Shown here: positions 1 through 64,000 of the stretch, piece after piece
How positions within the stretch are numbered: position 1 is the stretch's first letter
Layout of the letters: the number at the start of each line of letters is the position of its first letter
Origin: Caballeronia sp. NK8
GTDB lineage: Bacteria > Pseudomonadota > Gammaproteobacteria > Burkholderiales > Burkholderiaceae
NCBI RefSeq assembly: GCF_018408855.1
Contig: NZ_AP024328.1
Coordinates: forward strand, 310,001 to 374,000
Length of the DNA: 64,000 nucleotides
Reading direction: 5' to 3'
Translations under genes and position numbers: made by a program
The notes under the pieces: model-generated
The model's input: only the letters and a program-made list of their open reading frames with translations
Database searches by the model: none
What the model was told of the DNA's origin: nothing

Positions 1-474
1 ATCGTGGCGCTGTTTCTCGCGTCAGGGGTCACGGCCGCCGAACTCAAGCAGCTACGAGTCGACGACCTCGATGTCCACAGCGAACGTCCTACTGTCTTCG
101 TCGAGAAGCATGGGCCTCGGATTGCGCGGCGGGTGCCGATCGATGCCTTCGCGATCGACGTACTGCGCAGCTATCACGAGGCCCGCAGTCGGATTCAGCC
201 TCCAACGCAATGGCTTTTCACCGCCACGGCGGGCGGCAAGCCGATGCAGCCAGATACGATGTTGAAATGCGTCCGCGAGGCTCTACGCAGCGCGAACTTG
301 TCGGCTGCCGACGAGAGTCCACGCTTGCTCAGAAACACCTTCGGTCGTCGGCTAATCATCGCCGGCAAGACCAACGAGCAGGTGAGCAATCTTATGGGCT
401 TGTCGAGCCATCGCACGGCTGCTCGCCTTCGTCAAACATTCGTACCGCGTGAAGCGTCCGAAGCACAAGCTTAG
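1..474 (+). CDS. Tyrosine-recombinase-like protein, 3' part, catalytic residues lost
   Basis: The gene enters from outside the window; only the C-terminal domain is visible. The fold is that of phage integrases: LFLASGVTAAELKQLRVDDL matches the first catalytic box and LLRNTFGRRLIIAG the second. Compared with XerC/D-type enzymes, box I arginine is Thr (SGVT for TGLR), the HxxR histidine is Arg (RLLR), the later GHS histidine is Leu (MGLSS), and no tyrosine stands at the nucleophile position. Only the beta-hairpin lysine and the second arginine remain. I infer a recombinase-fold protein that cannot cut DNA, perhaps a DNA-binding accessory factor, or a decaying integrase. Confidence 0.75.
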   Translation: MVALFLASGVTAAELKQLRVDDLDVHSERPTVFVEKHGPRIARRVPIDAFAIDVLRSYHEARSRIQPPTQWLFTATAGGKPMQPDTMLKCVREALRSANLSAADESPRLLRNTFGRRLIIAGKTNEQVSNLMGLSSHRTAARLRQTFVPREASEAQA

Positions 475-591
475 TGGCTCGCGGCCGGGCCTCGTTATTT
501 TCGTACACCGTGACGCGCTTGCCCCTGTCACGTGGTCCGAGCACGGATCAATACGTTGATCGCAAATACTGTCGTCGCGCGTCAGCAGTCA

Positions 592-1053
592 TCATCGCTT
601 GCCAGATGCTTTGTCCCGGTCTTCCTGCAAGCGCAAACGACCGGTCGACTCCGCGCGTCGAGCTGGCGCGCGCGTCACGCTGGCACCACCCTTCAGCCAT
701 CTGTCAACGGCTACATAGCCGGCGTGTGAAAACTCGACGATTTTCTCGACCGCTTCCGCTGTCCGTATTTGTTGCGCGATTTCGAGAGGGATTTCACCAC
801 AGGCAATTAACACGCCCTTTCCGCTAATCGCCTGCTCTATCGTCTTCCCACCAAAGGAAAGACCTACGCGAAACGACGGCTGCTCGTCTGCGTCTGGCGA
901 GTAAGCAACGTCAAGTGTCGAGTCCGCAAAATCGGTCCACAATTCGGCGAGTCCAGGGTGCTCACTGCCCGTCAGCTCCGATGCACGGTCGAAGCCATCA
1001 TTCACCTTGGTTATCGAGCGTCCGTCAGGGTCAATTAGGTAGCATAGAAACAT
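592..1053 (-). CDS. Hypothetical protein, 153 aa
   Basis: I do not recognise the family. The start is well supported: a GGAGGGG sequence stands just upstream of the ATG. The protein begins MFLCYLIDPDGRSITKVNDG, reads as a soluble mixed alpha/beta domain, and ends in a basic tail of about 35 residues. There is no signal peptide or membrane segment. It stands alone on this strand. Confidence 0.6.
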   Translation of the reverse strand: MFLCYLIDPDGRSITKVNDGFDRASELTGSEHPGLAELWTDFADSTLDVAYSPDADEQPSFRVGLSFGGKTIEQAISGKGVLIACGEIPLEIAQQIRTAEAVEKIVEFSHAGYVAVDRWLKGGASVTRAPARRAESTGRLRLQEDRDKASGKR

Positions 1054-1550
1054 GTCCCCTCCTGCAGTTGGAGGTCCCTCCGGAAACCAGCTTCGAGTTT
1101 ATGACTTTGGTCGAATGGCTTGCCTGCCGGGCCAAGGAACCGAGCCACGGTGTTGTGAGACGATACAACGCGCCGTGGTGCTGACCGCCGCCTTAGGATA
1201 AAAGCAAAAAAGGGCCCTGAGCGTGGCTTTCGCGTTCGTCAGACCAAAGAGTCGGGATAGGAGCCGCTGCGGAGACTCGTCGACGGAGCGCGGCGAAGGG
1301 CGAGCCGTCCGGCTCAATCCGGCCAATTTCAGCCCATGACCGGTCGCGAACGACGGGCCGAAGCTCGACTATTACCGGCCTCAGGCTGTCACCATTGGGT
1401 CGGGCTTGATTTCGCCGGGCTGGAACTACCGCAGTGCGGTAGGACAAAGTCCTAGCTGACTTCAGAAGCTCGTACTATTCTGAAAGGGTTGTAGGGGGAG
1501 CCTTGGTTGATGCCCCCCGCCCTGCCATTGCTACGGTCTGGAGCGGAAAA
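1054..1550. other. Gene-poor gap upstream of the radical SAM operon
   Basis: About 500 bases without a gene I can support. ORFs on the minus strand (1099-1326, 1193-1447) have no ribosome site and no recognisable domain. The promoter for the 62-codon ORF and radical SAM gene must lie in the right half; I see no clear -35/-10 pair. Confidence 0.4.
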
Positions 1551-1739
1551 ATGACGAAGCCGAAAAAGCAAGCCGCGGAACACCCTGTCGACGAACAATC
1601 TGCGCGGACCGACATTGGCATCCCCCATTTGCAGGCGGAGCAGATGAGGCAAGAGATCGAAAAAATCTTCGAGTCCCACAAATTGAAGGTTACCCCAGCG
1701 CGACTTTTGTCGATTATGTGGTCCTCGGATTCCTTTTAA
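1551..1739 (+). CDS. 62-aa protein, candidate RiPP precursor peptide
   Basis: A small ORF directly before the radical SAM gene (28-base gap). The ATG at 1551 has GGAG seven bases upstream; an in-frame TTG at 1503 is a poorer start. The N-terminal half is hydrophilic and charged (MTKPKKQAAEHPVDEQSART), followed by a helical middle (QMRQEIEKIFESHK) and a short C-terminal tail ending LLSIMWSSDSF. This leader-plus-core layout, with Trp and Phe in the tail, fits a peptide modified by a radical SAM enzyme. Nothing shows this directly: there is no cleavage motif such as GG and no neighbouring protease or exporter. It could instead be a small partner or regulatory protein. Confidence 0.6.
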   Translation: MTKPKKQAAEHPVDEQSARTDIGIPHLQAEQMRQEIEKIFESHKLKVTPARLLSIMWSSDSF

Positions 1740-1767
1740 AACGGACCGCCGCGAAAAGGAGCTAGCA

Positions 1768-2880
1768 ATGACGCATTCGCTGGAACCCGCAATCGGGCCC
1801 GGGCGCAGGTATCGCGATCGTCTTTACACTCTTAGCATCATCGTGACCGGACGCTGCAACGCAGCGTGCACATACTGCCATTATTACCTTTCACATGATC
1901 GAAAGTCTTATAGCTACGACATCTCTGATGAGCTGTTTGAAACGTACCTATCTTTTATCAATCTTTGGAAACAAGAAGTTGGGGGTATTTTAAGCTATCG
2001 TTTCTCGGGCGGCGATCCCGCAGTTCTTGGCGATCGCTTATTTGAATTGGCCAATATCGCCGATCGAAAGACGGGCATCCGACCGTTCGTCCTAACCGCT
2101 GGCAAAAAAATGGATGCTGAGTGGGTCTCAAAAGCCCGAGCGAGTGCGTTGAGTCATGTGACAGTATCAATCGAGAACCCGGTGCGGCCAGACAAAGGCG
2201 CCCCAAATCCGTTTAAGGTTGTCCGGTCGATAGCGCGATTCGACTCCGTAGCGCTGCCAATAATCCCTGGCGTTTGTGTTGTGCCGAATGACTGCTTTAA
2301 GCATTTGTACGAGATCTGCCGCTGGTTCTATGAGGAATTGGGAGCAATACCATCGATAGCTGAAGCGAACTACGGCGCATACTGTTCGCCGACCGAGCAA
2401 GAGTGGCAAGAGCTCGGCGACAATTTGAGTCGCGTAATAGGTGACTTTCTTCGAAAGACTCCCTTGAGCTTATTCGGGAGTGTCGCCCCAGAACTAACGT
2501 TCGGCGGCAGGGATGCGTATATCTGCGATTTAGATCTCGAAAATAGTTATCGGATGACATCTGAAAATGTGCCGTCCAAGGTTTCACAGGTTCTAAAGCG
2601 CCTCACCGAGACCAACTATCCGCAGCTCGGTTGTGCCAGCTCCACTTGCCCGTGGTGGGAATCGTGCGAGAATACAAAGTGGTACTGGCAAGGTGACGCT
2701 AAGAATCCTCGCGACGTTAAAGTTTCAGACTACTGTCGGTTAAAAAGACTTTTAAGCGATGCTTTCGTCCGTTGTACCGTCGACGCAAAATATCCAAAGA
2801 CTACATCTACGTTTTACGAAGGTGCGAGTTCTAATAAGTTGCAACTCAAGCGCATCCCCGTTGTGTCGGTGCGATCATAG
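1768..2880 (+). CDS. Radical SAM protein with an auxiliary cysteine cluster
   Basis: A 370-residue radical SAM enzyme. The 4Fe-4S/SAM motif CxxxCxxC is at Cys30, Cys34 and Cys37 (GRCNAACTYC), with the GGDP SAM-binding motif at residues 81-84. A C-terminal set, Cys253, Cys289, Cys294, Cys300 and Cys323, looks like SPASM/twitch ligands for a further Fe-S cluster, typical of peptide- and protein-modifying members. AAGGAG stands at 1755-1760 upstream of the ATG. It follows the 62-aa ORF in one apparent operon. The base composition is more AT-rich than that of its neighbours, which suggests separate acquisition. The substrate is unknown; the small upstream protein is the obvious candidate. Confidence 0.85.
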   Translation: MTHSLEPAIGPGRRYRDRLYTLSIIVTGRCNAACTYCHYYLSHDRKSYSYDISDELFETYLSFINLWKQEVGGILSYRFSGGDPAVLGDRLFELANIADRKTGIRPFVLTAGKKMDAEWVSKARASALSHVTVSIENPVRPDKGAPNPFKVVRSIARFDSVALPIIPGVCVVPNDCFKHLYEICRWFYEELGAIPSIAEANYGAYCSPTEQEWQELGDNLSRVIGDFLRKTPLSLFGSVAPELTFGGRDAYICDLDLENSYRMTSENVPSKVSQVLKRLTETNYPQLGCASSTCPWWESCENTKWYWQGDAKNPRDVKVSDYCRLKRLLSDAFVRCTVDAKYPKTTSTFYEGASSNKLQLKRIPVVSVRS

Positions 2881-3055
2881 TCAAACAGAGCGTGTGATAG
2901 CTTCGAAATCGCGACGACATCGCGCGAGTAATTGTTGAGGGCGCCCGCCAATGACTGCTTTTACCGCATCTACGGCCGTCAATACACGATAGCCTAGAGG
3001 TCCGAAATGGGTCGGCAACAGCCGGTGCCGACTCAACACATTGGCGTCTGCGCGG

Positions 3056-3700
3056 CTACGTTGCTGAACGCAGATAGGCGTCCAGCATCTCCAGATGCAT
3101 TTCGCAGATTTTCTGCCGATCAGACCAGTGCGCATAATCGCGACCGGTGAACGCGTTAATAGTGAAGCGGTTCGAAGCGATGTAGTAGCCCATCCCAACT
3201 AGGGTGACGTAAAAATCGAGCGGATCGATGCCGCTGCGAAACTGTCCCGCATCGGCTCCGCGTTCAAGAACCGACCTGACCAACTCAACCACTGGCGAGA
3301 TCGTTTCACTGAGCTTCTGCGAAGTCTTGAGGTACCGGCCCTGATGCAGGTTCTCGTTGTTGATCAAGCCAAGCCATTCAGGGTTGTCCCAAAAGTGCGC
3401 CCAGATGGACCTGGCGAGCGTTGCCATCGCCTCGCGAGGTTGCAGGCCGCTTAGATCGAGCTCGCTCTCTTTCTTCGCGTAGTCCGCGTACATGGACTCC
3501 AATACGGCGACATAGAGTAGCTCCTTACTGCCGAAGTAGTAGTAGAGCATCCGTTCATTGGAGCCCGCGACCTCGGCAATTGCGTCGGTCCTCGCCCCGG
3601 CGAGTCCGAACTTAGCGAATTGACCCGTTGCCGCTTCGAGAATGCGGCGGCGGGTCCCCTCTGGATCACGCTTGGTTGGCTTGTGTGGTTTGCTGTCCAT
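3056..3700 (-). CDS. TetR/AcrR family transcriptional regulator
   Basis: The N-terminal helix-turn-helix is clear (RRRILEAATGQFAKFGLAGA, then DAIAEVAGSNERMLYYYFGS). The C-terminal ligand domain has NENLHQGRYL and resembles the RutR/YcdC-type C-terminal domain. I chose the ATG at 3700 (MDSKPHKP, 214 aa); an in-frame ATG at 3757 would add 19 residues and overlap more upstream DNA. It converges on the radical SAM operon and is divergent from the gene at 3863, which it may control. The ligand cannot be read from the sequence. Confidence 0.85.
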   Translation of the reverse strand: MDSKPHKPTKRDPEGTRRRILEAATGQFAKFGLAGARTDAIAEVAGSNERMLYYYFGSKELLYVAVLESMYADYAKKESELDLSGLQPREAMATLARSIWAHFWDNPEWLGLINNENLHQGRYLKTSQKLSETISPVVELVRSVLERGADAGQFRSGIDPLDFYVTLVGMGYYIASNRFTINAFTGRDYAHWSDRQKICEMHLEMLDAYLRSAT

Positions 3701-3862
3701 TTTTCGCAGTTCCCGTTCGCACAGGGATGGCTGTATCGACACCATTATGAACGCCACGTCGCACCCTCGATCGGTTTGCCGCCTTGCCTTGACTTCACTG
3801 CCCGTTCCGTAGGCTGGGTAGTGAGTCGTGACGATGGTGTCGCGGCAGCTAACGGAGAGAGC

Positions 3863-4321
3863 ATGGCGTATCTAGGTCAATTCAGAGACATCGTCTACGC
3901 GAATGAGAAACGGGAGCCTCGCGTCGCGACTTACCGCTTGGTGCTACTTGAAGAAAAGCCCACAGCGGCTGTTGTGATCCACCTGCATCGTGAGCACCAC
4001 GCAGGAACCGTTCGCCTCGCTCGGGAGCAAGAGCTCGACGTCGTCATCGGGCGCATTGTCGGCCGGGAGCTTCGGGGAATTCGCGTGGACCGCACGCGCG
4101 TCGTGGTGGAAACGGACCGGCGATTCACCGAATACTCGCTCGACTTCAACGCGGCTGACCTGCCGAGCACTCGACCAGTTGGCGAACCATGGAAGCCCCC
4201 CGTTGTCGCCGTAGAGTCACGTGATATCGTCGGCGGCAGCCTGCCCGTTTTTGTGGATTTGGCAAGTGCGCGCCCCGTCGACGCGTGGCTGTTGCAAGTT
4301 CTTAAGCGCCGGCGCGGATGA
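3863..4321 (+). CDS. Hypothetical protein, 152 aa
   Basis: Family not recognised. The ATG at 3863 follows GGAGAGA at good spacing, so the longer ORF starting at 3620, which overlaps the TetR gene, is not the real start. The protein is soluble, beta-rich in appearance (TYRLVLLEEKPTAAVVIHLH) and ends KRRRG. It is divergent from the TetR regulator and could be its target. Confidence 0.6.
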   Translation: MAYLGQFRDIVYANEKREPRVATYRLVLLEEKPTAAVVIHLHREHHAGTVRLAREQELDVVIGRIVGRELRGIRVDRTRVVVETDRRFTEYSLDFNAADLPSTRPVGEPWKPPVVAVESRDIVGGSLPVFVDLASARPVDAWLLQVLKRRRG

Positions 4322-4587
4322 GCCCAGGGTCAGCTCTATAAACTAAGACTCGAGCGAGAGTCCTATTTGGTTGTCGGCCGCGTTGTCGATGCAGGACCTT
4401 TGTCGCGTACGCGCGGGTCGAACGAGCAGCATCGCCCTGATCGTGGAATTGATGCGCGCCGACCTGCTGCAGCATGGCTCGACGAACTCTTGCGCGGCTG
4501 ATTAGAGTCGCCTGCTGTTAGGCAATCTCTTAAGAATGTTCGTTTGCGGCCGCTAATAGGGTCTACCGTAAGACGACGCTCATCGCC

Positions 4588-4992
4588 ATGTACCAAGAAG
4601 AACCAGTGCTCTCCGAATTCATTGCTGCCGGTGACGAGATCAACCTCGCACTACTTGAGATCGATTCAAAAGAATTCGCTACTGCTGAGGACCGCAATCT
4701 CGCGCAACGAGCAGTGTTTGCCGACGTGATGGCTAAACGCGGCTTGCGAGATCGTCGGGAAGCGATGCTATGCCACGAGATTAGCGCCCTAGTCGCGAAT
4801 CGGCCAATAATGACTAGCCTGTTCGACTATGTCGAACTGAAAGCGTTGTGCATGCTCCGGGTTGCGCCTTCGCTTGTCGACCGGTTCATCGCGGTAAAAC
4901 GTGACAATGCAGCTTTTGGTCTGGGCGAGATCATGGCGGTGGCCATCGAGGCGCGCGAACGCCACCAATGGGGACACTATTGGCAGGAGTGA
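4588..4992 (+). CDS. Hypothetical protein, 134 aa
   Basis: Family not recognised. It is mainly helical and soluble (AEDRNLAQRAVFADVMAKRG). The ribosome site is weak. It overlaps the next gene by 25 bases, which suggests translational coupling. Confidence 0.5.
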   Translation: MYQEEPVLSEFIAAGDEINLALLEIDSKEFATAEDRNLAQRAVFADVMAKRGLRDRREAMLCHEISALVANRPIMTSLFDYVELKALCMLRVAPSLVDRFIAVKRDNAAFGLGEIMAVAIEARERHQWGHYWQE

Positions 4993-5384
4993 AGCAACGA
5001 TATGCGGTCGGCGAGTGGGATTCGTTATGGGCCAGCGACCCGTACATGAAGCACCGGTTCGTGCTCGATCTCGAGTCGCGCACGGTCATCGCCGGCGAAG
5101 ACCGCATTCGCGGCGCTTGGTGGTCGATGCGCCTTGAGCACGTCGCGTACATGGAGCAAATCCTCAACGAGACATCTGCCGCTATCTGGGACGAGCCAGA
5201 GGAGTTTGGCTTCAGTCGGCGGCCCGAGATTCCAACGTGGGCGACTCGAGCGTGGCCTTGGCCGCCGTTGCCGACGGTCGAGGACGTTGAGAAGATGCTG
5301 GACAGTTCGGACCTGCCCGTCGAGCGCGACGAACACGGCTGCATCATCTTTCCGCCTCGCTTCATCGCCGACGGACGCAAGTAG
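4968..5384 (+). CDS. Hypothetical protein, 138 aa
   Basis: Family not recognised. It is a soluble, Trp- and Pro-rich protein (TWATRAWPWPPLPT near the middle). The first ATG lies inside the upstream gene; a second at 5046 (MKHRFVLDLES) is possible. It lies upstream of the helicase gene with an 81-base gap. Confidence 0.5.
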   Translation: MGTLLAGVKQRYAVGEWDSLWASDPYMKHRFVLDLESRTVIAGEDRIRGAWWSMRLEHVAYMEQILNETSAAIWDEPEEFGFSRRPEIPTWATRAWPWPPLPTVEDVEKMLDSSDLPVERDEHGCIIFPPRFIADGRK

Positions 5385-5465
5385 CAGTAGCGAGAGCGGC
5401 GGCCGCGCCAGCGCCCGTCGGTCGAACTTGCGGCACACTGCTTCTTTTCGTTGGAAGAGCGATCG

Positions 5466-6944
5466 GTGGCCAAGGCATACAAACCCACGGCGGAACAGGA
5501 AGCCGTCGTCGAAGCCGCAAAAGGCGGCGGCGACCTGAAGGTCAAAGCGTATGCGGGCGCAGGCAAGACTTCGACGCTTCAGCTCGTCGCTCAGCAACTC
5601 ACTGGCCAGCGCGGTAGCTATTTGGCGTTCAACAAGGAGATCGCGGATTCGGCGCGCCGGGGCTTTCCGGCCAACGTCTCAGCCCGCACGGTCCATTCGC
5701 TGGCCTACGCTAGCGCCCCCACGTGGCTGACCGCCCGCATTAATCTGCCGTCAGAGCCACCGCACGAACTGGCCGCCCGTTATGGGTTCGGTCCTATCGA
5801 AGTACCGACGATCTCAGGAAAGAATGCGGAGGTCGCGCCGTTCGAGGTCGGCCGGATGATCGCAGACGGTCTCGGCCGCTTCTGCCGGTCGGCCGACGAT
5901 ACGCCGCAGCCCTTCCACATACCGGTCGACGAAAAGATCCGCGACGATGCGGCCGACTGGCTGCGTGAGCAGCTTGCGCCCAGCATTGGGCGGTTATGGG
6001 CGGAAAGCGTCAACCCTCGCGGCCTGAAGGCGATACAGCCAGACGTTTATCTGAAGGTGTGGGCGCAATCGAATCCGCGTATCAACGCCGACTTCATCTT
6101 GTTCGATGAGGCCCAGGACAGCGACGGCATCATGTTGTCCGTCCTCTCCCGGCAACGACACGCGCAGAAGATCTACGTAGGCGACCCGTATCAGCAAATC
6201 TATGAATGGCGCGGTGCGGTCAACGCGATGGCGCAGATCAATGCGCTGGAGCGGCCGCTGACTGAGTCGTTTCGTTTCGGGCCCACCTTCGCGGGACTCG
6301 CGAGTTGCGTGCTTGCGCTACTTGGAGAGAGCACACCGATCAGAGGCCAGCCGACCATCGGCTCGATCATGGTCGAAGATCCGTCAGTGCAGCCGCCCGT
6401 GGACGCGGTACTTTGCCGCAAGAATGCGACGGCAATCTGGCAGTTCGCGGCGGGCATTGAGATGGGGCACCGACCGGCGCTTCGCATGAACCCGAGCGAG
6501 ATCATTGCCTTTGCGGACGGCGCCGATCAGTTACTCAACGGAAGGCGGACTTTCCGGCCAACCGCCCTATCGCTATTCGAGAACTGGAAAGAGGCGCAAG
6601 CATTTGCGCGCAGCGCGGTCGGGCGCGACTTGCTGCCTGTTGTCGAGATCGTCGACGATCGCGGTACCGACTACTTGCGTGCGCTCGCTCGACGTCAGAC
6701 ACCCGAAGGCCAAGCTGACTATGTCATCTCGACCATCCATCGGGCGAAGGGACTGGAATGGAAGCGGGTGCGGATCGTCAACGACTTCCGCTTCAAGATG
6801 GTCGATGGGCGGCTGACGTTGGACGAGGACGAGATGCGGCTGCTGTATGTCGCGCTCACGCGCGCGCAGCACGTGCTCGACATCTCGGATGTTCGCGACG
6901 AACTGCTTCGGCTTTTCAACGTGCCGAAGGCCGCTCGCGGATAA
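5466..6944 (+). CDS. SF1 (UvrD/FBH1-like) DNA helicase
   Basis: A superfamily 1 helicase of 492 residues. Visible motifs are Walker A AGAGKTST, motif II DEAQD, motif III with GDPYQQIYEWRGA, and motif VI VALTRAQ near the C-terminus. It is shorter than UvrD or Rep (about 670-720 aa) and closer in layout to FBH1-type helicases. The role is presumably translocation on single-stranded DNA and removal of recombinase or other proteins. The GTG at 5466 follows GGAAGAG at good spacing and is preferred to the TTG at 5451. It converges on flhC with only 4 bases between stops. Confidence 0.88.
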   Translation: MAKAYKPTAEQEAVVEAAKGGGDLKVKAYAGAGKTSTLQLVAQQLTGQRGSYLAFNKEIADSARRGFPANVSARTVHSLAYASAPTWLTARINLPSEPPHELAARYGFGPIEVPTISGKNAEVAPFEVGRMIADGLGRFCRSADDTPQPFHIPVDEKIRDDAADWLREQLAPSIGRLWAESVNPRGLKAIQPDVYLKVWAQSNPRINADFILFDEAQDSDGIMLSVLSRQRHAQKIYVGDPYQQIYEWRGAVNAMAQINALERPLTESFRFGPTFAGLASCVLALLGESTPIRGQPTIGSIMVEDPSVQPPVDAVLCRKNATAIWQFAAGIEMGHRPALRMNPSEIIAFADGADQLLNGRRTFRPTALSLFENWKEAQAFARSAVGRDLLPVVEIVDDRGTDYLRALARRQTPEGQADYVISTIHRAKGLEWKRVRIVNDFRFKMVDGRLTLDEDEMRLLYVALTRAQHVLDISDVRDELLRLFNVPKAARG

Positions 6945-6948
6945 ACGC

Positions 6949-7533
6949 TCAGGCCGCCTTTGCCTGCAAGGCGGCGTCGCGCTCGAGCGCGGCTTTCGCG
7001 GCCGCCTTCGTCTTGCCTGCTCGCGACGGCGGCTGGCAAATGCCGCACACCATCGAATGCGACGGCTCATGGGCGTGCGCAACGAACTTGCCGCGGCAAC
7101 GCGTGCAGCCGGCGAGACGCAGGATGCCGGCGTCCTTGAAACGGATGAAGGTCCAGGCGCGCGTCAGGTCCATTTGCAACGGCTCGCCGATCATGTCGAA
7201 GTGCTCGGCATAGAGCGAGTACGCGCGAGTCAGCAGATCCACGCGGTCCAAGCCCTTGCTGTTCGCTTCGAGAAAGGCGTAGACGTTCGCGAACATCGAC
7301 GTATGGATGTTCGGTGCCCACGTCAGATACCAGTCCTCCGAGAACGGCAGCATGCCCTTGGGCGGCGATGCGCCCTTCACTTCGCGATACAGGCGAATGA
7401 GCCGCTCACGCGAGATCGTCGGAATTTCCGACTCCAGCACTTGCATGCGAGCGCCGAGCTTGATCAGCGCGATCGCGCGCATGACCTGAGCAGCTTCGTC
7501 AGCCATGCTCTTCGAAGGCGTGGGCGTGGTCAT
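6949..7533 (-). CDS. flhC: Flagellar master regulator subunit FlhC
   Basis: A 194-residue FlhC. The family core is unmistakable (LIRLYREVKG, PPKGMLPFSEDWYLTW), and the zinc site CTRC ... CGIC has all four cysteines. FlhC combines with FlhD in a heterohexamer that activates flagellar class II promoters. The gene follows flhD with a 2-base gap. The Ala/Lys-rich tail (KTKAAAKAALERDAALQAKA) is typical of beta-proteobacterial versions. No flagellar structural genes are in this window, so it would act on chromosomal promoters. Confidence 0.93.
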   Translation of the reverse strand: MTTPTPSKSMADEAAQVMRAIALIKLGARMQVLESEIPTISRERLIRLYREVKGASPPKGMLPFSEDWYLTWAPNIHTSMFANVYAFLEANSKGLDRVDLLTRAYSLYAEHFDMIGEPLQMDLTRAWTFIRFKDAGILRLAGCTRCRGKFVAHAHEPSHSMVCGICQPPSRAGKTKAAAKAALERDAALQAKAA

Positions 7534-7535
7534 GA

Positions 7536-7835
7536 TTAGGCCGCCAGAAGAGCGTCATTTGCAATGGCGGAAACCGCCGCTTCGCTGCTGCGACCGGCGA
7601 GGCCCGTGAGCATCGCATCGGCGCTCATGCGAAAGAAGCACAACACTTGCGACGACGACGCGAGTTTTTCAGTTTGCGCCGGGGAGAGCGTGAGCAGCGT
7701 ATCCGCCATTTCCGTCGAGAGCCCCAGATGCGACTGTGCCGCCTCGCGATCCGATGCGAGGACGCGTTGCGCGAGCATCAAGTACGACAGGTTCAATTCG
7801 CGGATAGAACCAAGGTCAGAAGAAGCGTGGATCAT
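7536..7835 (-). CDS. flhD: Flagellar master regulator subunit FlhD
   Basis: A 99-residue FlhD, partner of the adjacent FlhC. Family features are ELNLSYLMLAQRVLASDREA, the central STEMADTLLTLSPAQTEKLAS, and the conserved Cys in QVLCFFRM. No strong ribosome site precedes the ATG. The sequence is fairly divergent from enteric FlhD, so whether it forms mixed complexes with a chromosomal FlhC is open. The upstream gap (7836-8259) should hold its promoter. Confidence 0.9.
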   Translation of the reverse strand: MIHASSDLGSIRELNLSYLMLAQRVLASDREAAQSHLGLSTEMADTLLTLSPAQTEKLASSSQVLCFFRMSADAMLTGLAGRSSEAAVSAIANDALLAA

Positions 7836-8259
7836 GGCGGCGGACTGGATAGTGATTCGACTTGCTCATTGCGCCGTTCGTCAGGGCGTGAGCGAATTGT
7901 CTGACTACATATGGCGATTTGCAACATTTAGTTACACGTCGAAATCGTTTGCTACACCCGAACTGACTCGCGCAATCGTTGGCGAAGAAAGGAATTTCTT
8001 CCGCTTTTCAATCCATTCGTAAAGCCGGAACTACTGAGGCCGTCGCTCAAACCTTGGCTTTATTGCCCATAGGCATGCCACTTGCACGCTCCTTCCCGCG
8101 ACTGCTCCCTGCGAACGACGAGGAAGATCGGTAATGTCTACCCGGTAGGGAGTTACCCGACTGATGCAAGAAAACGACAGAGTTACCTCTGCCAGTTCGC
8201 TCGAAGCCCAGCCTGCCGCTCTGAAGGTCGGGACCATTCGCTATCTGCATCGTGTAGAC
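7836..8259. other. Divergent intergenic region between flhD and imuA
   Basis: About 420 bases without a convincing gene. It must hold the flhD promoter on the minus strand and, at its right end, the SOS-controlled imuA promoter. I see no clear consensus promoter for flhD. Short ORFs on both strands have no ribosome site. Confidence 0.5.
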
Positions 8260-8279
8260 TACTGTACAAACATACAGTA
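8260..8279 (+). promoter_or_regulatory. LexA (SOS) box upstream of imuA
   Basis: The sequence TACTGTACAAACATACAGTA is a 20-base near-perfect palindrome holding CTGT-N8-ACAG, the consensus of the proteobacterial LexA operator. It ends 11 bases before the imuA start, so LexA would block transcription of the whole imuA-imuB-dnaE2 cassette. Confidence 0.93.
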
Positions 8280-8290
8280 CGGGGTTCGAC

Positions 8291-8997
8291 ATGGGAGCGT
8301 TAGCCCTCGAGGACATTCATCCAAGTTTGTGGCGGGGTTCGCAGCTGGCCTCTGCTCGCGTGAACGTCGTGCCGTGTGGATCTGAGACGCTTGCCGCAGA
8401 ACTGCGGGGGGCGGCTGGCCCAAGGGCGCGCTGACCGACCTGCTGGTGCAGCAGCCGGGCGTTGGCGAAATGCGATTGCTGCTGCCGGCGCTGAGAGCTG
8501 TCGCCCAACGGCGCATTGCTTTCCTGCAGCCGCCGCACCGCTTTCAGCCGGAAGCAGCGGCGTACTGGGGTCTGCCTGAGACGTCGATCAACGTCGTGCG
8601 CGCTCAGAAGACCGCCGATGCGCTTTGGGCGGGCGAGCAGATCCTTCGTGCGGCGACGTTCGGCGCACTGATCTTCTGGCAAACGCATGTGCGACCGGAA
8701 GCGCTACGCCGCCTGCACCTTGCCGCACAGACGAGCGAGTCGTTGTTCTTCATGGTCCGGCCGCTCGCCGCTGCGAGCGATACGTCGCCTGCCCCGCTTC
8801 GCATTGCTGTGCGCCCTGCGTGCGACAGCGTTTCATTGGAGTTCGTGAAGCGCCGCGGTCCAGCGCGTGACGAACCGCTTGTCGTTGGACTGACCCATTC
8901 GCCTATCCTGTTGAATCGCCATGCAAGTGTGGATCGGCGTGTATCTGCCGCACCTCAGCCGAGAAGTCTTCCAGCCGAGCTGGTCGTCCACGAGTGA
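8291..8997 (+). pseudogene. imuA: imuA, frameshifted by one base in a G run
   Basis: ImuA is the RecA/SulA-like accessory protein of the SOS mutasome. Reading starts at the ATG at 8291 (MGALALEDIHPSLWRGSQ), then hits TGA at 8432. From about 8410 the family sequence continues one frame back (GGGWPKGALTDLLVQQPGVG, then GLPETSINVVRAQKTADALW) to the stop at 8997. The frames would join if the run of six G at 8406-8411 were seven. The restored protein would be about 235 residues, normal for ImuA, and would overlap imuB by 77 bases. This may be a true mutation, a slippery site, or a sequencing error. Confidence 0.85.
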
Positions 8998-10393
8998 TAC
9001 GACTTCCGGCCTGGTGGTGCTCGATCACGAGCGTGTCGTCGCGCTCGATCAGGCAGCGCACGACGCTGGCGTTCGCGTAGGCATGCGCAAAGGCGGCGTT
9101 CTCACACTCGCGCCCGATGCGCGCATTCACGACAAAGACGAGTTGAAGGAGCAGCAGGCCGTCGCGGACGTGGCCACTGCTCTCATGCAGTTCAGTCCGC
9201 AAGTGTCGATCGCTGAGGAGCAGACGGTGCTGGTCGACGTCTCCGCGAGCTTGCGCCTCTTCGGCGGGGTGCGCGCGCTCAGACGCGCGATCCGCGCCTC
9301 GCTCTCCGCCTTCGGCTTCACGGTCCGGATGAGCGTCGCGCCCACCGGCCAGAGCGCATGGCTCATGGCCCGCTATCGCGGCGGCCGCCGTCTTTCCATT
9401 CGATCGCTGATGCGTCAATTGCCGCGCTTGCCCGCCTTGCTGGTGTTGGAAGCTCGACGCTATGCCGACTGGTTCGACGGTCTCGGATGCACGAGCGTGG
9501 CGGACCTGCGGCGCTTGCCGCGCGCCGGTCTCAAGAAGCGCTGCGGTACCGCGCTGCTGGATACGCTCGATCGCGCCGTCGGCGAAGCGCCCGAACTCTA
9601 TGAATGGGTCCAGACGCCGCCGTCGTTCAACGCACGGATCGAGTTGCCCGATCGCGTCGAGCATGCGGAAGCCGTGCTCTTCGTGGCGCGGCGGCTCATC
9701 GTGCAGTTGACCGGTTGGCTCGCGAGCAAGCAACTGGCGCTCACGCGCTTCTCGATCGAGCTCGAACATGAGCGCGGGCGCGCGGCGTTGCCGCCAACGA
9801 CGATTGAGGTGGCGCTCGCTGAACCCACTTGGCACGAGGAACATCTGACGCGCTTGCTCAAGGAACGGTTGGGGCGCGTCGAGCTTGCGGCCGCGGTCAT
9901 CGCCGTGCGCCTCGAAGTGAATGACGTCGAAGCGGCCGAGCCGCCGTCGGACACGCTATTTCCTGAGCCAGGCGGGAGCGCGGCCGACCATAATCGGTTG
10001 ATGGAACTGCTCGTCGCGCGGCTTGGCCATGAGAACGTCTTGCGCGCGGCGCCCGTGGCCGACCATCGACCCGAGATCGTATCGAACTGGGTGCCGGTGT
10101 CGAGCGACGTCAAAGGCTGTCCGCTGCCCGGCGATCAGCCGCGCCCTTCATGGCTGCTTGAGACGCCCATCCAACTGATGACGCGCCAGCACCGGCCGTT
10201 CTACGGCAGTCCGCTGCGCACCGTCTCGCCCGGTGAGCGCGTCGAAGCGGGATGGTGGGCCGGTGAGCTCGTCACGCGCGACTACTTTGTCGCGGAAGCC
10301 GACGACCACACCTGCTACTGGATCTACCGTGAGCGCGTCGGCAGCCGCGCCGAAGAAGATCCCCGATGGTTCCTGCACGGCCTGTTCGGGTGA
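8921..10393 (+). CDS. imuB: ImuB, Y-family polymerase-like protein of the SOS mutasome
   Basis: A 490-residue DinB-related protein beginning MQVWIGVYLPHLSREVFQPS. ImuB keeps the Y-family fold but lacks polymerase catalytic acids; it bridges ImuA, the sliding clamp and DnaE2. The C-terminal domain (FYGSPLRTVSPGERVEAGWW and CYWIYRERVG) is characteristic of the family. It starts inside imuA and ends 4 bases before dnaE2, so the three genes form one SOS operon under the LexA box at 8260. Confidence 0.93.
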   Translation: MQVWIGVYLPHLSREVFQPSWSSTSDTTSGLVVLDHERVVALDQAAHDAGVRVGMRKGGVLTLAPDARIHDKDELKEQQAVADVATALMQFSPQVSIAEEQTVLVDVSASLRLFGGVRALRRAIRASLSAFGFTVRMSVAPTGQSAWLMARYRGGRRLSIRSLMRQLPRLPALLVLEARRYADWFDGLGCTSVADLRRLPRAGLKKRCGTALLDTLDRAVGEAPELYEWVQTPPSFNARIELPDRVEHAEAVLFVARRLIVQLTGWLASKQLALTRFSIELEHERGRAALPPTTIEVALAEPTWHEEHLTRLLKERLGRVELAAAVIAVRLEVNDVEAAEPPSDTLFPEPGGSAADHNRLMELLVARLGHENVLRAAPVADHRPEIVSNWVPVSSDVKGCPLPGDQPRPSWLLETPIQLMTRQHRPFYGSPLRTVSPGERVEAGWWAGELVTRDYFVAEADDHTCYWIYRERVGSRAEEDPRWFLHGLFG

Positions 10394-10397
10394 AGCG

Positions 10398-13300
10398 ATG
10401 GACGTGTACACCTCAATGCTGCCCGGCTACGCCGAGTTGCAGTGCTTCTCCAACTTCACGCTCCTGCGTGGCGCCTCGCACTCGGAAGAACTGATTCTGC
10501 GCGCGGAGCAACTTGGCTATCTCGCGATCGCTGTCACCGACGAATGCTCGCTCGCCGGCATCGTCCGCGCGCATGTGGCCGCCAAGGAAGCAAATATCCG
10601 GCTCATCGTCGGCGCGCACTTTCAGTTGGTAAACGCCGACGGCACACGTGCCCTCGCCTTCACGGCGCTTGCCATGAACCGCAACGGCTATGGGAATCTG
10701 TCGGAACTGATCACGCTCGCGCGCACGCGCACATCCAAGGGTACCTACCTGCTGACGCCGAACGATCTGGCGCGGCCAGAAGCGCCCTATGACCACCTGA
10801 AGGGTCTGCCGGACTGCCTCATCATCCTCTCGCCCGAATATCCGGCAAAGGAAGAGCGACTCGATGCGCAGTTGGAATGGCTCGCCCGCACGTTCGAGGG
10901 CCGTTGCTGGGCGGCGCTGACGCTCCACGCCCGGGCGATGGACGACATTCATCGCGGCATCGTCGAGTACGTCGCCGACCAGCACGGCGTACCGGTCGTG
11001 GCCACCGGCGCCGTGACCATGCACGTGCGTTCTCGCAAGCCGCTGCAGGATACGTTGACTGCCGTGCGCTTGAACCGATCGATTGCCGAGTGCGGGTTTG
11101 AACTGGCGCAGAACGCCGAGCAGCATTTGCGAGCACGGCTGCGGCTCGCGAATCTCTATCCCGAGCGGGCGCTGGCCGAGACGCTGACCATTGCGAGCCG
11201 CTGCACCTTTTCGTTGGATGAACTGCGCTACGAGTATCCCGACGAACTGATTCCGGAAGGCACGACACCGACCGCCTACCTGCGGCAGGAAACGTACATT
11301 GGCGCGCATCGCCGCTTTCCCAAAGGCATCCCGCACAAGGTGCAGACGCAGATCGAGCACGAACTCGCGCTGATCGCGGAGCTTCGATATGAACCGTACT
11401 TCCTGACTGTGTACGACCTTGTGCGCTTCGCCCGCAACGAGGGAATCTTGTGCCAGGGACGCGGATCGGCGGCGAACTCCGCGGTCTGCTACTGCCTAGG
11501 CGTCACGGAGGTCGATCCCGCGCGCAGCTCCATGTTGTTCGAACGCTTCATCTCGAAGGAGCGCGGCGAGCCGCCCGACATCGACGTGGACTTCGAGCAC
11601 CAACGGCGCGAAGAAGTTATCCAGTACATCTATCGCAAGTACACGCGCACCCGCGCGGCGCTCGCCGCGGCTGTCACGACGTACCGGCCGAAGAGCGCAC
11701 TGCGGGACTCAGGAAAAGCGCTGGGCGTCGATCCGATCATCGTCGACAAGGTGGCGAAGTCGCATCACTGGTTCGACTCGAGCGCGGATTTGCTCAATCG
11801 CTTTGTTGAGTCAGGCCTCGATACCTCGACGCCGATGATCCAGCAGTGGGCGAGCCTCGCGTCGCAGTTGCTCAACTTCCCGCGCCATCTGTCGCAGCAC
11901 ACCGGCGGCTTCGTCATTGCGCGCGGCAAGCTCTCGCGGCTCGTGCCCATCGAGAACGCCGCGATGGTCGATCGCAGCGTGATTCAGTGGGATAAGGACG
12001 ACCTCGAAGCGCTTGGGCTGCTCAAGATTGACGTGCTCGCGCTCGGGATGCTTTCGGCGATCCGTCGCACACTCGACATCATCGCCAAGCAGCGCGGCGA
12101 GCCATTCGAATTGCAGGACATTCCGGCAGAAGACGCGAGGACGTACGAGATGATCTGCCGCGCCGATACCGTTGGCGTGTTCCAGATCGAATCGCGTGCA
12201 CAGATGAGCATGTTGCCGCGCCTGCAGCCGCGTCAGTTCTATGACCTTGTGATTGAAGTCGCGATCGTGCGGCCGGGCCCGGTTCAAGGCGGCATGGTCC
12301 ATCCGTACCTGCGCCGGCGGCAAGGACTGGAAGCCGTGTCGTTCCCCTCACCTGAGATGGAGACCGCGCTCGCTCGGACGCTCGGGGTGCCGATCTTCCA
12401 GGAGCAGGTGATGCAGGTCGCGATGCTCGCAGCAGGCTTCAGTGCCGGCGAGGCCGACCAGCTTCGCCGCGCGATGGCCGCGTGGAAGCGTAAAGGCGGA
12501 CTGCAGCATTACTACGATCGCATCGTGAATGGCATGCTCGATCGTGGCTACGACCGTGAGTTCGCTGAATCGATCTTCGCGCAGATCCAGGGCTTCGGCG
12601 AATATGGCTTTCCGGAGAGCCACGCAGCGAGCTTTGCCTTACTCGTCTACGCTAGCTGCTGGCTGAAGTGCCACGAACCGTCAGCGTTTCTATGCGCGAT
12701 GCTCAACAGCCAGCCAATGGGCTTCTACTCGCCTTCGCAACTGGTACAGGATGCTAAGCGCCACAAGGTCCGTGTGCTGCCGATCGACGTCACGATCAGC
12801 AACTGGGATTCGTTTCTTGAAGGCGACGGCTCGATGGCGCCGGTGCGGCTCGGCATATCGCTCATTCGCGGCATGCGGGACGAGTCGGCCGCGCGAATCG
12901 AGGCCGCGAGAGCGGTGCGCCCTTTCGAGTCGGTCAACGATCTTGCCAATCGTGCCCGCCTTGATCGCCGCGACCTGCAGCTACTTGCGGACGCGAACGC
13001 GCTTTCGGCTCTATCCGGCAACCGACGAGAGGCGCTCTGGCAGGCAGTGGCAGCCGTACCCGACAAGGACTTGTTGCGTGCCACCACGCGCGAGGAAGAA
13101 TTGCCGATACTCGCGGCCCCTAACGAGGCGCAGGAGATCGTCAGCGACTATCGCTCGACGGGCCTGACGTTGAACCGGCACCCTCTTGCCTTGCTGCGTG
13201 AACGGCTCAACGAGAAGAAGATCTTCGCCGCGTCGAAGCTTGCGACATTTCCGAACGGGCGGCTTGCCAAGGCATGCGGCATCGTGACCGTGCGTCAGCG

Positions 13301-13541
13301 ACCGGGCACAGCGAAAGGCGTCCTCTTTATTACGCTGGAGGACGAGACCGGCCAGATCAACGTGATTGTCTGGCCGTCGTTGGTCGAGAAGTTCAGAAAG
13401 GAAGCGCTTGGCGCTTCCCTCCTCGGCGTCTATGGCGTCTGGCAAAAGGAAGGCGAGGTGAAGCACCTTGTCGCGAATCGACTTGTCGACATGACCGCGC
13501 TCCTCGGCAACCTGGCCACGTCGAGCCGCAACTTCCATTGA
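10398..13541 (+). CDS. dnaE2: Error-prone DNA polymerase DnaE2 (ImuC)
   Basis: A C-family DNA polymerase of 1047 residues, the catalytic subunit of damage-induced mutagenesis. It starts with a PHP domain (YAELQCFSNFTLLRGASHSE), followed by palm motifs (CQGRGSAANS, PPDIDVDFEHQRREEVIQYI, FQIESRAQMSMLPRL) and a C-terminal OB fold (FITLEDETGQINVIVW). The ATG at 10398, 4 bases after the imuB stop, is preferred; a longer frame open from 10233 overlaps imuB. Full family length suggests it is intact. A fragment of a second, related copy lies at 19856. Confidence 0.95.
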   Translation: MDVYTSMLPGYAELQCFSNFTLLRGASHSEELILRAEQLGYLAIAVTDECSLAGIVRAHVAAKEANIRLIVGAHFQLVNADGTRALAFTALAMNRNGYGNLSELITLARTRTSKGTYLLTPNDLARPEAPYDHLKGLPDCLIILSPEYPAKEERLDAQLEWLARTFEGRCWAALTLHARAMDDIHRGIVEYVADQHGVPVVATGAVTMHVRSRKPLQDTLTAVRLNRSIAECGFELAQNAEQHLRARLRLANLYPERALAETLTIASRCTFSLDELRYEYPDELIPEGTTPTAYLRQETYIGAHRRFPKGIPHKVQTQIEHELALIAELRYEPYFLTVYDLVRFARNEGILCQGRGSAANSAVCYCLGVTEVDPARSSMLFERFISKERGEPPDIDVDFEHQRREEVIQYIYRKYTRTRAALAAAVTTYRPKSALRDSGKALGVDPIIVDKVAKSHHWFDSSADLLNRFVESGLDTSTPMIQQWASLASQLLNFPRHLSQHTGGFVIARGKLSRLVPIENAAMVDRSVIQWDKDDLEALGLLKIDVLALGMLSAIRRTLDIIAKQRGEPFELQDIPAEDARTYEMICRADTVGVFQIESRAQMSMLPRLQPRQFYDLVIEVAIVRPGPVQGGMVHPYLRRRQGLEAVSFPSPEMETALARTLGVPIFQEQVMQVAMLAAGFSAGEADQLRRAMAAWKRKGGLQHYYDRIVNGMLDRGYDREFAESIFAQIQGFGEYGFPESHAASFALLVYASCWLKCHEPSAFLCAMLNSQPMGFYSPSQLVQDAKRHKVRVLPIDVTISNWDSFLEGDGSMAPVRLGISLIRGMRDESAARIEAARAVRPFESVNDLANRARLDRRDLQLLADANALSALSGNRREALWQAVAAVPDKDLLRATTREEELPILAAPNEAQEIVSDYRSTGLTLNRHPLALLRERLNEKKIFAASKLATFPNGRLAKACGIVTVRQRPGTAKGVLFITLEDETGQINVIVWPSLVEKFRKEALGASLLGVYGVWQKEGEVKHLVANRLVDMTALLGNLATSSRNFH

Positions 13542-13677
13542 CCCGCTGACGGGAACCGACCCACTACGGCCCTTTGTCACCGAACGAGCGCTACGGCTGC
13601 TTGCAAACTGGAACGGCCATGCTGCGAGCGCCGTGGTGGTCGAGTTCTTAGCCAAGACAGTTGACGTGGAACGGTTA

Positions 13678-14322
13678 TTAACGGCTGACGACGCGTTTGG
13701 CCTGCGTTGCGCGTCTCGCCATATCCGTGGCAAGGATTTCTCCGCGGACGACGAATCCACTTTTTCGTTGCACAAGTTCATAGGTCCCTTTCTGAGCTAA
13801 CGACACCGTTAGTCGACCTTTTTGGCGGCCCGCCTCCAGGGCGACAGCATCGACGTACTCCTTAAGGAGCGGAGTAAGGGATTCGAGTTGCGCAAATCGC
13901 ATTTGAAAAAATTTTAGGTCAAGTTCACTTTCTTGGTAGGAATAACCGGCACGCTCGGAGATATTTTTGCTCAACCACAGTGGCTCTGGGCCTGCTGGGG
14001 CGCCGTGGTCGTAATCAAATTCCTCTTGGCGAATTTGGTGAATGCGACCATATAGATCACTTATTACCGTTTTCTTATTGAGCACATCTTGCATTTCCCG
14101 GAAGTAGGTGCCATAACCTACAGGCTCCGTCCCGTTGAGTTTCTCCTTCAGGCGTATCGCCTCTGCACAGATTTTTATCGCATTCTGCGCGAGCTGACAG
14201 TCTAGGTCCATGTCGTCCGTCGGAAACTGAAAAATCGGGGTGTTGTCGTGTTCCGTCGTAATGAACTCTTCCTCGGGAATTAAAATTTCCGCGTAACCGC
14301 TGACCGGCGCCCTGAGGTGCAT
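13678..14322 (-). CDS. Hypothetical protein, 214 aa
   Basis: Family not recognised. The ATG at 14322 follows AAGGAGG, an excellent ribosome site; longer starts upstream overlap the neighbouring gene. The protein is soluble (MHLRAPVSGYAEILIPEEEF) with a helical centre. It follows the SnoaL-like gene by 17 bases, so the two probably form an operon. Its base composition is lower in GC than the preceding dnaE2. Confidence 0.65.
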   Translation of the reverse strand: MHLRAPVSGYAEILIPEEEFITTEHDNTPIFQFPTDDMDLDCQLAQNAIKICAEAIRLKEKLNGTEPVGYGTYFREMQDVLNKKTVISDLYGRIHQIRQEEFDYDHGAPAGPEPLWLSKNISERAGYSYQESELDLKFFQMRFAQLESLTPLLKEYVDAVALEAGRQKGRLTVSLAQKGTYELVQRKSGFVVRGEILATDMARRATQAKRVVSR

Positions 14323-14339
14323 TGATTGCCTCCTTATGT

Positions 14340-14759
14340 TCATTCGCTGTTTGGCCTCGCCGCGGATGTAATCATCATTCTCTGAGCAAATTGCCATCGA
14401 CCGTCGAGCAGAGCCAGCGTGGTCGTGCATTTATATATTGCAATGAGCGATGGCTGCAGTCGTGTGCCCGAACCACTGAAGCATGCATGCACAAGTCGAT
14501 ACGTCAAAGCCTTCAGATGCGATTCGTTCTCAAAGTCGAATACGTGATTCACTTCGTATGAAAGGGAGGCTCTGGGGCTCGTGGACACCGATTCTAAATA
14601 TTTGCTTATTTCGTACCGCCCTTCGAATCGAATGCCGTCGACTTCAAACACACCGGTAGGAGTGAAGCAGCTCGACGCGTCCTCGAAGCGAGATTCGTCA
14701 ACAGCCCGATTGAAAGCCGAAATTAGATTGGTACTTAAGCTGACCGCGTCGGCGAACAT
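14340..14759 (-). CDS. SnoaL/NTF2-like domain protein
   Basis: A 139-residue protein with the NTF2-like pattern: an N-terminal helix (LISAFNRAVDESRFEDASSC), then FTPTGVFEVDGIRFEGRYEI and a C-terminal strand DGRWQFAQRMMIT. Members bind small molecules or act as isomerases and hydrolases; the substrate here is unknown. It lies upstream of the 214-aa gene in a two-gene operon. Confidence 0.65.
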   Translation of the reverse strand: MFADAVSLSTNLISAFNRAVDESRFEDASSCFTPTGVFEVDGIRFEGRYEISKYLESVSTSPRASLSYEVNHVFDFENESHLKALTYRLVHACFSGSGTRLQPSLIAIYKCTTTLALLDGRWQFAQRMMITSAARPNSE

Positions 14760-15312
14760 GGATCACGACCATCTAAATAGGGAATTTCAATAATAGTATT
14801 GTCGCTTAAAGGATCCAAGTACCTATTGTGAATTCTTCACCAGAGCTTGACGCCTGCGCGTTTCGAATTTCGAAAACTCAGAACATGAAACCAGCAGAAT
14901 TTATCCGACGGGCTGAGCGGGAGTCGAAGCGTGTCACTCGTTTGTTCTAGCCCGGCCAGGCTATATCGATCACTGGCACCCTTTGATGCGTTCGCGTGAC
15001 TCGACCACAATTGATGAAAAACATTTGAGCGCTGTCAACTTGCCGGAGCGTCGTGATTCGGTTAGAGGCGTGTTTCGGGGCGAAGCGGCCGCCTGAGCGT
15101 CCGAGTGGTGGTCAACTCACACGTCGCCTTGTGGCCGACCACCGCCTGATAGCGCACAGACAGCAGTCGACTCGGAAGCGACCGTCGCGGAACGCTGCAG
15201 CGGACACATGTCTTCAGCTGACGTCTGATCCACCTATGCCACAATTGCCGCTGCATCTAGAGTTGAAGGCGACGGGCTGGGCCGCCGCCAAGGCAAAGCA
15301 TCCGGTGAAACC
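14760..15312. other. Gap without a supported gene
   Basis: About 550 bases, AT-richer on the left side. I see no RNA gene or mobile element end. A short ORF at 14885 (21 codons) and a long plus-strand frame at 15053-15466 lack support; the latter mostly overlaps the next real gene in another frame. Confidence 0.4.
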
Positions 15313-16047
15313 ATGGTCAAACACGACGTTCAAGCGGTCTTGGATTCCTACTATGCAGAGGCGCTTGCCGTGGCCAAGCCCGGCTTTATTCAACATTTTG
15401 GCGAGCTGTCCGCACCGTTTCTTCTTAGCATATCTCAGGCTTACCTCGATGCGCCCGTCCGCGTGATGTTCATCGGGAAGGAGACCAACGGTTGGTGTGG
15501 CAAGCTGGGAGCCTTCTACGAGCATCCGGACAAGATCGATATCGCGAAAGCTCGCTACGAGAGTCAACACTCCCGTGATACCGGTCGTAGTGAGTTGTTG
15601 CGGCAGTGGAAGCGATTCGCTAATGCGTTCGCACGAGGCGATCGAGCGGCTGTTTGCTGGAACAATCTAATGAAGATGGACTGGTACCGCCCGAAGCGCG
15701 GCTTCTCTCGTACGTCGATTGACCATTCCGCGCATTTGTTCAATTTCTCAGTGGCGGCCGTCCAGTTTGAGATCGAGTTGCTTAAGCCAGACCTAATCAT
15801 CTTTGGTACCGGCCACGCGTACGATTGTGCTTTGAAAGCTGTGCTGCCGGCCCGTCAGAACGTGAAGGTTGAGCCAAATACGCTTTGGCACTTCCAGTCA
15901 AATGGCATTGAGTGTTTTAGGACATTTCACCCAGGTGCGCGGGTTAACCACGCCCCAAGACCGATCAAAGAGTATTACCAGAAAATTATCGACACCGCTT
16001 CAGAGGTGTTTGCCGAGCGCCTACCGATGCGGGAAGCTTCGACGTAG
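15313..16047 (+). CDS. Uracil-DNA-glycosylase-superfamily-like protein
   Basis: A 244-residue protein. Two segments recall the UDG fold: VRVMFIGKETNGW in the place of the GxDPY water-activating loop, and CFRTFHPGARVNH in the place of the HPS DNA-intercalation loop, with KPDLIIFGTGHAYD as the central strand. The canonical catalytic Asp of family 1 enzymes is not in place, so glycosylase activity is not assured. The context (DNA repair genes on both sides) fits, but the assignment rests on weak motif matches. Confidence 0.45.
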   Translation: MVKHDVQAVLDSYYAEALAVAKPGFIQHFGELSAPFLLSISQAYLDAPVRVMFIGKETNGWCGKLGAFYEHPDKIDIAKARYESQHSRDTGRSELLRQWKRFANAFARGDRAAVCWNNLMKMDWYRPKRGFSRTSIDHSAHLFNFSVAAVQFEIELLKPDLIIFGTGHAYDCALKAVLPARQNVKVEPNTLWHFQSNGIECFRTFHPGARVNHAPRPIKEYYQKIIDTASEVFAERLPMREAST

Positions 16048-16430
16048 GCACCTTTGGCTTAAAATTTCTCGGCGGAACGTACGGAAACCGGCGCTGTCTG
16101 ACGAGCCGGAACGCGGCTTATATGTGGACTTATTCATGCTCACGCGTTTTCTAGTCGCTTGAAGAATTCCTTGTGCTGAGAGTAGATAGCGGCAAGTCGT
16201 GACCTACGGTCATCTTCGAAATATCCCTTCGTTCCGGTTGACTGCTTGCGGGCCGCACGACACTGTGCGTGTCGTCTCTGCACAAGTTTTATCCGTACAC
16301 ACTGCTTCATGACTTTTGCGAGATAATGGGTTCGGCTGGTCGATTGTCCGCGATTCGCGACCCAGTGTCGATTGACCGTTCTCGGCCGAACACGGAAGTT
16401 CAAGGCGAGGGCAAGGCGGACCCCTCTGCG
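16048..16430. other. Gap without a supported gene
   Basis: About 380 bases between two convergent genes. I see no convincing gene, terminator or repeat. Confidence 0.4.
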
Positions 16431-17516
16431 TCAGAACCCGTAGGGTGCATCGCCCCAACCTCGGAGGACACGATAGTCGTGCTCGGGCAAGACGATCAAC
16501 CCTGCTTCCGACGCCTCTAACACGCGCTCCATCTGCCCGCTTTTCACCAGATTGCCGTGCAACCCATAGAAGTACCAAGCGAAGGCCATTCCGATCCGTT
16601 CGTCGAACTGCGTGAGCTTTCCATACAGGCTGTACTCGTCGAGATTCCGCGTGTTTTTCAACTCGGCGACCTTTCGGGTATGCGCCCACTGAGGGACGAA
16701 GCTGAGTTCTCTGACGCCCTGCTGGTCAACATAATCCTGGGTATTGAAAGTCCAGCGTTGGCAGATGCGCTCTCCGGTGCGGCCGGGGCTTGAATCTGTC
16801 CAATCGTCGAAGAAACGGCGACCGGACCATTGCATCTTGTCGTAGCCGGGCGTCAGTTCGCGTATGGTCAGGCTGCGCTGCTCGCCGGTTTCGCCGTCTG
16901 TCACGATCAAACGCCGTTCACCGTTGGCGCGATGGCGAGCAAGAAAGAGTTCCTCCCCAAGCGCCGCGAACCGATGCATGTCGATTACCTCATGGAGTCG
17001 GTAACGTGGCTGACCGAGTAAGCGGCGGTCGAACTGCTCGGCCCCCAAGCTACTCGACCCATGCCGTAGGTCGGCGGCATCGGGCAATCCCCAGCGCTCG
17101 GTGCGAGGGAGAAACTCGCGCTCTACGAATTCTTGTTCTTCCCAAACTGCAGCCTGAATGAAATTGTCTTGTTCGCCGCCACGGTCGTGAACGAAGTAAT
17201 GCAGCAATCGCTCGTTTTCGGTGAGCAGAAATCCGGCATTCTTGTGCGCCAGCCAAACCTCGCGTGCTGAGCCGCCATGCGCTTCGAGTTCAGCCTCGAC
17301 CCACGTTCGATAGTCTGGCGAAATTTCGCGGCCGTCAGTATCGATGATCCGAGCCGGCGACGTGCTGTATGTACCGCGCGTCATAACGTAACGCAGAGAC
17401 CGGTAGTCGGTGCGTGTAGCGAACGTCATCAACAAATCGGCGTGCTTTTTCGTGACCGGCGTTGCCTCGACGATCGTGCCCAACACGTCCGTCTGTAGCT
17501 CGTACTCTTTGCGCAT
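16431..17516 (-). CDS. Hypothetical protein, 361 aa
   Basis: Family not recognised. The ATG has AGGA eight bases upstream. The protein is soluble, rich in aromatic and charged residues, without a signal peptide or membrane segment. It is the last gene of a run of minus-strand genes that begins at vapB, though the gaps are large enough for a separate promoter. Confidence 0.6.
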   Translation of the reverse strand: MRKEYELQTDVLGTIVEATPVTKKHADLLMTFATRTDYRSLRYVMTRGTYSTSPARIIDTDGREISPDYRTWVEAELEAHGGSAREVWLAHKNAGFLLTENERLLHYFVHDRGGEQDNFIQAAVWEEQEFVEREFLPRTERWGLPDAADLRHGSSSLGAEQFDRRLLGQPRYRLHEVIDMHRFAALGEELFLARHRANGERRLIVTDGETGEQRSLTIRELTPGYDKMQWSGRRFFDDWTDSSPGRTGERICQRWTFNTQDYVDQQGVRELSFVPQWAHTRKVAELKNTRNLDEYSLYGKLTQFDERIGMAFAWYFYGLHGNLVKSGQMERVLEASEAGLIVLPEHDYRVLRGWGDAPYGF

Positions 17517-17595
17517 GTTGGTGTCCTATAGCTCAAGGGACGCTTGCCGTCACAGGGCTCGTACGTCGTCGGAGCGCTGTCTACGGCGCATGGCA

Positions 17596-17946
17596 TCAGG
17601 GGAATTTGCTCGTGGGGTACTTCTCAAAATCAGCAACGAACTGCATCGTCAGCCCGGCTGTCAACATCGCTTTTCGGCCAGATGCAACCGCCCTCTGAAA
17701 CACGAGGGCTCCGAGACAAAGGACGATAAGCAGCACAATAGGAAGGACGGTCTGCGTCCATTGCAGAGCGCCCGACAGGTCCGCCTCAGCTTGCACTAGC
17801 GAACGGGTTATGAGCGCGCTGCCGCATCCAAAGACGGCTGCCGCGCCGGCCTGGAGCAAAAATCGCCGTCGGCGCTTTCGAGCGTCCAAATAAAGCGCGA
17901 TCGCCTCCCATTGCTGCTTCGTAAAACTACCTTTATCAATCCGCAT
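17596..17946 (-). CDS. Small inner-membrane protein, 116 aa
   Basis: Two predicted membrane segments follow a cytoplasmic start: one after the basic stretch RKRRRRFLL, the other WTQTVLPIVLLIVLCLGALV. The ATG at 17946 has AAGGAAG upstream; a GTG at 17976 would overlap the preceding gene. It lies just after another small membrane gene, so the two may act together. Function unknown. Confidence 0.6.
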   Translation of the reverse strand: MRIDKGSFTKQQWEAIALYLDARKRRRRFLLQAGAAAVFGCGSALITRSLVQAEADLSGALQWTQTVLPIVLLIVLCLGALVFQRAVASGRKAMLTAGLTMQFVADFEKYPTSKFP

Positions 17947-17965
17947 TAGCGCAGCTTCCTTTGGG

Positions 17966-18214
17966 TCAAACGTCACGCTTCGCGTCAGCCCTGAGCGCGT
18001 ATACGAAGATCACCACCGCGAGGCCTAAGCCTATCGCTCCACCAATGCCACCGGCCCCTGAAACGTCGACCGTGGCGTAGTGCAACTCAGCGGCCCACAG
18101 ATTTATCGCCTGTCCCACCAGAAGCCCGACGAGGCCTAGGGCCCCGGAGCAAATTCCGGCTAGAGCCGCGAAGCCGAAGATACGTAGCTGGTTGTCGTTC
18201 CAAGCAATGTCCAT
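17966..18214 (-). CDS. Small inner-membrane protein, 82 aa
   Basis: Two hydrophobic segments (FGFAALAGICSGALGLVGLL and GGIGGAIGLGLAVVIFVYAL) with a short loop between and a charged C-terminus. It precedes the 116-aa membrane protein gene by 19 bases. Function unknown. Confidence 0.6.
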   Translation of the reverse strand: MDIAWNDNQLRIFGFAALAGICSGALGLVGLLVGQAINLWAAELHYATVDVSGAGGIGGAIGLGLAVVIFVYALRADAKRDV

Positions 18215-18357
18215 TTATGTCTCTGGTCTCTCTGTCGCTGGTTCCCTCGCCGTGCAGCCGACGCTGCGGTACACCGGCCACACTCATCCGCTCCCCAAAG
18301 GGAGAATGAGCTTGTTCGGTCCATGCCATATAAGGTATCGCTGAGTGTTTCTCGTTG

Positions 18358-18648
18358 TCAGTTGATGCGCTTCCACTCGGCGTAGATCGCGCCGAAGACC
18401 GAGGGGACCGCGTCGTGGCCTTCGAAGGAAACCGGTCGGTCGTCGTTTGGATAGCCCAATGCCGGAGACGCTCGCAACATGCCCAGCATCCTCGCGCTAT
18501 GTTCGCCCTTGGACGCAACCTCACTGAGAATCTCCGACTCAATTCTATGAATCAGCGCCCAGGTCAGCGTACCTGCCGTCCGATGGCGTTGCACCGCCGC
18601 AGGCACGGCGTCTTTTAGAGCCGCATCCGCGGCATACAGCGCATCCAT
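18358..18648 (-). CDS. Hypothetical protein, 96 aa
   Basis: Family not recognised. It is a helical soluble protein. GGGAG stands upstream of the ATG at good spacing, and the gap to the preceding gene is 11 bases, so it belongs to the vapBC-led run. Confidence 0.6.
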   Translation of the reverse strand: MDALYAADAALKDAVPAAVQRHRTAGTLTWALIHRIESEILSEVASKGEHSARMLGMLRASPALGYPNDDRPVSFEGHDAVPSVFGAIYAEWKRIN

Positions 18649-18659
18649 TCTTTCTCCCT

Positions 18660-18878
18660 TTAGTTGGGCAGTGCGTGCTTTCGTAACAGTGCCCTGATTG
18701 CATCGTCGACGGTTGACCGGAGCACATACTCCGGACCGTGCGGAAGCAGCGCGGCGAATGCTTCACTCAGCGAGTAAGCAACCTCGGCCACATCGCGCTC
18801 ACGAATGATTACCCTAAGTCCAGCAGTAAGCTCGGCTTCAAGTTCACGATCGTTGATTCGGAGTTCGATAGTCGGCAT
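18660..18878 (-). CDS. Hypothetical protein, 72 aa
   Basis: Family not recognised. Starts MPTIELRINDRELEAELTAG after a GGGAG ribosome site eight bases upstream. The N-terminal strand-helix pattern could be a small DNA-binding or antitoxin-like domain, but nothing confirms it. Co-directional with the genes on both sides. Confidence 0.6.
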   Translation of the reverse strand: MPTIELRINDRELEAELTAGLRVIIRERDVAEVAYSLSEAFAALLPHGPEYVLRSTVDDAIRALLRKHALPN

Positions 18879-18912
18879 CGTGTCATCTCCCTTATGGGCT
18901 GCGTCGCTTCCT

Positions 18913-19089
18913 TTACTCGTGGTCGCGAAGGTCCGACAAGGACTCATCGAGCAAGTCCGCCGCGTCGAAATGGAGCTGCACTGAGGCATCGGTTGGCGGC
19001 TCACCGTTGGGCATCTTGCGTGACTCAGCAGAGTCGCGCAAAACGTTGATCGCTGCCCGCAGAGCAAGCGCTGGAGTCAAATTGGACAT
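18913..19089 (-). CDS. Hypothetical protein, 58 aa
   Basis: A short gene directly after vapC (16-base gap), starting MSNLTPALALRAAINVLRDS and ending DLLDESLSDLRDHE. It is helical and acidic at its C-terminus. The ribosome site is weak. Position and codon use support it as a real gene. Confidence 0.5.
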   Translation of the reverse strand: MSNLTPALALRAAINVLRDSAESRKMPNGEPPTDASVQLHFDAADLLDESLSDLRDHE

Positions 19090-19105
19090 GGTTCGTTTTC
19101 CGTGT

Positions 19106-19507
19106 TCAATCGCTCAGCCAGTTCTCGAGCTTGACGCCCGGATAACTGGCAAAGTCTTTCGTGTTGTTCGTGACGAGGGCAACGTCGAGCGCAACTGCAT
19201 GGGCGGCGATCAGCTTATCGAGGTGGTCCTTCTTGCGCTCCCGAGTAGCTTCACGAATCGGGCCATAGGCCACCGCCGCCGCAGCATCGAACGGAGCCAC
19301 CGGAATGTCCTCAATCAACGCGGCGAGGGTGCGCCGCTCTTTCGCCGGATTTGCACAAACGGCGACACCGTATTCCAACTCTGCATACGTGATAGCTGAC
19401 ATGACCACGTCACCGACAAAGCACTCCGCGAAGCGTTTTGCCACCTGCTCGGGCTGGTTTTTCATCAGGTAGATGCACATATTGGTGTCGAGCATGAAGC
19501 GCGGCAT
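19106..19507 (-). CDS. vapC: VapC toxin, PIN-domain ribonuclease
   Basis: A 133-residue PIN-domain protein. Acidic active-site residues are visible in FMLDTNMCIYLM (Asp), ITYAELEYG (Glu), KKDHLDKLIAAHA (Asp) and LVTNNTKDFASY (Asp). VapC toxins cleave RNA, often initiator tRNA, when freed from VapB. It overlaps vapB by one base (TAATG), normal for such pairs. Confidence 0.93.
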   Translation of the reverse strand: MPRFMLDTNMCIYLMKNQPEQVAKRFAECFVGDVVMSAITYAELEYGVAVCANPAKERRTLAALIEDIPVAPFDAAAAVAYGPIREATRERKKDHLDKLIAAHAVALDVALVTNNTKDFASYPGVKLENWLSD

Positions 19508-19743
19508 TACAGGCCCTCGCGTTCTGCTTGTTCCTGCTCGCCTCGTCCCTCGGCCATAAAGTCGGGGCTGAATTTGGCGAATTTCTTCAACACACCGGCG
19601 AGCGGTCGGCGTGCCGGTCGGATGCGGATTTCATCGCCCACGCGTTCGATCTCAAGTTCAAGGTCGCTGCGCTCATAGGCGAGGTCAGCAGGAATGCGGA
19701 CGGCCTGGGAATTGCCGTTCCTGAAAACTCGCGTGGTCTGCAT
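19507..19743 (-). CDS. vapB: VapB antitoxin, AbrB-type DNA-binding protein
   Basis: A 78-residue antitoxin. The N-terminal AbrB/SpoVT domain is clear (TTRVFRNGNSQAVRIPADLA); the charged C-terminus would wrap around VapC. VapBC complexes repress their own promoter, which here is the promoter/operator pair at 19763-19804. Confidence 0.92.
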   Translation of the reverse strand: MQTTRVFRNGNSQAVRIPADLAYERSDLELEIERVGDEIRIRPARRPLAGVLKKFAKFSPDFMAEGRGEQEQAEREGL

Positions 19744-19762
19744 CTCGCTCCTCGTCGCGTGT

Positions 19763-19777
19763 GTACAATGGATGTAC
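19763..19777 (-). promoter_or_regulatory. Inverted repeat, likely VapB operator
   Basis: GTACA-atgga-TGTAC forms a 5-base-arm inverted repeat directly downstream of and touching the -10 element of the vapBC promoter. Position fits autorepression by the VapBC complex; binding is inferred. Confidence 0.55.
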
Positions 19778-19804
19778 TATAAGCGATCGGCGCGCAAATG
19801 TAAA
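19776..19804 (-). promoter_or_regulatory. Sigma-70 promoter of vapBC
   Basis: Read on the minus strand, TTTACA (-35, 19799-19804) and TATAGT (-10, 19776-19781) are separated by exactly 17 bases. The vapB start lies 33 bases downstream of the -10. Confidence 0.65.
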
Positions 19805-19855
19805 TACGCGTGTGTACGCGACTAGCCGGGCCGAACCAATGAGGCGCAGGCGTTT

Positions 19856-19985
19856 GCGACTATTCGCTCGACGGGCCTCAGACTGGCATCCTCTTGCGTT
19901 GATGCCTGAAGGGCTCAACGAGAAGAAGATCTTCGCTGTGAGAGCGCGCCACCTATCCGAACGGTCGGCTTGCCAAGGCATGCTG
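19856..19985 (+). pseudogene. Relic of dnaE2 (fragment of a second copy)
   Basis: About 130 bases align with the dnaE2 segment at 13144-13279: shared blocks include CGCTCGACGGGCCT, GGCTCAACGAGAAGAAGATC and CGGCTTGCCAAGGCATGC. Frame is lost through indels. It is a remnant of a second imuABC-type cassette, or of a recombination event with the intact one. Confidence 0.8.
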
Positions 19986-20405
19986 CGCTTCGTCGACCTC
20001 AGATCCCGGCGGCCAAAGCATCGTCACGATGAACCGCGCTAGGGTTCCGCGCAGCTTCGCCTCCGCTCGCGCGGAATCCCTTTCCGCCTCCTGTGCCAGC
20101 TCGAGAACGACAAGGATGCGATCGGTAACGGTCGTTAGCGTATGCAGGGGGTTCGCCGCCGTCGCCGGTCCGAAGGAGCTTGGCGTGTCGGCGAGACCGG
20201 GGACAACGGGCTCGAGGTCGCTCGGAGAAAGGCAGTCGCCCTCTTTCAGCGCGAACAGCGACTCGGGGATGATCATCGGGTCAGCCGCCTGCACGGTGAA
20301 CAGGACCGGACTGTCCGCGATTTTCATGACGCGCCGCTTCTGGCGCGCGTAGGCTTCCACTGCACCAAGTCGGAGATATGTCGATCGTCGATGCGAGAAA
20401 GCCAT
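19953..20405 (-). CDS. Hypothetical protein, 150 aa
   Basis: Family not recognised. Helical C-terminal half (ILVVLELAQEAERDSARAEA). Possible starts are TTG at 20450, ATG at 20405 and ATG at 20327; none has a good ribosome site, so the start is uncertain. Its 3' end overlaps the dnaE2 relic on the other strand. Confidence 0.45.
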   Translation of the reverse strand: MAFSHRRSTYLRLGAVEAYARQKRRVMKIADSPVLFTVQAADPMIIPESLFALKEGDCLSPSDLEPVVPGLADTPSSFGPATAANPLHTLTTVTDRILVVLELAQEAERDSARAEAKLRGTLARFIVTMLWPPGSEVDEAQHALASRPFG

Positions 20406-20501
20406 AGAGTCGGATGCGCGGACCTCGGCGCGAAAGGTAGATGCGTCCAATTTTACCCACGCGAAGCTATGTCGATGGTTTCCGAACTCGTCGCTGTACT
20501 T

Positions 20502-20849
20502 TTAAACCACCTTGGCTTTCTTAACTGCGTCGAAGCCGTCGGTAGCGTCGAACAGGGACCCGGAAATCTCGCCGATCAGTCTCGCCTGGCACTCGGGCGT
20601 AAGGCGCTCGCGGAGGCCAAACTGTTCCACTGCCGCCCGCAGGCTTTCGGCCGCGGTCCCACCGTCTATGGGATCGATCTTTCCGGCGTGAAAAACGGTG
20701 GCGATGCCATGACTGCGCAGAATGCGCGCAAAGTCTCCCAGCTGTGAAGGGAGGTGCGACGCTGACTGCCAGGTCGCAAGCTCTTTCTCAAGACGCTCGA
20801 TCTTCTCGGCCATCGCTTTGATTGACGCGGATTCGGCTAGGGCGCTCAT
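20502..20849 (-). CDS. Hypothetical coiled-coil protein, 115 aa
   Basis: The N-terminus (IKAMAEKIERLEKELATWQS) has coiled-coil periodicity; the rest is soluble and mixed. No known domain. It lies in a run of three minus-strand genes with the 52-aa membrane protein upstream. Confidence 0.55.
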   Translation of the reverse strand: MSALAESASIKAMAEKIERLEKELATWQSASHLPSQLGDFARILRSHGIATVFHAGKIDPIDGGTAAESLRAAVEQFGLRERLTPECQARLIGEISGSLFDATDGFDAVKKAKVV

Positions 20850-20929
20850 ATTCGTGTTGTTTGTGGGTCAGTCAGCGGCGTCTATCTGGCAGCGGCTCGA
20901 GTTGTTATCTTCGTTCAGGCTTTCCGGCT

Positions 20930-21088
20930 CTAATTGCTGCGCAAGCGCTCACGTATCCGATGCGTCACTTGCCATGCCAGAAACACGGCGGGTGCGGAGA
21001 AGAGAAGGATTTGCCCGATCAGAGAGCCGGGCCACAACATCCGAGCTATGAAAGCCCCGCAAATAAGCAGCGCGACGAGTGCCGTCAT
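20930..21088 (-). CDS. Small membrane protein, 52 aa
   Basis: A short gene with a strong ribosome site (GGAGG five bases before the ATG). Sequence begins MTALVALLICGAFIARMLWP, then a second hydrophobic stretch (IGQILLFSAPAVFLAW) and a basic tail (THRIRERLRSN). Two membrane spans are likely. Function unknown. Confidence 0.6.
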   Translation of the reverse strand: MTALVALLICGAFIARMLWPGSLIGQILLFSAPAVFLAWQVTHRIRERLRSN

Positions 21089-21671
21089 AAAAACCTCCGT
21101 CTGCATTTTTCCTCCGGGTTTCCCATTGTTCGATCTTTTTTCGGTCAGTTCAAGGCCGAGCCTTGTCCCGGCGCTCTCATCAGCCGGTCGCGCCGACAGC
21201 CACCATCAACGCGATTGCGACAACTTTGTTTCCAACCATTTTCATCTGCCTCATCTCGTTTTGCTTTCACTCGCGGCCTGAACCGCGACATGACGTGCCA
21301 ATGCCTGCCAACCCTTCTATCGGTTGCTTGACGCCGGGCCTTAGCGGTTCCGCTCCGTTCAGCGGCCGCGCTCACCCTTGCGAACCATACATCGCCGGCC
21401 ATCGTCAGTTACGGGCGAAAGGCGCTCGAAAAATCGTAGCTTTCGCCCGCTCAGGAACCGACGTTCTGTTCACCATGCTCATGCTGGTCCGGGCTGGCAT
21501 ACCGAATTCGCAATAGTCCGCAGCGCGACCATGCAGTGGGCGGGACTCCACCGCCTTGACAAGTGCCTTTTCGGACAACACTGGTGGTCAACGATCCTGC
21601 GCTTACGACCGGATCGGTGACGAAACAATCAGAACGCCGCGCAGGCGCCTACGAATTAACGAGGCTTGATT
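21089..21671. other. Gap with an inverted repeat, otherwise empty
   Basis: About 580 bases. On the minus strand at 21181-21252 a 24-codon frame (MRQMKMVGNKVVAIALMVAV) resembles a truncated signal peptide and may be a decayed gene. An inverted repeat lies at 21413-21448. No supported gene. Confidence 0.4.
21413..21448. repeat. Inverted repeat with 9-base arms
   Basis: GGGCGAAAG (21413-21421) and CTTTCGCCC (21440-21448) are perfect complements separated by 18 bases. The right arm belongs to a TAGCTTTCGCCCG motif also found near 43100. No T run follows, so it is not an obvious terminator. Confidence 0.5.
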
Positions 21672-22745
21672 TTGAAAAGATTGTGTTTTGTAAATCCGTC
21701 CGCCCGCGTCTCTGCGTTGACTGCGCTGACCATCGCCGTACTCGCTGCGTGCGGCGGCGGCTCTAGTTCCTCCGACTCGAACAGCACAAGTAGCCAAGCC
21801 GGCACTGGTTCCACAAACGCGGGCGATCAGACCGGCTCTCTGGCCTCGTCGCAGAAGGTAACGCTGCTCCCGCCCGCATCTGTGCCGCAGAATGTCTCTC
21901 CCACGGGGGACCCGACAGCGGACAGCATCGCATTTATGAGCGCGGTACGCCACAACGTCGGTCTCAATCAACTCACCGTTGACCAGCAGCTGGTTACGTC
22001 GTCGCTGAACCACGCCAACTACTTGGTTCTGAACCAGGCTACCGGGCATAACGAAACGCAAGGACTTCCAGGCTACACGGGGCAGTCGCCGTTTACTCGC
22101 TCAGATGCCGTGTTCGGTGAAGTTACGACAGCCGGGGACATTCGGGCTTTTTCGACATCGTTGACCGGCGTTACATCGCTATTCGACGCACCGTTCCACC
22201 GTTTTTTGATGCTTGAGGGCTATACATCGCTCGGTGTTGGCGCGTCGACCAGTGCAACGTGGGAAGCGGTCAACATTGACTTCGGCGGATTCACCCCGGT
22301 CGTTGGCGATACGCAACTTGTCGCGTATCCGTACTCCGGTCAAACGGGTGTGCCGGCTAGGTGGTTCGCGGCCGAAAACCCGAATCCATTTGCCAGTCAG
22401 CCGCAGTACCAGAACACCTACGTGGGCTATCCGGTGACGATTCAGGCGAAGCTAACGGGGCACCTGACCTCGGTAAGCATCAAAATCACTGATAGCGGCG
22501 GCAATGACGTCCCGTGTTTGCAACTCACGCCCGACAGCAACACGGAAGTGACGAACAGTGCCATGTGCATCCCGTACACCGCACTCAAGGGGAGCTCCGC
22601 GTATTCGGTTCATGTGACCGGCGTGCTTAAAGCGCTGCATGGCGACACGCATCCTATCGACGTCACCTGGTCGTTCACAACGGAAGCCATTGCATCAGCC
22701 AAAGTCATGGGCAACGAGAAGCAGTTCCACGTCGTGCCTGAATGA
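21672..22745 (+). CDS. Lipoprotein with a CAP (SCP/PR1-like) domain
   Basis: A secreted lipoprotein of 357 residues. The signal peptide ends in the lipobox LAAC, followed by a Gly/Ser-rich linker. The CAP domain shows FMSAVRHNVGLNQL and the HANYLV ... GHNE pattern; the C-terminus has an Ig-like segment. Bacterial CAP proteins act at the cell surface, but their activity is mostly unknown. The TTG at 21672 has GAGG seven bases upstream; TTG at 21666 is an alternative. It stands alone and ends in a terminator at 22801. Confidence 0.8.
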   Translation: MKRLCFVNPSARVSALTALTIAVLAACGGGSSSSDSNSTSSQAGTGSTNAGDQTGSLASSQKVTLLPPASVPQNVSPTGDPTADSIAFMSAVRHNVGLNQLTVDQQLVTSSLNHANYLVLNQATGHNETQGLPGYTGQSPFTRSDAVFGEVTTAGDIRAFSTSLTGVTSLFDAPFHRFLMLEGYTSLGVGASTSATWEAVNIDFGGFTPVVGDTQLVAYPYSGQTGVPARWFAAENPNPFASQPQYQNTYVGYPVTIQAKLTGHLTSVSIKITDSGGNDVPCLQLTPDSNTEVTNSAMCIPYTALKGSSAYSVHVTGVLKALHGDTHPIDVTWSFTTEAIASAKVMGNEKQFHVVPE

Positions 22746-22800
22746 CACGCAAGAGCAGGCCGCAACAGCAACCAAACTGAGTTGATCCCAAAAAGAAAGG

Positions 22801-22824
22801 AGCGGAGGCACCACCTCCGCTTTT
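22801..22824 (+). terminator. Rho-independent terminator after the CAP lipoprotein gene
   Basis: AGCGGAGG and CCTCCGCT form an 8-base stem with a 5-base loop, followed by TTTT. Confidence 0.75.
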
Positions 22825-22961
22825 AGGTTTGGATCAGGAGGAGTTGCTGTCCGCGGCTTCCCTGAGGATTAAGAAGTCATCCTTGACTTTGAGTGTGGCT
22901 CTCTAGCCTTGTTCATGACGCGACTGTTTCGCGTCCCTATAGTCACCTAGCGAGGCATTAC

Positions 22962-23894
22962 ATGGAACCAAAAAAGAAAGAGCCCGTCGATGCGATCAAG
23001 TCGCTCATCGACGTCATTCAAGCTGCATTCACGGCCGCATGGAAAGCGGTACTCCTCCTCGGCGGTCTGATCCTGGTCGCCTACTGCTACTTCGAGAGCA
23101 TCGTGCCCGAGGGCCTGTCGCTCGGCGATGCATTCTTCCTCGCGTCCGCCGCGTTCTCATTCACCTGCATCGCGCTGGTCGGCGTCGGCTTCGGTGTCTT
23201 TTCGACGTTGTGGGCGCTCAAGCTTCTCGTTGTCGCGAACAACTTCCGCCTCAAGCGCCGCGGGGAGCCGCCGGCGGCTTCGCTGCATCGCGCAGTCGAT
23301 AACGGATCGATGGTTTTTATGTCGTTTCTCGTGGCGCTCCCTTTGGCCTATCTGCTGGTCTTCGTCAGGGATCAGACTCCTGATGCACGCATGCACGCGA
23401 CCTTGATGTTCTTTGCGGCGGTGGGCGCGATCACGGCGATCATCGTGCTGATCGTTCCGGCGAAAGTGCAGCAGCGCGATATTCGTCTCACCGTGGTCTT
23501 CTTGGCGATGGCCATTTTCGGCACGCTCGTAGCTACCCGCCCCGCCATTCTGAATCTGTCGATGGTTAATCTCGGCGTGCGCTCGGCGCCCGGCCAAGTT
23601 GTCATCTTCTCCGATGCTGAGCATACGCAGTTAGCCGCGGTCGCAGCGGCCAGCGGTGTGAAGGTCCAGTTCTGCAAGTTGCCCAACACGGATAAATGGG
23701 GCACGCGCGACGCCCGCGCCGTGTGGCATGGCGTGGGCGGCAGTTCGTATGTTCGACTCTTCGACGAAACAAACGGGTCGCGAGACGTTCTTGTGCGAGC
23801 GAACCGCGCGGATGTGGAGGTGATCCGCGGGGAGCGGACTGGCTTCGACTGCCCTCCGAAGGTGGCCACTGCTGCGGTCGGCAAGTCGTCATGA
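22962..23894 (+). CDS. Multi-pass membrane protein, 310 aa
   Basis: Four or five predicted membrane spans in the first two thirds (AVLLLGGLILVAYCYF, LVALPLAYLLVFV, ITAIIVLIVPA, TVVFLAMAIFGTLV), then a soluble C-terminal domain of about 110 residues. ATG at 22962 has GAGG at good spacing. Overlaps the next gene by 4 bases (ATGA). Function unknown. Confidence 0.7.
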   Translation: MEPKKKEPVDAIKSLIDVIQAAFTAAWKAVLLLGGLILVAYCYFESIVPEGLSLGDAFFLASAAFSFTCIALVGVGFGVFSTLWALKLLVVANNFRLKRRGEPPAASLHRAVDNGSMVFMSFLVALPLAYLLVFVRDQTPDARMHATLMFFAAVGAITAIIVLIVPAKVQQRDIRLTVVFLAMAIFGTLVATRPAILNLSMVNLGVRSAPGQVVIFSDAEHTQLAAVAAASGVKVQFCKLPNTDKWGTRDARAVWHGVGGSSYVRLFDETNGSRDVLVRANRADVEVIRGERTGFDCPPKVATAAVGKSS

Positions 23895-24073
23895 CTCGCA
23901 TCTACGCGACGTTGAGAAAGCGATACACCACTGAGGCATTGAAAGGCATGGGGTTCGTCAAGGACGGCGGACTGATGGTGAAGCGCGGGGCGATGCGTCG
24001 CGTTCGCGCGCAAGCATCGAGCCTCGACGGCGTGTGGTGGCGAGTGACCCCGCTCGAGCGCCGCTGGCGTTAG
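23891..24073 (+). CDS. Small basic protein, 60 aa
   Basis: Starts at the ATGA overlap with the membrane protein gene, so it is probably translated by coupling. The sequence is basic (MTRIYATLRKRYTTEALKGM), with no recognised domain. A terminator follows at 24090. Confidence 0.55.
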   Translation: MTRIYATLRKRYTTEALKGMGFVKDGGLMVKRGAMRRVRAQASSLDGVWWRVTPLERRWR

Positions 24074-24089
24074 ACAGCGCAGATAACGA

Positions 24090-24115
24090 AAAGACGCTCA
24101 AAAACAGGCGTCTTT
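24090..24115 (+). terminator. Rho-independent terminator
   Basis: AAAGACGC and GCGTCTTT form an 8-base stem with a 10-base A-rich loop. It closes the two-gene unit 22962-24073. Confidence 0.75.
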
Positions 24116-24251
24116 CTAAATCCGAGGCGCGCCCACGGCCGGTAGCCTTGTCTTCGCTCATGAAAGCGTCTGCGCGGTGACCGCGCAACCGCTGCTGGCT
24201 CAATCGGCCGTTGCGCCACAAATCAAGAACTCACGACTACAACGAGGAACC

Positions 24252-25073
24252 ATGAAGCTCAAAATGATCGGCATCGCCGCCCTGTCCGTTTTCGCCCTGT
24301 CCGCTTGCTCACAGATGCAGCCGGGCGCGCAATCCGCCAAGACGGCGGCGACTGGTTCCGCTGCCGGCGAAGCATCGCAGAACGCCAATGCAGGCCTGCA
24401 GCACTGCCCGGCGCCGCTCGGCACTGTCGCTATCGTCGAGGATACGGAAGCACCGTGGTACGGCCTTCTCACTGGTCAATACCAGCTTGGCTCGACGGTG
24501 CCAGTGCTCAAGCTGCTCGTCCAGCAAAGCAACTGTTTCGTGATCGTCGATCGCGGCCGCGCGCTCGGCACCGCTATGGGCGAGCGCGCCCTGAACGCGT
24601 CGGGCGAACTGCGCAAGACCTCGAAGATGCACAAAGGCCAGATGGTCGCGGCCGACTACACGATCAGCCCGAGCGTGACCTTCAGTAACCGTGACGCGGG
24701 CGGCGGTGCGGCAGGCCTGCTCGCCTTCGTGCCTGTCGTCGGTGGCGCCCTGGCGGGCGTCGCGGGCACGATGAAAGCGCAGGAAGCCTCGACGATGCTG
24801 ACGCTCGTCGACAACCGCTCGAGTGTCCAACTGGCAGCCGCCGAGGGATCGGCGCGCAACGTCGACTACGGCATGCTCTCAGGCGTGCTCGCTGGCGGCT
24901 TCGGCGGCGCAGCTGGCGCCGGCGGCAGTGCCTATGCGCGCACTGCACAAGGCAAGGTGGTGGTTGCGGCGTTCACCGACTCGCTCAATAACCTTATTGG
25001 CGCTGTTCGGCAATATCGTGCGCAGAACGTCAAAGGCGGCCTTGGCAATGGCGGCTCTTTGCTCGTCAACTAA
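24252..25073 (+). CDS. CsgG/HfaB-like lipoprotein
   Basis: A 273-residue lipoprotein with signal peptide and lipobox LSAC. The middle (LGTVAIVEDTEAPWYGLLTG, NCFVIVDRGRAL) has the CsgG-type pattern, including a Gly/Ala-rich central hairpin (GGGAAGLLAFVPVVGG) that could form membrane strands. CsgG-like proteins make outer-membrane secretion pores or regulate cell-wall enzymes. No curli genes are nearby, so the partner is unknown. ATG at 24252 follows GAGG. Confidence 0.7.
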   Translation: MKLKMIGIAALSVFALSACSQMQPGAQSAKTAATGSAAGEASQNANAGLQHCPAPLGTVAIVEDTEAPWYGLLTGQYQLGSTVPVLKLLVQQSNCFVIVDRGRALGTAMGERALNASGELRKTSKMHKGQMVAADYTISPSVTFSNRDAGGGAAGLLAFVPVVGGALAGVAGTMKAQEASTMLTLVDNRSSVQLAAAEGSARNVDYGMLSGVLAGGFGGAAGAGGSAYARTAQGKVVVAAFTDSLNNLIGAVRQYRAQNVKGGLGNGGSLLVN

Positions 25074-25083
25074 CATGCTCAAG

Positions 25084-25104
25084 GGGCGGATGCACGATCC
25101 GCCC
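25084..25104 (+). terminator. Hairpin terminator after the CsgG-like gene
   Basis: GGGCGGAT and ATCCGCCC form an 8-base stem with a 5-base loop; only a short TATT follows, so termination may be partial. Confidence 0.55.
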
Positions 25105-25165
25105 TATTAAGAAACTGATTAATACGCCGTTATTCCAGTCTCGTCAGACTCTCATTTAACAAAAA

Positions 25166-25360
25166 ATGCGCCTCTTCCTTGCCATCATCGTCCCGTGGCT
25201 TCAGTTTTTCACGATCGGCCGCCCTATCGCGGGAATCATTTGCTTGCTCTTGCAACTCACCATCATCGGTTGGCTGCCCGCCGCGATTTGGTCGGTCTTC
25301 GCATTGAGCCAGTACAAAACCGACCGCAAGATCGAGCGTGCGCTAGCCAGCCGACCCTAG
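25166..25360 (+). CDS. YqaE/Pmp3-like small membrane protein
   Basis: A 64-residue protein of two membrane spans separated by IGRPIAGI, with the family-like segment LTIIGWLPAAIWSVFALSQY and a charged C-terminus. Pmp3/YqaE proteins affect membrane potential under stress. The match is in layout and short motifs only. Confidence 0.55.
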   Translation: MRLFLAIIVPWLQFFTIGRPIAGIICLLLQLTIIGWLPAAIWSVFALSQYKTDRKIERALASRP

Positions 25361-25379
25361 GCGGGCGATTGTCATCAGG

Positions 25380-26081
25380 TCAGCCGCCGTTGTCGGCCAA
25401 AAGCGATGCCTGCGCAAGATCTTGTTTCGGCTGCGCCGGCTCGCGAGGCGGCAAAGGAAACGGTTCCGCATGCATCGCGTCCGCTGGGTACAGTTGCAGA
25501 AACGACCGGGCTTCGTCAGTGCTCTTGCAAGAGAGCCAGTCCTCATACTCGGTCGGGGGGATTATCACCACCGACCGTTTCTCCGCGCCAGGCTTGTGAA
25601 ACCGCTTCATCAGCGGGTGATCATCAGCATTCACCGTGAGCATCGTCATGCTCAAGCTTTTAGAGCCGTCAGTCGGATCCTTCCATTCGCGCCACAGACC
25701 CGCGATCGCCAGCGGCGCACCACCTGCCGTTCCAATACGCCAGCGAACGGCCTTGCCGGTCTCATAGTTAGGCTCATAGAACCGGTTGCATGGGATCAGG
25801 GCAAGTTGGAGCTTGTTCCACGCCGAGCGAAAGCTCTCCTTTTGCCCAACTGTCTCTGATCGCGCGTTCATCGTTGTAAATACCTTCGCGCCTTTGGGTA
25901 TGAACTTTCGAGGGACCAACCCAAATGTTGCCGCATCGGTTGAATACGCTCCGTCAAAACGGCGGAAGATCGGTGCGTCATAGTCTTTGTAGATATCCCG
26001 CTTGTAGTCGAAGTTCGGCGCCGGGAACAGGCTAAAGACGTCGAAGCGGTCTTTCGGATTAGACTCGTAGCTGGTGCACAC
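25380..26081 (-). CDS. HMCES/YedK-type SRAP protein (abasic-site DNA-protein crosslinker)
   Basis: A 233-residue SRAP-domain protein. Starting at the GTG at 26081 puts Cys at position 2 (M-C-T-S-Y), exactly where the family's catalytic cysteine must be, and GAGG lies just upstream; longer starts would bury it. Other active-site elements are TTMNARSET (Asn), IPCNRFYEP (Glu) and RFHKPG (His). The protein crosslinks to abasic sites in single-stranded DNA and shields them. It lies divergent from the Ku gene, fitting a repair island. Confidence 0.88.
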   Translation of the reverse strand: MCTSYESNPKDRFDVFSLFPAPNFDYKRDIYKDYDAPIFRRFDGAYSTDAATFGLVPRKFIPKGAKVFTTMNARSETVGQKESFRSAWNKLQLALIPCNRFYEPNYETGKAVRWRIGTAGGAPLAIAGLWREWKDPTDGSKSLSMTMLTVNADDHPLMKRFHKPGAEKRSVVIIPPTEYEDWLSCKSTDEARSFLQLYPADAMHAEPFPLPPREPAQPKQDLAQASLLADNGG

Positions 26082-26292
26082 TTTTTTCCACCCTCGTTGC
26101 AAAACATCATAACGGCCGCGAATGGACGAACGCTTCTCGCGTCTCACGCAATGGCTTGTATCGCAACTCGTGTGCCGTGGCACCCATTTTGCATGATCTG
26201 CCGGTTGGCCTCGCCGCCTGTGTAGAATCCGACCCCTGTCCTAGGGAGACTCGAGTGTGGCCGGCCAGACAACCTACGCGAGAGGTTTTCAT

Positions 26293-27243
26293 ATGGCTGC
26301 CCGCTCGATCGCATCGATGACGCTTAGTTTCGGCCTTGTCTCGGTCCCGGTGAAGGTCTATACCGCAACGGAAAGCAAGTCCGGTGTCGGCTTCAACCTG
26401 ATGCACAAAGACTGCGGTACTCGGCTTAGACAGCAATACGTCTGCCCCCACGACGGCAAAGTCGTCGAGCGCGCCGATATGGTCAAGGGCTACGAGTTCG
26501 AAAAAGAGAAGTACGTGATCTTCGAGAGGTCTGAACTTGAGGCGCTGGAAGCGAGCGCGAGCCACACGATCGACATTGTGTCGTTTGTGCCGACCGAGGC
26601 GATCGATCCGATATACCTCGACAAGCCCTATTACCTCGCGCCCGACAAACGGGGCGGCAAACCGTACCGGCTGCTGCAGGAAGCCATGAAAGACAGCGGC
26701 ACGTGCGCGGTAGCCCGTTGGACGTGGAAGGGCAAGCAGCACATGGTGCAGGTGCGCGCTGGCAACGACGGCTTGATCCTCCAGACTCTGCTCTACGCCG
26801 ATGAGGTCCGTTCCCAAGCAGATATCGGCATCGAAGAGACGGACATCCAGCCGACCGAACTGCAGCTCGCCGAGCAACTGATCGAGCAGTACCGCGTCGA
26901 CAACTATGACGCGGCGGCGTACAAGGATGAGGAAAAAGAGCGCATCTTGGCTGAGATCGACAAGAAGATCGCGGGCAACAAGATCACCGCGGCGCCCGCC
27001 ATCGAGCAGCCCGGCGCGCAAGTCATCGACCTCGTAGAAGCGCTGCGCGCCAGTCTCAAGAAGAAGCCCGCCGCAGCACAACAGCCAACGACGGCACCGC
27101 GCGCCGCACGGAAGACAGCTCGTGCGGCTGCGCCGTCCCCCGAACAGGCGGAGGTAACACCGGCCCCGAAACGCCGCTCGGTTCGGCGCGCGGCCACCGA
27201 AGATCAACCCGCACCAGCACGCAAGACCGGAACAAAGAGGTGA
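26293..27243 (+). CDS. ku: Ku, non-homologous end-joining protein
   Basis: A 316-residue bacterial Ku. It opens with SIASMTLSFGLVSVPVKVYT, has the core segment TRLRQQYVCPHDGKVVER, and ends in a Lys/Ala-rich tail (about residues 265-316) that would bind DNA. Ku homodimers bind double-strand ends and recruit LigD, encoded at 28493. ATG at 26293 follows GAGAGG; a GTG at 26257 is less likely. The MerR-TPR gene begins one base after its stop. Confidence 0.93.
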   Translation: MAARSIASMTLSFGLVSVPVKVYTATESKSGVGFNLMHKDCGTRLRQQYVCPHDGKVVERADMVKGYEFEKEKYVIFERSELEALEASASHTIDIVSFVPTEAIDPIYLDKPYYLAPDKRGGKPYRLLQEAMKDSGTCAVARWTWKGKQHMVQVRAGNDGLILQTLLYADEVRSQADIGIEETDIQPTELQLAEQLIEQYRVDNYDAAAYKDEEKERILAEIDKKIAGNKITAAPAIEQPGAQVIDLVEALRASLKKKPAAAQQPTTAPRAARKTARAAAPSPEQAEVTPAPKRRSVRRAATEDQPAPARKTGTKR

Positions 27244-27244
27244 C

Positions 27245-28069
27245 ATGCCCGACCATGGCTACAGCCTTCGGGAAGTCCAGCGCATGCTCGGCGTCTCCCG
27301 AAGCGTCGTAGAAAAACTCGTAGCGGCAGAATTCGTCTCGCCGAGCGGCGAGCGGCGCGACTGGCGCTTCACGTTTCAGGACATCGTCATGCTGCGCACG
27401 GCGCAGGCGTTGCGCGTCGCGGGCGTCTCGCCCGTAAAAATCGTCCGAGCCCTCGACCACCTGCGCAAGAGTTGGGGCCACGAAGGGTCGCTCACCGGTG
27501 TGCGCATCGCGGCTGTGGGCGACCGCGTCGCCGTGAGGGACGAGGAAAGCGGCCAGTGGGACGCGGAGACCGGCCAACTCCTGCTCGACTTTGACGGAAA
27601 ACCTGCCGCGTCAAACATCGCTTCGCTGCAGGCGCCGCTTGCAAACAAGGCTCGAGAAGTGGCAACCGGCCTCTTCTACCGCGCGCGCTCGCTCGAGGAC
27701 GAGGACATCGACGCGGCTGAAGCGGCATATCGGGAGGCTCTTGCGCGCGCGCCCGACTATACCGACGCATCGCTGAACCTCGGCGGCATCCTTATGGACA
27801 CTGATCGGTTCGACGACGCGATAGCGGTCTACCGCGAAGCTTTGCGCTACCGACCGAACGATCCAGTGTTGCTCTTCAATGTCGGGGTCGCGCTGGAAGA
27901 CTCAGGGCGCTTTGGCGAAGCATTACGATCGTATGAGCTTTGTATCGAACACGCGCCGGACTTTGCCGATGCACACTTCAACGCCGCGCGTATCTACGAA
28001 GAGCTTGGCGACGCGGCGAAGGCAATCCGCCACTTCAACGCATACCGCAATCTACAGAAGGGTTCGTGA
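27245..28069 (+). CDS. MerR-type HTH fused to tetratricopeptide repeats
   Basis: A 274-residue two-domain protein. Residues 1-75 are a MerR-like winged helix (YSLREVQRMLGVSRSVVEKL); residues about 140-270 hold three or more TPRs (DYTDASLNLGGILMDTDRFD, NDPVLLFNVGVALEDSGRFG, DFADAHFNAARIYEELGDAA). No metal-binding cysteines are seen. It starts one base after ku and is probably co-transcribed. I infer a regulator or scaffold linked to end joining. Confidence 0.85.
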   Translation: MPDHGYSLREVQRMLGVSRSVVEKLVAAEFVSPSGERRDWRFTFQDIVMLRTAQALRVAGVSPVKIVRALDHLRKSWGHEGSLTGVRIAAVGDRVAVRDEESGQWDAETGQLLLDFDGKPAASNIASLQAPLANKAREVATGLFYRARSLEDEDIDAAEAAYREALARAPDYTDASLNLGGILMDTDRFDDAIAVYREALRYRPNDPVLLFNVGVALEDSGRFGEALRSYELCIEHAPDFADAHFNAARIYEELGDAAKAIRHFNAYRNLQKGS

Positions 28070-28492
28070 AGCGGTCAAAAAACAGACACGCAATAGCCGC
28101 AACAAAGGCGAAGCCCCGACCGATGATCGGGCCGGGGCTGCGACTACCATCCTAACGCGACAACTTCGTACCCTCTAGCCTAGTGCTTCACGCCAGGGCC
28201 AACCCGCTGAAAAGCAACGACTTCCCCGCAACGACAAAATGCTAAAACGGAGCGATAAAACCTGAGGCGCGATCGTGGCAACCGCTTGTCCGGGTAGGTG
28301 TCAAGTTGGGCCGGATCTCGGTTACTGCCGTTCTGCGACTTGTGACTTGCGTCTCATCGCCACAGAAAGAAGTGTACGGGCCCTGCGAAAAGTACCAACC
28401 GTCGAACAGAGGCAGAAGTAGCGCTCTTTCCGCCATTAAGAAATACGCCTTCCGGGCGATGAGGCGGAACGCAGGCGAAGCCTCTTGAGCGG
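28070..28492. other. Gap between convergent ku and ligD units
   Basis: About 420 bases. It contains a hairpin at 28112-28139. A 60-codon plus-strand frame at 28306 (TTG start, no ribosome site) is not supported. Confidence 0.4.
28112..28139 (+). terminator. Hairpin after the ku operon
   Basis: AGCCCCG and CGGGGCT form a strong stem around a loop that is itself partly paired. There is no T run, so it could also protect the mRNA end. Confidence 0.45.
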
Positions 28493-30439
28493 TCAGCGCA
28501 GGCCGACCGCCTTTCGCATCGCCACTGTAATGCCTTGCCGCGTGCGGTGGAATCCGTCCCACGGATCGGAGTTGAGCGAACGCATGCGCTGCGCGGCTGT
28601 TTTGATCGTCCACTGATCGGCGCGGCCGATGTCGTTCAGCTCGTCCCACGCGATAGGCATCGACACCCCCATGCCGGACCGGGCGCGCGCTGAGAACACC
28701 GCGACCGTGCTCGCTCCTTTGCTGTTGCGCAGATAGTCTATGAAGATCTTCTTCACCCGGTTCTTGGGACCAAGGACAGCAGAGAAGCGCTCGGGCATCA
28801 GCCGCGCCATGTACCGGGCAACGGCGTGCGAGAAGTCCTTCACCTCGTGCCACTGCTGCCGGCGCGTGAGCGGTACGACGATGTGGAAGCCTTTGCCGCC
28901 GCTCGTCTTGATAAAGCTTTTAAGCCCGATCTCGTCAAGCAACACCTTAGAGAGCGTCGCCGCATCGACCATCATCTGCCATGAGAGTTCAGGGTCGGGG
29001 TCCAGATCGAGGATAAAGCGATCAGGATGGTCCAGGTCGGGCTGCACGGCGTTCCAGCTATGCAATTCGACCACGTTCATCTGCGCGAGGCCGATGAGCG
29101 CTTCGTGATGGTCTACAACGAGCAGCGGCGGGTGGCCAGGGTGCATTTCATTCGGCAGCCGTGTGACGCCGGGGATCTTCGAGCGCTCCTCGTGCTTCTG
29201 AAAAAACAGCTCGCCGTTGATTCCCTCAGGTGCGCGTACCAGCGACACCGGCCTATCCTTCAAGTAGGGCAACGCGAACTCCGCGATCTCGTCGTAGTAA
29301 CGAACGAGGTCAATCTTCTTCACGCGCGCCACGTCGTCAATGATGCGCTCGGCGTTAGACACCTTCACGCCTGCGATGACGACCGGTCCAGCACGGCTGG
29401 GCGACATGCGCGAGGCTCCCTTCGCCTGGGGAAGCCTCTCCGGCCCATCGACGTCCACGACCGTCTCTTCGGTCACGGCCGTGGCGGGCTTGTCGTCGCG
29501 CATGCCTTGGAAAACGGGATGGCGAACCTCGCCCGACGGCGTCCATTCGAGAAACGTCGCTTCAACGACGAGTTCAGGTTCCAGCCAAACGAAGTCGCGA
29601 TCCTTTTCGCGCAGGGGCGGGTTGTAGAAAGGCGGATCGTCGCAAATCAGCTTCACCGCCTTCTTTTCGAGCTCAGCAAGCGCGCGCGGCTTCAGTTCCG
29701 CCTTCACGGTACCAGCGAACCGCAGGCTGCCGTCTCGCTCATGCACGCCGAGCATCAGCGACCGCATTCCGCTTTTTGCGCCCGCCAGCCTTGTATAGCC
29801 GCCAACGACAAATTCCTGGCGCCTTGAGCATTTGAGTTTGATCCAATCGGTCGAGCGGCCCGAACGGTACGGCGCATCCGCGCGCTTGCCAATGATGCCC
29901 TCCAGCCGCATGCGGCACGCCGAGGCGAGCAGAGACTGAGGGTCCTCGGTGAAGGATTCGCTGAAGCGGATGCGCTCGCTCGACGTTTGGGCGATCAACG
30001 CGCCGAGCAGCTCTCTGCGCTGCAAGAGCGGCACTTCCCGTAAGTCACGACCGTTGAGAAAGGGAATGTCGAACGCGAAAAATGTCAGTTGCGCCGTGCT
30101 GCGTCGGTCGAACGCGTTCTGCAACGCGTTGAAATCTGGAATGCCAGTCTCGGTGAGCACGACCACCTCTCCGTCCAGCCAGGCATTGTCGACCGGCATT
30201 TCCTCGATCGCGGTCGCCAGCGCGCGCATCTTCTCGGTCCAGTCGTGGCCTCCGCGCGTTATGAGCTTGACCCGCCCCGAGTCAAGCCTGCACATCAGGC
30301 GATAGCCGTCGAACTTTATTTCGTAGCGCCAGTCACCGGTCGCGGGCGGACGTCTTGCGAGGGTTGCGAGTTGCGGCGCAATTGTCTCCGGAAGCACACC
30401 CGCGGATGAAGCGCTTGGGCGTGTGGACCGCTTTGCCAT
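28493..30439 (-). CDS. ligD: LigD, ATP-dependent ligase-polymerase for end joining (no nuclease domain)
   Basis: A 648-residue LigD. The ligase domain comes first (active-site Lys42 in EIKFDGYR, then EGIIGKRADAPY and WIKLKC), followed from about residue 360 by the primase-polymerase domain (DLDPDPE metal site, TSGGKGFHI). The N-terminal 3'-phosphoesterase domain of longer LigDs is absent. LigD fills and seals ends held by Ku. ATG at 30439 is chosen; a TTG at 30463 would overlap the preceding gene. It converges on ku, about 420 bases away. Confidence 0.93.
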   Translation of the reverse strand: MAKRSTRPSASSAGVLPETIAPQLATLARRPPATGDWRYEIKFDGYRLMCRLDSGRVKLITRGGHDWTEKMRALATAIEEMPVDNAWLDGEVVVLTETGIPDFNALQNAFDRRSTAQLTFFAFDIPFLNGRDLREVPLLQRRELLGALIAQTSSERIRFSESFTEDPQSLLASACRMRLEGIIGKRADAPYRSGRSTDWIKLKCSRRQEFVVGGYTRLAGAKSGMRSLMLGVHERDGSLRFAGTVKAELKPRALAELEKKAVKLICDDPPFYNPPLREKDRDFVWLEPELVVEATFLEWTPSGEVRHPVFQGMRDDKPATAVTEETVVDVDGPERLPQAKGASRMSPSRAGPVVIAGVKVSNAERIIDDVARVKKIDLVRYYDEIAEFALPYLKDRPVSLVRAPEGINGELFFQKHEERSKIPGVTRLPNEMHPGHPPLLVVDHHEALIGLAQMNVVELHSWNAVQPDLDHPDRFILDLDPDPELSWQMMVDAATLSKVLLDEIGLKSFIKTSGGKGFHIVVPLTRRQQWHEVKDFSHAVARYMARLMPERFSAVLGPKNRVKKIFIDYLRNSKGASTVAVFSARARSGMGVSMPIAWDELNDIGRADQWTIKTAAQRMRSLNSDPWDGFHRTRQGITVAMRKAVGLR

Positions 30440-30452
30440 TGTTGAGGCTAGT

Positions 30453-30638
30453 TCAGAACCCAACGCCCACGCCGACGCCTACTCCCGAACCGAAGCTGCC
30501 ACCCCCGACGCCAACGCCGATACTGGGACCCGGCGTGTAGTAGCCGGGATATGCCGAATCACTGTAACCGTACGGCGGAGCGGTGACGCATCCGGAGAAC
30601 GCCACCGCAAACGTCAAAATGCCGAAGAGTTTGAGCAT
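30453..30638 (-). CDS. Small glycine/valine-rich lipoprotein, 61 aa
   Basis: Starts MLKLFGILTFAVAFSGC, a short lipoprotein signal with lipobox FSGC; GGGAG lies six bases upstream. The mature part is Tyr/Pro-rich then a run of GVGVG and GSFGSGVG repeats encoded by near-repeated DNA. It is probably outer-membrane anchored. It ends 13 bases before ligD on the same strand. Function unknown. Confidence 0.65.
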   Translation of the reverse strand: MLKLFGILTFAVAFSGCVTAPPYGYSDSAYPGYYTPGPSIGVGVGGGSFGSGVGVGVGVGF

Positions 30639-30762
30639 GGTCATCTCCCTTGTTGGGAAACCTAGCAAGGCCTGAGCCCGTTTCGGGGGCGGCATCCCGC
30701 GCAAACCTCCGAGCCTTCGACCGTCGAGTGAGGGCGAACCCTACGGCGCACCCCCATAGCCT

Positions 30763-30978
30763 TCAAAAGTTTTCGTCGAGCCAAGCTTTCGCCCACGCAA
30801 TTGCGCGCTCGTGAGCGGCTCCCTCAGTGTCGAAGTACCCAATGTCCGAAAAATGAAAAATCTGACCGTCATCCTCGTCTTCCCAAGGCGGCCTTTCTAC
30901 CTCGCACCACGAATGCCAGTGGTGCCCGACCTTATTGGGATGAGAGTCGATGGTCCATTCGCGGTATTCGACTTTCAT
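30763..30978 (-). CDS. Hypothetical protein, 71 aa
   Basis: Starts MKVEYREWTIDSHPNKVGHH and is rich in Trp, His and acidic residues. This is a small soluble protein often found in Burkholderia-type accessory DNA. No motif assigned. Confidence 0.6.
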   Translation of the reverse strand: MKVEYREWTIDSHPNKVGHHWHSWCEVERPPWEDEDDGQIFHFSDIGYFDTEGAAHERAIAWAKAWLDENF

Positions 30979-31019
30979 GTGTCTCCCAGTGTCTGCGCTC
31001 GCCTAGCGCCTGGACGAGA

Positions 31020-31367
31020 TCAGCGCTTTTCGAAGAGCAACGGTGCATGGGGCTCAGTACTCAGTGCCGCCCCGCTGGTGACCAAGAATCGGTTACGGTC
31101 CTGACCGACTATCCAATGCGGCACTCGTCCACGGCCGCTCCATGTTGCACCCGTTACGGGGTCTTGATACTTAGGGTGTGCCTCAGCATATTGCTCGCCA
31201 GGCCTGCGGCCCATAAGTTCGCTCAGACTGATGTCGTACTCGCGCATCTTCTGCACGATCTCAATCAGTGCGAGTCGCATCTCTTTCTCACGGGCCTCGC
31301 TAAGAGCTTTTTCCAATGCGGCTCGCTCGGCAAGGAGCGTCGTTACCTCAGAACTGATATATGCCAT
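31020..31367 (-). CDS. H-NS family nucleoid-associated protein
   Basis: A 115-residue H-NS/MvaT-like protein. A coiled-coil oligomerisation part (LLAERAALEKALSEAREKEM) is followed by the C-terminal DNA-binding core YQDPVTGATWSGRGRVPHWI. Plasmid H-NS homologues silence AT-rich or newly acquired genes. The first ATG gives 118 aa; MAYISSEV at 31367 is equally likely. Confidence 0.9.
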   Translation of the reverse strand: MAYISSEVTTLLAERAALEKALSEAREKEMRLALIEIVQKMREYDISLSELMGRRPGEQYAEAHPKYQDPVTGATWSGRGRVPHWIVGQDRNRFLVTSGAALSTEPHAPLLFEKR

Positions 31368-31402
31368 CGTTTCCATCGCGTGCGCAGTGAGCGGCTGTCC
31401 GC

Positions 31403-31657
31403 CTACTTCGCGCGCCGAAATTCTTTTGGGTTGTAGACTGAACGCCGCCAGTCATGCTCGAGCTCGGCCGCCTTGGGCGAGCGAGCTACGTATCCGGCAC
31501 CGAAACCCGCAACCCCGCAGACAATACCAACAATCAGGCACAGTTGCGTCGGTCCGAGGGTGGTCGAGTTCGAGGCTGAGCCGGGCAGTATGAGGGCGAA
31601 GCCAATCGCAGCTACGATTGGGAACAGGCCGAGCAAGGCGAGACGAGGGAGCGACAT
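31403..31657 (-). CDS. Small membrane protein, 84 aa
   Basis: Two hydrophobic spans (LALLGLFPIVAAIGFALILP and LCLIVGIVCGVAGFGAGYVA) and a basic cytoplasmic C-terminus. No family recognised. It lies just upstream of the H-NS-like gene on the same strand. Confidence 0.55.
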   Translation of the reverse strand: MSLPRLALLGLFPIVAAIGFALILPGSASNSTTLGPTQLCLIVGIVCGVAGFGAGYVARSPKAAELEHDWRRSVYNPKEFRRAK

Positions 31658-31723
31658 TTCTGATGTTGCTTAGCTTGGACGGATGCATACTCGACGCAGT
31701 AGCCACCTCGCCGGGAGCACGAC

Positions 31724-31978
31724 ATGAATCCAATCTTTGATGAAAAAACGAGAGACGGCGAGCTCGCCCGTGCGCTGAATCTCGCCCTTCACGCGTTCAG
31801 CGTTCACTCCGGTGCAGAAGTGATCATGGAGGGCGAACGGTTCGTGCTGAATTTTACACGGGAGACCGCTGCGGTCGTGCACGCACTGCAACTGCTCGGT
31901 GTGCAACCCGGCGAAACACTGCCCTCGCCTGACTTTGATGATTTCGACCTCGCAAAAAAAAACGTCCCAGGGTTTTAG
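31724..31978 (+). CDS. Hypothetical protein, 84 aa
   Basis: Starts MNPIFDEKTRDGELARALNL. Soluble, acidic, no recognised domain. Its last eight codons coincide with the intrinsic terminator of the convergent minus-strand cluster (31954-31988). Confidence 0.5.
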   Translation: MNPIFDEKTRDGELARALNLALHAFSVHSGAEVIMEGERFVLNFTRETAAVVHALQLLGVQPGETLPSPDFDDFDLAKKNVPGF

Positions 31979-31988
31979 CCTGGGACGT
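31954..31988 (-). terminator. Rho-independent terminator closing the 32-42 kb cluster
   Basis: On the minus strand ACGTCCCAGG and CCTGGGACGT form a perfect 10-base stem with a 7-base loop, followed by nine T. It stands 20 bases after the stop of the PP-loop gene. Confidence 0.9.
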
Positions 31989-32008
31989 GTTCAAAAGCTT
32001 GGTTGCGG

Positions 32009-33814
32009 CTACGCCGCTTCTGCAAAGAGACTCAACTGCGTGGTGTCATAGCTCAACAATGCTTGATGCTCGTCGTCGCCGATGGCGTTCTCGACCAAAT
32101 GCGCGTCGAGTTCTGCCGGCGTCAGGTTCAGACGCTGAGCGAGTCGCGAGAAGTACTGCCCGCGTTTGGCCATGTCCTGATACCGCTGGGCCATGCCGGT
32201 CGGCAGCTTCACGATGCCCTCGTTCAGCCAAAAATGCGCTGAATCAATTGCGTCGCGATGCTGCGTGTCCAGCATAAAGGCGGTGTCGTAGGCGCATGTG
32301 ACGAACAGGCACGCCGCTTCCGCATCCACCTCGAACTGCGAGGCTTCCTCGAAGTAGACGGTCTGCTCACCGCCAGTCGTCCTCGCATATCGTCCGGGCC
32401 GACCCGGATGCCGGTACGGATTCCACTGCTCTGCATCGAACGAGCGCAGCCCGACCGACGGAGCGTCACGATCGTACCGGCCGACCGGATACCAGCCGTG
32501 CAGCACGATGTCGGTCTTCGGCAAGCCGTCGAGCTTCGGAACCGGATACCGGCGCCCAAGCACGTTCACGTCATGCCAAACCGCCAGCGCCGGAAACGCA
32601 TGCGGCGCGTAGTGATGCATCGACAGAAAGAAGTCGATGGCCACCAACTGCTGCGGCGTCACGAACTCGAACTGCGGCTCGCACAGCATCCGGTTCTGCT
32701 CCGTATCAGCGATAGAACCATTAGCGAGGTCGGCCGAGTGCGCTTCAGCCCGGTCCCGCTCGGCCGCGTCGATACTGGTCAGCATCTTCAGAAAATCGAT
32801 ACGCGTTGCGTAGCTGTACGTGTCCGCCTGAATGCGCGTGTAGCCTGCATCGCTCAGGGACCGCCCTACCAATTCGCGACGCGGCATATCCCACTGGATC
32901 GCGAGCAAATAGTTGCGGAAGTCGTTCAGCGGTCGAAGATGCCCGTACTGCTCATCCTCGATCATCGCCTCAAGCGACTTGTCGCGATCGCCGCTGACAA
33001 GACATATGGCGCATCCAAAACGACTGCCACAAGAAGCCCTAGCCCCGGAGTCGCCCACCACGACACCACACGTTCCACCGTTCCCTGCCCGATAAATCTC
33101 GGACAGGCGATGTATCGTGCGCGGCATCAACGGCGACGGAAACGGCAGGCTTTGAGCATCCGCCAGCAGCGCGAGCATCGTCCAAACATCATCGGAGGAC
33201 CATTCGCTTAACGGGCTGAGTGTGAGCGCCCCGGTTCTGCTTCTCACCGGATGATCGGCGTTATCGCGTCGCTCGGTCATTGCCACCGCACGTGAGGTAC
33301 TTTCATCCCTGCGCAGGCCCAGCACCGTTATGACTTCGCGAGCGCCGTCATCTGCCGCCTGGCGTTCGAGCAATGTTCGAAGGCGACCTCCCGGGCGTAC
33401 CTTCCAAGTATCCGCGCATGCACGGGTCCGTCTACCGTCTCGGACACCGTTCTCTGGCGTGCGCGCCAACGTTCCCCGCCCTATCGTCGAGACGACGAAT
33501 TGGCTTGCCAACGAAGGCGTCGTGACATGGGTTTGCACCGGCAACGCCGACGCTTCGATGTATAACTGCAACTCGTCCAGCACGGAGTGAAGAAAGTTCG
33601 CGATCGTTGGATTCTCGATGGTCGTGTCGGCCGATTGAACGTGGTGGGCGATCGTCGTGCCGCCGGCACGGCGAATCGCCTCAACCATCAACACCAGCGT
33701 ACACGTGCTGTCCTTGCCGCCCGAATAAGCGCAGCTCAGGCTATGCCCAAGTTCGATGTATCGCTGCATGACGCCGATCGCAGCTTCCATCTTCGAAACA
33801 ATTTCGTGTTCCAT
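32009..33814 (-). CDS. DndC-like PP-loop (PAPS reductase family) protein
   Basis: A 601-residue protein. The PP-loop SGGKDS is at residues 31-36 and GLRRDES at 166-172. A cysteine set (Cys249, Cys262, Cys268, Cys271; SRFGCAICLVSGDRDKSLEA) followed by PLNDFRNYL matches the Fe-S region of DndC, which activates DNA for phosphorothioation. About 300 further residues have no known match. The ATG at 33814 follows GGAGCGA, and a structured leader precedes it. No DndE or cysteine desulfurase gene lies nearby, so phosphorothioation is not established; nucleotide-linked sulfur or amine transfer is inferred. Confidence 0.8.
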   Translation of the reverse strand: MEHEIVSKMEAAIGVMQRYIELGHSLSCAYSGGKDSTCTLVLMVEAIRRAGGTTIAHHVQSADTTIENPTIANFLHSVLDELQLYIEASALPVQTHVTTPSLASQFVVSTIGRGTLARTPENGVRDGRRTRACADTWKVRPGGRLRTLLERQAADDGAREVITVLGLRRDESTSRAVAMTERRDNADHPVRSRTGALTLSPLSEWSSDDVWTMLALLADAQSLPFPSPLMPRTIHRLSEIYRAGNGGTCGVVVGDSGARASCGSRFGCAICLVSGDRDKSLEAMIEDEQYGHLRPLNDFRNYLLAIQWDMPRRELVGRSLSDAGYTRIQADTYSYATRIDFLKMLTSIDAAERDRAEAHSADLANGSIADTEQNRMLCEPQFEFVTPQQLVAIDFFLSMHHYAPHAFPALAVWHDVNVLGRRYPVPKLDGLPKTDIVLHGWYPVGRYDRDAPSVGLRSFDAEQWNPYRHPGRPGRYARTTGGEQTVYFEEASQFEVDAEAACLFVTCAYDTAFMLDTQHRDAIDSAHFWLNEGIVKLPTGMAQRYQDMAKRGQYFSRLAQRLNLTPAELDAHLVENAIGDDEHQALLSYDTTQLSLFAEAA

Positions 33815-33819
33815 CTTTT

Positions 33820-33871
33820 TCGCTCCAAGAAAATAGGAGCGACCCATTCGGGATTCGCTCCCGAATGGGTT
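33820..33871 (-). promoter_or_regulatory. Structured RNA leader E1 upstream of the PP-loop gene
   Basis: On the minus strand ACCCATTCGGGA and TCCCGAATGGGT form a perfect 12-base stem (33842-33870). Three segments compete: the loop side GGAGCGA (33855-33861), the downstream TCGCTCC (33836-33842) and the Shine-Dalgarno GGAGCGA (33820-33826). The middle one can pair perfectly with either of the others. This is the layout of a translational on/off switch. Related elements are at 34886, 35625 and 38529. Confidence 0.65.
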
Positions 33872-33882
33872 AATTGCTCAAG

Positions 33883-34698
33883 TCAAATCAAGACGTCAGC
33901 CGTCGCGCGTTGCGCCTCTTCAAGGCCGTCGTGCGCTGCTGCGAATAAGTCGCTCTGCCGCGTTGCACGATCCAGGCGCGGCAGCGTCTTCGCATACCGG
34001 CTCACGCTCGTACCGTCGAAACTGTCCGCACCGGCGGCCGCGCAGATGCGAATGCGCCGCGCCGAGTTCACGCGACCGACGTGCAAGTAGCAGTGACGCC
34101 GTCTTGCGAGCGATCCCCAAACGTGCGCCGTCTGCTCTTTCCAATCTGTCGAACCGCCAATGAAGATGCCGACAGCAGGCGAGAGAAGCGAGGCGAGGTC
34201 TTCGACCTGCATACCGTTCTGAACGGCGATCAGCATCCGGCACGGCATCCCGCGAAGTCGTTCCAGCCACTTCAGCGAGTAGTCGAGGGAGGCCATGCCG
34301 CCCATGACGATGTCCGGAAGGACAAGCCAATCGGCCCGCTCGCCGAGCCGTTCGACAGCAACAGAAAACGCGTGCTCGTCGAAGGGCTGACCTTGCTGGT
34401 AAGCGGTCCAAGCGCCGTTATCTAACGCATAGCGATCGAAGCCCTCTGTACGCAACTCGCCCTTGGCCGAGACCAACAAGCGCCAGTCGGCGCCCTTCAG
34501 TGCGGCCAGGTTGCGGCGGGTGCCCGTGCGACTCGCGTAACCGACGAGCGGCTGCCGGTGCATGGCGATCCGTTCTTCGATCTCCGGGTCATCGTCAGCA
34601 GAGCCATCAACTCCGAAATAGTCGGCGTAAGCCATGAAGGCTTGCGCGTAGCCCGTCTTCTGGCCACTGGCGTATTGCTCCAGCCACGGCGGCGTCAT
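33883..34698 (-). CDS. tRNA-guanine-transglycosylase-like (DpdA-like) protein
   Basis: A 271-residue TIM-barrel-type protein. Residues resembling the TGT active site are Asp93 in LDNGAW (proton acceptor position), LPDIV at 127-131, FIGGSTDWK at 179-187, and GADSFDGT at 223-230, where TGT has its nucleophilic Asp (GxDxFD). It is shorter than tRNA TGT (about 370 aa), as are phage and island DpdA proteins that put 7-deazaguanine bases into DNA. No preQ0 synthesis genes are in the window. It overlaps the upstream 61-aa gene by 4 bases. Base exchange in DNA is inferred from the family. Confidence 0.65.
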   Translation of the reverse strand: MTPPWLEQYASGQKTGYAQAFMAYADYFGVDGSADDDPEIEERIAMHRQPLVGYASRTGTRRNLAALKGADWRLLVSAKGELRTEGFDRYALDNGAWTAYQQGQPFDEHAFSVAVERLGERADWLVLPDIVMGGMASLDYSLKWLERLRGMPCRMLIAVQNGMQVEDLASLLSPAVGIFIGGSTDWKEQTAHVWGSLARRRHCYLHVGRVNSARRIRICAAAGADSFDGTSVSRYAKTLPRLDRATRQSDLFAAAHDGLEEAQRATADVLI

Positions 34699-34880
34699 TG
34701 GCGCACCCCGTTTTGGGGTTGCACTCTGCCGCCGATGATCAGGAAGACCTTCGTCTCGACGTTCCGGACCCAAGGGCGAACTTCACCCGCGTGAGTCGCG
34801 GTGCCGGCGATGTAGCCAATCGCCGCTTCGAGGTTGGCAAACTGCTCCGGCGATGCGCCCAGCTTCGCTGCTTCAAACAT
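34695..34880 (-). CDS. Small protein, 61 aa, coupled to the TGT-like gene
   Basis: Starts MFEAAKLGASPEQFANLEAA after GGAG seven bases upstream. Its stop overlaps the start of the TGT-like gene (ATGA). No domain recognised; possibly a small accessory subunit. Preceded by leader element E2. Confidence 0.6.
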   Translation of the reverse strand: MFEAAKLGASPEQFANLEAAIGYIAGTATHAGEVRPWVRNVETKVFLIIGGRVQPQNGVRQ

Positions 34881-34885
34881 GAAAA

Positions 34886-34940
34886 CACTCCACAGAAAGA
34901 ACGCGGAGCGACCCTCGCGGGTCGCTTGCCCGCAAGGGTT
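34886..34940 (-). promoter_or_regulatory. Structured RNA leader E2 upstream of the 61-aa/TGT-like pair
   Basis: Same family as E1. Stem ACCCT-GCGGG/CCCGC-AGGGT (34911-34939, one mismatch). The loop AGCGACC pairs perfectly with the following GGTCGCT, and CGCTCC (34905-34910) can instead pair with the Shine-Dalgarno GGAGTG (34886-34891) with one G-U pair. Confidence 0.6.
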
Positions 34941-34972
34941 GAAAAAAGAAATTAGACGGCTATTTGTGCCAC

Positions 34973-35359
34973 TTACTCGATCAACTTGACGCTTTGCCAC
35001 CAGCGACCGCCCGAAGGCAGGTCTCTGACAAAAGCGAAGTTCTCCGCTTCGTCGCGCGTAAGCTCGATCAGCCCGCCCTTCAAGATGGCCGCCTGGAGAT
35101 AGACGACATTCGCGAGGGCGAGGGCGCCGTGCTGTTCGGCGATGCCGGTCAGCGTTTCGACTGCATCCAGCAGTTCCGCATTGAACCGCTTCGCGTCAGC
35201 GGCGAGACGCAGCGACACGTCAGCGTCGGCGATCGCGCCCACCACCGCATTGCATTGGGCTTGCGGGTCGTCGGGCCCGTACTGCTCGGCTTTGATCCAG
35301 CTTCGGATCACCAGGTCGTTCAGGACGTCGTCGACGAAATCGGTGCAGGAATAGGCCAT
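34973..35359 (-). CDS. Hypothetical protein, 128 aa
   Basis: Starts MAYSCTDFVDDVLNDLVIRS. It is a helical soluble protein without a recognised domain. It sits inside the candidate DNA-processing cluster, upstream of leader E2, on the same strand. Confidence 0.6.
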   Translation of the reverse strand: MAYSCTDFVDDVLNDLVIRSWIKAEQYGPDDPQAQCNAVVGAIADADVSLRLAADAKRFNAELLDAVETLTGIAEQHGALALANVVYLQAAILKGGLIELTRDEAENFAFVRDLPSGGRWWQSVKLIE

Positions 35360-35398
35360 GGAAGGCTCCAGTCAGAAAGTGAGGATAAAGAGCCGCTG

Positions 35399-35578
35399 TC
35401 AGAGGCGACGCAGACGGCCGTTATCGAACGCGGACGCACGACGCAGGTCCGGCGGCCGCGGCGTTTGCGATTGCGCAGTGGCCGGTGCGGCTTGCTGCGT
35501 TGGCGGCTGGTGACGCACCGCGTTCGAATGAGACGGACTGCCGGCTGCCGCGAGCAGAAGCATCAAAAGGTTTGCCAT
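35399..35578 (-). CDS. Possible small secreted or membrane peptide, 59 aa
   Basis: Starts MANLLMLLLAAAGSP, a short hydrophobic stretch, then a Gln/Pro/Ala-rich tail. There is no ribosome site; a GCGCC/GGCGC hairpin lies just upstream. Its position after leader E3 is the main support. Doubtful. Confidence 0.35.
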   Translation of the reverse strand: MANLLMLLLAAAGSPSHSNAVRHQPPTQQAAPATAQSQTPRPPDLRRASAFDNGRLRRL

Positions 35579-35624
35579 AGTGGATAGCGCCGAAGGGCGC
35601 GAGAAAATGAAAGAGGAACGAGAA

Positions 35625-35658
35625 GCGCCCCTTGTGGGGGCGACTCCCCACAAGGGTT
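35625..35658 (-). promoter_or_regulatory. Structured RNA element E3
   Basis: Minus-strand stem CCCTTGTGGGG/CCCCACAAGGG (perfect 11 bases, 35629-35656) with loop AGTCGC and a following GGGGCGCTTCT, same order as E1 and E2. Here no good Shine-Dalgarno partner follows, so this copy may have lost its switch role. Confidence 0.55.
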
Positions 35659-35667
35659 AATAGAAGA

Positions 35668-37989
35668 TCAGGCGGCAAGCGCCTGTACATCGATGACTGC
35701 GTCGGCCTCTGCCACAAGGTCGGGCGTTTGAGAGATGAAGAACTCCCGTTGATACCCGCCTTGGCGCAGCACTTCGCGTTTCATACGCATGAACTGCACT
35801 TTGCGCTCGGGATCGAGCGGGCCGTCTGACTCGTCGCTGAACAAGGTCTGATACGGCTGACCGGTGTTCTGCGCGAGATAGAGCGCGATGCCCCGCGTGA
35901 GGCACTCGTTGATCCAGACCTTCTGACCGCCGGACATGACGGAGACCGACTTACTGCTGTCGGACTCAGCGTCGTGAACGAGGATCTCGAAGCCCTCTCG
36001 CAGTTCGCCGCTTGCGAGCGTGCGCTGCGTGCGGATCTCCACTGTGAAGCGCATGCCGTAGCACGCGAGCAATAGCTCGTTGACGGTGTGCGTCAGCGCT
36101 GGACCCGCGTCATCGATGGTCAACGCGATCACGCCGTCGTTGCCCAAGCCCTTAGCCAGCAGCTTCCAATGAGCAATTTCGTCGGATAGGCGATCGGCAC
36201 GAGACTGCGTGGCCGAGAACTTCTCCAACTCCAGCGCCAGGGCTTCCGCTTCGGCCTGCAAGACACTCTGCGCGCGGATCGATTGCTCGATTCGACTATC
36301 CAGTGCCGCGACGGTCTCCCGGTTCGCTGCGATGTCGCGGTCAAGCTTCGCAATCGCTGCCGTAGCGTCAACCGAAGCGAGTCGCCCGACCTCCTCGGTA
36401 ATGCGCGCAAGCTCCGCTTCCATACGCGTCTTCTCAGACTGGTACTTGGCGGTACGTGCGGCACTTTCCTCGGCGATCGAACGCAACTCAGCTTGCGCCG
36501 CTTCAAGTCCCGACACGGCTGCATCGAGCAATGGCTTAGTGGCGGCAAGCTCTGCCGCCGCCTGCAAGGCGCGGCGCAACTGCGCGGCCGCATCGGTGAT
36601 GGCGAGCATCTCAACACGCTTCGCCGCCAATTCAGCCGGCACCAGTGCCAAGGCTTCGGCCTGCGCTTTCTTCTCGCGATACTCCGCCCGAAGATTCGCC
36701 ACCGAAACACGCTGCACCTCCGCTTGCTCTTTCGCTTGAAGGGCTTGCGCGAGCAGCGGACATTGCGCATGCATCGAATGACCGACGCACGGCACCTGCT
36801 CCGCCACCGCTGCCTGCTTGCTCAACGTGTCGAAGTGCGCGGCTTTCGTCGTGCCCTGGTTCATCAAGCTGGTAAGCGTTGCATCGAGCGTCGTCAACGT
36901 CGCGCGTTTGACCTCCAAATCGGCAATGTCGCGCTGCAGGGGAGCGAACCTCGCTTCCTCGCGCGCAATCGCCAACTCGGCCTCCTCGCGCTTCGCCGCC
37001 GCACCGACGATCGCCTCGCGGCGAGCCAGCGTTGCTTGGTGCGTGGCCACGGTTCGACTCAGCACGGAAACGCGCTGCTGACAACGAACCGCCGCTGCTT
37101 GCTCGTCGCCGGCCGCGCTTTTCAGGGCACGCCCCAACTCGTCGCGGCGCACGCCCAGCTCTCGCAGGCGCGCTTCGGTCGTGGCCGATTCGCTCTGCTT
37201 GGCCGCAAGCGTCGCCCGCTCTTGAGTCAGCTTGCTCGCGTGCTCAAGCGCGGCATCGCGTTGCTCCCGAGCGGCACGCAAGGTGTTGCCCTGCGCGACG
37301 ATCGACTGCTCAGCGTCTGCTTTACGCTGCCGCTTCCCGGCGAGCGCGCCAAGCTCAGACTGGATGCCGTCGAGCGACTTGCCAAGGACCTTCGCGACGT
37401 CAGCGGCTTTCGCCGACAAGGCTTTCAGGTGATCGATGCCGAGAAGTTCAGCCAGCAGCGTCTTGATCTCGCCCGCGCCGTACGACGCGAGCGGCCGCCG
37501 GTTTTGAGCCGAAAACACGCTCGTGAAGAACGTTTCCAACGAACCGTTGATCGCCTCGACACAGCGGTTATACGACTCCGCCTTGCCGTCCGACACCGTT
37601 CCGTCAGGCAGGGACACCGGACGCCACGTACCGTCGACGCCACGATAGGCAAGGTAGTACTCCGCCTTGCCTGTCTTGCCGGGCTTGCGAAAAGTGAAGG
37701 ACGAGCGATATCGAATGCCGTCGTGCTCCCATTCGAGTTCCTTCAACGCACTGGTGCCACAGATGTGATCCCAGTACGAGAAGGCGTCGACCGACAGCTT
37801 CGACGCGCGCGACGGCATGATCGGATACGGGTGCAAGTTGTCCATGATCGTTGTCTTGCCCGCCCCGTTAGGGCCGGTCAAGGCGATCAGGCCATCCGGC
37901 AACGCCTCCAAATCCAGCGTGACGCTTTCGCGTTTCATGCCATCGCGCACGCCAACGAAGCCTTCCAGTGTCAGTTTCAGAGGCCGCAT
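35668..37989 (-). CDS. SbcC/Rad50-like SMC ATPase
   Basis: A 773-residue ATPase with split ABC halves: Walker A GPNGAGKTT near residue 40, long coiled coils, then the signature VMSGGQKVWINECLTRG and Walker B LFSDESDGPLDPERK near the C-terminus. In place of the zinc hook CPxC it has VPCVGHSMHAQCPLL midway. It is shorter than E. coli SbcC (about 1050 aa), close to phage gp46-type. With the phosphoesterase at 38755 it should form a DNA-end-processing nuclease. Start at 37989 (MRPLKLTLEGFVGVRDGM) overlaps the upstream gene by 13 bases. Confidence 0.88.
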   Translation of the reverse strand: MRPLKLTLEGFVGVRDGMKRESVTLDLEALPDGLIALTGPNGAGKTTIMDNLHPYPIMPSRASKLSVDAFSYWDHICGTSALKELEWEHDGIRYRSSFTFRKPGKTGKAEYYLAYRGVDGTWRPVSLPDGTVSDGKAESYNRCVEAINGSLETFFTSVFSAQNRRPLASYGAGEIKTLLAELLGIDHLKALSAKAADVAKVLGKSLDGIQSELGALAGKRQRKADAEQSIVAQGNTLRAAREQRDAALEHASKLTQERATLAAKQSESATTEARLRELGVRRDELGRALKSAAGDEQAAAVRCQQRVSVLSRTVATHQATLARREAIVGAAAKREEAELAIAREEARFAPLQRDIADLEVKRATLTTLDATLTSLMNQGTTKAAHFDTLSKQAAVAEQVPCVGHSMHAQCPLLAQALQAKEQAEVQRVSVANLRAEYREKKAQAEALALVPAELAAKRVEMLAITDAAAQLRRALQAAAELAATKPLLDAAVSGLEAAQAELRSIAEESAARTAKYQSEKTRMEAELARITEEVGRLASVDATAAIAKLDRDIAANRETVAALDSRIEQSIRAQSVLQAEAEALALELEKFSATQSRADRLSDEIAHWKLLAKGLGNDGVIALTIDDAGPALTHTVNELLLACYGMRFTVEIRTQRTLASGELREGFEILVHDAESDSSKSVSVMSGGQKVWINECLTRGIALYLAQNTGQPYQTLFSDESDGPLDPERKVQFMRMKREVLRQGGYQREFFISQTPDLVAEADAVIDVQALAA

Positions 37990-38525
37990 GACACGTCCTC
38001 CGACACGCTCATCGAAGCCGACATAGCGGCCATCTGCGCATAGAAAGCGTCGTCGTCCTCGTTGGGAAACGGCTCGTTCATCACGACCGACGGCATGGAC
38101 TGCACCGCTGATTTGGGCGCTTGAAGCGTCCCGTCCAGTGCGGCCGCCACGTTGTCGCAGACTCTGCCGAACTCGCGACGCGCGTTCGTCAAAAGCTCGG
38201 ACCAACCGCTATGCCCGGTGAGGCTGCGGATCTCGGCAGGCGACCACTGGCTTGCATACCCTTCCTGATACGACCACAGAAGGTGCTGCATTTCAACGGT
38301 CGGCGTAACGGCGATCTCGCAGGAGCCGGGGGTCGTGGCGATCAGCAACAGCGTCTGACCGAACTGCGCCAGCACTGCGCCGCGGTACTGGCCGAACGGC
38401 TGATGCTGAATGGCAGCGGTGAAGCCTGCCAGATCAACTAACGACTTTTGAAGATCACGCGATGAGCAGTCGCCCAACGCGAACGTGCGAACCCAGTTCG
38501 GGCCAGCGGGATAAAGACCAAACAT
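37977..38525 (-). CDS. Hypothetical protein, 182 aa
   Basis: Starts MFGLYPAGPNWVRTFALGDC after the Shine-Dalgarno CGGAG. Soluble; acidic C-terminus (EPFPNEDDDAFYAQ). Lies between the SbcD-like and SbcC-like genes and overlaps the latter by 13 bases, so it may be a third subunit. Preceded by leader E4. Confidence 0.6.
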   Translation of the reverse strand: MFGLYPAGPNWVRTFALGDCSSRDLQKSLVDLAGFTAAIQHQPFGQYRGAVLAQFGQTLLLIATTPGSCEIAVTPTVEMQHLLWSYQEGYASQWSPAEIRSLTGHSGWSELLTNARREFGRVCDNVAAALDGTLQAPKSAVQSMPSVVMNEPFPNEDDDAFYAQMAAMSASMSVSEDVSCGL

Positions 38526-38528
38526 GAT

Positions 38529-38586
38529 GCACTCCGTTTATGGTGGGCGGAGTGCGGCCCCGGTAGGGATCGCTCCCCGCCAGGGT
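38529..38586 (-). promoter_or_regulatory. Structured RNA leader E4 upstream of the 182-aa/SbcC-like pair
   Basis: Same arrangement as E1: an imperfect stem (38559-38585), loop GGAGCGA (38570-38576), then GCACTCCG (38548-38555) which pairs perfectly over 8 bases with the Shine-Dalgarno region CGGAGTGC (38529-38536). The Shine-Dalgarno and its complement both differ from E1, which is a covarying change. Confidence 0.6.
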
Positions 38587-38754
38587 GAAAGAAGAAATGA
38601 AACCGCTAGAGAAAGGTCCTGCCACTACTTATCGATGCGTCAAAGACGCGGTGAAACCTCTGTTTCGATAGCGACGTTGATAGTCGGCTATCGGAACACG
38701 GCTTGCGTGTTCAAGCAAAGGAGCCGTACTGGCCTCCCCTGCATGCGCGGCTAC

Positions 38755-40149
38755 CTACGCCGCAAACAAATCATCGTTGAGCCACGAAAGCTGATCTGCC
38801 GAAGCCGACTCGACGATTTCCACCGTCGCATCTGGCATGGGCAGTGCATCGTCGCAAACATCGCCATCCGGAGCTACTTGGGCCGTCACCGGCGCAGGCT
38901 CGGATATGCTCGACAATGCGTCAGCGTCGCTCAGTCGCGCCAGCACGCCAGCGGCGATTGCCTCCGCGTCCCCCGTTTCCAGCAGCTGCAGCCGGTCAAG
39001 CAAGGGCGCCGGATCAACATCAGCGTGCTCGCACCACCGCTCGAGCTTTCGGTCAATCGAGGTTTCGAGGCTGATGCCTTGAGCGCGTGACCGGACGACG
39101 GGAAGAATGCGAGCTTCGACCTTCAGCTCGGCCGCGTTGCCGAACAGCGCCGCGATCGCGTCGCGGTCCACTGACTGTTTGTGCTCTTCGTCGACCTGCC
39201 AACGAATTCGCACGAACTTGTCGGTCGCATCGAGCGCGATTGCCGTCAGGCGCTGCATGTCGGGCGGTCCGTCAAAATCGACGCAGATGGTCTGCCGAGA
39301 AGGCGTAACGACCAGATCGGCTTGCGCGCTTCCCACCTCGACATTCCAAATCAGAAAGCCCTTGTCGCCTTCCTCACCGTAGTGGAATCGCCCGATGGAG
39401 CCCGGATAGGCCACGACTCGCCCCGCTCGCTCCCATTGCTGCGCTTTATGGATGTGCCCAAGCATGAACGCATCGCATTCGGCCTCGAACAGACTACCAA
39501 GCGAAAATTCGTGGTCGAATCCCGCCATCGTCACGCCGTGCTCGGTCGTACAACCGTTGACCGTGCCGTGGGAGACCCCGACAGTTCGAATTCCCGCGGC
39601 TCGAAGCTGCTGGTTGATGCGCCCTGCAGCGGCAAGATAATCACCTAGCACGGCTTCAAGACCCGTCCCGGCTTCCCTGGCACCAACGGCGGCCGCCAGT
39701 TGCCCCTTGTTGACCGTAGGCAAGCAGGTGAACACGACATCGGCGCCGATCGCGAGCACCTCGCGCAGCTCCTCGGCGGAGTACACAGGGCCGCTCGATG
39801 GATAGAACCGCCCTTCATGTAGGCTCACCTGCTGGACACGTTCCGCCACATAGATCTGATGCCTCGTTGCCATTAGTTCGAAATTGCGTAGCGTGCCCGG
39901 CGGCTCATGGGAGAACGTGCCCTGCAGCATCAAGACCGGCATGCTGCCGCTCAGCCCGTTGATGCGCCGCGCTAGCCGGTTCAACGAAGGGGCATGGGCG
40001 TCGAGACGATGGTCCGTCGCGTCGCCCGAGATCACCGCAACATCGGCGTGTGCGAGAACCGCGTGGTCGGTGGCAAAGCCAAAGCACCGGTCCGACTCTT
40101 CGAGGTTTCCCGGCGCGTAGTGCAAGTCAGAAAAATGAGCGATTTTCAA
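38755..40149 (-). CDS. SbcD/Mre11-like metallophosphoesterase
   Basis: A 464-residue protein with phosphoesterase motifs: HFSDLH (residues 5-10), ISGDATDH, VSHGTVNG and GHIHK. The third motif, GNHD/E in SbcD, is GTFSHE here, which changes the metal-ligand Asn. The C-terminal 150 residues are acidic and of unknown role. It is the likely partner of the SbcC-like ATPase, though a separate gene stands between them. A terminator-like hairpin lies just upstream (40168-40190). Confidence 0.85.
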   Translation of the reverse strand: MKIAHFSDLHYAPGNLEESDRCFGFATDHAVLAHADVAVISGDATDHRLDAHAPSLNRLARRINGLSGSMPVLMLQGTFSHEPPGTLRNFELMATRHQIYVAERVQQVSLHEGRFYPSSGPVYSAEELREVLAIGADVVFTCLPTVNKGQLAAAVGAREAGTGLEAVLGDYLAAAGRINQQLRAAGIRTVGVSHGTVNGCTTEHGVTMAGFDHEFSLGSLFEAECDAFMLGHIHKAQQWERAGRVVAYPGSIGRFHYGEEGDKGFLIWNVEVGSAQADLVVTPSRQTICVDFDGPPDMQRLTAIALDATDKFVRIRWQVDEEHKQSVDRDAIAALFGNAAELKVEARILPVVRSRAQGISLETSIDRKLERWCEHADVDPAPLLDRLQLLETGDAEAIAAGVLARLSDADALSSISEPAPVTAQVAPDGDVCDDALPMPDATVEIVESASADQLSWLNDDLFAA

Positions 40150-40167
40150 AGTCGCCTCCTAGAAATG

Positions 40168-40190
40168 AAAAAGGCCACCCGAAGGCAGCC
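40168..40190 (-). terminator. Terminator/attenuator upstream of the SbcD-like gene
   Basis: Minus strand: GGCTGCC-TTCG-GGTGGCC forms a 7-base stem (two G-U pairs) with a UUCG tetraloop, followed by TTTTT. It stands between two genes read in the same direction. A second hairpin (GCGCTC/GAGCGC, 40204-40228) is just before it. Confidence 0.65.
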
Positions 40191-40242
40191 AGTGAGTGTC
40201 CATGCGCTCAACCAGGTTGGTGGAGCGCAAGCAAAGAAAGTT

Positions 40243-40725
40243 TTAGGAACTGAGCGTGTCGCGGACTTTCATCAGCGCCTTGCCCAACAGGTTCTGGCCG
40301 CGCCACTTCGATTTGTCCGTGATGTCGGGATGATGCTCGCCTAAGCCTACGCCCCAGATCACATCGTAGGGACTGGCTTCGACTAGCTCGGTGGGCGCGG
40401 TTGCGAGCAACAACGCCCGCAAGCCAGGATGCTGCGCAAACTTCTCGCGGCACCCGACATAGACAATCGACTCGCGCTTGGCCTTCCATGTTTCGAGGTC
40501 GAAACCTTTGACTTTGCGTCCGAGGGCTTTTTGTTCCTTCGGCAGATGCGTGGCTAGCACAGCCTGAGCGATGTCCTCGTCGCCGAACAGCTTGGCTTTC
40601 GAAAACATCATGAACTGTTCGACACTGACGAAATCGACGTCGTGATACGAAAAGCGGCACGGATGCCAGTTGCTAAAAGCGTCCTCCGCGCCGAAGAACA
40701 GCGTGAAGTTGCCGACTCTACGCAT
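40243..40725 (-). CDS. NADAR (YbiA-like) family protein
   Basis: A 160-residue NADAR protein. Family features: FFGAEDAFSNWHPCRFSY, VSVEQFMMFSKAKLF, REKFAQHPGLRALLLAT, and VEASPYDVIWGVGL. NADAR enzymes act on ADP-ribose-linked substrates, including ADP-ribosylated guanine in DNA, and YbiA relatives break N-glycosidic bonds. ATG at 40725 follows AAGGAG. In this cluster it may remove nucleobase ADP-ribosylation or protect against NAD-based defence. Confidence 0.85.
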   Translation of the reverse strand: MRRVGNFTLFFGAEDAFSNWHPCRFSYHDVDFVSVEQFMMFSKAKLFGDEDIAQAVLATHLPKEQKALGRKVKGFDLETWKAKRESIVYVGCREKFAQHPGLRALLLATAPTELVEASPYDVIWGVGLGEHHPDITDKSKWRGQNLLGKALMKVRDTLSS

Positions 40726-40879
40726 CGGAATCTCCTTCGCATGAACAAGTAGATGGGCCGCCGAGGCGGACGGATTCGATGCGCATGTACAGCGCGGTCG
40801 AAAACATTTGAGCAAGCGGTTCTTGCTGAAATGCTCTCATGCGCGAGCGAGAAAGGCTGTGCGACACGGAGAAAGGATG

Positions 40880-40901
40880 CCAGCCCCCGAAGGGGGACTG
40901 G
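40880..40901 (-). terminator. Hairpin after the RDF-like gene
   Basis: Minus strand CCAGTCCCC-TTC-GGGGGCTGG forms a strong stem six bases after the stop of the gene ending at 40908. Only a weak T-rich stretch follows (CATCCTTTCT). Confidence 0.5.
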
Positions 40902-40907
40902 CCAAGG

Positions 40908-42236
40908 TTAGACGTAAGCAGCTTGTGCAATCGCGTCCTGAATTTCGACGTCGAGCGAGGCGGGATCATCGAGCGCGTTCTTGAGACGTGCATTCATCGC
41001 ATCGACATCAGCGATGCGTTCGATCCAGCCGCGACCGTAGGTCTGGTGCGCGTATTTGCGAAAGCCGTTCTGTCGCTCCGGCTGACTTAGGCCCAGACGA
41101 TGCAGCAGGTCGGACATACGGTGACGCTTGTCTTCCAACGTCTCATCGGGGTCGGGCGAGTCGTCGTCATGACCAGTTGCGCCGTCGATGCCCGATGGCT
41201 CTCCATCGCCTGCCCGTTCGGCCCCGGATTGCTCCTGCGCAGGCTGAAGGACCGGATCGCCAATCGACTGTACCGTCCCGTCTGACTCCAACAGCGCCGC
41301 CGCACGACTGGCAGCATCGAGCGCCGGTTGAGCCTCGTCCGCGCCGTCCAACAGCGCGCCTAGGTCGATATCGGCATCGAGCACCGTCAACATCTGCTTC
41401 TGACGCACGGCCTGGCCATTGTCGTCAATCCGCGTGATGTCGAACTCTTTCTTCGAAAGCCAGAAGCGCGTACCGGTGAGCCTGCCACGCGCCAATGCCA
41501 CGGTCTGCATCGCAGAATACGCTTTCTGCAGCACGTAGATGGAGTTGGTCGGCAGCTCGATCAGCCCGAGTCCCTTCACGTCCGGAACTGCAAACAAGAA
41601 GTTTGCGGTCAGGTTGCACTTGCGGTCCTGATACTGCGGACAGACGTGAGGATCACAGACGCCATCGGGAATGTCGTCGTCTTGCCGGTGAACGACCAGT
41701 CGCCCACCGAAGGATCGTCGCGCCCGCTGTGCGCGTGCGTTACGCTCGACCGGCGCGTAAGTCTTGCAATAGCGTTTGCCGTCGCGGTCGTACTCCGAGA
41801 AGTACTGTCGCCCGGTTGTCGTGTACGCGGCCATCTGATTCGGCACATTGCGCAGCCAGTCGTCGAACGCGAACATGATCGGGAAGCGGTATAGCCGCAA
41901 CCCGTGACCGCGATCTTCGCCATACAGCCGCAGGATCTCGTCCGCCGTGTCGGGATTCGAGAAATCCGAGCGTCTGCAGACGAAGTAGTCGACGTTGCGC
42001 GGAATGAGCGCGTTGCGCAGCTTCAGCGACGTTTCGAGCACCTTGCCGATCGCTTCGAACGACTCACCCGCGGCCACCATGTCGTTATAGAGCTTGACCG
42101 CTTTTTCGTTGGCTTGATGCGCCCGCGTGAGCACCTTGATACCGGGTCGAATCTTGCCGATCGTGGGCGGGCGAATAGCTCGTTCTTCAACGAGACTACG
42201 CGGCGCGTGATCGAACATCTGAACTACTGCATTCAT
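40908..42236 (-). CDS. Recombination-directionality-factor-like (phage Gp3-type) protein
   Basis: A 442-residue protein. The first 300 residues match the layout of phage proteins annotated as recombination directionality factors: IGKIRPGIKVLT near the start, PRNVDYFVCRRSDF, RLYRFPIMFAFDDWLRNVPN, a cysteine set (CDPHVCPQYQDRKC) and GLGLIELPTNSIY. The C-terminal part is acidic and variable. Real activity in these families is uncertain; the Cys cluster suggests zinc. It overlaps the upstream 89-aa gene by 4 bases. Confidence 0.6.
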   Translation of the reverse strand: MNAVVQMFDHAPRSLVEERAIRPPTIGKIRPGIKVLTRAHQANEKAVKLYNDMVAAGESFEAIGKVLETSLKLRNALIPRNVDYFVCRRSDFSNPDTADEILRLYGEDRGHGLRLYRFPIMFAFDDWLRNVPNQMAAYTTTGRQYFSEYDRDGKRYCKTYAPVERNARAQRARRSFGGRLVVHRQDDDIPDGVCDPHVCPQYQDRKCNLTANFLFAVPDVKGLGLIELPTNSIYVLQKAYSAMQTVALARGRLTGTRFWLSKKEFDITRIDDNGQAVRQKQMLTVLDADIDLGALLDGADEAQPALDAASRAAALLESDGTVQSIGDPVLQPAQEQSGAERAGDGEPSGIDGATGHDDDSPDPDETLEDKRHRMSDLLHRLGLSQPERQNGFRKYAHQTYGRGWIERIADVDAMNARLKNALDDPASLDVEIQDAIAQAAYV

Positions 42237-42502
42237 GAGGGTTTCCTCGCGAGAAAGAAGATGGCGTTGGTCCGCATCGTTTCGGCCTGAGATTGCATCT
42301 CTCGGGCTGCCGCACTGCCGCGACGTTCGCTGACATGTGAAATGAAGACAGAGCGCTCTGCGTCGCTGAACATCGCGACTCGGGCTACTTCGCACCGCTC
42401 ACGCCACACAGGGGACGTGGTGTCCGCCTGCTCGCGCTCGGTATTGATTTGATGCTTGATGGCCTCGGCGATACGTTGATTGAGGCGGTCGGGCAATAGC
42501 AT
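42233..42502 (-). CDS. Hypothetical protein, 89 aa
   Basis: First gene of the minus-strand cluster. ATG at 42502 follows GGAGGT eight bases upstream. Helical protein (LPDRLNQRIAEAIKHQINTE) with no known domain. It is translationally coupled to the RDF-like gene (ATGA). Confidence 0.6.
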   Translation of the reverse strand: MLLPDRLNQRIAEAIKHQINTEREQADTTSPVWRERCEVARVAMFSDAERSVFISHVSERRGSAAAREMQSQAETMRTNAIFFLARKPS

Positions 42503-42554
42503 GGAACAGCACCTCCGTTGAGAAAGGTCCGGCTCGCGCAAAAGCGACGGACGA

Positions 42555-42586
42555 AAAAAAAGCCCGCTCCGGTGAGGGAGCGAGCT
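42555..42586 (-). terminator. Leader terminator (attenuator) upstream of the 89-aa gene
   Basis: Minus strand: GCTCGCTCC and GGAGCGGGC pair over 9 bases (one G-U), followed by eight T. It lies 53 bases before the first start codon of the cluster, so transcription entering from upstream would often stop here unless antiterminated. Confidence 0.75.
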
Positions 42587-42610
42587 TCGTGAAATCGATA
42601 GAGACCTACG

Positions 42611-42637
42611 CGCCACGTCCCTTCCGGGGACGTGGCG
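42611..42637. repeat. Perfect hairpin in the cluster leader
   Basis: CGCCACGTCCC and GGGACGTGGCG form an 11-base stem. It lies upstream of the attenuator on the minus strand and may be a competing structure or a protein site. Confidence 0.6.
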
Positions 42638-43177
42638 TGCAGGGAGCGGCCGGCATAAGCCCGGGTCGCTCGATCAGAGAACGTAAAGTCGTTCTCGCGC
42701 AGCATGGTCACGCCGCGCAACAGCCCTTTTCGGAATTACTTCCGCCGCAGGAATCACGGATCAGCCAACTTCGATCGTTCTACCCAGATCAGGCTCTGGA
42801 GAGAGAACACCCGAAAACCCGGGTTCGAACGATGTACCGGCGCAAATGAATGCGGCTCAGGGTACGAGTATCACGGCTGAAATTGGGGAGTGTGTAGCGA
42901 GCACACTCAGCACAAGGAAGATTTCCACACCGGTAGCTATCCGGTCGGCGCATGCCAACGCACGGGGCGGGCACGACTTGCAGAAAAAAGATGGACTCCG
43001 GGCTTGGAGTCGAGGTCGATGCGTCGGCGACGCGGGGAATGGAGTTGAGTATCCGGGTTAATGACGTGCGCGTGCGCTTGAAAGCTCACGAAATTCATAT
43101 AGCTTTCGCCCGTTCGACTTTTGCCTAATCAATGAAACTCTTACGTGAGAGAGAACACAGACATTCCGAAAATACCC

Positions 43178-43777
43178 ATGGCTGTTACTGACATAGAAGC
43201 GCCCGACGAAGACCCAAAACGGACTGCTGCGCGCGGCAACGAGAGCGCTGCGCAAAGCGGTCTTCGTCCGTTGAACCGACTGACGAACGACAGTCGTCTC
43301 GCACGCATCAACGGCGACACGCTCGCAAAAACGGAACTGCCCTACTACTCATTGTTCGCGCGGGAATTCCTGCGCGCCGACTTCAACTTCGCGGCCGCAA
43401 AGATGACCGTTGCGCGCGGAGGCAAGCTCATCGCGATCGAGTCTGAGTTCCGTACGGCCGAGGCGTTCATGAAGAAGGCGCTCGCATGGGCGGGTAAGTT
43501 TCCTGGTCGACGCGCGCCGACGCCCCCCGAAATGGTCACACTTGAGATTAAGCACGCCATGTCCGGCCGCCTTGTCCGACTCCTCACGATGTATGACCAG
43601 CTTTTCCTGAAGACGATGGAAGCGCTGATGCTGCGAACCATGACGGCTCAGGTGCGCCAATCCGCGCTCGAGGCTGCCGAGGCACGCATCAATCAAATCC
43701 CTTTTTTGTGCATGCCGGACAACGACCGCTTTGCGCCAGAGGGTGTGCTGCTTCCTGACTCCGATCGATCTCACTGA
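43178..43777 (+). CDS. Hypothetical protein, about 199 aa, conjugative-element type
   Basis: Starts MAVTDIEAPDEDPKRTAARG at 43178; GTG at 43145 is an alternative, and neither has a good ribosome site. After a disordered N-terminus comes a helical domain (YYSLFAREFLRADFNFAAAK, MTVARGGKLIAIESEFRTAE). This resembles unnamed or DUF1845-type proteins of conjugative elements, but I cannot confirm it. First gene of the bactofilin operon. Confidence 0.6.
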   Translation: MAVTDIEAPDEDPKRTAARGNESAAQSGLRPLNRLTNDSRLARINGDTLAKTELPYYSLFAREFLRADFNFAAAKMTVARGGKLIAIESEFRTAEAFMKKALAWAGKFPGRRAPTPPEMVTLEIKHAMSGRLVRLLTMYDQLFLKTMEALMLRTMTAQVRQSALEAAEARINQIPFLCMPDNDRFAPEGVLLPDSDRSH

Positions 43778-43866
43778 CATTCGACTTGAACATCCCCTGC
43801 GCTCCCGTCCGAACTCGCGACGGCGCTAGAACTGCTCGACCTACCACAACGACGGGAGGACCCCGC

Positions 43867-44682
43867 ATGGACTTACGCGAAATTCAACGACTGCATGCGC
43901 AGTTCACACCTGACTCGATGACCATCGATCTGCCGCGACAGATCGCTGCGCTTCCGGCACCGGCCAACCTGACGGCGGACACCAGGACACCGACGATCAA
44001 AGTCCGGCTTCCTAAGGCGCTCCCTGTCGCTCGCCGAAGCCTCGTCGCAGTCGCTATTGCCGCCGTCGTGGCCATGGCGGGTATGGGAGCCGCGTCGTTG
44101 TACAAGTCGGTAGGCGCAACCTCCTCACACGACGTGAAGAAGACGGTTGCTCAAACGCAATCCGATCAGAACGAACCGGCAGCAACGGAAGGACTGCCAG
44201 TCGTCGCAGCGACCCGCCCGATCGATGCAGAGCCGCCTCATCCGGTAGCGCTCCCTCCTACGCTGAAAGGAAAAGACGTCGCTCCTGCTGCCTCGATCGG
44301 TCTGACGGCTGACCAGTTCAAGAGTTCGTTGGGCACCACGAACGAAGCGAGCGCGGCCGCCACCAAGGCCACGCCTGCGGTCTCCAACGATGATCAACGA
44401 GCGGCTGCCTCACCTATTCATCAAGCGCGTCGCGAGACGGAGCCGGCTAGCCAGGCGCCCACAAACCCCGCGGCCTCAGTGACGCCTGCGCAACCAGCGG
44501 CACAGCCCAGCACCGAAGAACACGCGCTGCAGCAGAACGCGGCGCCTACCCGTGCGCATAGCTACCGCCACCGCTCGCATTCGCGCGATGAGCAGGTAAA
44601 CGATGGCGACACCGCGTCGGCAATAAACAAGAAGTCGGCATTTGCGAACCGCGCCGGGGCGAACGAAGTGCAAATGTTTTAA
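43867..44682 (+). CDS. Single-span membrane protein with long disordered periplasmic tail
   Basis: ATG at 43867 follows GGGAGGA; 271 residues. A cytoplasmic N-terminus (MDLREIQRLHAQFTPDSMTI), one membrane span (SLVAVAIAAVVAMAGMGAAS) at about residues 58-77, then about 190 residues rich in Ala, Pro, Thr and Gln. It could be an envelope linker, perhaps anchored by the bactofilin encoded 12 bases downstream. No family recognised. Confidence 0.65.
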   Translation: MDLREIQRLHAQFTPDSMTIDLPRQIAALPAPANLTADTRTPTIKVRLPKALPVARRSLVAVAIAAVVAMAGMGAASLYKSVGATSSHDVKKTVAQTQSDQNEPAATEGLPVVAATRPIDAEPPHPVALPPTLKGKDVAPAASIGLTADQFKSSLGTTNEASAAATKATPAVSNDDQRAAASPIHQARRETEPASQAPTNPAASVTPAQPAAQPSTEEHALQQNAAPTRAHSYRHRSHSRDEQVNDGDTASAINKKSAFANRAGANEVQMF

Positions 44683-44694
44683 GGAATCGACACC

Positions 44695-45147
44695 ATGAAA
44701 ACCGAACTCAATATCACGCTTATTGCGCGCGGCTGCGCGATCACCGGCGACATGGTCGTGGATCACGGCATTTCGTTCTTCGGGCTGCTCGACGGCGGCA
44801 TCATCTCGACGCAGGGCCTGCTGCACATCGGCGAAGGCGGACTTGTAAAGGGCTCCGCGCAGGGCGAGCACGTTCGCATTGACGGGCGCGTCGACGGGGA
44901 TGTGCACGCTCGGGGCTCGTTGGAAATCAACGGCCAAGTCTCGGGCGACATCTTCTACTCCGGCACGATCCGCCTTGGTCCGCGTGCGTCTTTGAACGGC
45001 ACGCTGAAGCGCGTTGCCAGAATGCTGACGATCGATGCCGAATCCACGCCGGACGAAGGGCCTATCGCCGGTCCGCGCCTGGAGGACGTGAAAGGCCACG
45101 AACGCGCGGAATCAAATGTGACAGAGCTCTCTCGCGCAATGGCCTGA
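44695..45147 (+). CDS. Bactofilin
   Basis: A 150-residue bactofilin: a right-handed beta-helix core of regular hydrophobic repeats (VDGDVHARGSLEINGQVSGD, IFYSGTIRLGPRASLNGTLK) flanked by short unstructured ends. Bactofilins form nucleotide-independent filaments on the inner membrane and place envelope or DNA-segregation machinery. Encoded after a single-span membrane protein, it may form a local scaffold. Confidence 0.9.
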   Translation: MKTELNITLIARGCAITGDMVVDHGISFFGLLDGGIISTQGLLHIGEGGLVKGSAQGEHVRIDGRVDGDVHARGSLEINGQVSGDIFYSGTIRLGPRASLNGTLKRVARMLTIDAESTPDEGPIAGPRLEDVKGHERAESNVTELSRAMA

Positions 45148-45206
45148 GCCTGCATAAAACCCGATGATTTGCCGATAACGGGTCAAAGTCTCTAAGAACC
45201 CTGACC

Positions 45207-45416
45207 ATGAAACCGATTGACCCGATCTTCGATTTCGTCACCGTGACGTGGGACGCGGCCGCGCAAGAAGCAGCTTTCGAAGGACACTGCTTCTGCATGC
45301 TCGATACCGGACGACTTGTGAATAGCCACGCGATGCCCGCTGATACGCCACACTGGAACCGTCCTGCTTACCGTTCTGTCGCAATGTATAAACGAGCGTT
45401 GCAGCCTAGACGTTGA
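45207..45416 (+). CDS. Hypothetical protein, 69 aa
   Basis: Starts MKPIDPIFDFVTVTWDAAAQ. Soluble, no recognised domain. Last gene before the terminator at 45466. Confidence 0.55.
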   Translation: MKPIDPIFDFVTVTWDAAAQEAAFEGHCFCMLDTGRLVNSHAMPADTPHWNRPAYRSVAMYKRALQPRR

Positions 45417-45465
45417 AGGAACGAGCCAAACTGGCCCCTTCGCATATCGCGCCGATATGCACTAC

Positions 45466-45489
45466 AGCCCGCCTATAGCGGGCTTTTTT
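45466..45489 (+). terminator. Rho-independent terminator
   Basis: AGCCCGC-ctata-GCGGGCT stem-loop followed by six T closes the 43-45 kb operon. Confidence 0.9.
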
Positions 45490-45675
45490 GTTTGTTGCAG
45501 CGGTCCACCATCAACACGGCACCGGTGAACTCGCAAGTCCAGTCACTACATATTCGCGTTTGTACGGAATGGCGAAGTTTCGGCCAAGGTCTTTGCGAGT
45601 CCGCAATTTCCGGTCAAGCACCATTCAGAATTCAACAGCCGTGGTGGGTTCGCCGCCGTGTTCGGATGAGTCGCT

Positions 45676-46215
45676 TCAATAACGAATCGTTAGCGGCTCC
45701 GGGTGATGCTGAGTGATCACATATGAGCTACCGACCGCGAAGGCCGTGATGGTGGTTACGTACGGCGTGCATTGCGAAAAATTGGGGTTTTGATGCGACG
45801 ACTGAATGTGGACCGGCCCAGAATCAGCGTCGCTCGCGACATACACGGTCACATCGGCGCCCTGCCGTACGGCAATCGATGGGCGCGGCCCAGACGTGTA
45901 GAAGAGCACCGGCGAGCCACTGCAGTCAGAAGAAGGGTATGCGACTATTCCGATCGATCCCCATTGAAACTGCGTGGCAGAAGCTCGGTCGTCGGTGCCG
46001 GCTCGAGCGATCGGGACGAACGTGATTGCCCCGTTGATCTCTATGTAGACGCCGTTCTGGCTTGCATCGGACACGAGTGGTCCAACCTCCCTTCCCTGCG
46101 CATCAAACACCTTTGGGGCATGCCTGTCGTCGCGGTGCTGATGGCGGTCATCGTCGCCCGCATGGGCGGTCAAAGCAAGCGTTGCCAGCACGGAAGCAAT
46201 CAGAATCGAGCGCAT
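45676..46215 (-). CDS. Secreted protein, 179 aa
   Basis: Starts MRSILIASVLATLALTAHAG, a clear signal peptide with cleavage at AHA-G, then a His/Asp-rich stretch (DDDRHQHRDDRHAPKVFD) that could bind metal, and a beta-rich body with Cys in PSSDCSGSP and FSQCTP that may form a disulfide. Family not recognised; parts resemble phage tail or collagen-associated surface domains. Confidence 0.65.
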   Translation of the reverse strand: MRSILIASVLATLALTAHAGDDDRHQHRDDRHAPKVFDAQGREVGPLVSDASQNGVYIEINGAITFVPIARAGTDDRASATQFQWGSIGIVAYPSSDCSGSPVLFYTSGPRPSIAVRQGADVTVYVASDADSGPVHIQSSHQNPNFSQCTPYVTTITAFAVGSSYVITQHHPEPLTIRY

Positions 46216-46322
46216 GGTGTCTCCAGTCAGTAGGTGCCACGAGCGCCATGACTTGGCCGCCAGGCAGCCTGAAGAATAGGCGGGCGACGCAGCGCTTTCA
46301 AGGAAGCGCGTTGAAGACAATC

Positions 46323-48047
46323 TCAGGCAGCTGTAGCCACCGGTTGAAGTTCCGCCTCAACGACAAAGCGCGACTCGAAGTTCTTGGACGTACCCGAAAT
46401 CATCAACGATTCACGAGCGCGCGTCATGGCCACATAGAACAGCCGCCGCTCTTCTGGCTCCGTCGACTTCGGGTCCGGGACGATTGTCTCCTCGCTGCGC
46501 GCGATCCAAACGTGGTCCCATTCGAGCCCTTTCGAGCTATGCATGGTCGTCAGGATGAGCGCCCCCGGCGTCGGTTCATTGTTGTCCTGGCGCAAGAACA
46601 GAAGCCGGTCGGCGAAACTGCCCGACAAGCGCGACAAGACGTCGTTTGTAGCCTGAATCGCCCGAATCGCTGAATCCTTCTTCGCGTATTTCAGCATCCA
46701 CTCGGCGACGCCCGAAAGCGTCAGCGAGTAGAACTTGCGGTCGCACAGGCTCTGCCATTCGGCGAGCCGCTTCATGAACTCGCGATAATTCGTCGCCACG
46801 TCCTCTGGCAACCCGAGCTCGACCAACTCAGCGCGCCCCTTCTGCGTCAGTTCCGCACCCATATCGGCGTGAAGCGCGCGTAGCTGCTGAGCGGTAAGCC
46901 CAAGGTGCGCCAAGACCGCATCGAGGCCGGTGTCTTTGATTCGCTCCACGATTTCGAGCAGATTGCACATCAGCGCGCCCTCCGGGCGGCTCAGGACGGA
47001 CGCGCCCGATGCACGGTAGTACTTGATGCCGTGCGAGCGGCAAACGGACTCAAGGGGGTCTAGTATGCGGTTGGTACGCGCCAGGATCGCACACGATTGC
47101 CCTTTAGCGAGCAACGGCGCGAGCACCTCGACCGCCGCGGTCGCCTCTTCATATTCATCTGGATGGCGGGACGTTTGCACAGTGCCGCCCGGGCCCTTTT
47201 CCGCACGCAGCACTTTTGCGATGCGGTCGACATTGTTCCGAATCAGCCGGTCCGCTGCGCCAAGAATCTCTGCGCGGCACCGGTAGTTGCTGCCCAAGAC
47301 AACAGGCTTCGCGTCGAACGCTTCGATAAACGATTCCATGCCGCGATAACCGAGCGCCTCACGGAACGCGTAGATGCTCTGGTCGTCGTCGCCTACGACG
47401 GTCACGATCGAACCCGCCTTCGCATGAAGCTCGATCCATCGATATTGCAGGGGGTCGGTATCTTGAAACTCGTCGACGAGCAGATAGGTGAGCGCGTATG
47501 GGGCGATGGTGCCGTTTTCCATCCCCTCGACAGCGAGGCGCAGCATGTCCTGAAAATCAATCTTGCCGTTACGCGCAAGCGCGTCCTGATATGCGTGGTA
47601 CAGCTCGCCGTCGGCAGTGTTCGGGTCGCACCGTCCGAAATTCGTTTTGATCTTCTCTATCGTTGGAATGACGTCTTCTGCCTTCCCTTCGCGCCCGAGT
47701 TCTTGCATCACGCGGATGAGTAGACCGAGCCGATCGCCATCGGAGGCGATATCGAGCGCCCGCGAGCCGGGGCGTTTCAGTTGCTTGAACGCGAGAGAAT
47801 GGAATGTGCCTGCAATTAGGCGTTTCTTCGCAGACTCGCCGGCAGCGGCCAGAATCCGTTCGCGCAATTCGAGCGCGGCTTCCTTCGAGAACGTGACGGC
47901 GCCGACCGTTGCGGCGCTGTCTTGCAGCAATAGGGCTGCTTTAGTGGCGATCGTTTTGGTCTTGCCCGCGCCCGGGCAGGCGATCGCCACGCAATGCTGG
48001 CGCAACTGAGCGACTTCCCGTTGCTGGGGATTCAGTTCGTCCAGCAT
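46323..48047 (-). CDS. UvrD/PcrA-like SF1 helicase
   Basis: A 574-residue helicase: Walker A CPGAGKTKT, motif II LLVDEFQDTD, motif III VVGDDDQSIYAFREA, motif IV NYRCRAEIL, motif V TTMHSSKGLEWDHVWI, motif VI YVAMTRARESL. It lacks the long C-terminal part of UvrD (about 720 aa). Nine bases separate it from the upstream 278-aa gene, so it is co-transcribed. A role in DNA transfer or repair of the element is inferred. Confidence 0.9.
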   Translation of the reverse strand: MLDELNPQQREVAQLRQHCVAIACPGAGKTKTIATKAALLLQDSAATVGAVTFSKEAALELRERILAAAGESAKKRLIAGTFHSLAFKQLKRPGSRALDIASDGDRLGLLIRVMQELGREGKAEDVIPTIEKIKTNFGRCDPNTADGELYHAYQDALARNGKIDFQDMLRLAVEGMENGTIAPYALTYLLVDEFQDTDPLQYRWIELHAKAGSIVTVVGDDDQSIYAFREALGYRGMESFIEAFDAKPVVLGSNYRCRAEILGAADRLIRNNVDRIAKVLRAEKGPGGTVQTSRHPDEYEEATAAVEVLAPLLAKGQSCAILARTNRILDPLESVCRSHGIKYYRASGASVLSRPEGALMCNLLEIVERIKDTGLDAVLAHLGLTAQQLRALHADMGAELTQKGRAELVELGLPEDVATNYREFMKRLAEWQSLCDRKFYSLTLSGVAEWMLKYAKKDSAIRAIQATNDVLSRLSGSFADRLLFLRQDNNEPTPGALILTTMHSSKGLEWDHVWIARSEETIVPDPKSTEPEERRLFYVAMTRARESLMISGTSKNFESRFVVEAELQPVATAA

Positions 48048-48056
48048 CGCGCCTCC

Positions 48057-48893
48057 TTAGTTGCCGCGGACCGTCGTCATCAGCTTCAGGTGCGTCATGT
48101 ACCCGCGAATGCCAAGCGGGTTGAAGCGCTTGAGGAAGTTGACGGCTTCATCGTCAACGTCCGACTGGTCGCGAAGGCCGTTCCAGACCATGAAGTCGAA
48201 GTGATCCATCGCCCGGTCGAACTTCATGATGACGCCCAGCACGCGCATCGAAAAGCGCGAGTAGGCCTCGACTTCGATGTCCATCGCGGGCATCGGGATC
48301 GTAGGCTCGAACACAAATTCCTTGTTCGCCCGAAGCTCCGCTTCCTTTTGCTGGCGGAAGCCTTCGGCGACGCGCAGTTGCTCGTCAACGTAGCTCTCGA
48401 TACCCCCGAGCAGCTTTTCGAGCGCGCTGTTGACCACTTCCTTGTCGTTCTCGCCGAACGTCGAGCGGCCGAAACGCTGCATGTTGATGCTCATGCGGTT
48501 GATGTACGGCCACCATTGTTCGAACAGCGGCTTCAGACGCGTATGGTTCAAACGCACGCGGGCGGTCACGACTGCCGCACCGGAAAGCTGGCGGTCCAGC
48601 AACTGACGGCCAATCTCACGGCGGCGCTTGATGATGGAAATACGTTCCGCTGCCGGAAGGTCGCGAAACAGCTTGCGCGTCTTGGCGACTTCCGCTCGCT
48701 TCATTTCGGCGTCGTCGGTGGAGATCACGCCTTCTTTTTGGAGGCGGTCTGCGTCGGCCTCCATCTGCGTCAGTTCGCGCTCGAGTTCGCCGTCGTCCGC
48801 GCCGTCGGTCGTGAGTGGCGGCTCGGCCGTACCTTGTTCAAGCGCGCTCAGCGCCACTTTCTCTTCACTGCCGGGTTCGACAACCGTGCTCAT
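48057..48893 (-). CDS. Hypothetical protein, 278 aa, conjugative-element type
   Basis: Starts MSTVVEPGSEEKVALSALEQ with an acidic disordered N-terminus, then a helical domain (VTARVRLNHTRLKPLFEQWW, INRMSINMQRFGRSTFGEND). This resembles uncharacterised proteins of conjugative elements; it may be distantly like the protein at 43178. No catalytic motif. Confidence 0.6.
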   Translation of the reverse strand: MSTVVEPGSEEKVALSALEQGTAEPPLTTDGADDGELERELTQMEADADRLQKEGVISTDDAEMKRAEVAKTRKLFRDLPAAERISIIKRRREIGRQLLDRQLSGAAVVTARVRLNHTRLKPLFEQWWPYINRMSINMQRFGRSTFGENDKEVVNSALEKLLGGIESYVDEQLRVAEGFRQQKEAELRANKEFVFEPTIPMPAMDIEVEAYSRFSMRVLGVIMKFDRAMDHFDFMVWNGLRDQSDVDDEAVNFLKRFNPLGIRGYMTHLKLMTTVRGN

Positions 48894-49106
48894 TCGCCAT
48901 TTCTCCTGTCTGGACCGCATGGGTCCCGTTTCATCTTGGGGGATTAGGCAAGCGAAGCGCGTTGCCCGTATTTAGCATTGTTGCGGCGCCTGCAGCCAGC
49001 GGAAGGTCGAAACGGTGACTATTTGAAGCGCCTTTGACCCGATTGACCGGCGCGCGCGTGGGCGGGCAGCTGGGGACGGCGGCAATGCGGACGGACCAGA
49101 AAAAGC

Positions 49107-49138
49107 AAAAGCAACGCTATCCGGATAGCGTTGCTTTT
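49107..49138. terminator. Perfect 32-base palindrome, terminator of the conjugation operon
   Basis: AAAAGCAACGCTATCC followed directly by its exact reverse complement. On the minus strand it is followed by TGCTTTTTC, so it can stop transcription of the conjugation operon, whose last gene ends at 49192. The core GCTATCCGGATAGC recurs at 59957, at the other end of that operon. Confidence 0.75.
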
Positions 49139-49191
49139 GAGGAATGAAGCGGTTTTTCGTGAGCTTTTGAGGCGTCGCGCGATTTCTTTTC

Positions 49192-49806
49192 CTATCTCGA
49201 CGACTGAAAAGACTCGGCTGCCTTCCAGAGAAGACCTCCGAGGAGCGCGGCGACGGCAACCCAGTAGCCGACCAAGACCGGCAACGGAACCACCAGCACC
49301 GCGAACAGCGTCCCGGTCACAATCAGCAACCCGTGCCCGGCCAGATGGAAAGACAGCGGACTCACGAAGCCCGCAGCCGACGCTTTGATCTTCCTGCGCG
49401 CCGCACCGTCGATGAACATGCCGATCGCAAAAAGCAGCGTCCCGACGATCCACATCTTCATCACCATCGCGCGGAATAACATCCGGTACACCAGCAGCCA
49501 GAAGTTCTCGGTCCACGTATGCGCGAACGACGAGAACCCGCCGTCGTCCAAGCCGCCTACCTTTCCGGAGGCATTCAGCGTGCGGTGAAGCAGCCCGCTA
49601 TCGACAAATGCACGGCGGAACTCTTCGTTGGCGCTGCGCATGGCGCGGTCGACACGGTCCTGCCCCACCGACTCAACTAGAGAATGTGTTTCCGCTTCCG
49701 GCACCTCGAATAGCTTGCGCTCCGGGATGGCCGGCATGACCGCGATGGCTAGCACCGGCACGAGCAGAAACCACACCTTGATGTGCGAACCGAACCGACT
49801 AGCCAT
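49192..49806 (-). CDS. DUF4400-type conjugation membrane protein
   Basis: A 204-residue membrane protein: one N-terminal span (IKVWFLLVPVLAIAVMP), a periplasmic part (PERKLFEVPEAETHSLVESV), then three spans. This matches DUF4400 proteins found beside TraD in integrative conjugative elements and plasmids. Last gene of the conjugation operon; overlaps the upstream gene by 8 bases. Confidence 0.75.
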   Translation of the reverse strand: MASRFGSHIKVWFLLVPVLAIAVMPAIPERKLFEVPEAETHSLVESVGQDRVDRAMRSANEEFRRAFVDSGLLHRTLNASGKVGGLDDGGFSSFAHTWTENFWLLVYRMLFRAMVMKMWIVGTLLFAIGMFIDGAARRKIKASAAGFVSPLSFHLAGHGLLIVTGTLFAVLVVPLPVLVGYWVAVAALLGGLLWKAAESFQSSR

Positions 49807-50053
49807 GCAGCACCCTGAGCAGCATGAGGGCAGGCACCGCCACTAGCGCCATCAGTCCGCCCCAAAACAGCGCCGGTCGAAATTCGGCGATCGTTGCCAA
49901 CGCGTAGCACCGGGCGCCGGCACCGTGAGTGAATTCCTCAGGCACGGCCGCGTTCACATCGCCGTCGAATGCCGCAGCAGTGTCGCGCGCCCGCTGGGCC
50001 GTGCGCGGCTCAACTCCCGAGAGCTTCGCTATGATCGAAACGGTGAGCGACAT
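49799..50053 (-). CDS. Small membrane protein, 84 aa
   Basis: Starts MSLTVSIIAKLSGVEPRTAQ; one C-terminal membrane span (LFWGGLMALVAVPALMLLRV). Overlaps both neighbours, so translation is probably coupled. Unnamed component of the conjugation operon. Confidence 0.6.
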   Translation of the reverse strand: MSLTVSIIAKLSGVEPRTAQRARDTAAAFDGDVNAAVPEEFTHGAGARCYALATIAEFRPALFWGGLMALVAVPALMLLRVLHG

Positions 50054-50528
50054 CGTATTCCTCGAAGTAACGGCGGAAAGCTTCCCCTTGAAGCACGCGT
50101 GCGGCGAGCTGGAACGCCGCAGTGCGCTCGGTGATCTCGTCCGGACAACGCTCATCGACCATTTCAAACTGGTACTCGAAATGGCGCGCTTCGAACGCGG
50201 GGATCGCCTCGACCATTGGGCACCACACGGAAACCTTGTCGCCAAACCGCGCGACAAGACGGCGAGCGTACAGCGATTTCGACGGCTCGAACAAGCCTTG
50301 CATGAACGCGATGTGCTGGTCACCAGTGCGCTTCGCGCGCCTGAAACCATCTAGCGCTGACTCGATCATCTCCGCGGCCAGCGGCCCTTTGTCTCCCATA
50401 AACCGCTCCCCGATGAAGTCGGCCACGCGCGAGCACGCGAGCTCCAGCTCCGGTGCGACATTGAAGACCGCAACCAGCCTGTGCGAGAGCTTGTGATCGC
50501 GAATGATGTTTTTATATGCAGCGGACAT
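50010..50528 (-). CDS. Hypothetical protein, 172 aa
   Basis: Starts MSAAYKNIIRDHKLSHRLVA. A soluble helical protein directly downstream of traD (11-base gap) and overlapping the next gene by 44 bases. Family not recognised. Confidence 0.6.
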   Translation of the reverse strand: MSAAYKNIIRDHKLSHRLVAVFNVAPELELACSRVADFIGERFMGDKGPLAAEMIESALDGFRRAKRTGDQHIAFMQGLFEPSKSLYARRLVARFGDKVSVWCPMVEAIPAFEARHFEYQFEMVDERCPDEITERTAAFQLAARVLQGEAFRRYFEEYDVAHRFDHSEALGS

Positions 50529-50539
50529 AATCTTGTGTT

Positions 50540-52411
50540 TTAGCCTTCGATGATAGGAATGCGACCCTGATACACGGCACCGCCCGAGATGCGCATGAAG
50601 TACTGCAAATTCGGCAAGCTGTGAAGTAGCTTCACGGGAATGAGCGGCACCTTCTCCAACTGAATGGACCGGGACTGTGACCCGCTGAATTCGAGCGCAT
50701 GCGCCTCAGTCGTGGTATTCGTGCTGTTGGACACGTTGACTACCCGAATCGCGGTCTCGCCGACTTTGTCCGAGAACCACTTTGCTGTATCTGAGTCCTC
50801 TAGTCTAAGCACCACCTGATTATTGAGGTTACCCAAAACCTGCAGCATTTTCGCTGCATTTCCGAGTTTCGCTTCGAGGTCGGCACGCGCCTGGAACGCG
50901 ACGAACGCCTTAAATCCCGCACCGCGGCCTTTGTTCAGAATCTGTATCACCTGCTCGTTGATCGCCTCTGCGATCTCGTCGATGATGAGCACGACGTCGG
51001 GCTTCTCGGCATAGAAGTTATAGATAGCCCCGCACACTGCCGCGACGTCCGACAATGCCATGGATGCGATCGCCTTCTGGACGATGTTGTTCGATAGCGA
51101 ATCGAGCCCCATGTACAGGACCGCCTTCTGCTTGATGATCTTGTCGATATCCCAAATCTCGCGCTCGTCCTCGAAGTCGTCCGCTTTCGGCGCGAGCATG
51201 AGGCCGGTTTCCCCGGTCGCTAGCATCTGTAGGAGCGGCAAGGCCGACGCGATGATCTTCATGTAGTGCTCGCGGTCGTGGGTGTGCGTGGCGATCAACC
51301 CATCGATCGTCTCGTGCCCCCGGTCGTGAGCGGCAAAGCGGTCGAGATACAACTTCACCATCCCGTCAATCAGCGAGGCGTCGTTGCGGCGCTGCGCGTC
51401 TTTTACTGTCGCGGTGACGGTCAGTTCTTCCCAATCTGTCAGGCCGTTTTCGATAAAAAATCGTCGCAGCCCACGGTCGAGCAGATTGCCAATCCCTGAC
51501 TGTGCGTATTTGAGAATGGAGCGCAAATTTGGCTTGTCGCCCACATACAGCTCGCCTTTCACGGCGCGGTCGATGAAGAGAAACGCGAAGTCACGGAACT
51601 GGCCTTCTTCCATCAACTGCGCGATGCGCGACGGGATTTCCGACGGCTGCGACCAGTTTTCTAGCGGGTTCAGGCGGATCGACTCGTGCGGCTTCGCCTG
51701 ATTGAAGTACAGGAATTTGCGCCCGGTGCGCTCGCATTCCTTCTCCACGCGCTTTTTCCACTCATCATCGTTCTTGGGGTCGACGATGATCAAGACGTCC
51801 TTGGGGTTGTGGATCACCTGCGTGGAGATGACTTCGTAGGTGCGGGTCTTTCCCGCGCCAGTCGTGCCCGCCACCAGCGTGTGTCCGCCCATGGCCTTAT
51901 AGTGAAACGGCACCTCGACCTTCTTCTGTTCCATTCCGTGGATCCACGACGAACCCTGCGGCATGCGATCGCGAATGCTGTCGCGCGGGCCGAATAGTCG
52001 CTCGATGCGCTCCTCCACCGTCCGGCCAATCTCGGTTTTCGGCAGCCACTTGGGCAACGACGGAATATCGGTTACGGGCATCCGCAGGATTTCGTGGGCA
52101 ATCTGCGTATGTTTCTGCGTCCACTCGTATCCGATGCCCAGATACATCGAGTCCGCTCTTTTCCGCATCGCGTTCTGCGTGGCGAGAAGCTTCTCGATGC
52201 GAATCTTGCTCAGCCATTTCGTTGAGATGGCCATACGAAAGCTCAGTGCCTTCCATATCTGGAGCGCACGGATCGACAGCAGGGCCGCGCCGGCTAACGC
52301 GAACGCCCAGCCGTAGGGCATCCCCGAGACCAAGATGCCAACGATGACGATGGGCCAGACGAGAAACGGTCGAAATTCGTAAATCGGACGGAAGTGATTG
52401 ACGTAGTTCAT
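50540..52411 (-). CDS. traD: TraD/VirD4-type conjugation coupling protein
   Basis: A 623-residue coupling ATPase. Two N-terminal membrane spans (LVWPIVIVGILVSGMPYGWA region), then Walker A GTTGAGKTRT and Walker B VVLIIDEIAE. Coupling proteins bring the relaxase-DNA complex to the secretion channel. The arrangement beside DUF4400 and a TraI-like gene is that of SXT/ICE-type TraD. It overlaps the TraI-like stop (ATGA). Confidence 0.88.
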   Translation of the reverse strand: MNYVNHFRPIYEFRPFLVWPIVIVGILVSGMPYGWAFALAGAALLSIRALQIWKALSFRMAISTKWLSKIRIEKLLATQNAMRKRADSMYLGIGYEWTQKHTQIAHEILRMPVTDIPSLPKWLPKTEIGRTVEERIERLFGPRDSIRDRMPQGSSWIHGMEQKKVEVPFHYKAMGGHTLVAGTTGAGKTRTYEVISTQVIHNPKDVLIIVDPKNDDEWKKRVEKECERTGRKFLYFNQAKPHESIRLNPLENWSQPSEIPSRIAQLMEEGQFRDFAFLFIDRAVKGELYVGDKPNLRSILKYAQSGIGNLLDRGLRRFFIENGLTDWEELTVTATVKDAQRRNDASLIDGMVKLYLDRFAAHDRGHETIDGLIATHTHDREHYMKIIASALPLLQMLATGETGLMLAPKADDFEDEREIWDIDKIIKQKAVLYMGLDSLSNNIVQKAIASMALSDVAAVCGAIYNFYAEKPDVVLIIDEIAEAINEQVIQILNKGRGAGFKAFVAFQARADLEAKLGNAAKMLQVLGNLNNQVVLRLEDSDTAKWFSDKVGETAIRVVNVSNSTNTTTEAHALEFSGSQSRSIQLEKVPLIPVKLLHSLPNLQYFMRISGGAVYQGRIPIIEG

Positions 52412-53766
52412 GCCGCGGGTCGCTCCACGATGAGACGGCCGGCGCGCTCGACAATGCAGATGTCATTGCCGTGTGCGCGCATGAGGAGACTGCGCTTCTT
52501 GAGTTGTTCGACAAGGGTATCGCTCGTGATGCCGTATCCGCCCACGAGCCGCTTCTTGACGGCCAGGCCCTTCTCTTCCCACGTCACTTCCGCCTTTCCG
52601 GTCGCGACGTCGCCAGCAAGAGCTTTGAAAAACTCTTTCAGCATTGCAGCGCCGGGGCCCAGAAGTTCCGTCAATTCTTCGTCAGACGGCCCGACCCTGT
52701 TTGCATTGGACCTCGCAGGACGCGCTGCGGCGGGGTCGACCGGCGCCGGACGCGACGCTGGCGCGCTCGGGCCGGTCGAGGGCTCAGGCGCAGCCGCACC
52801 TGCGGCCTGTGCTTCGCTGCGCTCCAACGCATCGAGCAACGACTGAGAGAACTTGGGCGCAGAGGCGCTCGCGTGCTCGGAGTCGGCCGTTGCTCCAACA
52901 ACGGCCGACTGCGGCTCTGAGGTAGTCACCGGGGGTACAGACGCCGTCGTGGCGCTCGACTGTACCGGGTCCACCGACGGATCGACACTGGCCGGGGCGG
53001 GCGACGCGACGAACTGCGGCTCCAGGGCGAGCGCTACGTGCACGGCTGAGGGAACGTCATACTTCACCGGCGCGAACACGGCGCGCTGTGCCTTGCGCTC
53101 GAAATCCACTGCAACGTCCATCGCCTGGCGCACGACCTTGTGGACGAGCGGCTCGAAGCCTTGGGGGCTGCGCTCCGGATTGATCGCGTTGAAGAGGTCG
53201 TCCAGCACCGCTGTGTCGAACCCGGAGAGCAGCTCGGGAGAGATGACGGTCTGGGCGAACATGGCGGTGCGCATGCGCTCGTTCTTCAGTGGCGTCACAC
53301 GCCGCTCAACCGCGAACTGACCGGCCCCGATCCACGTGCCAAACGCCCCGTGCGCCGCCGGGTTCCATTTCGTGCGGTCGGAAAGCCGCACCATCTCGAA
53401 GTGACGAAACGGCTCGTCCAACAGCGAGCACGCAGCGGCCAAGAAGACCGCGTAGTTGTATTGAGGCTCCAACCGGCGACGCTTATCAGACGTGAGGTCA
53501 GCCGCGAACTTCTGCCCACCCGCAAGCCGCATTGCATAGAAGGTCGATTCAATCGTCGCGCGGAATGCACCGCCCGGCTCGCAATGCAACTCGGGCGTCA
53601 GCGGCATAGACGAAAACCAATTCGCGCAGCGGCGTAACACTGCAAGCCACTTACGCGCGAATTCCGTCTCAGTGCTCTCGTTAGCGCATTGACGAACAAG
53701 CTCAATGCGCTTCAGGTGCGTAGCGAATAGGTCCTCGGCGAGGATTGCTTCGTGTGCGGCGATCAT
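52408..53766 (-). CDS. TraI-like (MOBH relaxase-related) protein with altered HD site
   Basis: A 452-residue protein. Residues about 55-150 (LTPELHCEPGGAFRATIEST) match the N-terminal domain of MOBH relaxases, but the HD pair of LLHDIGKP is missing (ACSLLDEPFRHF). The C-terminus (LVGGYGITSDTLVEQLKKRS) resembles the TraI_2 C-terminal domain; the middle is a Pro/Ala/Ser-rich linker. It sits where traI belongs, between VirB6 and TraD, coupled to both by ATGA overlaps. It may be a non-cutting paralogue, with the active relaxase elsewhere. Confidence 0.6.
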   Translation of the reverse strand: MIAAHEAILAEDLFATHLKRIELVRQCANESTETEFARKWLAVLRRCANWFSSMPLTPELHCEPGGAFRATIESTFYAMRLAGGQKFAADLTSDKRRRLEPQYNYAVFLAAACSLLDEPFRHFEMVRLSDRTKWNPAAHGAFGTWIGAGQFAVERRVTPLKNERMRTAMFAQTVISPELLSGFDTAVLDDLFNAINPERSPQGFEPLVHKVVRQAMDVAVDFERKAQRAVFAPVKYDVPSAVHVALALEPQFVASPAPASVDPSVDPVQSSATTASVPPVTTSEPQSAVVGATADSEHASASAPKFSQSLLDALERSEAQAAGAAAPEPSTGPSAPASRPAPVDPAAARPARSNANRVGPSDEELTELLGPGAAMLKEFFKALAGDVATGKAEVTWEEKGLAVKKRLVGGYGITSDTLVEQLKKRSLLMRAHGNDICIVERAGRLIVERPAA

Positions 53767-54785
53767 GGAATGAAGCCCTTTGCCAGCTTCAGCGCCGCAG
53801 TGCCGGTTGCGCTTGCGCCGCCGCCAAAGATCGCCGCAAGCTTCGGAATCTCGAGCGACAACAAAAGGATGAATATCGCCAAATTGAAGACGTACATCGC
53901 ATTCACCGTTGTTGCCCCACCAACGCCAGACGCCTTCGACACCGCGTCGCCGATTGACGATCCGACGAGCTTCATCAAGATCGCAACGACGACGACATAC
54001 ATTCCGGCGCTAATCATCCAATCCAGCCACTTAACAAAGTAGTTGCGGGTGTAGGACGAGAAAGCGAGAGCGATCGCAATTGGCCCCAGCACGATCCCGA
54101 TAGCTGATTGGATCTGGCCCACTGCCGAGTAGTAGATGAAGACGATCGCCGCCAAGCACATGAAGAATGCGGCGAGCAACATGACCGCCGCATCAGACAA
54201 GACCGCCGGAATGTTCAAAATCCTAATTGACTTCAACTTTTCCTTTAGCCCGTCAAAGATGACGCCTGCCAGATGCGCCATCTGGCCACCCGTCGAGGAA
54301 TCCGACGCGCCACTGATATGTGCCGCCAGATCCTTAAACCATGTCCAGAAACCGCTCGCACTCGACGTGTAGCCGAGGTAAAGCGCGACGAAGATGCCAA
54401 GTACAGCGACCTCTTCGAATAGATTGACCCAGGCAGAAATGGGGTGGTGGGTACCGGCGAATCGAATGCCCAGGAGGACCAGCGAGATGACGCCCAAGCC
54501 CCAGGCGAACTTGTTCGCCTCGTCCATCACGCCCGAACTTGCGGTGATCGCGTTGGGTATCAAATTGCCTACTAGCGAATCTATCTGCGTGACTGCCGTC
54601 TGTGCGCCCTTTCCGAAGTCGCCATCCGGACTGGCGAGCGCCGCCGCGCCAGCGGCCGTCGCAGAACCCGCCGAGGCATCAGCCGCTTGCGCGAACGCGC
54701 CAGTCTGGAAGATCACCATGGCGACGATCGTAACCAGGAGCAGGACAACTGTCCTCAGCGTGACCATTGATGAATGTGCCATCAC
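53763..54785 (-). CDS. trbL: VirB6/TrbL-like channel protein
   Basis: A 340-residue multi-span protein. Signal-like N-terminus, then six or so membrane segments including FAWGLGVISLVLLGIRFA, VAVLGIFVALYLGY and AAFFMCLAAIVFIYYSAVGQ. It ends with a Gly-rich segment. VirB6 proteins line the inner-membrane channel of type IV secretion. Its stop and start overlap both neighbours by 4 bases. Confidence 0.85.
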   Translation of the reverse strand: MMAHSSMVTLRTVVLLLVTIVAMVIFQTGAFAQAADASAGSATAAGAAALASPDGDFGKGAQTAVTQIDSLVGNLIPNAITASSGVMDEANKFAWGLGVISLVLLGIRFAGTHHPISAWVNLFEEVAVLGIFVALYLGYTSSASGFWTWFKDLAAHISGASDSSTGGQMAHLAGVIFDGLKEKLKSIRILNIPAVLSDAAVMLLAAFFMCLAAIVFIYYSAVGQIQSAIGIVLGPIAIALAFSSYTRNYFVKWLDWMISAGMYVVVVAILMKLVGSSIGDAVSKASGVGGATTVNAMYVFNLAIFILLLSLEIPKLAAIFGGGASATGTAALKLAKGFIP

Positions 54786-55549
54786 TGCCCCAATACTTTT
54801 GACGACCCGATTTGAGCGTCGAAGGCAGCGCGCTGCTGGTCCTGCTTAGCTTTGAGAGACGCTTGCGCCGCATTGCTCGCCTGCTGATCTACGACCGTCG
54901 CCGAATCCTTCACGGCATCGCTTCGCTGCTTAGCTGCCATCATCGTCAGAAGGTCGCTGTTCTGACTGGAGATTATGTCCAGCATGTGCGTGGTCAACTG
55001 TGCCGTCGCTTCCATCGTCGGCGACATATTCAGCTGATCCTGAATTTCCTGCCGGCGCTTGGCGAGCGTGCTCACGTGCGAGATTACGTCGTTGCCCTGC
55101 TGGAAGAGTTGCTTGGCCGTCTTGTCGTTGTTCTGGAGCAGCGTGTTCTGGTCCGTGAACCACTGTTCCGGCGTCTTGCCCGACTGCGTGATAAGTGCCT
55201 GAACTTTGCTTGCGTATTCCGCATTGTTTTGCAGGCCGCCATACAGGTCCTTGAGCGCATCCGTGTATTTTGTCAGGCTCGAAATATCGCTCGTGATGCT
55301 GTTGAACTGCGCCAGCATCGCCGCAGGATTCAGGTTGGTCGCCTGCTTCAACTGGTTGAGCATCATTTGGTACTGGTACACCAGGTTCGAGTCCTGATAA
55401 ACCTCACCCTTCACGGCGGCCGCCGCCGTCATCGTGTTCTGAATGAAGTTCGACGCGTCGAACACCGGCATGTTCGCGTTGGCGTGTTGCACGAATCCCA
55501 GCGTCAGAACGCCGGTGGCTGCGACGCAGCGGAGCAGTTTTTTCATCAT
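54782..55549 (-). CDS. trbJ: VirB5/TrbJ-like periplasmic protein
   Basis: 255 residues. The start at 55549 (AAGG seven bases upstream) gives a signal peptide (KKLLRCVAATGVLTLGFVQH) ending NANA. The mature protein is helical (VYQYQMMLNQLKQATNLNPA). TrbJ/VirB5 proteins are minor pilus parts, and in IncP also give entry exclusion. Overlaps trbL by 4 bases. Confidence 0.85.
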   Translation of the reverse strand: MMKKLLRCVAATGVLTLGFVQHANANMPVFDASNFIQNTMTAAAAVKGEVYQDSNLVYQYQMMLNQLKQATNLNPAAMLAQFNSITSDISSLTKYTDALKDLYGGLQNNAEYASKVQALITQSGKTPEQWFTDQNTLLQNNDKTAKQLFQQGNDVISHVSTLAKRRQEIQDQLNMSPTMEATAQLTTHMLDIISSQNSDLLTMMAAKQRSDAVKDSATVVDQQASNAAQASLKAKQDQQRAAFDAQIGSSKVLGQ

Positions 55550-55572
55550 GGCGATACCTTTATTTAATGCGT

Positions 55573-58035
55573 TCAAGCGTTGACGAGCACGTCGCGCACG
55601 TAGTCCTCCCGCCAGTGCGGGCTGCCTGACTTCACGTGCTTATCGAGGAGCGCCTGCGCGCGACCGTCCGAGCGCAGGTAGGCAAGTGCCTCCTTCGGGA
55701 ACTGCGCCTGCAGCATCCGGCTCTGCTTGGCCGTCACCCACAGGTAGTCGCGGTTGGGCACCGCGTCGGAAATCATCTTGATCTGGTGCTGCGTCAGACC
55801 GAACACGTCGCTGTACAGCCCTTGGTTGTTGATCGCGTCGCTGTTCGGCAGGTAGATGATGTTCGGGATGTTCTCCTTCAGAATCTCGAAGTTCGGCACG
55901 CGAGCTACCTGGCCAAGCGACTGCGTGGCCATCAGCAGCGTTGCGTTGAGCTTTCGGATCGTCACCGCCCAGATTTCGAGGCGCGCGTAAAACTTCGGGT
56001 AGGTGAAGAAGAAGCCTGCCTCTTCGATCTCAATCACCGTGTACCGCTTGCCGTCGAGGATTTGCGCGATCCGGTAGAACGCGTAGTCCATGAACAAGGC
56101 TGCGGCCACCGGGAAATTCTGAAACAGGTCGCCCATCTCGATCGACAAGTCGTCCGAGATAGCGAAGCCGTCTTCCGCGTGGTCGAAGAATTTGCCGTTC
56201 TTGTTGCCCTCGGTCCAGACCTGAAGGCGCTCGCGCAAATCGGCCGGCAGCAGCGTGATCAGCCCCGAAAGACGCCACTTCTCCGGCGGAAAGCCGAGCG
56301 CGAGCGTCCGGATGCGCTCGTAAATCTCGGTCTGCTGCTGCGGCGTGCAGGTGTAGTCCTCGCCCTCGATGGCGAGTTGCACCCAGTCCGCGACGTAGGA
56401 CCAGTGCTTCTCTTCGGCGATCAGCGAAAGTGGATTGACCGAGGTCGCCGCTTCAAAACGTCCCGTCGCGTCGATGAACCGGCCACCAGCGAGCAACGTG
56501 GGAATGCGCGTCGAGCGGTCCTTGTCGAAACGGATACGCCGTGCGCCGTGCCGCCCGGTCTGCGTCATCAGGTAGTTCAGGAACACCGACTTACCGGCGC
56601 CGATCGGGCCGACGACCAGCGTGTGCGCCTTGCCGCCCGGATGGTGCAAGTCGAAATACTGGAGCGTACGATGGCGGGTGGGCAGACACGTCAGCGGGCC
56701 GGTTTTCGTACCAGACTGCTGCGTCAGCCATTCGTTCACCTTGGAGCCCTCGCCTACGCTGCATAGCGGGGCGATGTCGGAGACGGCGGGCGTCTCAACG
56801 AACTGCAGGCGTCTTTGCTGGTCCCATCGGCCCGGCAACGTCGCGCTCCACGAGGCGAACAGGTTCGTCTTTTCGAGAATTACACCGAAGCCGGCGTTGC
56901 CGATGACGCCGACCACCTGACGCGTCGCGTCCTCGCACTCCTCGGGCGTGCTGCCATACACGACCACCGAAATGTTCGCGAAGCCGTATTGTTGGCCTTC
57001 CGCGTCGAGCTTCGCCAACGCGTCGCCCGCTTCCTTCGCGAGAATCTCACGGCCTTCGTCGTTTTTCTGCTCTTCCTTCGTTGCCCACTGCTTCAGGATC
57101 GCGACCGGATTGAACGCAGCGACTTTATAGAACCCTCGAATCTTCTTGATGTAGGCGCTCGCTCGCGATGTGTCGAGGAATCGGAACATCACACAGACGT
57201 CCAATTCCGCGTCAACCTGCGAGAGGACGTCGAGCGCCGCCTCCTGAAAGCCCATCCACTCCTTGATGCCGATGATTCGGGCGTACACCTTGCCGTGCGC
57301 CGATTCAAACATCAGCTCGGTCGCGCCGATCGTGACTTCCGTCTCGGTCAGGTGGGTATCAAGCATCGTGACCGGGTAGCGCACGCGACGCTTGGGCGTC
57401 GACGGATTCGCACGCTGATGCAGGAACGACAGCACGTTCTGAAGCTGAAGCCGCTTCATCTTGAGGCGAGTAACGCCGCCGACAAAGCCGTCGATCACCG
57501 ATTCAAAGCGCTTGATCTCGTTCTGGATCTTGGTCAGGTCGAACGCGAAGGCGCTTCGCGCGAGAATCGTGTCTTTCGCGGCTTCGAACATCGCCACAGC
57601 CAGGTTCTTGCCGCCGACCGTCATGTGATAGCTGATCTTGTCGAAGATCCGCGAGATGCCGGTTTCAGGCGTGAACGCCAGCGCGAGCGAGTGCGAGTTC
57701 TTGAAGTACTTGCCGCTGCCGATAATTGCTTGATTGATCGCGTCGACGCGCGCATCGGCCTCCGACGCGAACGTGCCGTCCATGCCACCGCGCACGCGCC
57801 GGTGCGACATGCGCCACCACGCGGTGATCCGGTGGTCGAAGTTGCGGCATGCGTGGTCGAGATTGTCGCGGGCGGCCGTGATGTCGCCGGGATTGGGCGA
57901 ATCAGCGTCGATGCCTTCGAACTCGAACACGGTCAGCAGCGACCCGTCCTTATTGAGCACCAATTCCGGCGTGACCATCGTGGCCCACGGCGCGATCTCC
58001 TGCACCGCGCGCTTGGTGAACATCATTTTCAGCAT
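55573..58035 (-). CDS. trbE: VirB4/TrbE conjugation ATPase
   Basis: An 820-residue ATPase: Walker A GPIGAGKSVF at about residue 480, Walker B TVIEIEEAGFFF, and the C-terminal motif ATQSLGQV. It energises pilus and channel assembly. The start overlaps virB3 by 7 bases, with AGGA six bases before the ATG. Confidence 0.92.
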   Translation of the reverse strand: MLKMMFTKRAVQEIAPWATMVTPELVLNKDGSLLTVFEFEGIDADSPNPGDITAARDNLDHACRNFDHRITAWWRMSHRRVRGGMDGTFASEADARVDAINQAIIGSGKYFKNSHSLALAFTPETGISRIFDKISYHMTVGGKNLAVAMFEAAKDTILARSAFAFDLTKIQNEIKRFESVIDGFVGGVTRLKMKRLQLQNVLSFLHQRANPSTPKRRVRYPVTMLDTHLTETEVTIGATELMFESAHGKVYARIIGIKEWMGFQEAALDVLSQVDAELDVCVMFRFLDTSRASAYIKKIRGFYKVAAFNPVAILKQWATKEEQKNDEGREILAKEAGDALAKLDAEGQQYGFANISVVVYGSTPEECEDATRQVVGVIGNAGFGVILEKTNLFASWSATLPGRWDQQRRLQFVETPAVSDIAPLCSVGEGSKVNEWLTQQSGTKTGPLTCLPTRHRTLQYFDLHHPGGKAHTLVVGPIGAGKSVFLNYLMTQTGRHGARRIRFDKDRSTRIPTLLAGGRFIDATGRFEAATSVNPLSLIAEEKHWSYVADWVQLAIEGEDYTCTPQQQTEIYERIRTLALGFPPEKWRLSGLITLLPADLRERLQVWTEGNKNGKFFDHAEDGFAISDDLSIEMGDLFQNFPVAAALFMDYAFYRIAQILDGKRYTVIEIEEAGFFFTYPKFYARLEIWAVTIRKLNATLLMATQSLGQVARVPNFEILKENIPNIIYLPNSDAINNQGLYSDVFGLTQHQIKMISDAVPNRDYLWVTAKQSRMLQAQFPKEALAYLRSDGRAQALLDKHVKSGSPHWREDYVRDVLVNA

Positions 58036-58337
58036 TGCAGGTCCTGATCAAACCCATACGGGCGCTTGAAGCGCGCGCTAAAACGGCTGCTCGGTCCCGG
58101 CTCATAGACGTCCGGGTAGCGGTTGTACACGAGCATCACGATTCGCCACCACGGGTCAGTCGAGCTTTTCCAGCGCAAGAACACATGCACCACCACGCCA
58201 ACGAGGAGGAACGCCGGGCTCCAGCTCGTGTAGGTGAGCAGCGCCGTCATCGTCCCGTTGAAAATGGCGAGTCCCCGGTCTGCCCCGCCCATCTGGCGCG
58301 GCAATGAGAGGCCTCGACTAACCTTGTGCTGGCGCAT
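58029..58337 (-). CDS. trbD: VirB3/TrbD-like protein
   Basis: 102 residues from ATG at 58337. Hydrophobic core ALLTYTSWSPAFLLVGVVVH, then VYNRYPDVYEPGPSSRFSAR. VirB3 is a small inner-membrane part next to VirB4, as here. It begins one base after the virB2 stop. Confidence 0.8.
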   Translation of the reverse strand: MRQHKVSRGLSLPRQMGGADRGLAIFNGTMTALLTYTSWSPAFLLVGVVVHVFLRWKSSTDPWWRIVMLVYNRYPDVYEPGPSSRFSARFKRPYGFDQDLQC

Positions 58338-58338
58338 A

Positions 58339-58692
58339 TCAGCAGGCGTTGGCCATGTGGAAGTGGCTCTGCATGATCGGCACGGCGACCGATGCAATGC
58401 CGAGGCCGACGAGCACCACCGAGAACGTCTTGGCGATATTGCTTTCCGAGTTCGCCACCGCGACGCCGCCGAGCGTGATCAGCACGATGCCGATGCCGTA
58501 CAAGTACGGGCCGCTGATTAGGTTGCTGATCGTGCAGATGATGTCCGTCAGGCCTGTCAGGTTGGAAAAATCCCCCGCTGCCATAGCGGCCACCGACACG
58601 ACGCTCAAAAGCGCGCCAACCAGCATGGACTTGCCCGGACGCAGACGCTTCGCCACCGTCGCGGCTCTGTTGAGTACCTTCTTGCCCTTCAT
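58339..58692 (-). CDS. trbC: VirB2/TrbC-like pilin
   Basis: 117 residues: signal peptide ending AAMAAG, then two hydrophobic segments (DIICTISNLISGPYLYGIGI and KTFSVVLVGLGIASVAVPIM) around NSESNIA. This is the major conjugative pilin precursor layout. Placed between VirB11 and VirB3 as in trb operons. Confidence 0.85.
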   Translation of the reverse strand: MKGKKVLNRAATVAKRLRPGKSMLVGALLSVVSVAAMAAGDFSNLTGLTDIICTISNLISGPYLYGIGIVLITLGGVAVANSESNIAKTFSVVLVGLGIASVAVPIMQSHFHMANAC

Positions 58693-58704
58693 TTGATGCT
58701 CCCG

Positions 58705-59754
58705 TTAAAAAACGCGTTGTAGGTCGTAATCGTTGTTTTTGAATCCCCGGATTTCGAGGATTTCGGAGACGTGCCGCATCTCGCCGGTGCGCTTGAAATG
58801 CACGACGTAGTTGAAGCAGTCAGCGATGTTTTTGCGCATGTCTTCCAGCTCCCACCGCGATCCGGTCGGGATACCGAGCATGGCGAGCGATTCAAGGCGG
58901 CTCAACGCCGTGCGCCCGTTGTTCGCGTGGATGGACGCGAGGCCGCCGTCGTGGCCAGTGTTGAGCGCCTGCAGCAGGTCGTAGGCTTCCCCGCCGCGCA
59001 CTTCGCCAACGATGATGCGGTCGGGGCGAAAGCGCAGGCAGAGCGCGACGAGCAGCTGCGTCGTCACATTCGTGTCTGCATTCGAGAGCAGCCGCACGCG
59101 GTTGGGCACGTGCAGCTTCAGCTCCATCGTGTCCTCGATGGAGATCACGCGTTGGTCCGAAGGAATCTGTTCGATCAGCGCATTGAGGAACGTCGTCTTG
59201 CCCGCCGACGTGCCGCCCGCGACGAGCACGTTCTTGCGCGATTGGACAAGCGCGACGAGCGCGCGCATGAGCGCTTCGTCCTCGATGCCGTCCTCAAAGT
59301 GAATGGCTTCCGCGTATTCGGGCCGGGCATTGGCCGCCGAAAACGCCCCCATGTTCACGTAGTCCGACAGCGTGAGTTTCGACTCGCGGTGCTTCCGGAT
59401 GCTCAGTGCGTGGCCGTCGATCGACGTCGGGCTCATGACCGCCGCGATACGCAAGTTTTGGTGGCCCGCGTTGATGATGCCTTTGTCGCTTCCCGCCTTT
59501 GCCGACTTTTCGACGGACGACGCGAGCGAGTGGATCGCGCCTTCGAGCTGTTCAGGGCGCAGGTCAATGTTCTCGCGCGTCATCACGCCACGACGCTCCA
59601 CCCAGACGTTGCGGTAATCGTTAATCATGATTTCCGCGAGGTCGGGCGATTCGAGCAGCTCGCGCAGCGGCGAAAGCGCATGGAAGAACATGCGCACGGC
59701 TTCCGCTTCGAGGGGGCGCAGCTTCAGGAGTTGGTTGTCGGCGGACTCGGACAT
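58705..59754 (-). CDS. trbB: VirB11/TrbB secretion ATPase
   Basis: 349 residues. Walker A GGTSAGKTTFLNAL, Asp box ISIEDTMELKL, Walker B RIIVGEVRGGEAYDLLQALN, and His box GGLASIHANN. Hexameric motor of type IV secretion, first gene of the conjugation operon, with its promoter presumably between 59755 and 60159. Confidence 0.93.
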   Translation of the reverse strand: MSESADNQLLKLRPLEAEAVRMFFHALSPLRELLESPDLAEIMINDYRNVWVERRGVMTRENIDLRPEQLEGAIHSLASSVEKSAKAGSDKGIINAGHQNLRIAAVMSPTSIDGHALSIRKHRESKLTLSDYVNMGAFSAANARPEYAEAIHFEDGIEDEALMRALVALVQSRKNVLVAGGTSAGKTTFLNALIEQIPSDQRVISIEDTMELKLHVPNRVRLLSNADTNVTTQLLVALCLRFRPDRIIVGEVRGGEAYDLLQALNTGHDGGLASIHANNGRTALSRLESLAMLGIPTGSRWELEDMRKNIADCFNYVVHFKRTGEMRHVSEILEIRGFKNNDYDLQRVF

Positions 59755-59956
59755 GCGATGCTTTGTGGGCTATCTAACATGTCGGCTATTGTTGGTGTTG
59801 GCGGACGTGCGCAGGCACCGAAAGAGGCCTCAAATTGAGCGGCTTTCGCAGCGGTCCATCCGCTCAGGCAGAGCAGCGCTCGGGCGATACCCACGATCCT
59901 GGCACCATCTGCGACCAAGGTAGCGGATGGCGTCTTGGTTGAGAGAGGCCACTGAC

Positions 59957-59970
59957 GCTATCCGGATAGC
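59957..59970. promoter_or_regulatory. Palindrome GCTATCCGGATAGC, candidate operator
   Basis: A perfect 14-base palindrome about 200 bases upstream of trbB, identical to the core of the 32-base palindrome that ends the same operon (49107-49138). No repressor is identified. Confidence 0.45.
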
Positions 59971-59977
59971 AGCCGTT

Positions 59978-60006
59978 TTGGGAAATGACGCATAAAAAGA
60001 TATAGC
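59978..60006 (+). promoter_or_regulatory. Possible sigma-70 promoter
   Basis: TTGGGA (59978-59983) and TATAGC (60001-60006) with a 17-base spacer, reading toward the DUF3268 gene. The -10 lies in a TATAGCTTTCGGG motif related to one at 43100. Confidence 0.35.
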
Positions 60007-60159
60007 TTTCGGGTTAAAGGCACCGGGACGTAGCTGCTAACCAGGTGCTAATTGATGGCCGGTACGTGAGCAGCACGCGAATCCGACAGTTTGATCCTTG
60101 GAACTGGTGACAGATACGCTGCTATCTTGGGTGTTCCCGCCCCCTCCAGATTCTCGGCG

Positions 60160-60617
60160 ATGCGCGCCGGAAAACTAGTTAAGCCTCTGCCCCACCCCAA
60201 TTGTGACTATTGCAGCACGCCCGCGACGCTCGTGCACGCCGGTGACGATGCCTACCCTTACCGCGACGATCACGGTCCGTTGTGGCTTTGCGCGGACTGC
60301 CAGGCGTGGGCCGGCGTTTTTCCCGCAGCACCCGCCACGTACCGCTAGGCCGTCTCGCCGACGCCCGGCTGCGCGACCTAAAGTCGACGCTCCATGCGGC
60401 GCTCGAACCGTTGGTTGCCGCGAAGGTCCGGCGCGACGGCTGCAATGTGTTTGAGGCGCGCGCCAAAGCAATGAAATGGCTGGCCGCCGAAATCGGGGCG
60501 GATGCGGAGAAGTGCTCGATCCATACGCTCGGCGCGGACCAATGCGAGCGTGCGATCGCTGTCGTCGAGCATTTCCAGCGCGCTCGCACCGCTAGCCCTT
60601 CAGAACCGGCGTGGTAA
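60160..60617 (+). pseudogene. DUF3268-type zinc-ribbon protein, frameshifted
   Basis: The N-terminal part (CDYCSTPATLVHAGDDAYPY, then WLCADCQAW) has the two CxxC pairs of DUF3268 proteins and stops at 60348. The C-terminal part of the family continues one frame away (HVPLGRLADARLRDLKSTLH, CSIHTLGADQCERAIAVVEH) to 60617. One extra T in the run TTTTT at 60317-60321 would restore a single protein of about 152 residues. True mutation or sequencing error. Confidence 0.75.
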
Positions 60618-60652
60618 GATCGTTAACACGGGCAGTCAATCAAACGGTTGCT

Positions 60653-61201
60653 ATGTCTCGCACCTTTCCCTTCCAGCGCTCCGCTCAAGCGGCTCGTGCG
60701 CGCCTGACCAAGGCGCAACTACTCCCTATCCCACGTGCCGTCGCCGATGACCTCGCGCTTCGTGCCCACCTGTCGTTGGAAGCGATCCGCGGCGCCTGCG
60801 ACCACATCGGCCCCGCGCAGCACATCACCGAAGTCGTGTTGCTCGGCAAGTTCCTCAGTGAGGCTGGCCACGGTGATTTTTCGCACGAGTCGCTGCTCGC
60901 GGCAGACCGGGCAATGGCCGATGTGTTCGACGGTGGCCGGAAGACCGGAACGTGGCAGGTGCCGGCCGAGTCAGCCTTTGCGCTGCTGGCGGCGATCGTC
61001 AGCATGTACGACCGGCAACTGCATAGCGCAACGCTCGGCGCGTTGACTACCGCGAGCGACCGTTTGGAGAGGTTCAAAGGCGGCGAGGCATACCAGCCGC
61101 TGCAAAAACGCCGCGCCCGAACGCCGCGCGCGGACGAAAAAAAAGCCCGGCATGCCGGGCTTTCGTTCTTCAGGGAATGCCCGGCCGATGCCGGGTTCTA
61201 A
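60653..61201 (+). CDS. Hypothetical protein, 182 aa
   Basis: Starts MSRTFPFQRSAQAARARLTK; the body is a helical domain of the type common in Burkholderia conjugative DNA (LSLEAIRGACDHIGPAQHIT, LLGKFLSEAGHGDFSHESLL). No strong ribosome site. Its last 20 codons run through the terminator of the convergent gene, so the real end of the functional protein may be earlier. Confidence 0.6.
   Translation: MSRTFPFQRSAQAARARLTKAQLLPIPRAVADDLALRAHLSLEAIRGACDHIGPAQHITEVVLLGKFLSEAGHGDFSHESLLAADRAMADVFDGGRKTGTWQVPAESAFALLAAIVSMYDRQLHSATLGALTTASDRLERFKGGEAYQPLQKRRARTPRADEKKARHAGLSFFRECPADAGF
61137..61164 (-). terminator. Rho-independent terminator of the metallopeptidase gene
   Basis: Minus strand AGCCCGGCATGCCGGGCT, an 18-base perfect palindrome, followed by eight T. 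It lies within the 3' coding end of the convergent plus-strand gene. Confidence 0.85.
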
Positions 61202-62493
61202 CAAATCACCTCCATCGTCTCGCCAAACGGCGCCTTGCGAGCGCGCGTCAGAGGGGTCGTCGATGCCCACAGCACCGGGTAGTGCGGCGCGACGGTCGGA
61301 AAGCGCCCCACCATATCTGTCAGATAGACCAGAAAGGCGGGGTTCATGCCGTCGTCCGCGACCCGGTTGAACGGGTCGACGAACGCCGTTCCGCCGCCAC
61401 CACGCACAGGCTTGATCTCCGGCGAGTCGCCTCGCTCGAAGATCTGCACCTGCGTGACGCGCGTGTCGCAATCCATCACGACCAGGCGCGCGGGCTTCAA
61501 CGAGTGGAAAACCGCGAGGATCTCCGCGTCGAACTGCGCCTGCGTCTCGTCGAACACCGAACCGCTGGAGTCACGCACGAAGACCGCATCGCCGATCGCC
61601 GGTGTATGCAACGACGGCAAATAGAAGCCGAGATGCAGATACCGCCGATTCGGCGTCGCGAAGCTGTAGTCCGACGGCGACGACTGCTGCGCGAAGCGAT
61701 GCAGCACAGATCGCCAGTCCACGACGGGCCGCACCGCTTCGCCCGCCATCGCCTGCAGATCACCGGGGAGCTTGCCGCGCATCGCGGCCGCTTTCGCGGC
61801 TTGCGTGACGGCAACCTTCCACTCCGCCTCCTTTACCGGCTTGTCCGGCCCTTTGTAGGGCCGCACTTCACCGAATGAGCCGGGTTTCGCTTGCTGATCG
61901 GCGGGCGCCTGCCCCGGCGCGGTGCCGTTCTGGCCACCGGGCTTCGGAGCCTGCTTGCCGTTCGGCTGCTGCGGATCTTGCGGACTCGGCTGCGGCCGCT
62001 GCGGCTGCTGCTGGTTCTGCGGCTGCTGTTGATGCTGCTGCGAAGGCCGTTGCTGCTTTTCCTTCGCCTCCTGCGTCAGCAAACCGTAGATCTCCTCCGC
62101 CGACTTGCCCGTATAGCGCGGATCGACGAGCGCCCCTTTCGGCAGAACCATCCCCGACGACAGCACGATCGGGTTGATCGCGTAGTCGCAGGCATCGTTC
62201 CATCGGTCGGGATCGCGCGCCCCCTGGCGCCAGCAGTGGCCATTGGCCACGTGCAGCACCTCGTGGGCGACGACACCCCGTACTTCGAGGTCGCTGAGCG
62301 TTTCCATATACGTTGGGTTGTAGCCCAACGTCTCGCCGTCGACCCAAAACGTCTTGGTCGACGGATCCTCTCGGACGTTCAATCGGAGCGCGAGCGCCCC
62401 GAAGAACGGTTGCGAAAGAACGAGCTCGGTCCGCTGCCGGGCAATGCGCGGATGGACCGCGCTATTGCCCAACACCACATCATTGCGGTCCAT
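61198..62493 (-). CDS. VWA-like metallopeptidase-domain protein (DUF2201 type)
   Basis: 431 residues. The N-terminal zincin motif HEVLHVANGH gives two His and Glu for zinc, in VVAHEVLHVANGHCWRQG. A Gln/Pro-rich linker follows (QQHQQQPQNQQQPQRPQPSP). The C-terminal VWA-like domain has the metal-binding DSSGSV (VFVRDSSGSVFDE). Such proteins pair with MoxR-type AAA ATPases, and one is encoded at 63527. Function is unknown; chaperone or conflict roles have been proposed for relatives. Confidence 0.85.
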   Translation of the reverse strand: MDRNDVVLGNSAVHPRIARQRTELVLSQPFFGALALRLNVREDPSTKTFWVDGETLGYNPTYMETLSDLEVRGVVAHEVLHVANGHCWRQGARDPDRWNDACDYAINPIVLSSGMVLPKGALVDPRYTGKSAEEIYGLLTQEAKEKQQRPSQQHQQQPQNQQQPQRPQPSPQDPQQPNGKQAPKPGGQNGTAPGQAPADQQAKPGSFGEVRPYKGPDKPVKEAEWKVAVTQAAKAAAMRGKLPGDLQAMAGEAVRPVVDWRSVLHRFAQQSSPSDYSFATPNRRYLHLGFYLPSLHTPAIGDAVFVRDSSGSVFDETQAQFDAEILAVFHSLKPARLVVMDCDTRVTQVQIFERGDSPEIKPVRGGGGTAFVDPFNRVADDGMNPAFLVYLTDMVGRFPTVAPHYPVLWASTTPLTRARKAPFGETMEVIC

Positions 62494-62502
62494 GACGTCC
62501 CC

Positions 62503-63417
62503 TTACGCGACGAGGCGCAGTTGGCTTGCGTGCGCCGATTCAACTTCCATCGGCTCGGGCTGCATGCCCATGAACGCGGCCATCAGCCCTTCGATCTCCT
62601 GTGCCTTGCTGGCCACCTGAGAACGAAGCACGCGCGAGTCCTTCAGTTCCGCTCCCGTGTGCACAGCCAGATGCGTCTTGGCCTGCTCGAGGATGTGCGT
62701 GAGCTGCGGGTCGTTCGCGAAGTTCAGCTTCGGCAGCAAGGCGCAGAGTTCCCGCACGTTGTTGGCGACGTCCAGTCGGACGTTGCCGGTCGCGTACAGC
62801 CGATTGGCCATCTGCGACACGGCTTCGTACAGACGCCGCACCAGGTCCTCGTTCGCGGTCGCGATCGAGGCCAGAACGTGCTGGTCCAGTTCGCTCTTGA
62901 GCGTGTTGAGCACGTTCGCCGGAAGCTCGACGCCGAACTGGCTCGCGTCGGGAAACGGCAGAACGGCCATCTTCACGCCGAACTTCGTGGTCAGCTCAGC
63001 GAGGGTCGGATAGTCCGCCTCGTTGAACAGCCCATTCAGTTCTTCGCGAGCCGCCTCCTTCAGGTTCAGGTAGTCGGTCAAGAACACGGAGACCGCCAAG
63101 TCGAACTCGTCTTTCAACGAGCGCATCTTTTCGGCGAAGTCCATGTAGACCATCGTCGGCAGCAGCCGCACGCCCAACTGGTCGTACTTCAGCGTGTGGT
63201 CGTAGAAGTACGAGCGGATGCGCCCGGCGAGCGTCACGACTTCCGCGAAGCTCGGCGCGTGCTCGGGCAAAAGGCGTTTGTTGAATCTGCCAATGCCCTT
63301 CGCGTGGTGCTTGCTTTCGACTTCCTGCGTCACCTTGCCGTCGAAACGACGAGCAACCCAGGTGGAAATCGTGACGGAGCAGAGCATGACCTTCGATTGG
63401 ATGGAAGTGATGTCCAT
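62503..63417 (-). CDS. Hypothetical protein, 304 aa, DUF3150-like
   Basis: Starts [20 protein letters not shown] after GAGG seven bases upstream. The body is helical ([40 protein letters not shown]). It lies between the AAA ATPase and the VWA gene (9-base gap), a place where DUF3150 proteins are usual; the assignment is from context and general character. Confidence 0.6.
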
Positions 63418-63454
63418 GAGAAAACCTCGTAGAAATGGAATGGATGAAGCAAAG

Positions 63455-63490
63455 AAAAAGGCCCTGTGCGTCCGAAGACACGACAGGGCC
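63455..63490 (-). terminator. Terminator between AAA ATPase and DUF3150-like gene
   Basis: Minus strand GGCCCTGT...ACAGGGCC with inner pairs GTGTC/GACGC and a TTCG loop, followed by five T. It stands between two co-directional genes. Confidence 0.75.
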
Positions 63491-63526
63491 AACAGGGGTG
63501 ATGCGTGAAAAACGCAGAGTGCTTGG

Positions 63527-64000
63527 TTACTCGCCGCGGATGATCTTGCCGATCTCCCCGCCTTGCGCGCCAATGAAGGCATACGAGTTCTGGATCTGCG
63601 GCGAGCGCTGGACAGCGTCTCGTACCAGCAGCGCCGCGAACTCGCGGTGCCCTTCACCAATCAGACGCTCGGTGTAGCGCACGACGCGATCGAAGTTGTT
63701 TTCGTTCGCTCGTGCCGCAAGCGCGGCCGCGATCGCGTACAACGCCGCCGGCATCGTCGGAGTCATCGCCGTGTCAGGCGCGAGAAGAATCGCGTCCGGA
63801 TTCGGCAGTTCGCGGAAGATCTGGAGGAAGCCAACAAGCTCGGTTGCGGCACCCTCTCCCACCGAACCGGCGTAGGAGATGTGCTCCAGGTGCTTGGGGA
63901 CTACATCCATGGTTTTCGCCACGACCCCCCAGCTACGCGGGCTCGGTGCGTTTTCGATATCGCGCGACGTCTTCTGCACGGACAGCAAGTCCGGCCGGAA
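63527..64000 (-). CDS. MoxR-type AAA ATPase, C-terminal part
   Basis: The gene continues beyond the window end (frame open to 64000: [14 protein letters not shown]). The visible C-terminal part has the sensor-like [16 protein letters not shown] and the lid helices [14 protein letters not shown] and [20 protein letters not shown]. This matches the ATPase partner of the VWA metallopeptidase. Walker motifs would be upstream, out of view. Confidence 0.75.

Follow-up and report, generated by a model that had tools for sequence, protein, structure and literature searches.

Translational riboswitch platforms are built from three strands, namely an anti-anti-SD, an anti-SD, and the Shine-Dalgarno sequence (SD), and in erm-type translational attenuators a pair of hairpins is opposed by a single alternative one whose formation frees the SD. 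The leaders analyzed here are like the former in that a strand A competes with the SD (strand C) for an anti-SD (strand B), but no aptamer or conserved unpaired bases were seen in them, their anti-anti-SD lies in a hairpin loop, and the predicted ON helix uses up that hairpin. They share with erm-type attenuators the plan of two hairpins versus one, but not a general open reading frame ending near the first hairpin (P1). The type I toxin mRNAs timP and tisB are reported to carry a stable SD hairpin, with an upstream alternative pairing that enables their translation and a proposed S1/30S standby (PMC11228461). Both resemble the leaders in combining an SD hairpin with an activating alternative pairing, but they are single toxin mRNAs that use a pseudoknot, and timP also has an antitoxin RNA, whereas the leaders are modular, stand before many unrelated genes, and would form a nested alternative hairpin (P3). 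In aapA3, successive competing metastable hairpins form around the SD during transcription, with covariation (PMC6733600). Both aapA3 and the leaders have competing hairpins around the SD, but the transient hairpins of aapA3 hide the SD, whereas the alternative hairpin of the leaders would free it. The sbcD RNA (RF01757) and the radC RNA (RF01754), both listed by Weinberg et al. (2010; PMC2864571), share operons with the leaders, with the sbcD RNA at the operon head and the radC RNA just 5' of two leaders of a locus outside Burkholderiaceae (L079), but the leaders match neither model. The strand logic of the leaders is that of known translational switches. Their aptamer-free modular form before many mobile-element genes seems to be undescribed, and a published description of such a family was not found in the open-licence literature searched, which did not show the 2017 Weinberg survey and in which PMC8632094 was checked by term.

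The window, which is the whole 64-kb stretch of Caballeronia sp. NK8 DNA that was analyzed, lies on the 435-kb contig C7 of a seven-contig genome. Its minus-strand cluster at 32-42.5 kb encodes DUF7696, Gp3-like, and NADAR proteins, an SbcD-like phosphatase, a small protein, an SbcC-like ATPase, a PAPS-reductase-like protein, and unknown proteins. DNA matches to the cluster were found in 20 plasmid records from Caballeronia, Paraburkholderia, Burkholderia, and Cupriavidus. At least 80% of the cluster is covered in two of them, both from Caballeronia (92.9 and 89.6% identity), and the others are partial; 19 of the 20 (all but H19) were analyzed as relatives. Part of the operon is duplicated on contig C5 of the same genome (L037:4880-9659), and this copy has leaders as well. 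At the head of the operon, the sbcD RNA was detected at 42602-42751 (-) with 113.6 bits, and a strong terminator-like hairpin follows it at 42559-42588 (-), just 5' of the first gene; together they may be a leader, an attenuator, or a separate small RNA. Further terminator-like hairpins sit inside the operon, at 40879-40902 (-), past the Gp3-like/NADAR region, and at 40173-40190 (-), 5' of the SbcD-like gene; antitermination may be needed for its transcription. A second repeated element, approximately CGCG..CGCATCGA, was noted near 38632-38653, 40776-40801, and 43016-43036 (-); it occurs in the long gaps of the cluster and its relatives and looks, by eye, like the CGCAUC part of the radC RNA.

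A preliminary description had assigned one layout to four intergenic gaps of this cluster (E1 to E4; Table 1), consisting of a minus-strand hairpin, a loop of type GGAGCGA, and a following strand that in three gaps also matches the SD of the next gene. The hairpin was confirmed at its place in all four gaps, each of which folds better than every one of 200 shuffles (z-scores of -6.6, -4.7, -3.8, and -4.4, in order), but C is missing in E3. In E1, E2, and E4, B comes directly after P1 or at most three bases on, C precedes the AUG, and B matches the SD as proposed: TCGCTCC of E1 pairs with the SD GGAGCGA and also with the loop GGAGCGA, CGCTCC of E2 pairs with GGAGTG including one G-U, and GCACTCCG of E4 pairs with CGGAGTGC. 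The common loop holds for E1 and E4 but not for E2, which has CAAGCGA, and the loop of E4 does not meet B in one run, the predicted contact being two runs with a mismatch between them. The relatives carry equivalent gaps, plus some others, with the P1-B-C layout in different letters. No SD-like partner for the B-like strand of E3 was found in the window copy or in the Caballeronia relatives examined, so that a gene kept without its SD pairing, a situation named beforehand as one that would speak against the proposal, does occur in part, among the Caballeronia copies. The E3 gap of Burkholderia and Paraburkholderia plasmids has an SD-like partner (e.g., GCGTTCCTCG pairs with CGAGGAACGC); since relatives outside Caballeronia have C, the window copy has probably lost it.

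Table 1. Predicted features of the four leaders in the window (positions count from the first base of the window).
Feature	Positions	Strand	Basis or remark
E1 P1 hairpin, loop = strand A	33842..33870	-	fold and shuffles
E1 strand B (anti-SD)	33836..33842	-	pairing with C
E1 strand C (Shine-Dalgarno)	33820..33826	-	precedes PAPS-reductase-like gene 32009-33814
E1 alternative hairpin P3	33835..33862	-	about 4 kcal/mol less stable than P1
E2 P1 hairpin	34911..34939	-	fold and shuffles
E2 strand B side of P2	34902..34910	-	pairing with C
E2 strand C (Shine-Dalgarno)	34886..34894	-	precedes gene 34695-34880
E2 alternative hairpin P3	34903..34933	-	predicted fold
Pyrimidine-rich tract 5' of E2	34940..34954	-	T/C in 12/15
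E3 P1 hairpin, then B-like strand (about 35622-35627), without C	35629..35656	-	
E4 P1 hairpin	38558..38585	-	fold and shuffles
E4 strand B	38548..38555	-	pairing with C
E4 strand C (Shine-Dalgarno)	38529..38536	-	precedes gene 37977-38525
E4 alternative hairpin P3	38546..38581	-	predicted fold
Pyrimidine-rich tract 5' of E4	38587..38601	-	T/C in 14/15

Fifty leaders, selected manually in the window and in 18 plasmids, formed the starting set, from which the C-less E3 of the window, L005, L006, and L011 were left out, as were four loci not annotated as gaps (L011:8064, L013:3670, L014:3915, and L019:7888). Covariance models were built from 26 and then from 52 leaders, with P1 and P2 as the only helices in the search models. 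Nine of 132 matches were dropped by rule (end without a start codon, or length below 48 nt), presumably the nine listed antisense overlaps, and 19 were added by hand out of 38 further matches, leaving out antisense echoes and copies at overlapping loci; the resulting collection, drawn from both plasmids and genomes, comprises 142 matches, of which 53 are non-redundant. The E-values are rough, reaching about 0.02 for some of the 53 when the search was small, and non-redundancy is a string-similarity cut of 0.82 in the earlier tests (n = 17 sets) and 0.80 later.

The family had been taken as one of the 32-42 kb cluster, and this proved too narrow, since matches occur beyond the cluster and beyond Burkholderiaceae. 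In the genome of the window, 18 matches were found at E <= 1 and 12 at E <= 0.01 among the 150 candidates scored out of 3545, all 18 on C5 and C7. With the 52-leader model, at least 94 of 398 Burkholderiaceae genomes and 9 of 25 genera were matched at E <= 0.001, and across the phylum at least six of 299 genomes, four of them outside Burkholderiaceae; across the class, at least eight of 369 genomes were matched, seven of them outside Burkholderiaceae. These counts include the window's own genome and are lower bounds, because 13-18 candidates were scored per genome. Outside Burkholderiaceae, several matches are grouped: L079 has three in 1.8 kb, and G804, G813, and G1002 have two to three or more in stretches of up to 3 kb. 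One Burkholderiaceae locus (L080) has eight in 7 kb, all of them at start codons of ORFs (72-604 aa). Of the 142 matches, 139 end at a start codon whose ORF is at least 40 aa long, given that the model itself ends on ATG, and the distance from the start of P1 to the start codon has a median of 60 and quartiles of 57 and 66 (n = 53). The genes downstream include those for ParB (558 aa), a PAPS-reductase-like protein (601 aa), a DpdA-like protein (328 aa), HATPase, DUF3577, DUF3085, and DUF5983 proteins, many proteins without a Pfam match, and one uncharacterized protein of 44 aa. In the plasmid records the members are carried by mobile elements, and this is probably true of chromosomal matches such as those of L079 as well. 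Matches to ncS54 (RF02871), a Burkholderia sRNA, were seen at L036:5777-5860 and L081:9444-9528, about 245-270 bases 5' of a leader that precedes an 81-aa gene.

We consider it likely that each element acts in cis as an aptamer-free translational leader with two states, OFF when P1 and P2 are formed and ON when P3 is formed. In the OFF state, P1 would form, B would pair with C (P2), and the next gene would be poorly translated. In the ON state, P3 would draw on the inner half of the 5' arm of P1, on loop A (which mimics the SD), on the outer half of the 3' arm of P1, and on B together with a few bases past it, and C would be left free. The two predicted states are well supported by sequence comparison, from which we infer that both folds arise in the cell and govern translation.

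The covariation that was looked for in homologues was found. In 26 leaders aligned without structure, it amounts to 0.243 versus 0.148 ± 0.014 in shuffled alignments, and in 52 members, whose alignment is fitted to P1 and P2, to 0.311 versus 0.154 ± 0.010 (shuffled) and 0.059-0.091 (slid). The same fitted alignment of 52 members has two-sided changes in all eight modeled pairs of P2, with 90.6% of cells paired in 51 distinct rows, and in five pairs of P1; two-sided changes in P1 and P2 within the E4 class were looked for and none was found. In permutations, which treat members as independent, none of 20,000 matched the own A:B or B:C pairing, either for n = 36 or for the 53 non-redundant members, and the control A:C was reached by 2,490 (n = 36) and 1,094 (n = 53) of 20,000; the z-scores for the 53 are -11.7 (A:B) and -14.8 (B:C), compared with -1.6 for A:C. 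Within E4 alone, where the A zone is one base short, the own pairing does not stand out, since it was reached by 1,420 (A:B) and 344 (B:C) of 5,000 permutations. Three competing strands kept by covariation are the mark of an SD/anti-SD/anti-anti-SD platform, and the earlier proposal, in which loop and SD contend for one strand and evolve in step, is borne out by homologues with permutation controls.

The outer and inner G-C pairs of P1 are almost invariant, which would suit a plasmid-borne trans-acting protein or RNA that recognizes P1 (ACCC..GGG) and shifts the balance between the folds. ProQ-family genes on C5, one of the two leader-bearing contigs, also speak for such a factor, but no Hfq or ProQ match was found on C7 (ProQ matches are on C4 and C5, and those of Hfq on C1 and C3), and the loops vary freely. 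Moreover, the two-fold logic already accounts for the consensus of P1: its 5' arm would be GGG because the arm has to mimic the SD, and its 3' arm CCC..GGG because this is needed to close P3. We therefore look on a trans-acting factor as a doubtful explanation, if one worth keeping in mind.

Returning to the two-state leader, modeling indicates that the state competing with P1 and P2 would be the long hairpin P3, which replaces P1, rather than a pairing made while P1 stays formed. A pseudoknot of the latter kind appears to be excluded by geometry, because B adjoins the 3' arm of P1 and leaves no linker to cross a stem of ~10 bp. In P3, the inner 5' arm of P1 and loop A pair with the outer 3' arm, B, and bases of the P2 loop, and the 3' arm of P1 folds on itself at the tip (CCC..GGG). 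This hairpin is predicted in 51 of the 53 non-redundant members and absent in two, and with C held unpaired, it is the best fold, as a single long hairpin, in 36/50. As in E1 of the window, P3 of L006 is less stable than P1 by about 4 kcal/mol, and the two are equal in L005.

The leaders could also be static SD-hiding hairpins, in which P2 lowers translation, P1 insulates it from the preceding gene, and P3 is a by-product of the likeness between loop and SD. P1+P2-type folds do dominate at full length, P3 being the best fold in 3/50 when C is present; the predicted barriers toward P3 are high, with medians of 20.9 kcal/mol from P1 and 25.4 kcal/mol from P1+P2 (heuristic upper bounds; n = 49, since E4_L009 gave no P3); and A shares words with C, as copying would produce. 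P3, however, is better than P1, B, and C explain. Its energy beats that of shuffles keeping the P1 pairs, B, and C in 16/17 members and, at the 0.05 level, in 33/36, and it is better than in shuffles of the loop letters only in 12/17 non-redundant members and 32/50 overall. The pairs found in P3 only (5' arm of P1 with the P2 loop) were reached by 16 of 10,000 permutations (n = 17) and by none of 20,000 (n = 36); F:D within E3 alone was reached by 530 of 10,000. In addition, one base of the E4 class tracks its partner in P3 rather than that in P1: the P3 pair is A-U in eight members, G-C in seven, and G-U in four and is never broken, whereas the pair that this base would make in P1 is broken in 10/19. 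A two-sided change was seen in one of 10 P3 pairs of this class. Judging from these comparisons, which show that complementarity for both predicted folds is kept while the letters change, static hairpins are an unlikely explanation.

How the two-state leader would choose between its folds is a more tentative matter. We suggest as a possibility, and with less than even confidence, that the fold is chosen during RNA synthesis by the freedom of the 5' edge of P1 (ACCC). A ribosome or 30S/S1 on an upstream pyrimidine-rich tract, or alternatively a ribosome ending a nearby upstream gene, would keep P1 from forming and channel the RNA into P3; with P1 unblocked, the RNA would lock into P1 and P2. 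Spontaneous conversion of P1 to P3 was rejected, the findpath barriers being too high, and because of these barriers the molecule may keep the first fold taken. When ACCC was masked and C not yet made, P3 was the best fold in 49/50 leaders, compared with 36/50 unmasked, and at full length with ACCC masked it was best in 21/50. Masking raised the mean chance that the SD core is unpaired from 0.023 to 0.208, but the median from 0.000 to 0.041 only, so that masking alone would be insufficient at equilibrium. The sole conserved unpaired base is an adenine before P1, and strands A, B, and C vary freely; the input is therefore expected not to read sequence. The 15 bases 5' of P1 are rich in U (0.39-0.40) and poor in G (0.13), both in the 23 members with a near stop codon and in the 28 without; at -45 to -31 of members without a near stop, U is 0.22 and G is 0.31. 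On these grounds, the ribosome or 30S/S1 is proposed as the blocker of P1. The tract is weak 5' of E1 of the window (7/15).

It is quite unlikely, in our judgment, that a ribosome on an upstream gene or leader peptide acts in these leaders by Erm-like attenuation or coupling. The topology, 1:2 and 3:4 versus 2:3, is that of erm leaders, and the stop codon of a long frame lies at most 25 nt from P1 in 23/51 members; 28/51, however, have no such near stop, and E4 lies 120-181 nt from one, so that upstream translation cannot be the general trigger. A transcription attenuator, with P3 and a U-rich sequence as terminator and P1+P2 as antiterminator, is highly improbable, because at least five U in the eight bases after P3 are present in 19/49 leaders but absent in 30/49, E4 of the window included, and the conserved pairing of B with the SD would be left unexplained.

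Nor do the leaders appear to fall into a described class. No leader reached a family threshold of Rfam in the stretches scanned (the window, further sets of eight and seven loci, and one local scan), and a known Rfam family was rejected on this ground; the four window leaders had no match at E <= 5, and a match to a terminator family, which was looked for, was not seen. The leaders stayed below the threshold of RF01757, which in the window is matched at 42602-42751 alone, and those of L079 below that of RF01754. Against a threshold of 40 bits, two radC RNA copies of L079 score 34.5 (7953-8039) and 85.8 (8712-8854); they stop 12 and 22 bases short of two leaders, the second preceding a DUF3577 gene. 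A riboswitch in the strict sense, one of the functions first suggested, is not supported, as it would have aptamer-type conserved unpaired columns and none were seen in the alignments, whose invariant columns are in P1, P2/SD, the start codon, and the adenine before P1. As for a thermometer, which was also suggested, no such family was matched at threshold, the best being ROSE_3 with 26.6 bits versus 43 on one distant leader (L089:2140-2198), the sole Rfam overlap seen. The small hydrophobic toxin gene of a type I toxin mRNA was not recognized among the genes downstream, and loops such as CAAGCGA and CGUGU have, by eye, no GGA for CsrA/RsmA.

Taken as a whole, the leaders may, in a view that we put forward with reserve, constitute a large and hitherto undescribed RNA family that switches by structure alone, found mainly on plasmids and probably on integrative elements of beta- and gammaproteobacteria. 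Such a switch would have no ligand, protein site, or fixed sequence; the presence or absence of a nearby ribosome at the time of synthesis would commit the mRNA to a translated or a silent shape, and the element would have been copied gene after gene within an operon. If this is true, mobile elements use a general-purpose translational switch made of three mutually complementary strands, and the consensus of ACCC..GGG..CCC..GGG, anti-SD, and SD is explained without a protein or ligand site. The family would also offer a clean case in which to study how an mRNA commits itself to one shape while it is being made, and the leaders would mark a set of plasmid genes for DNA repair and modification, partition, and many unknown functions.
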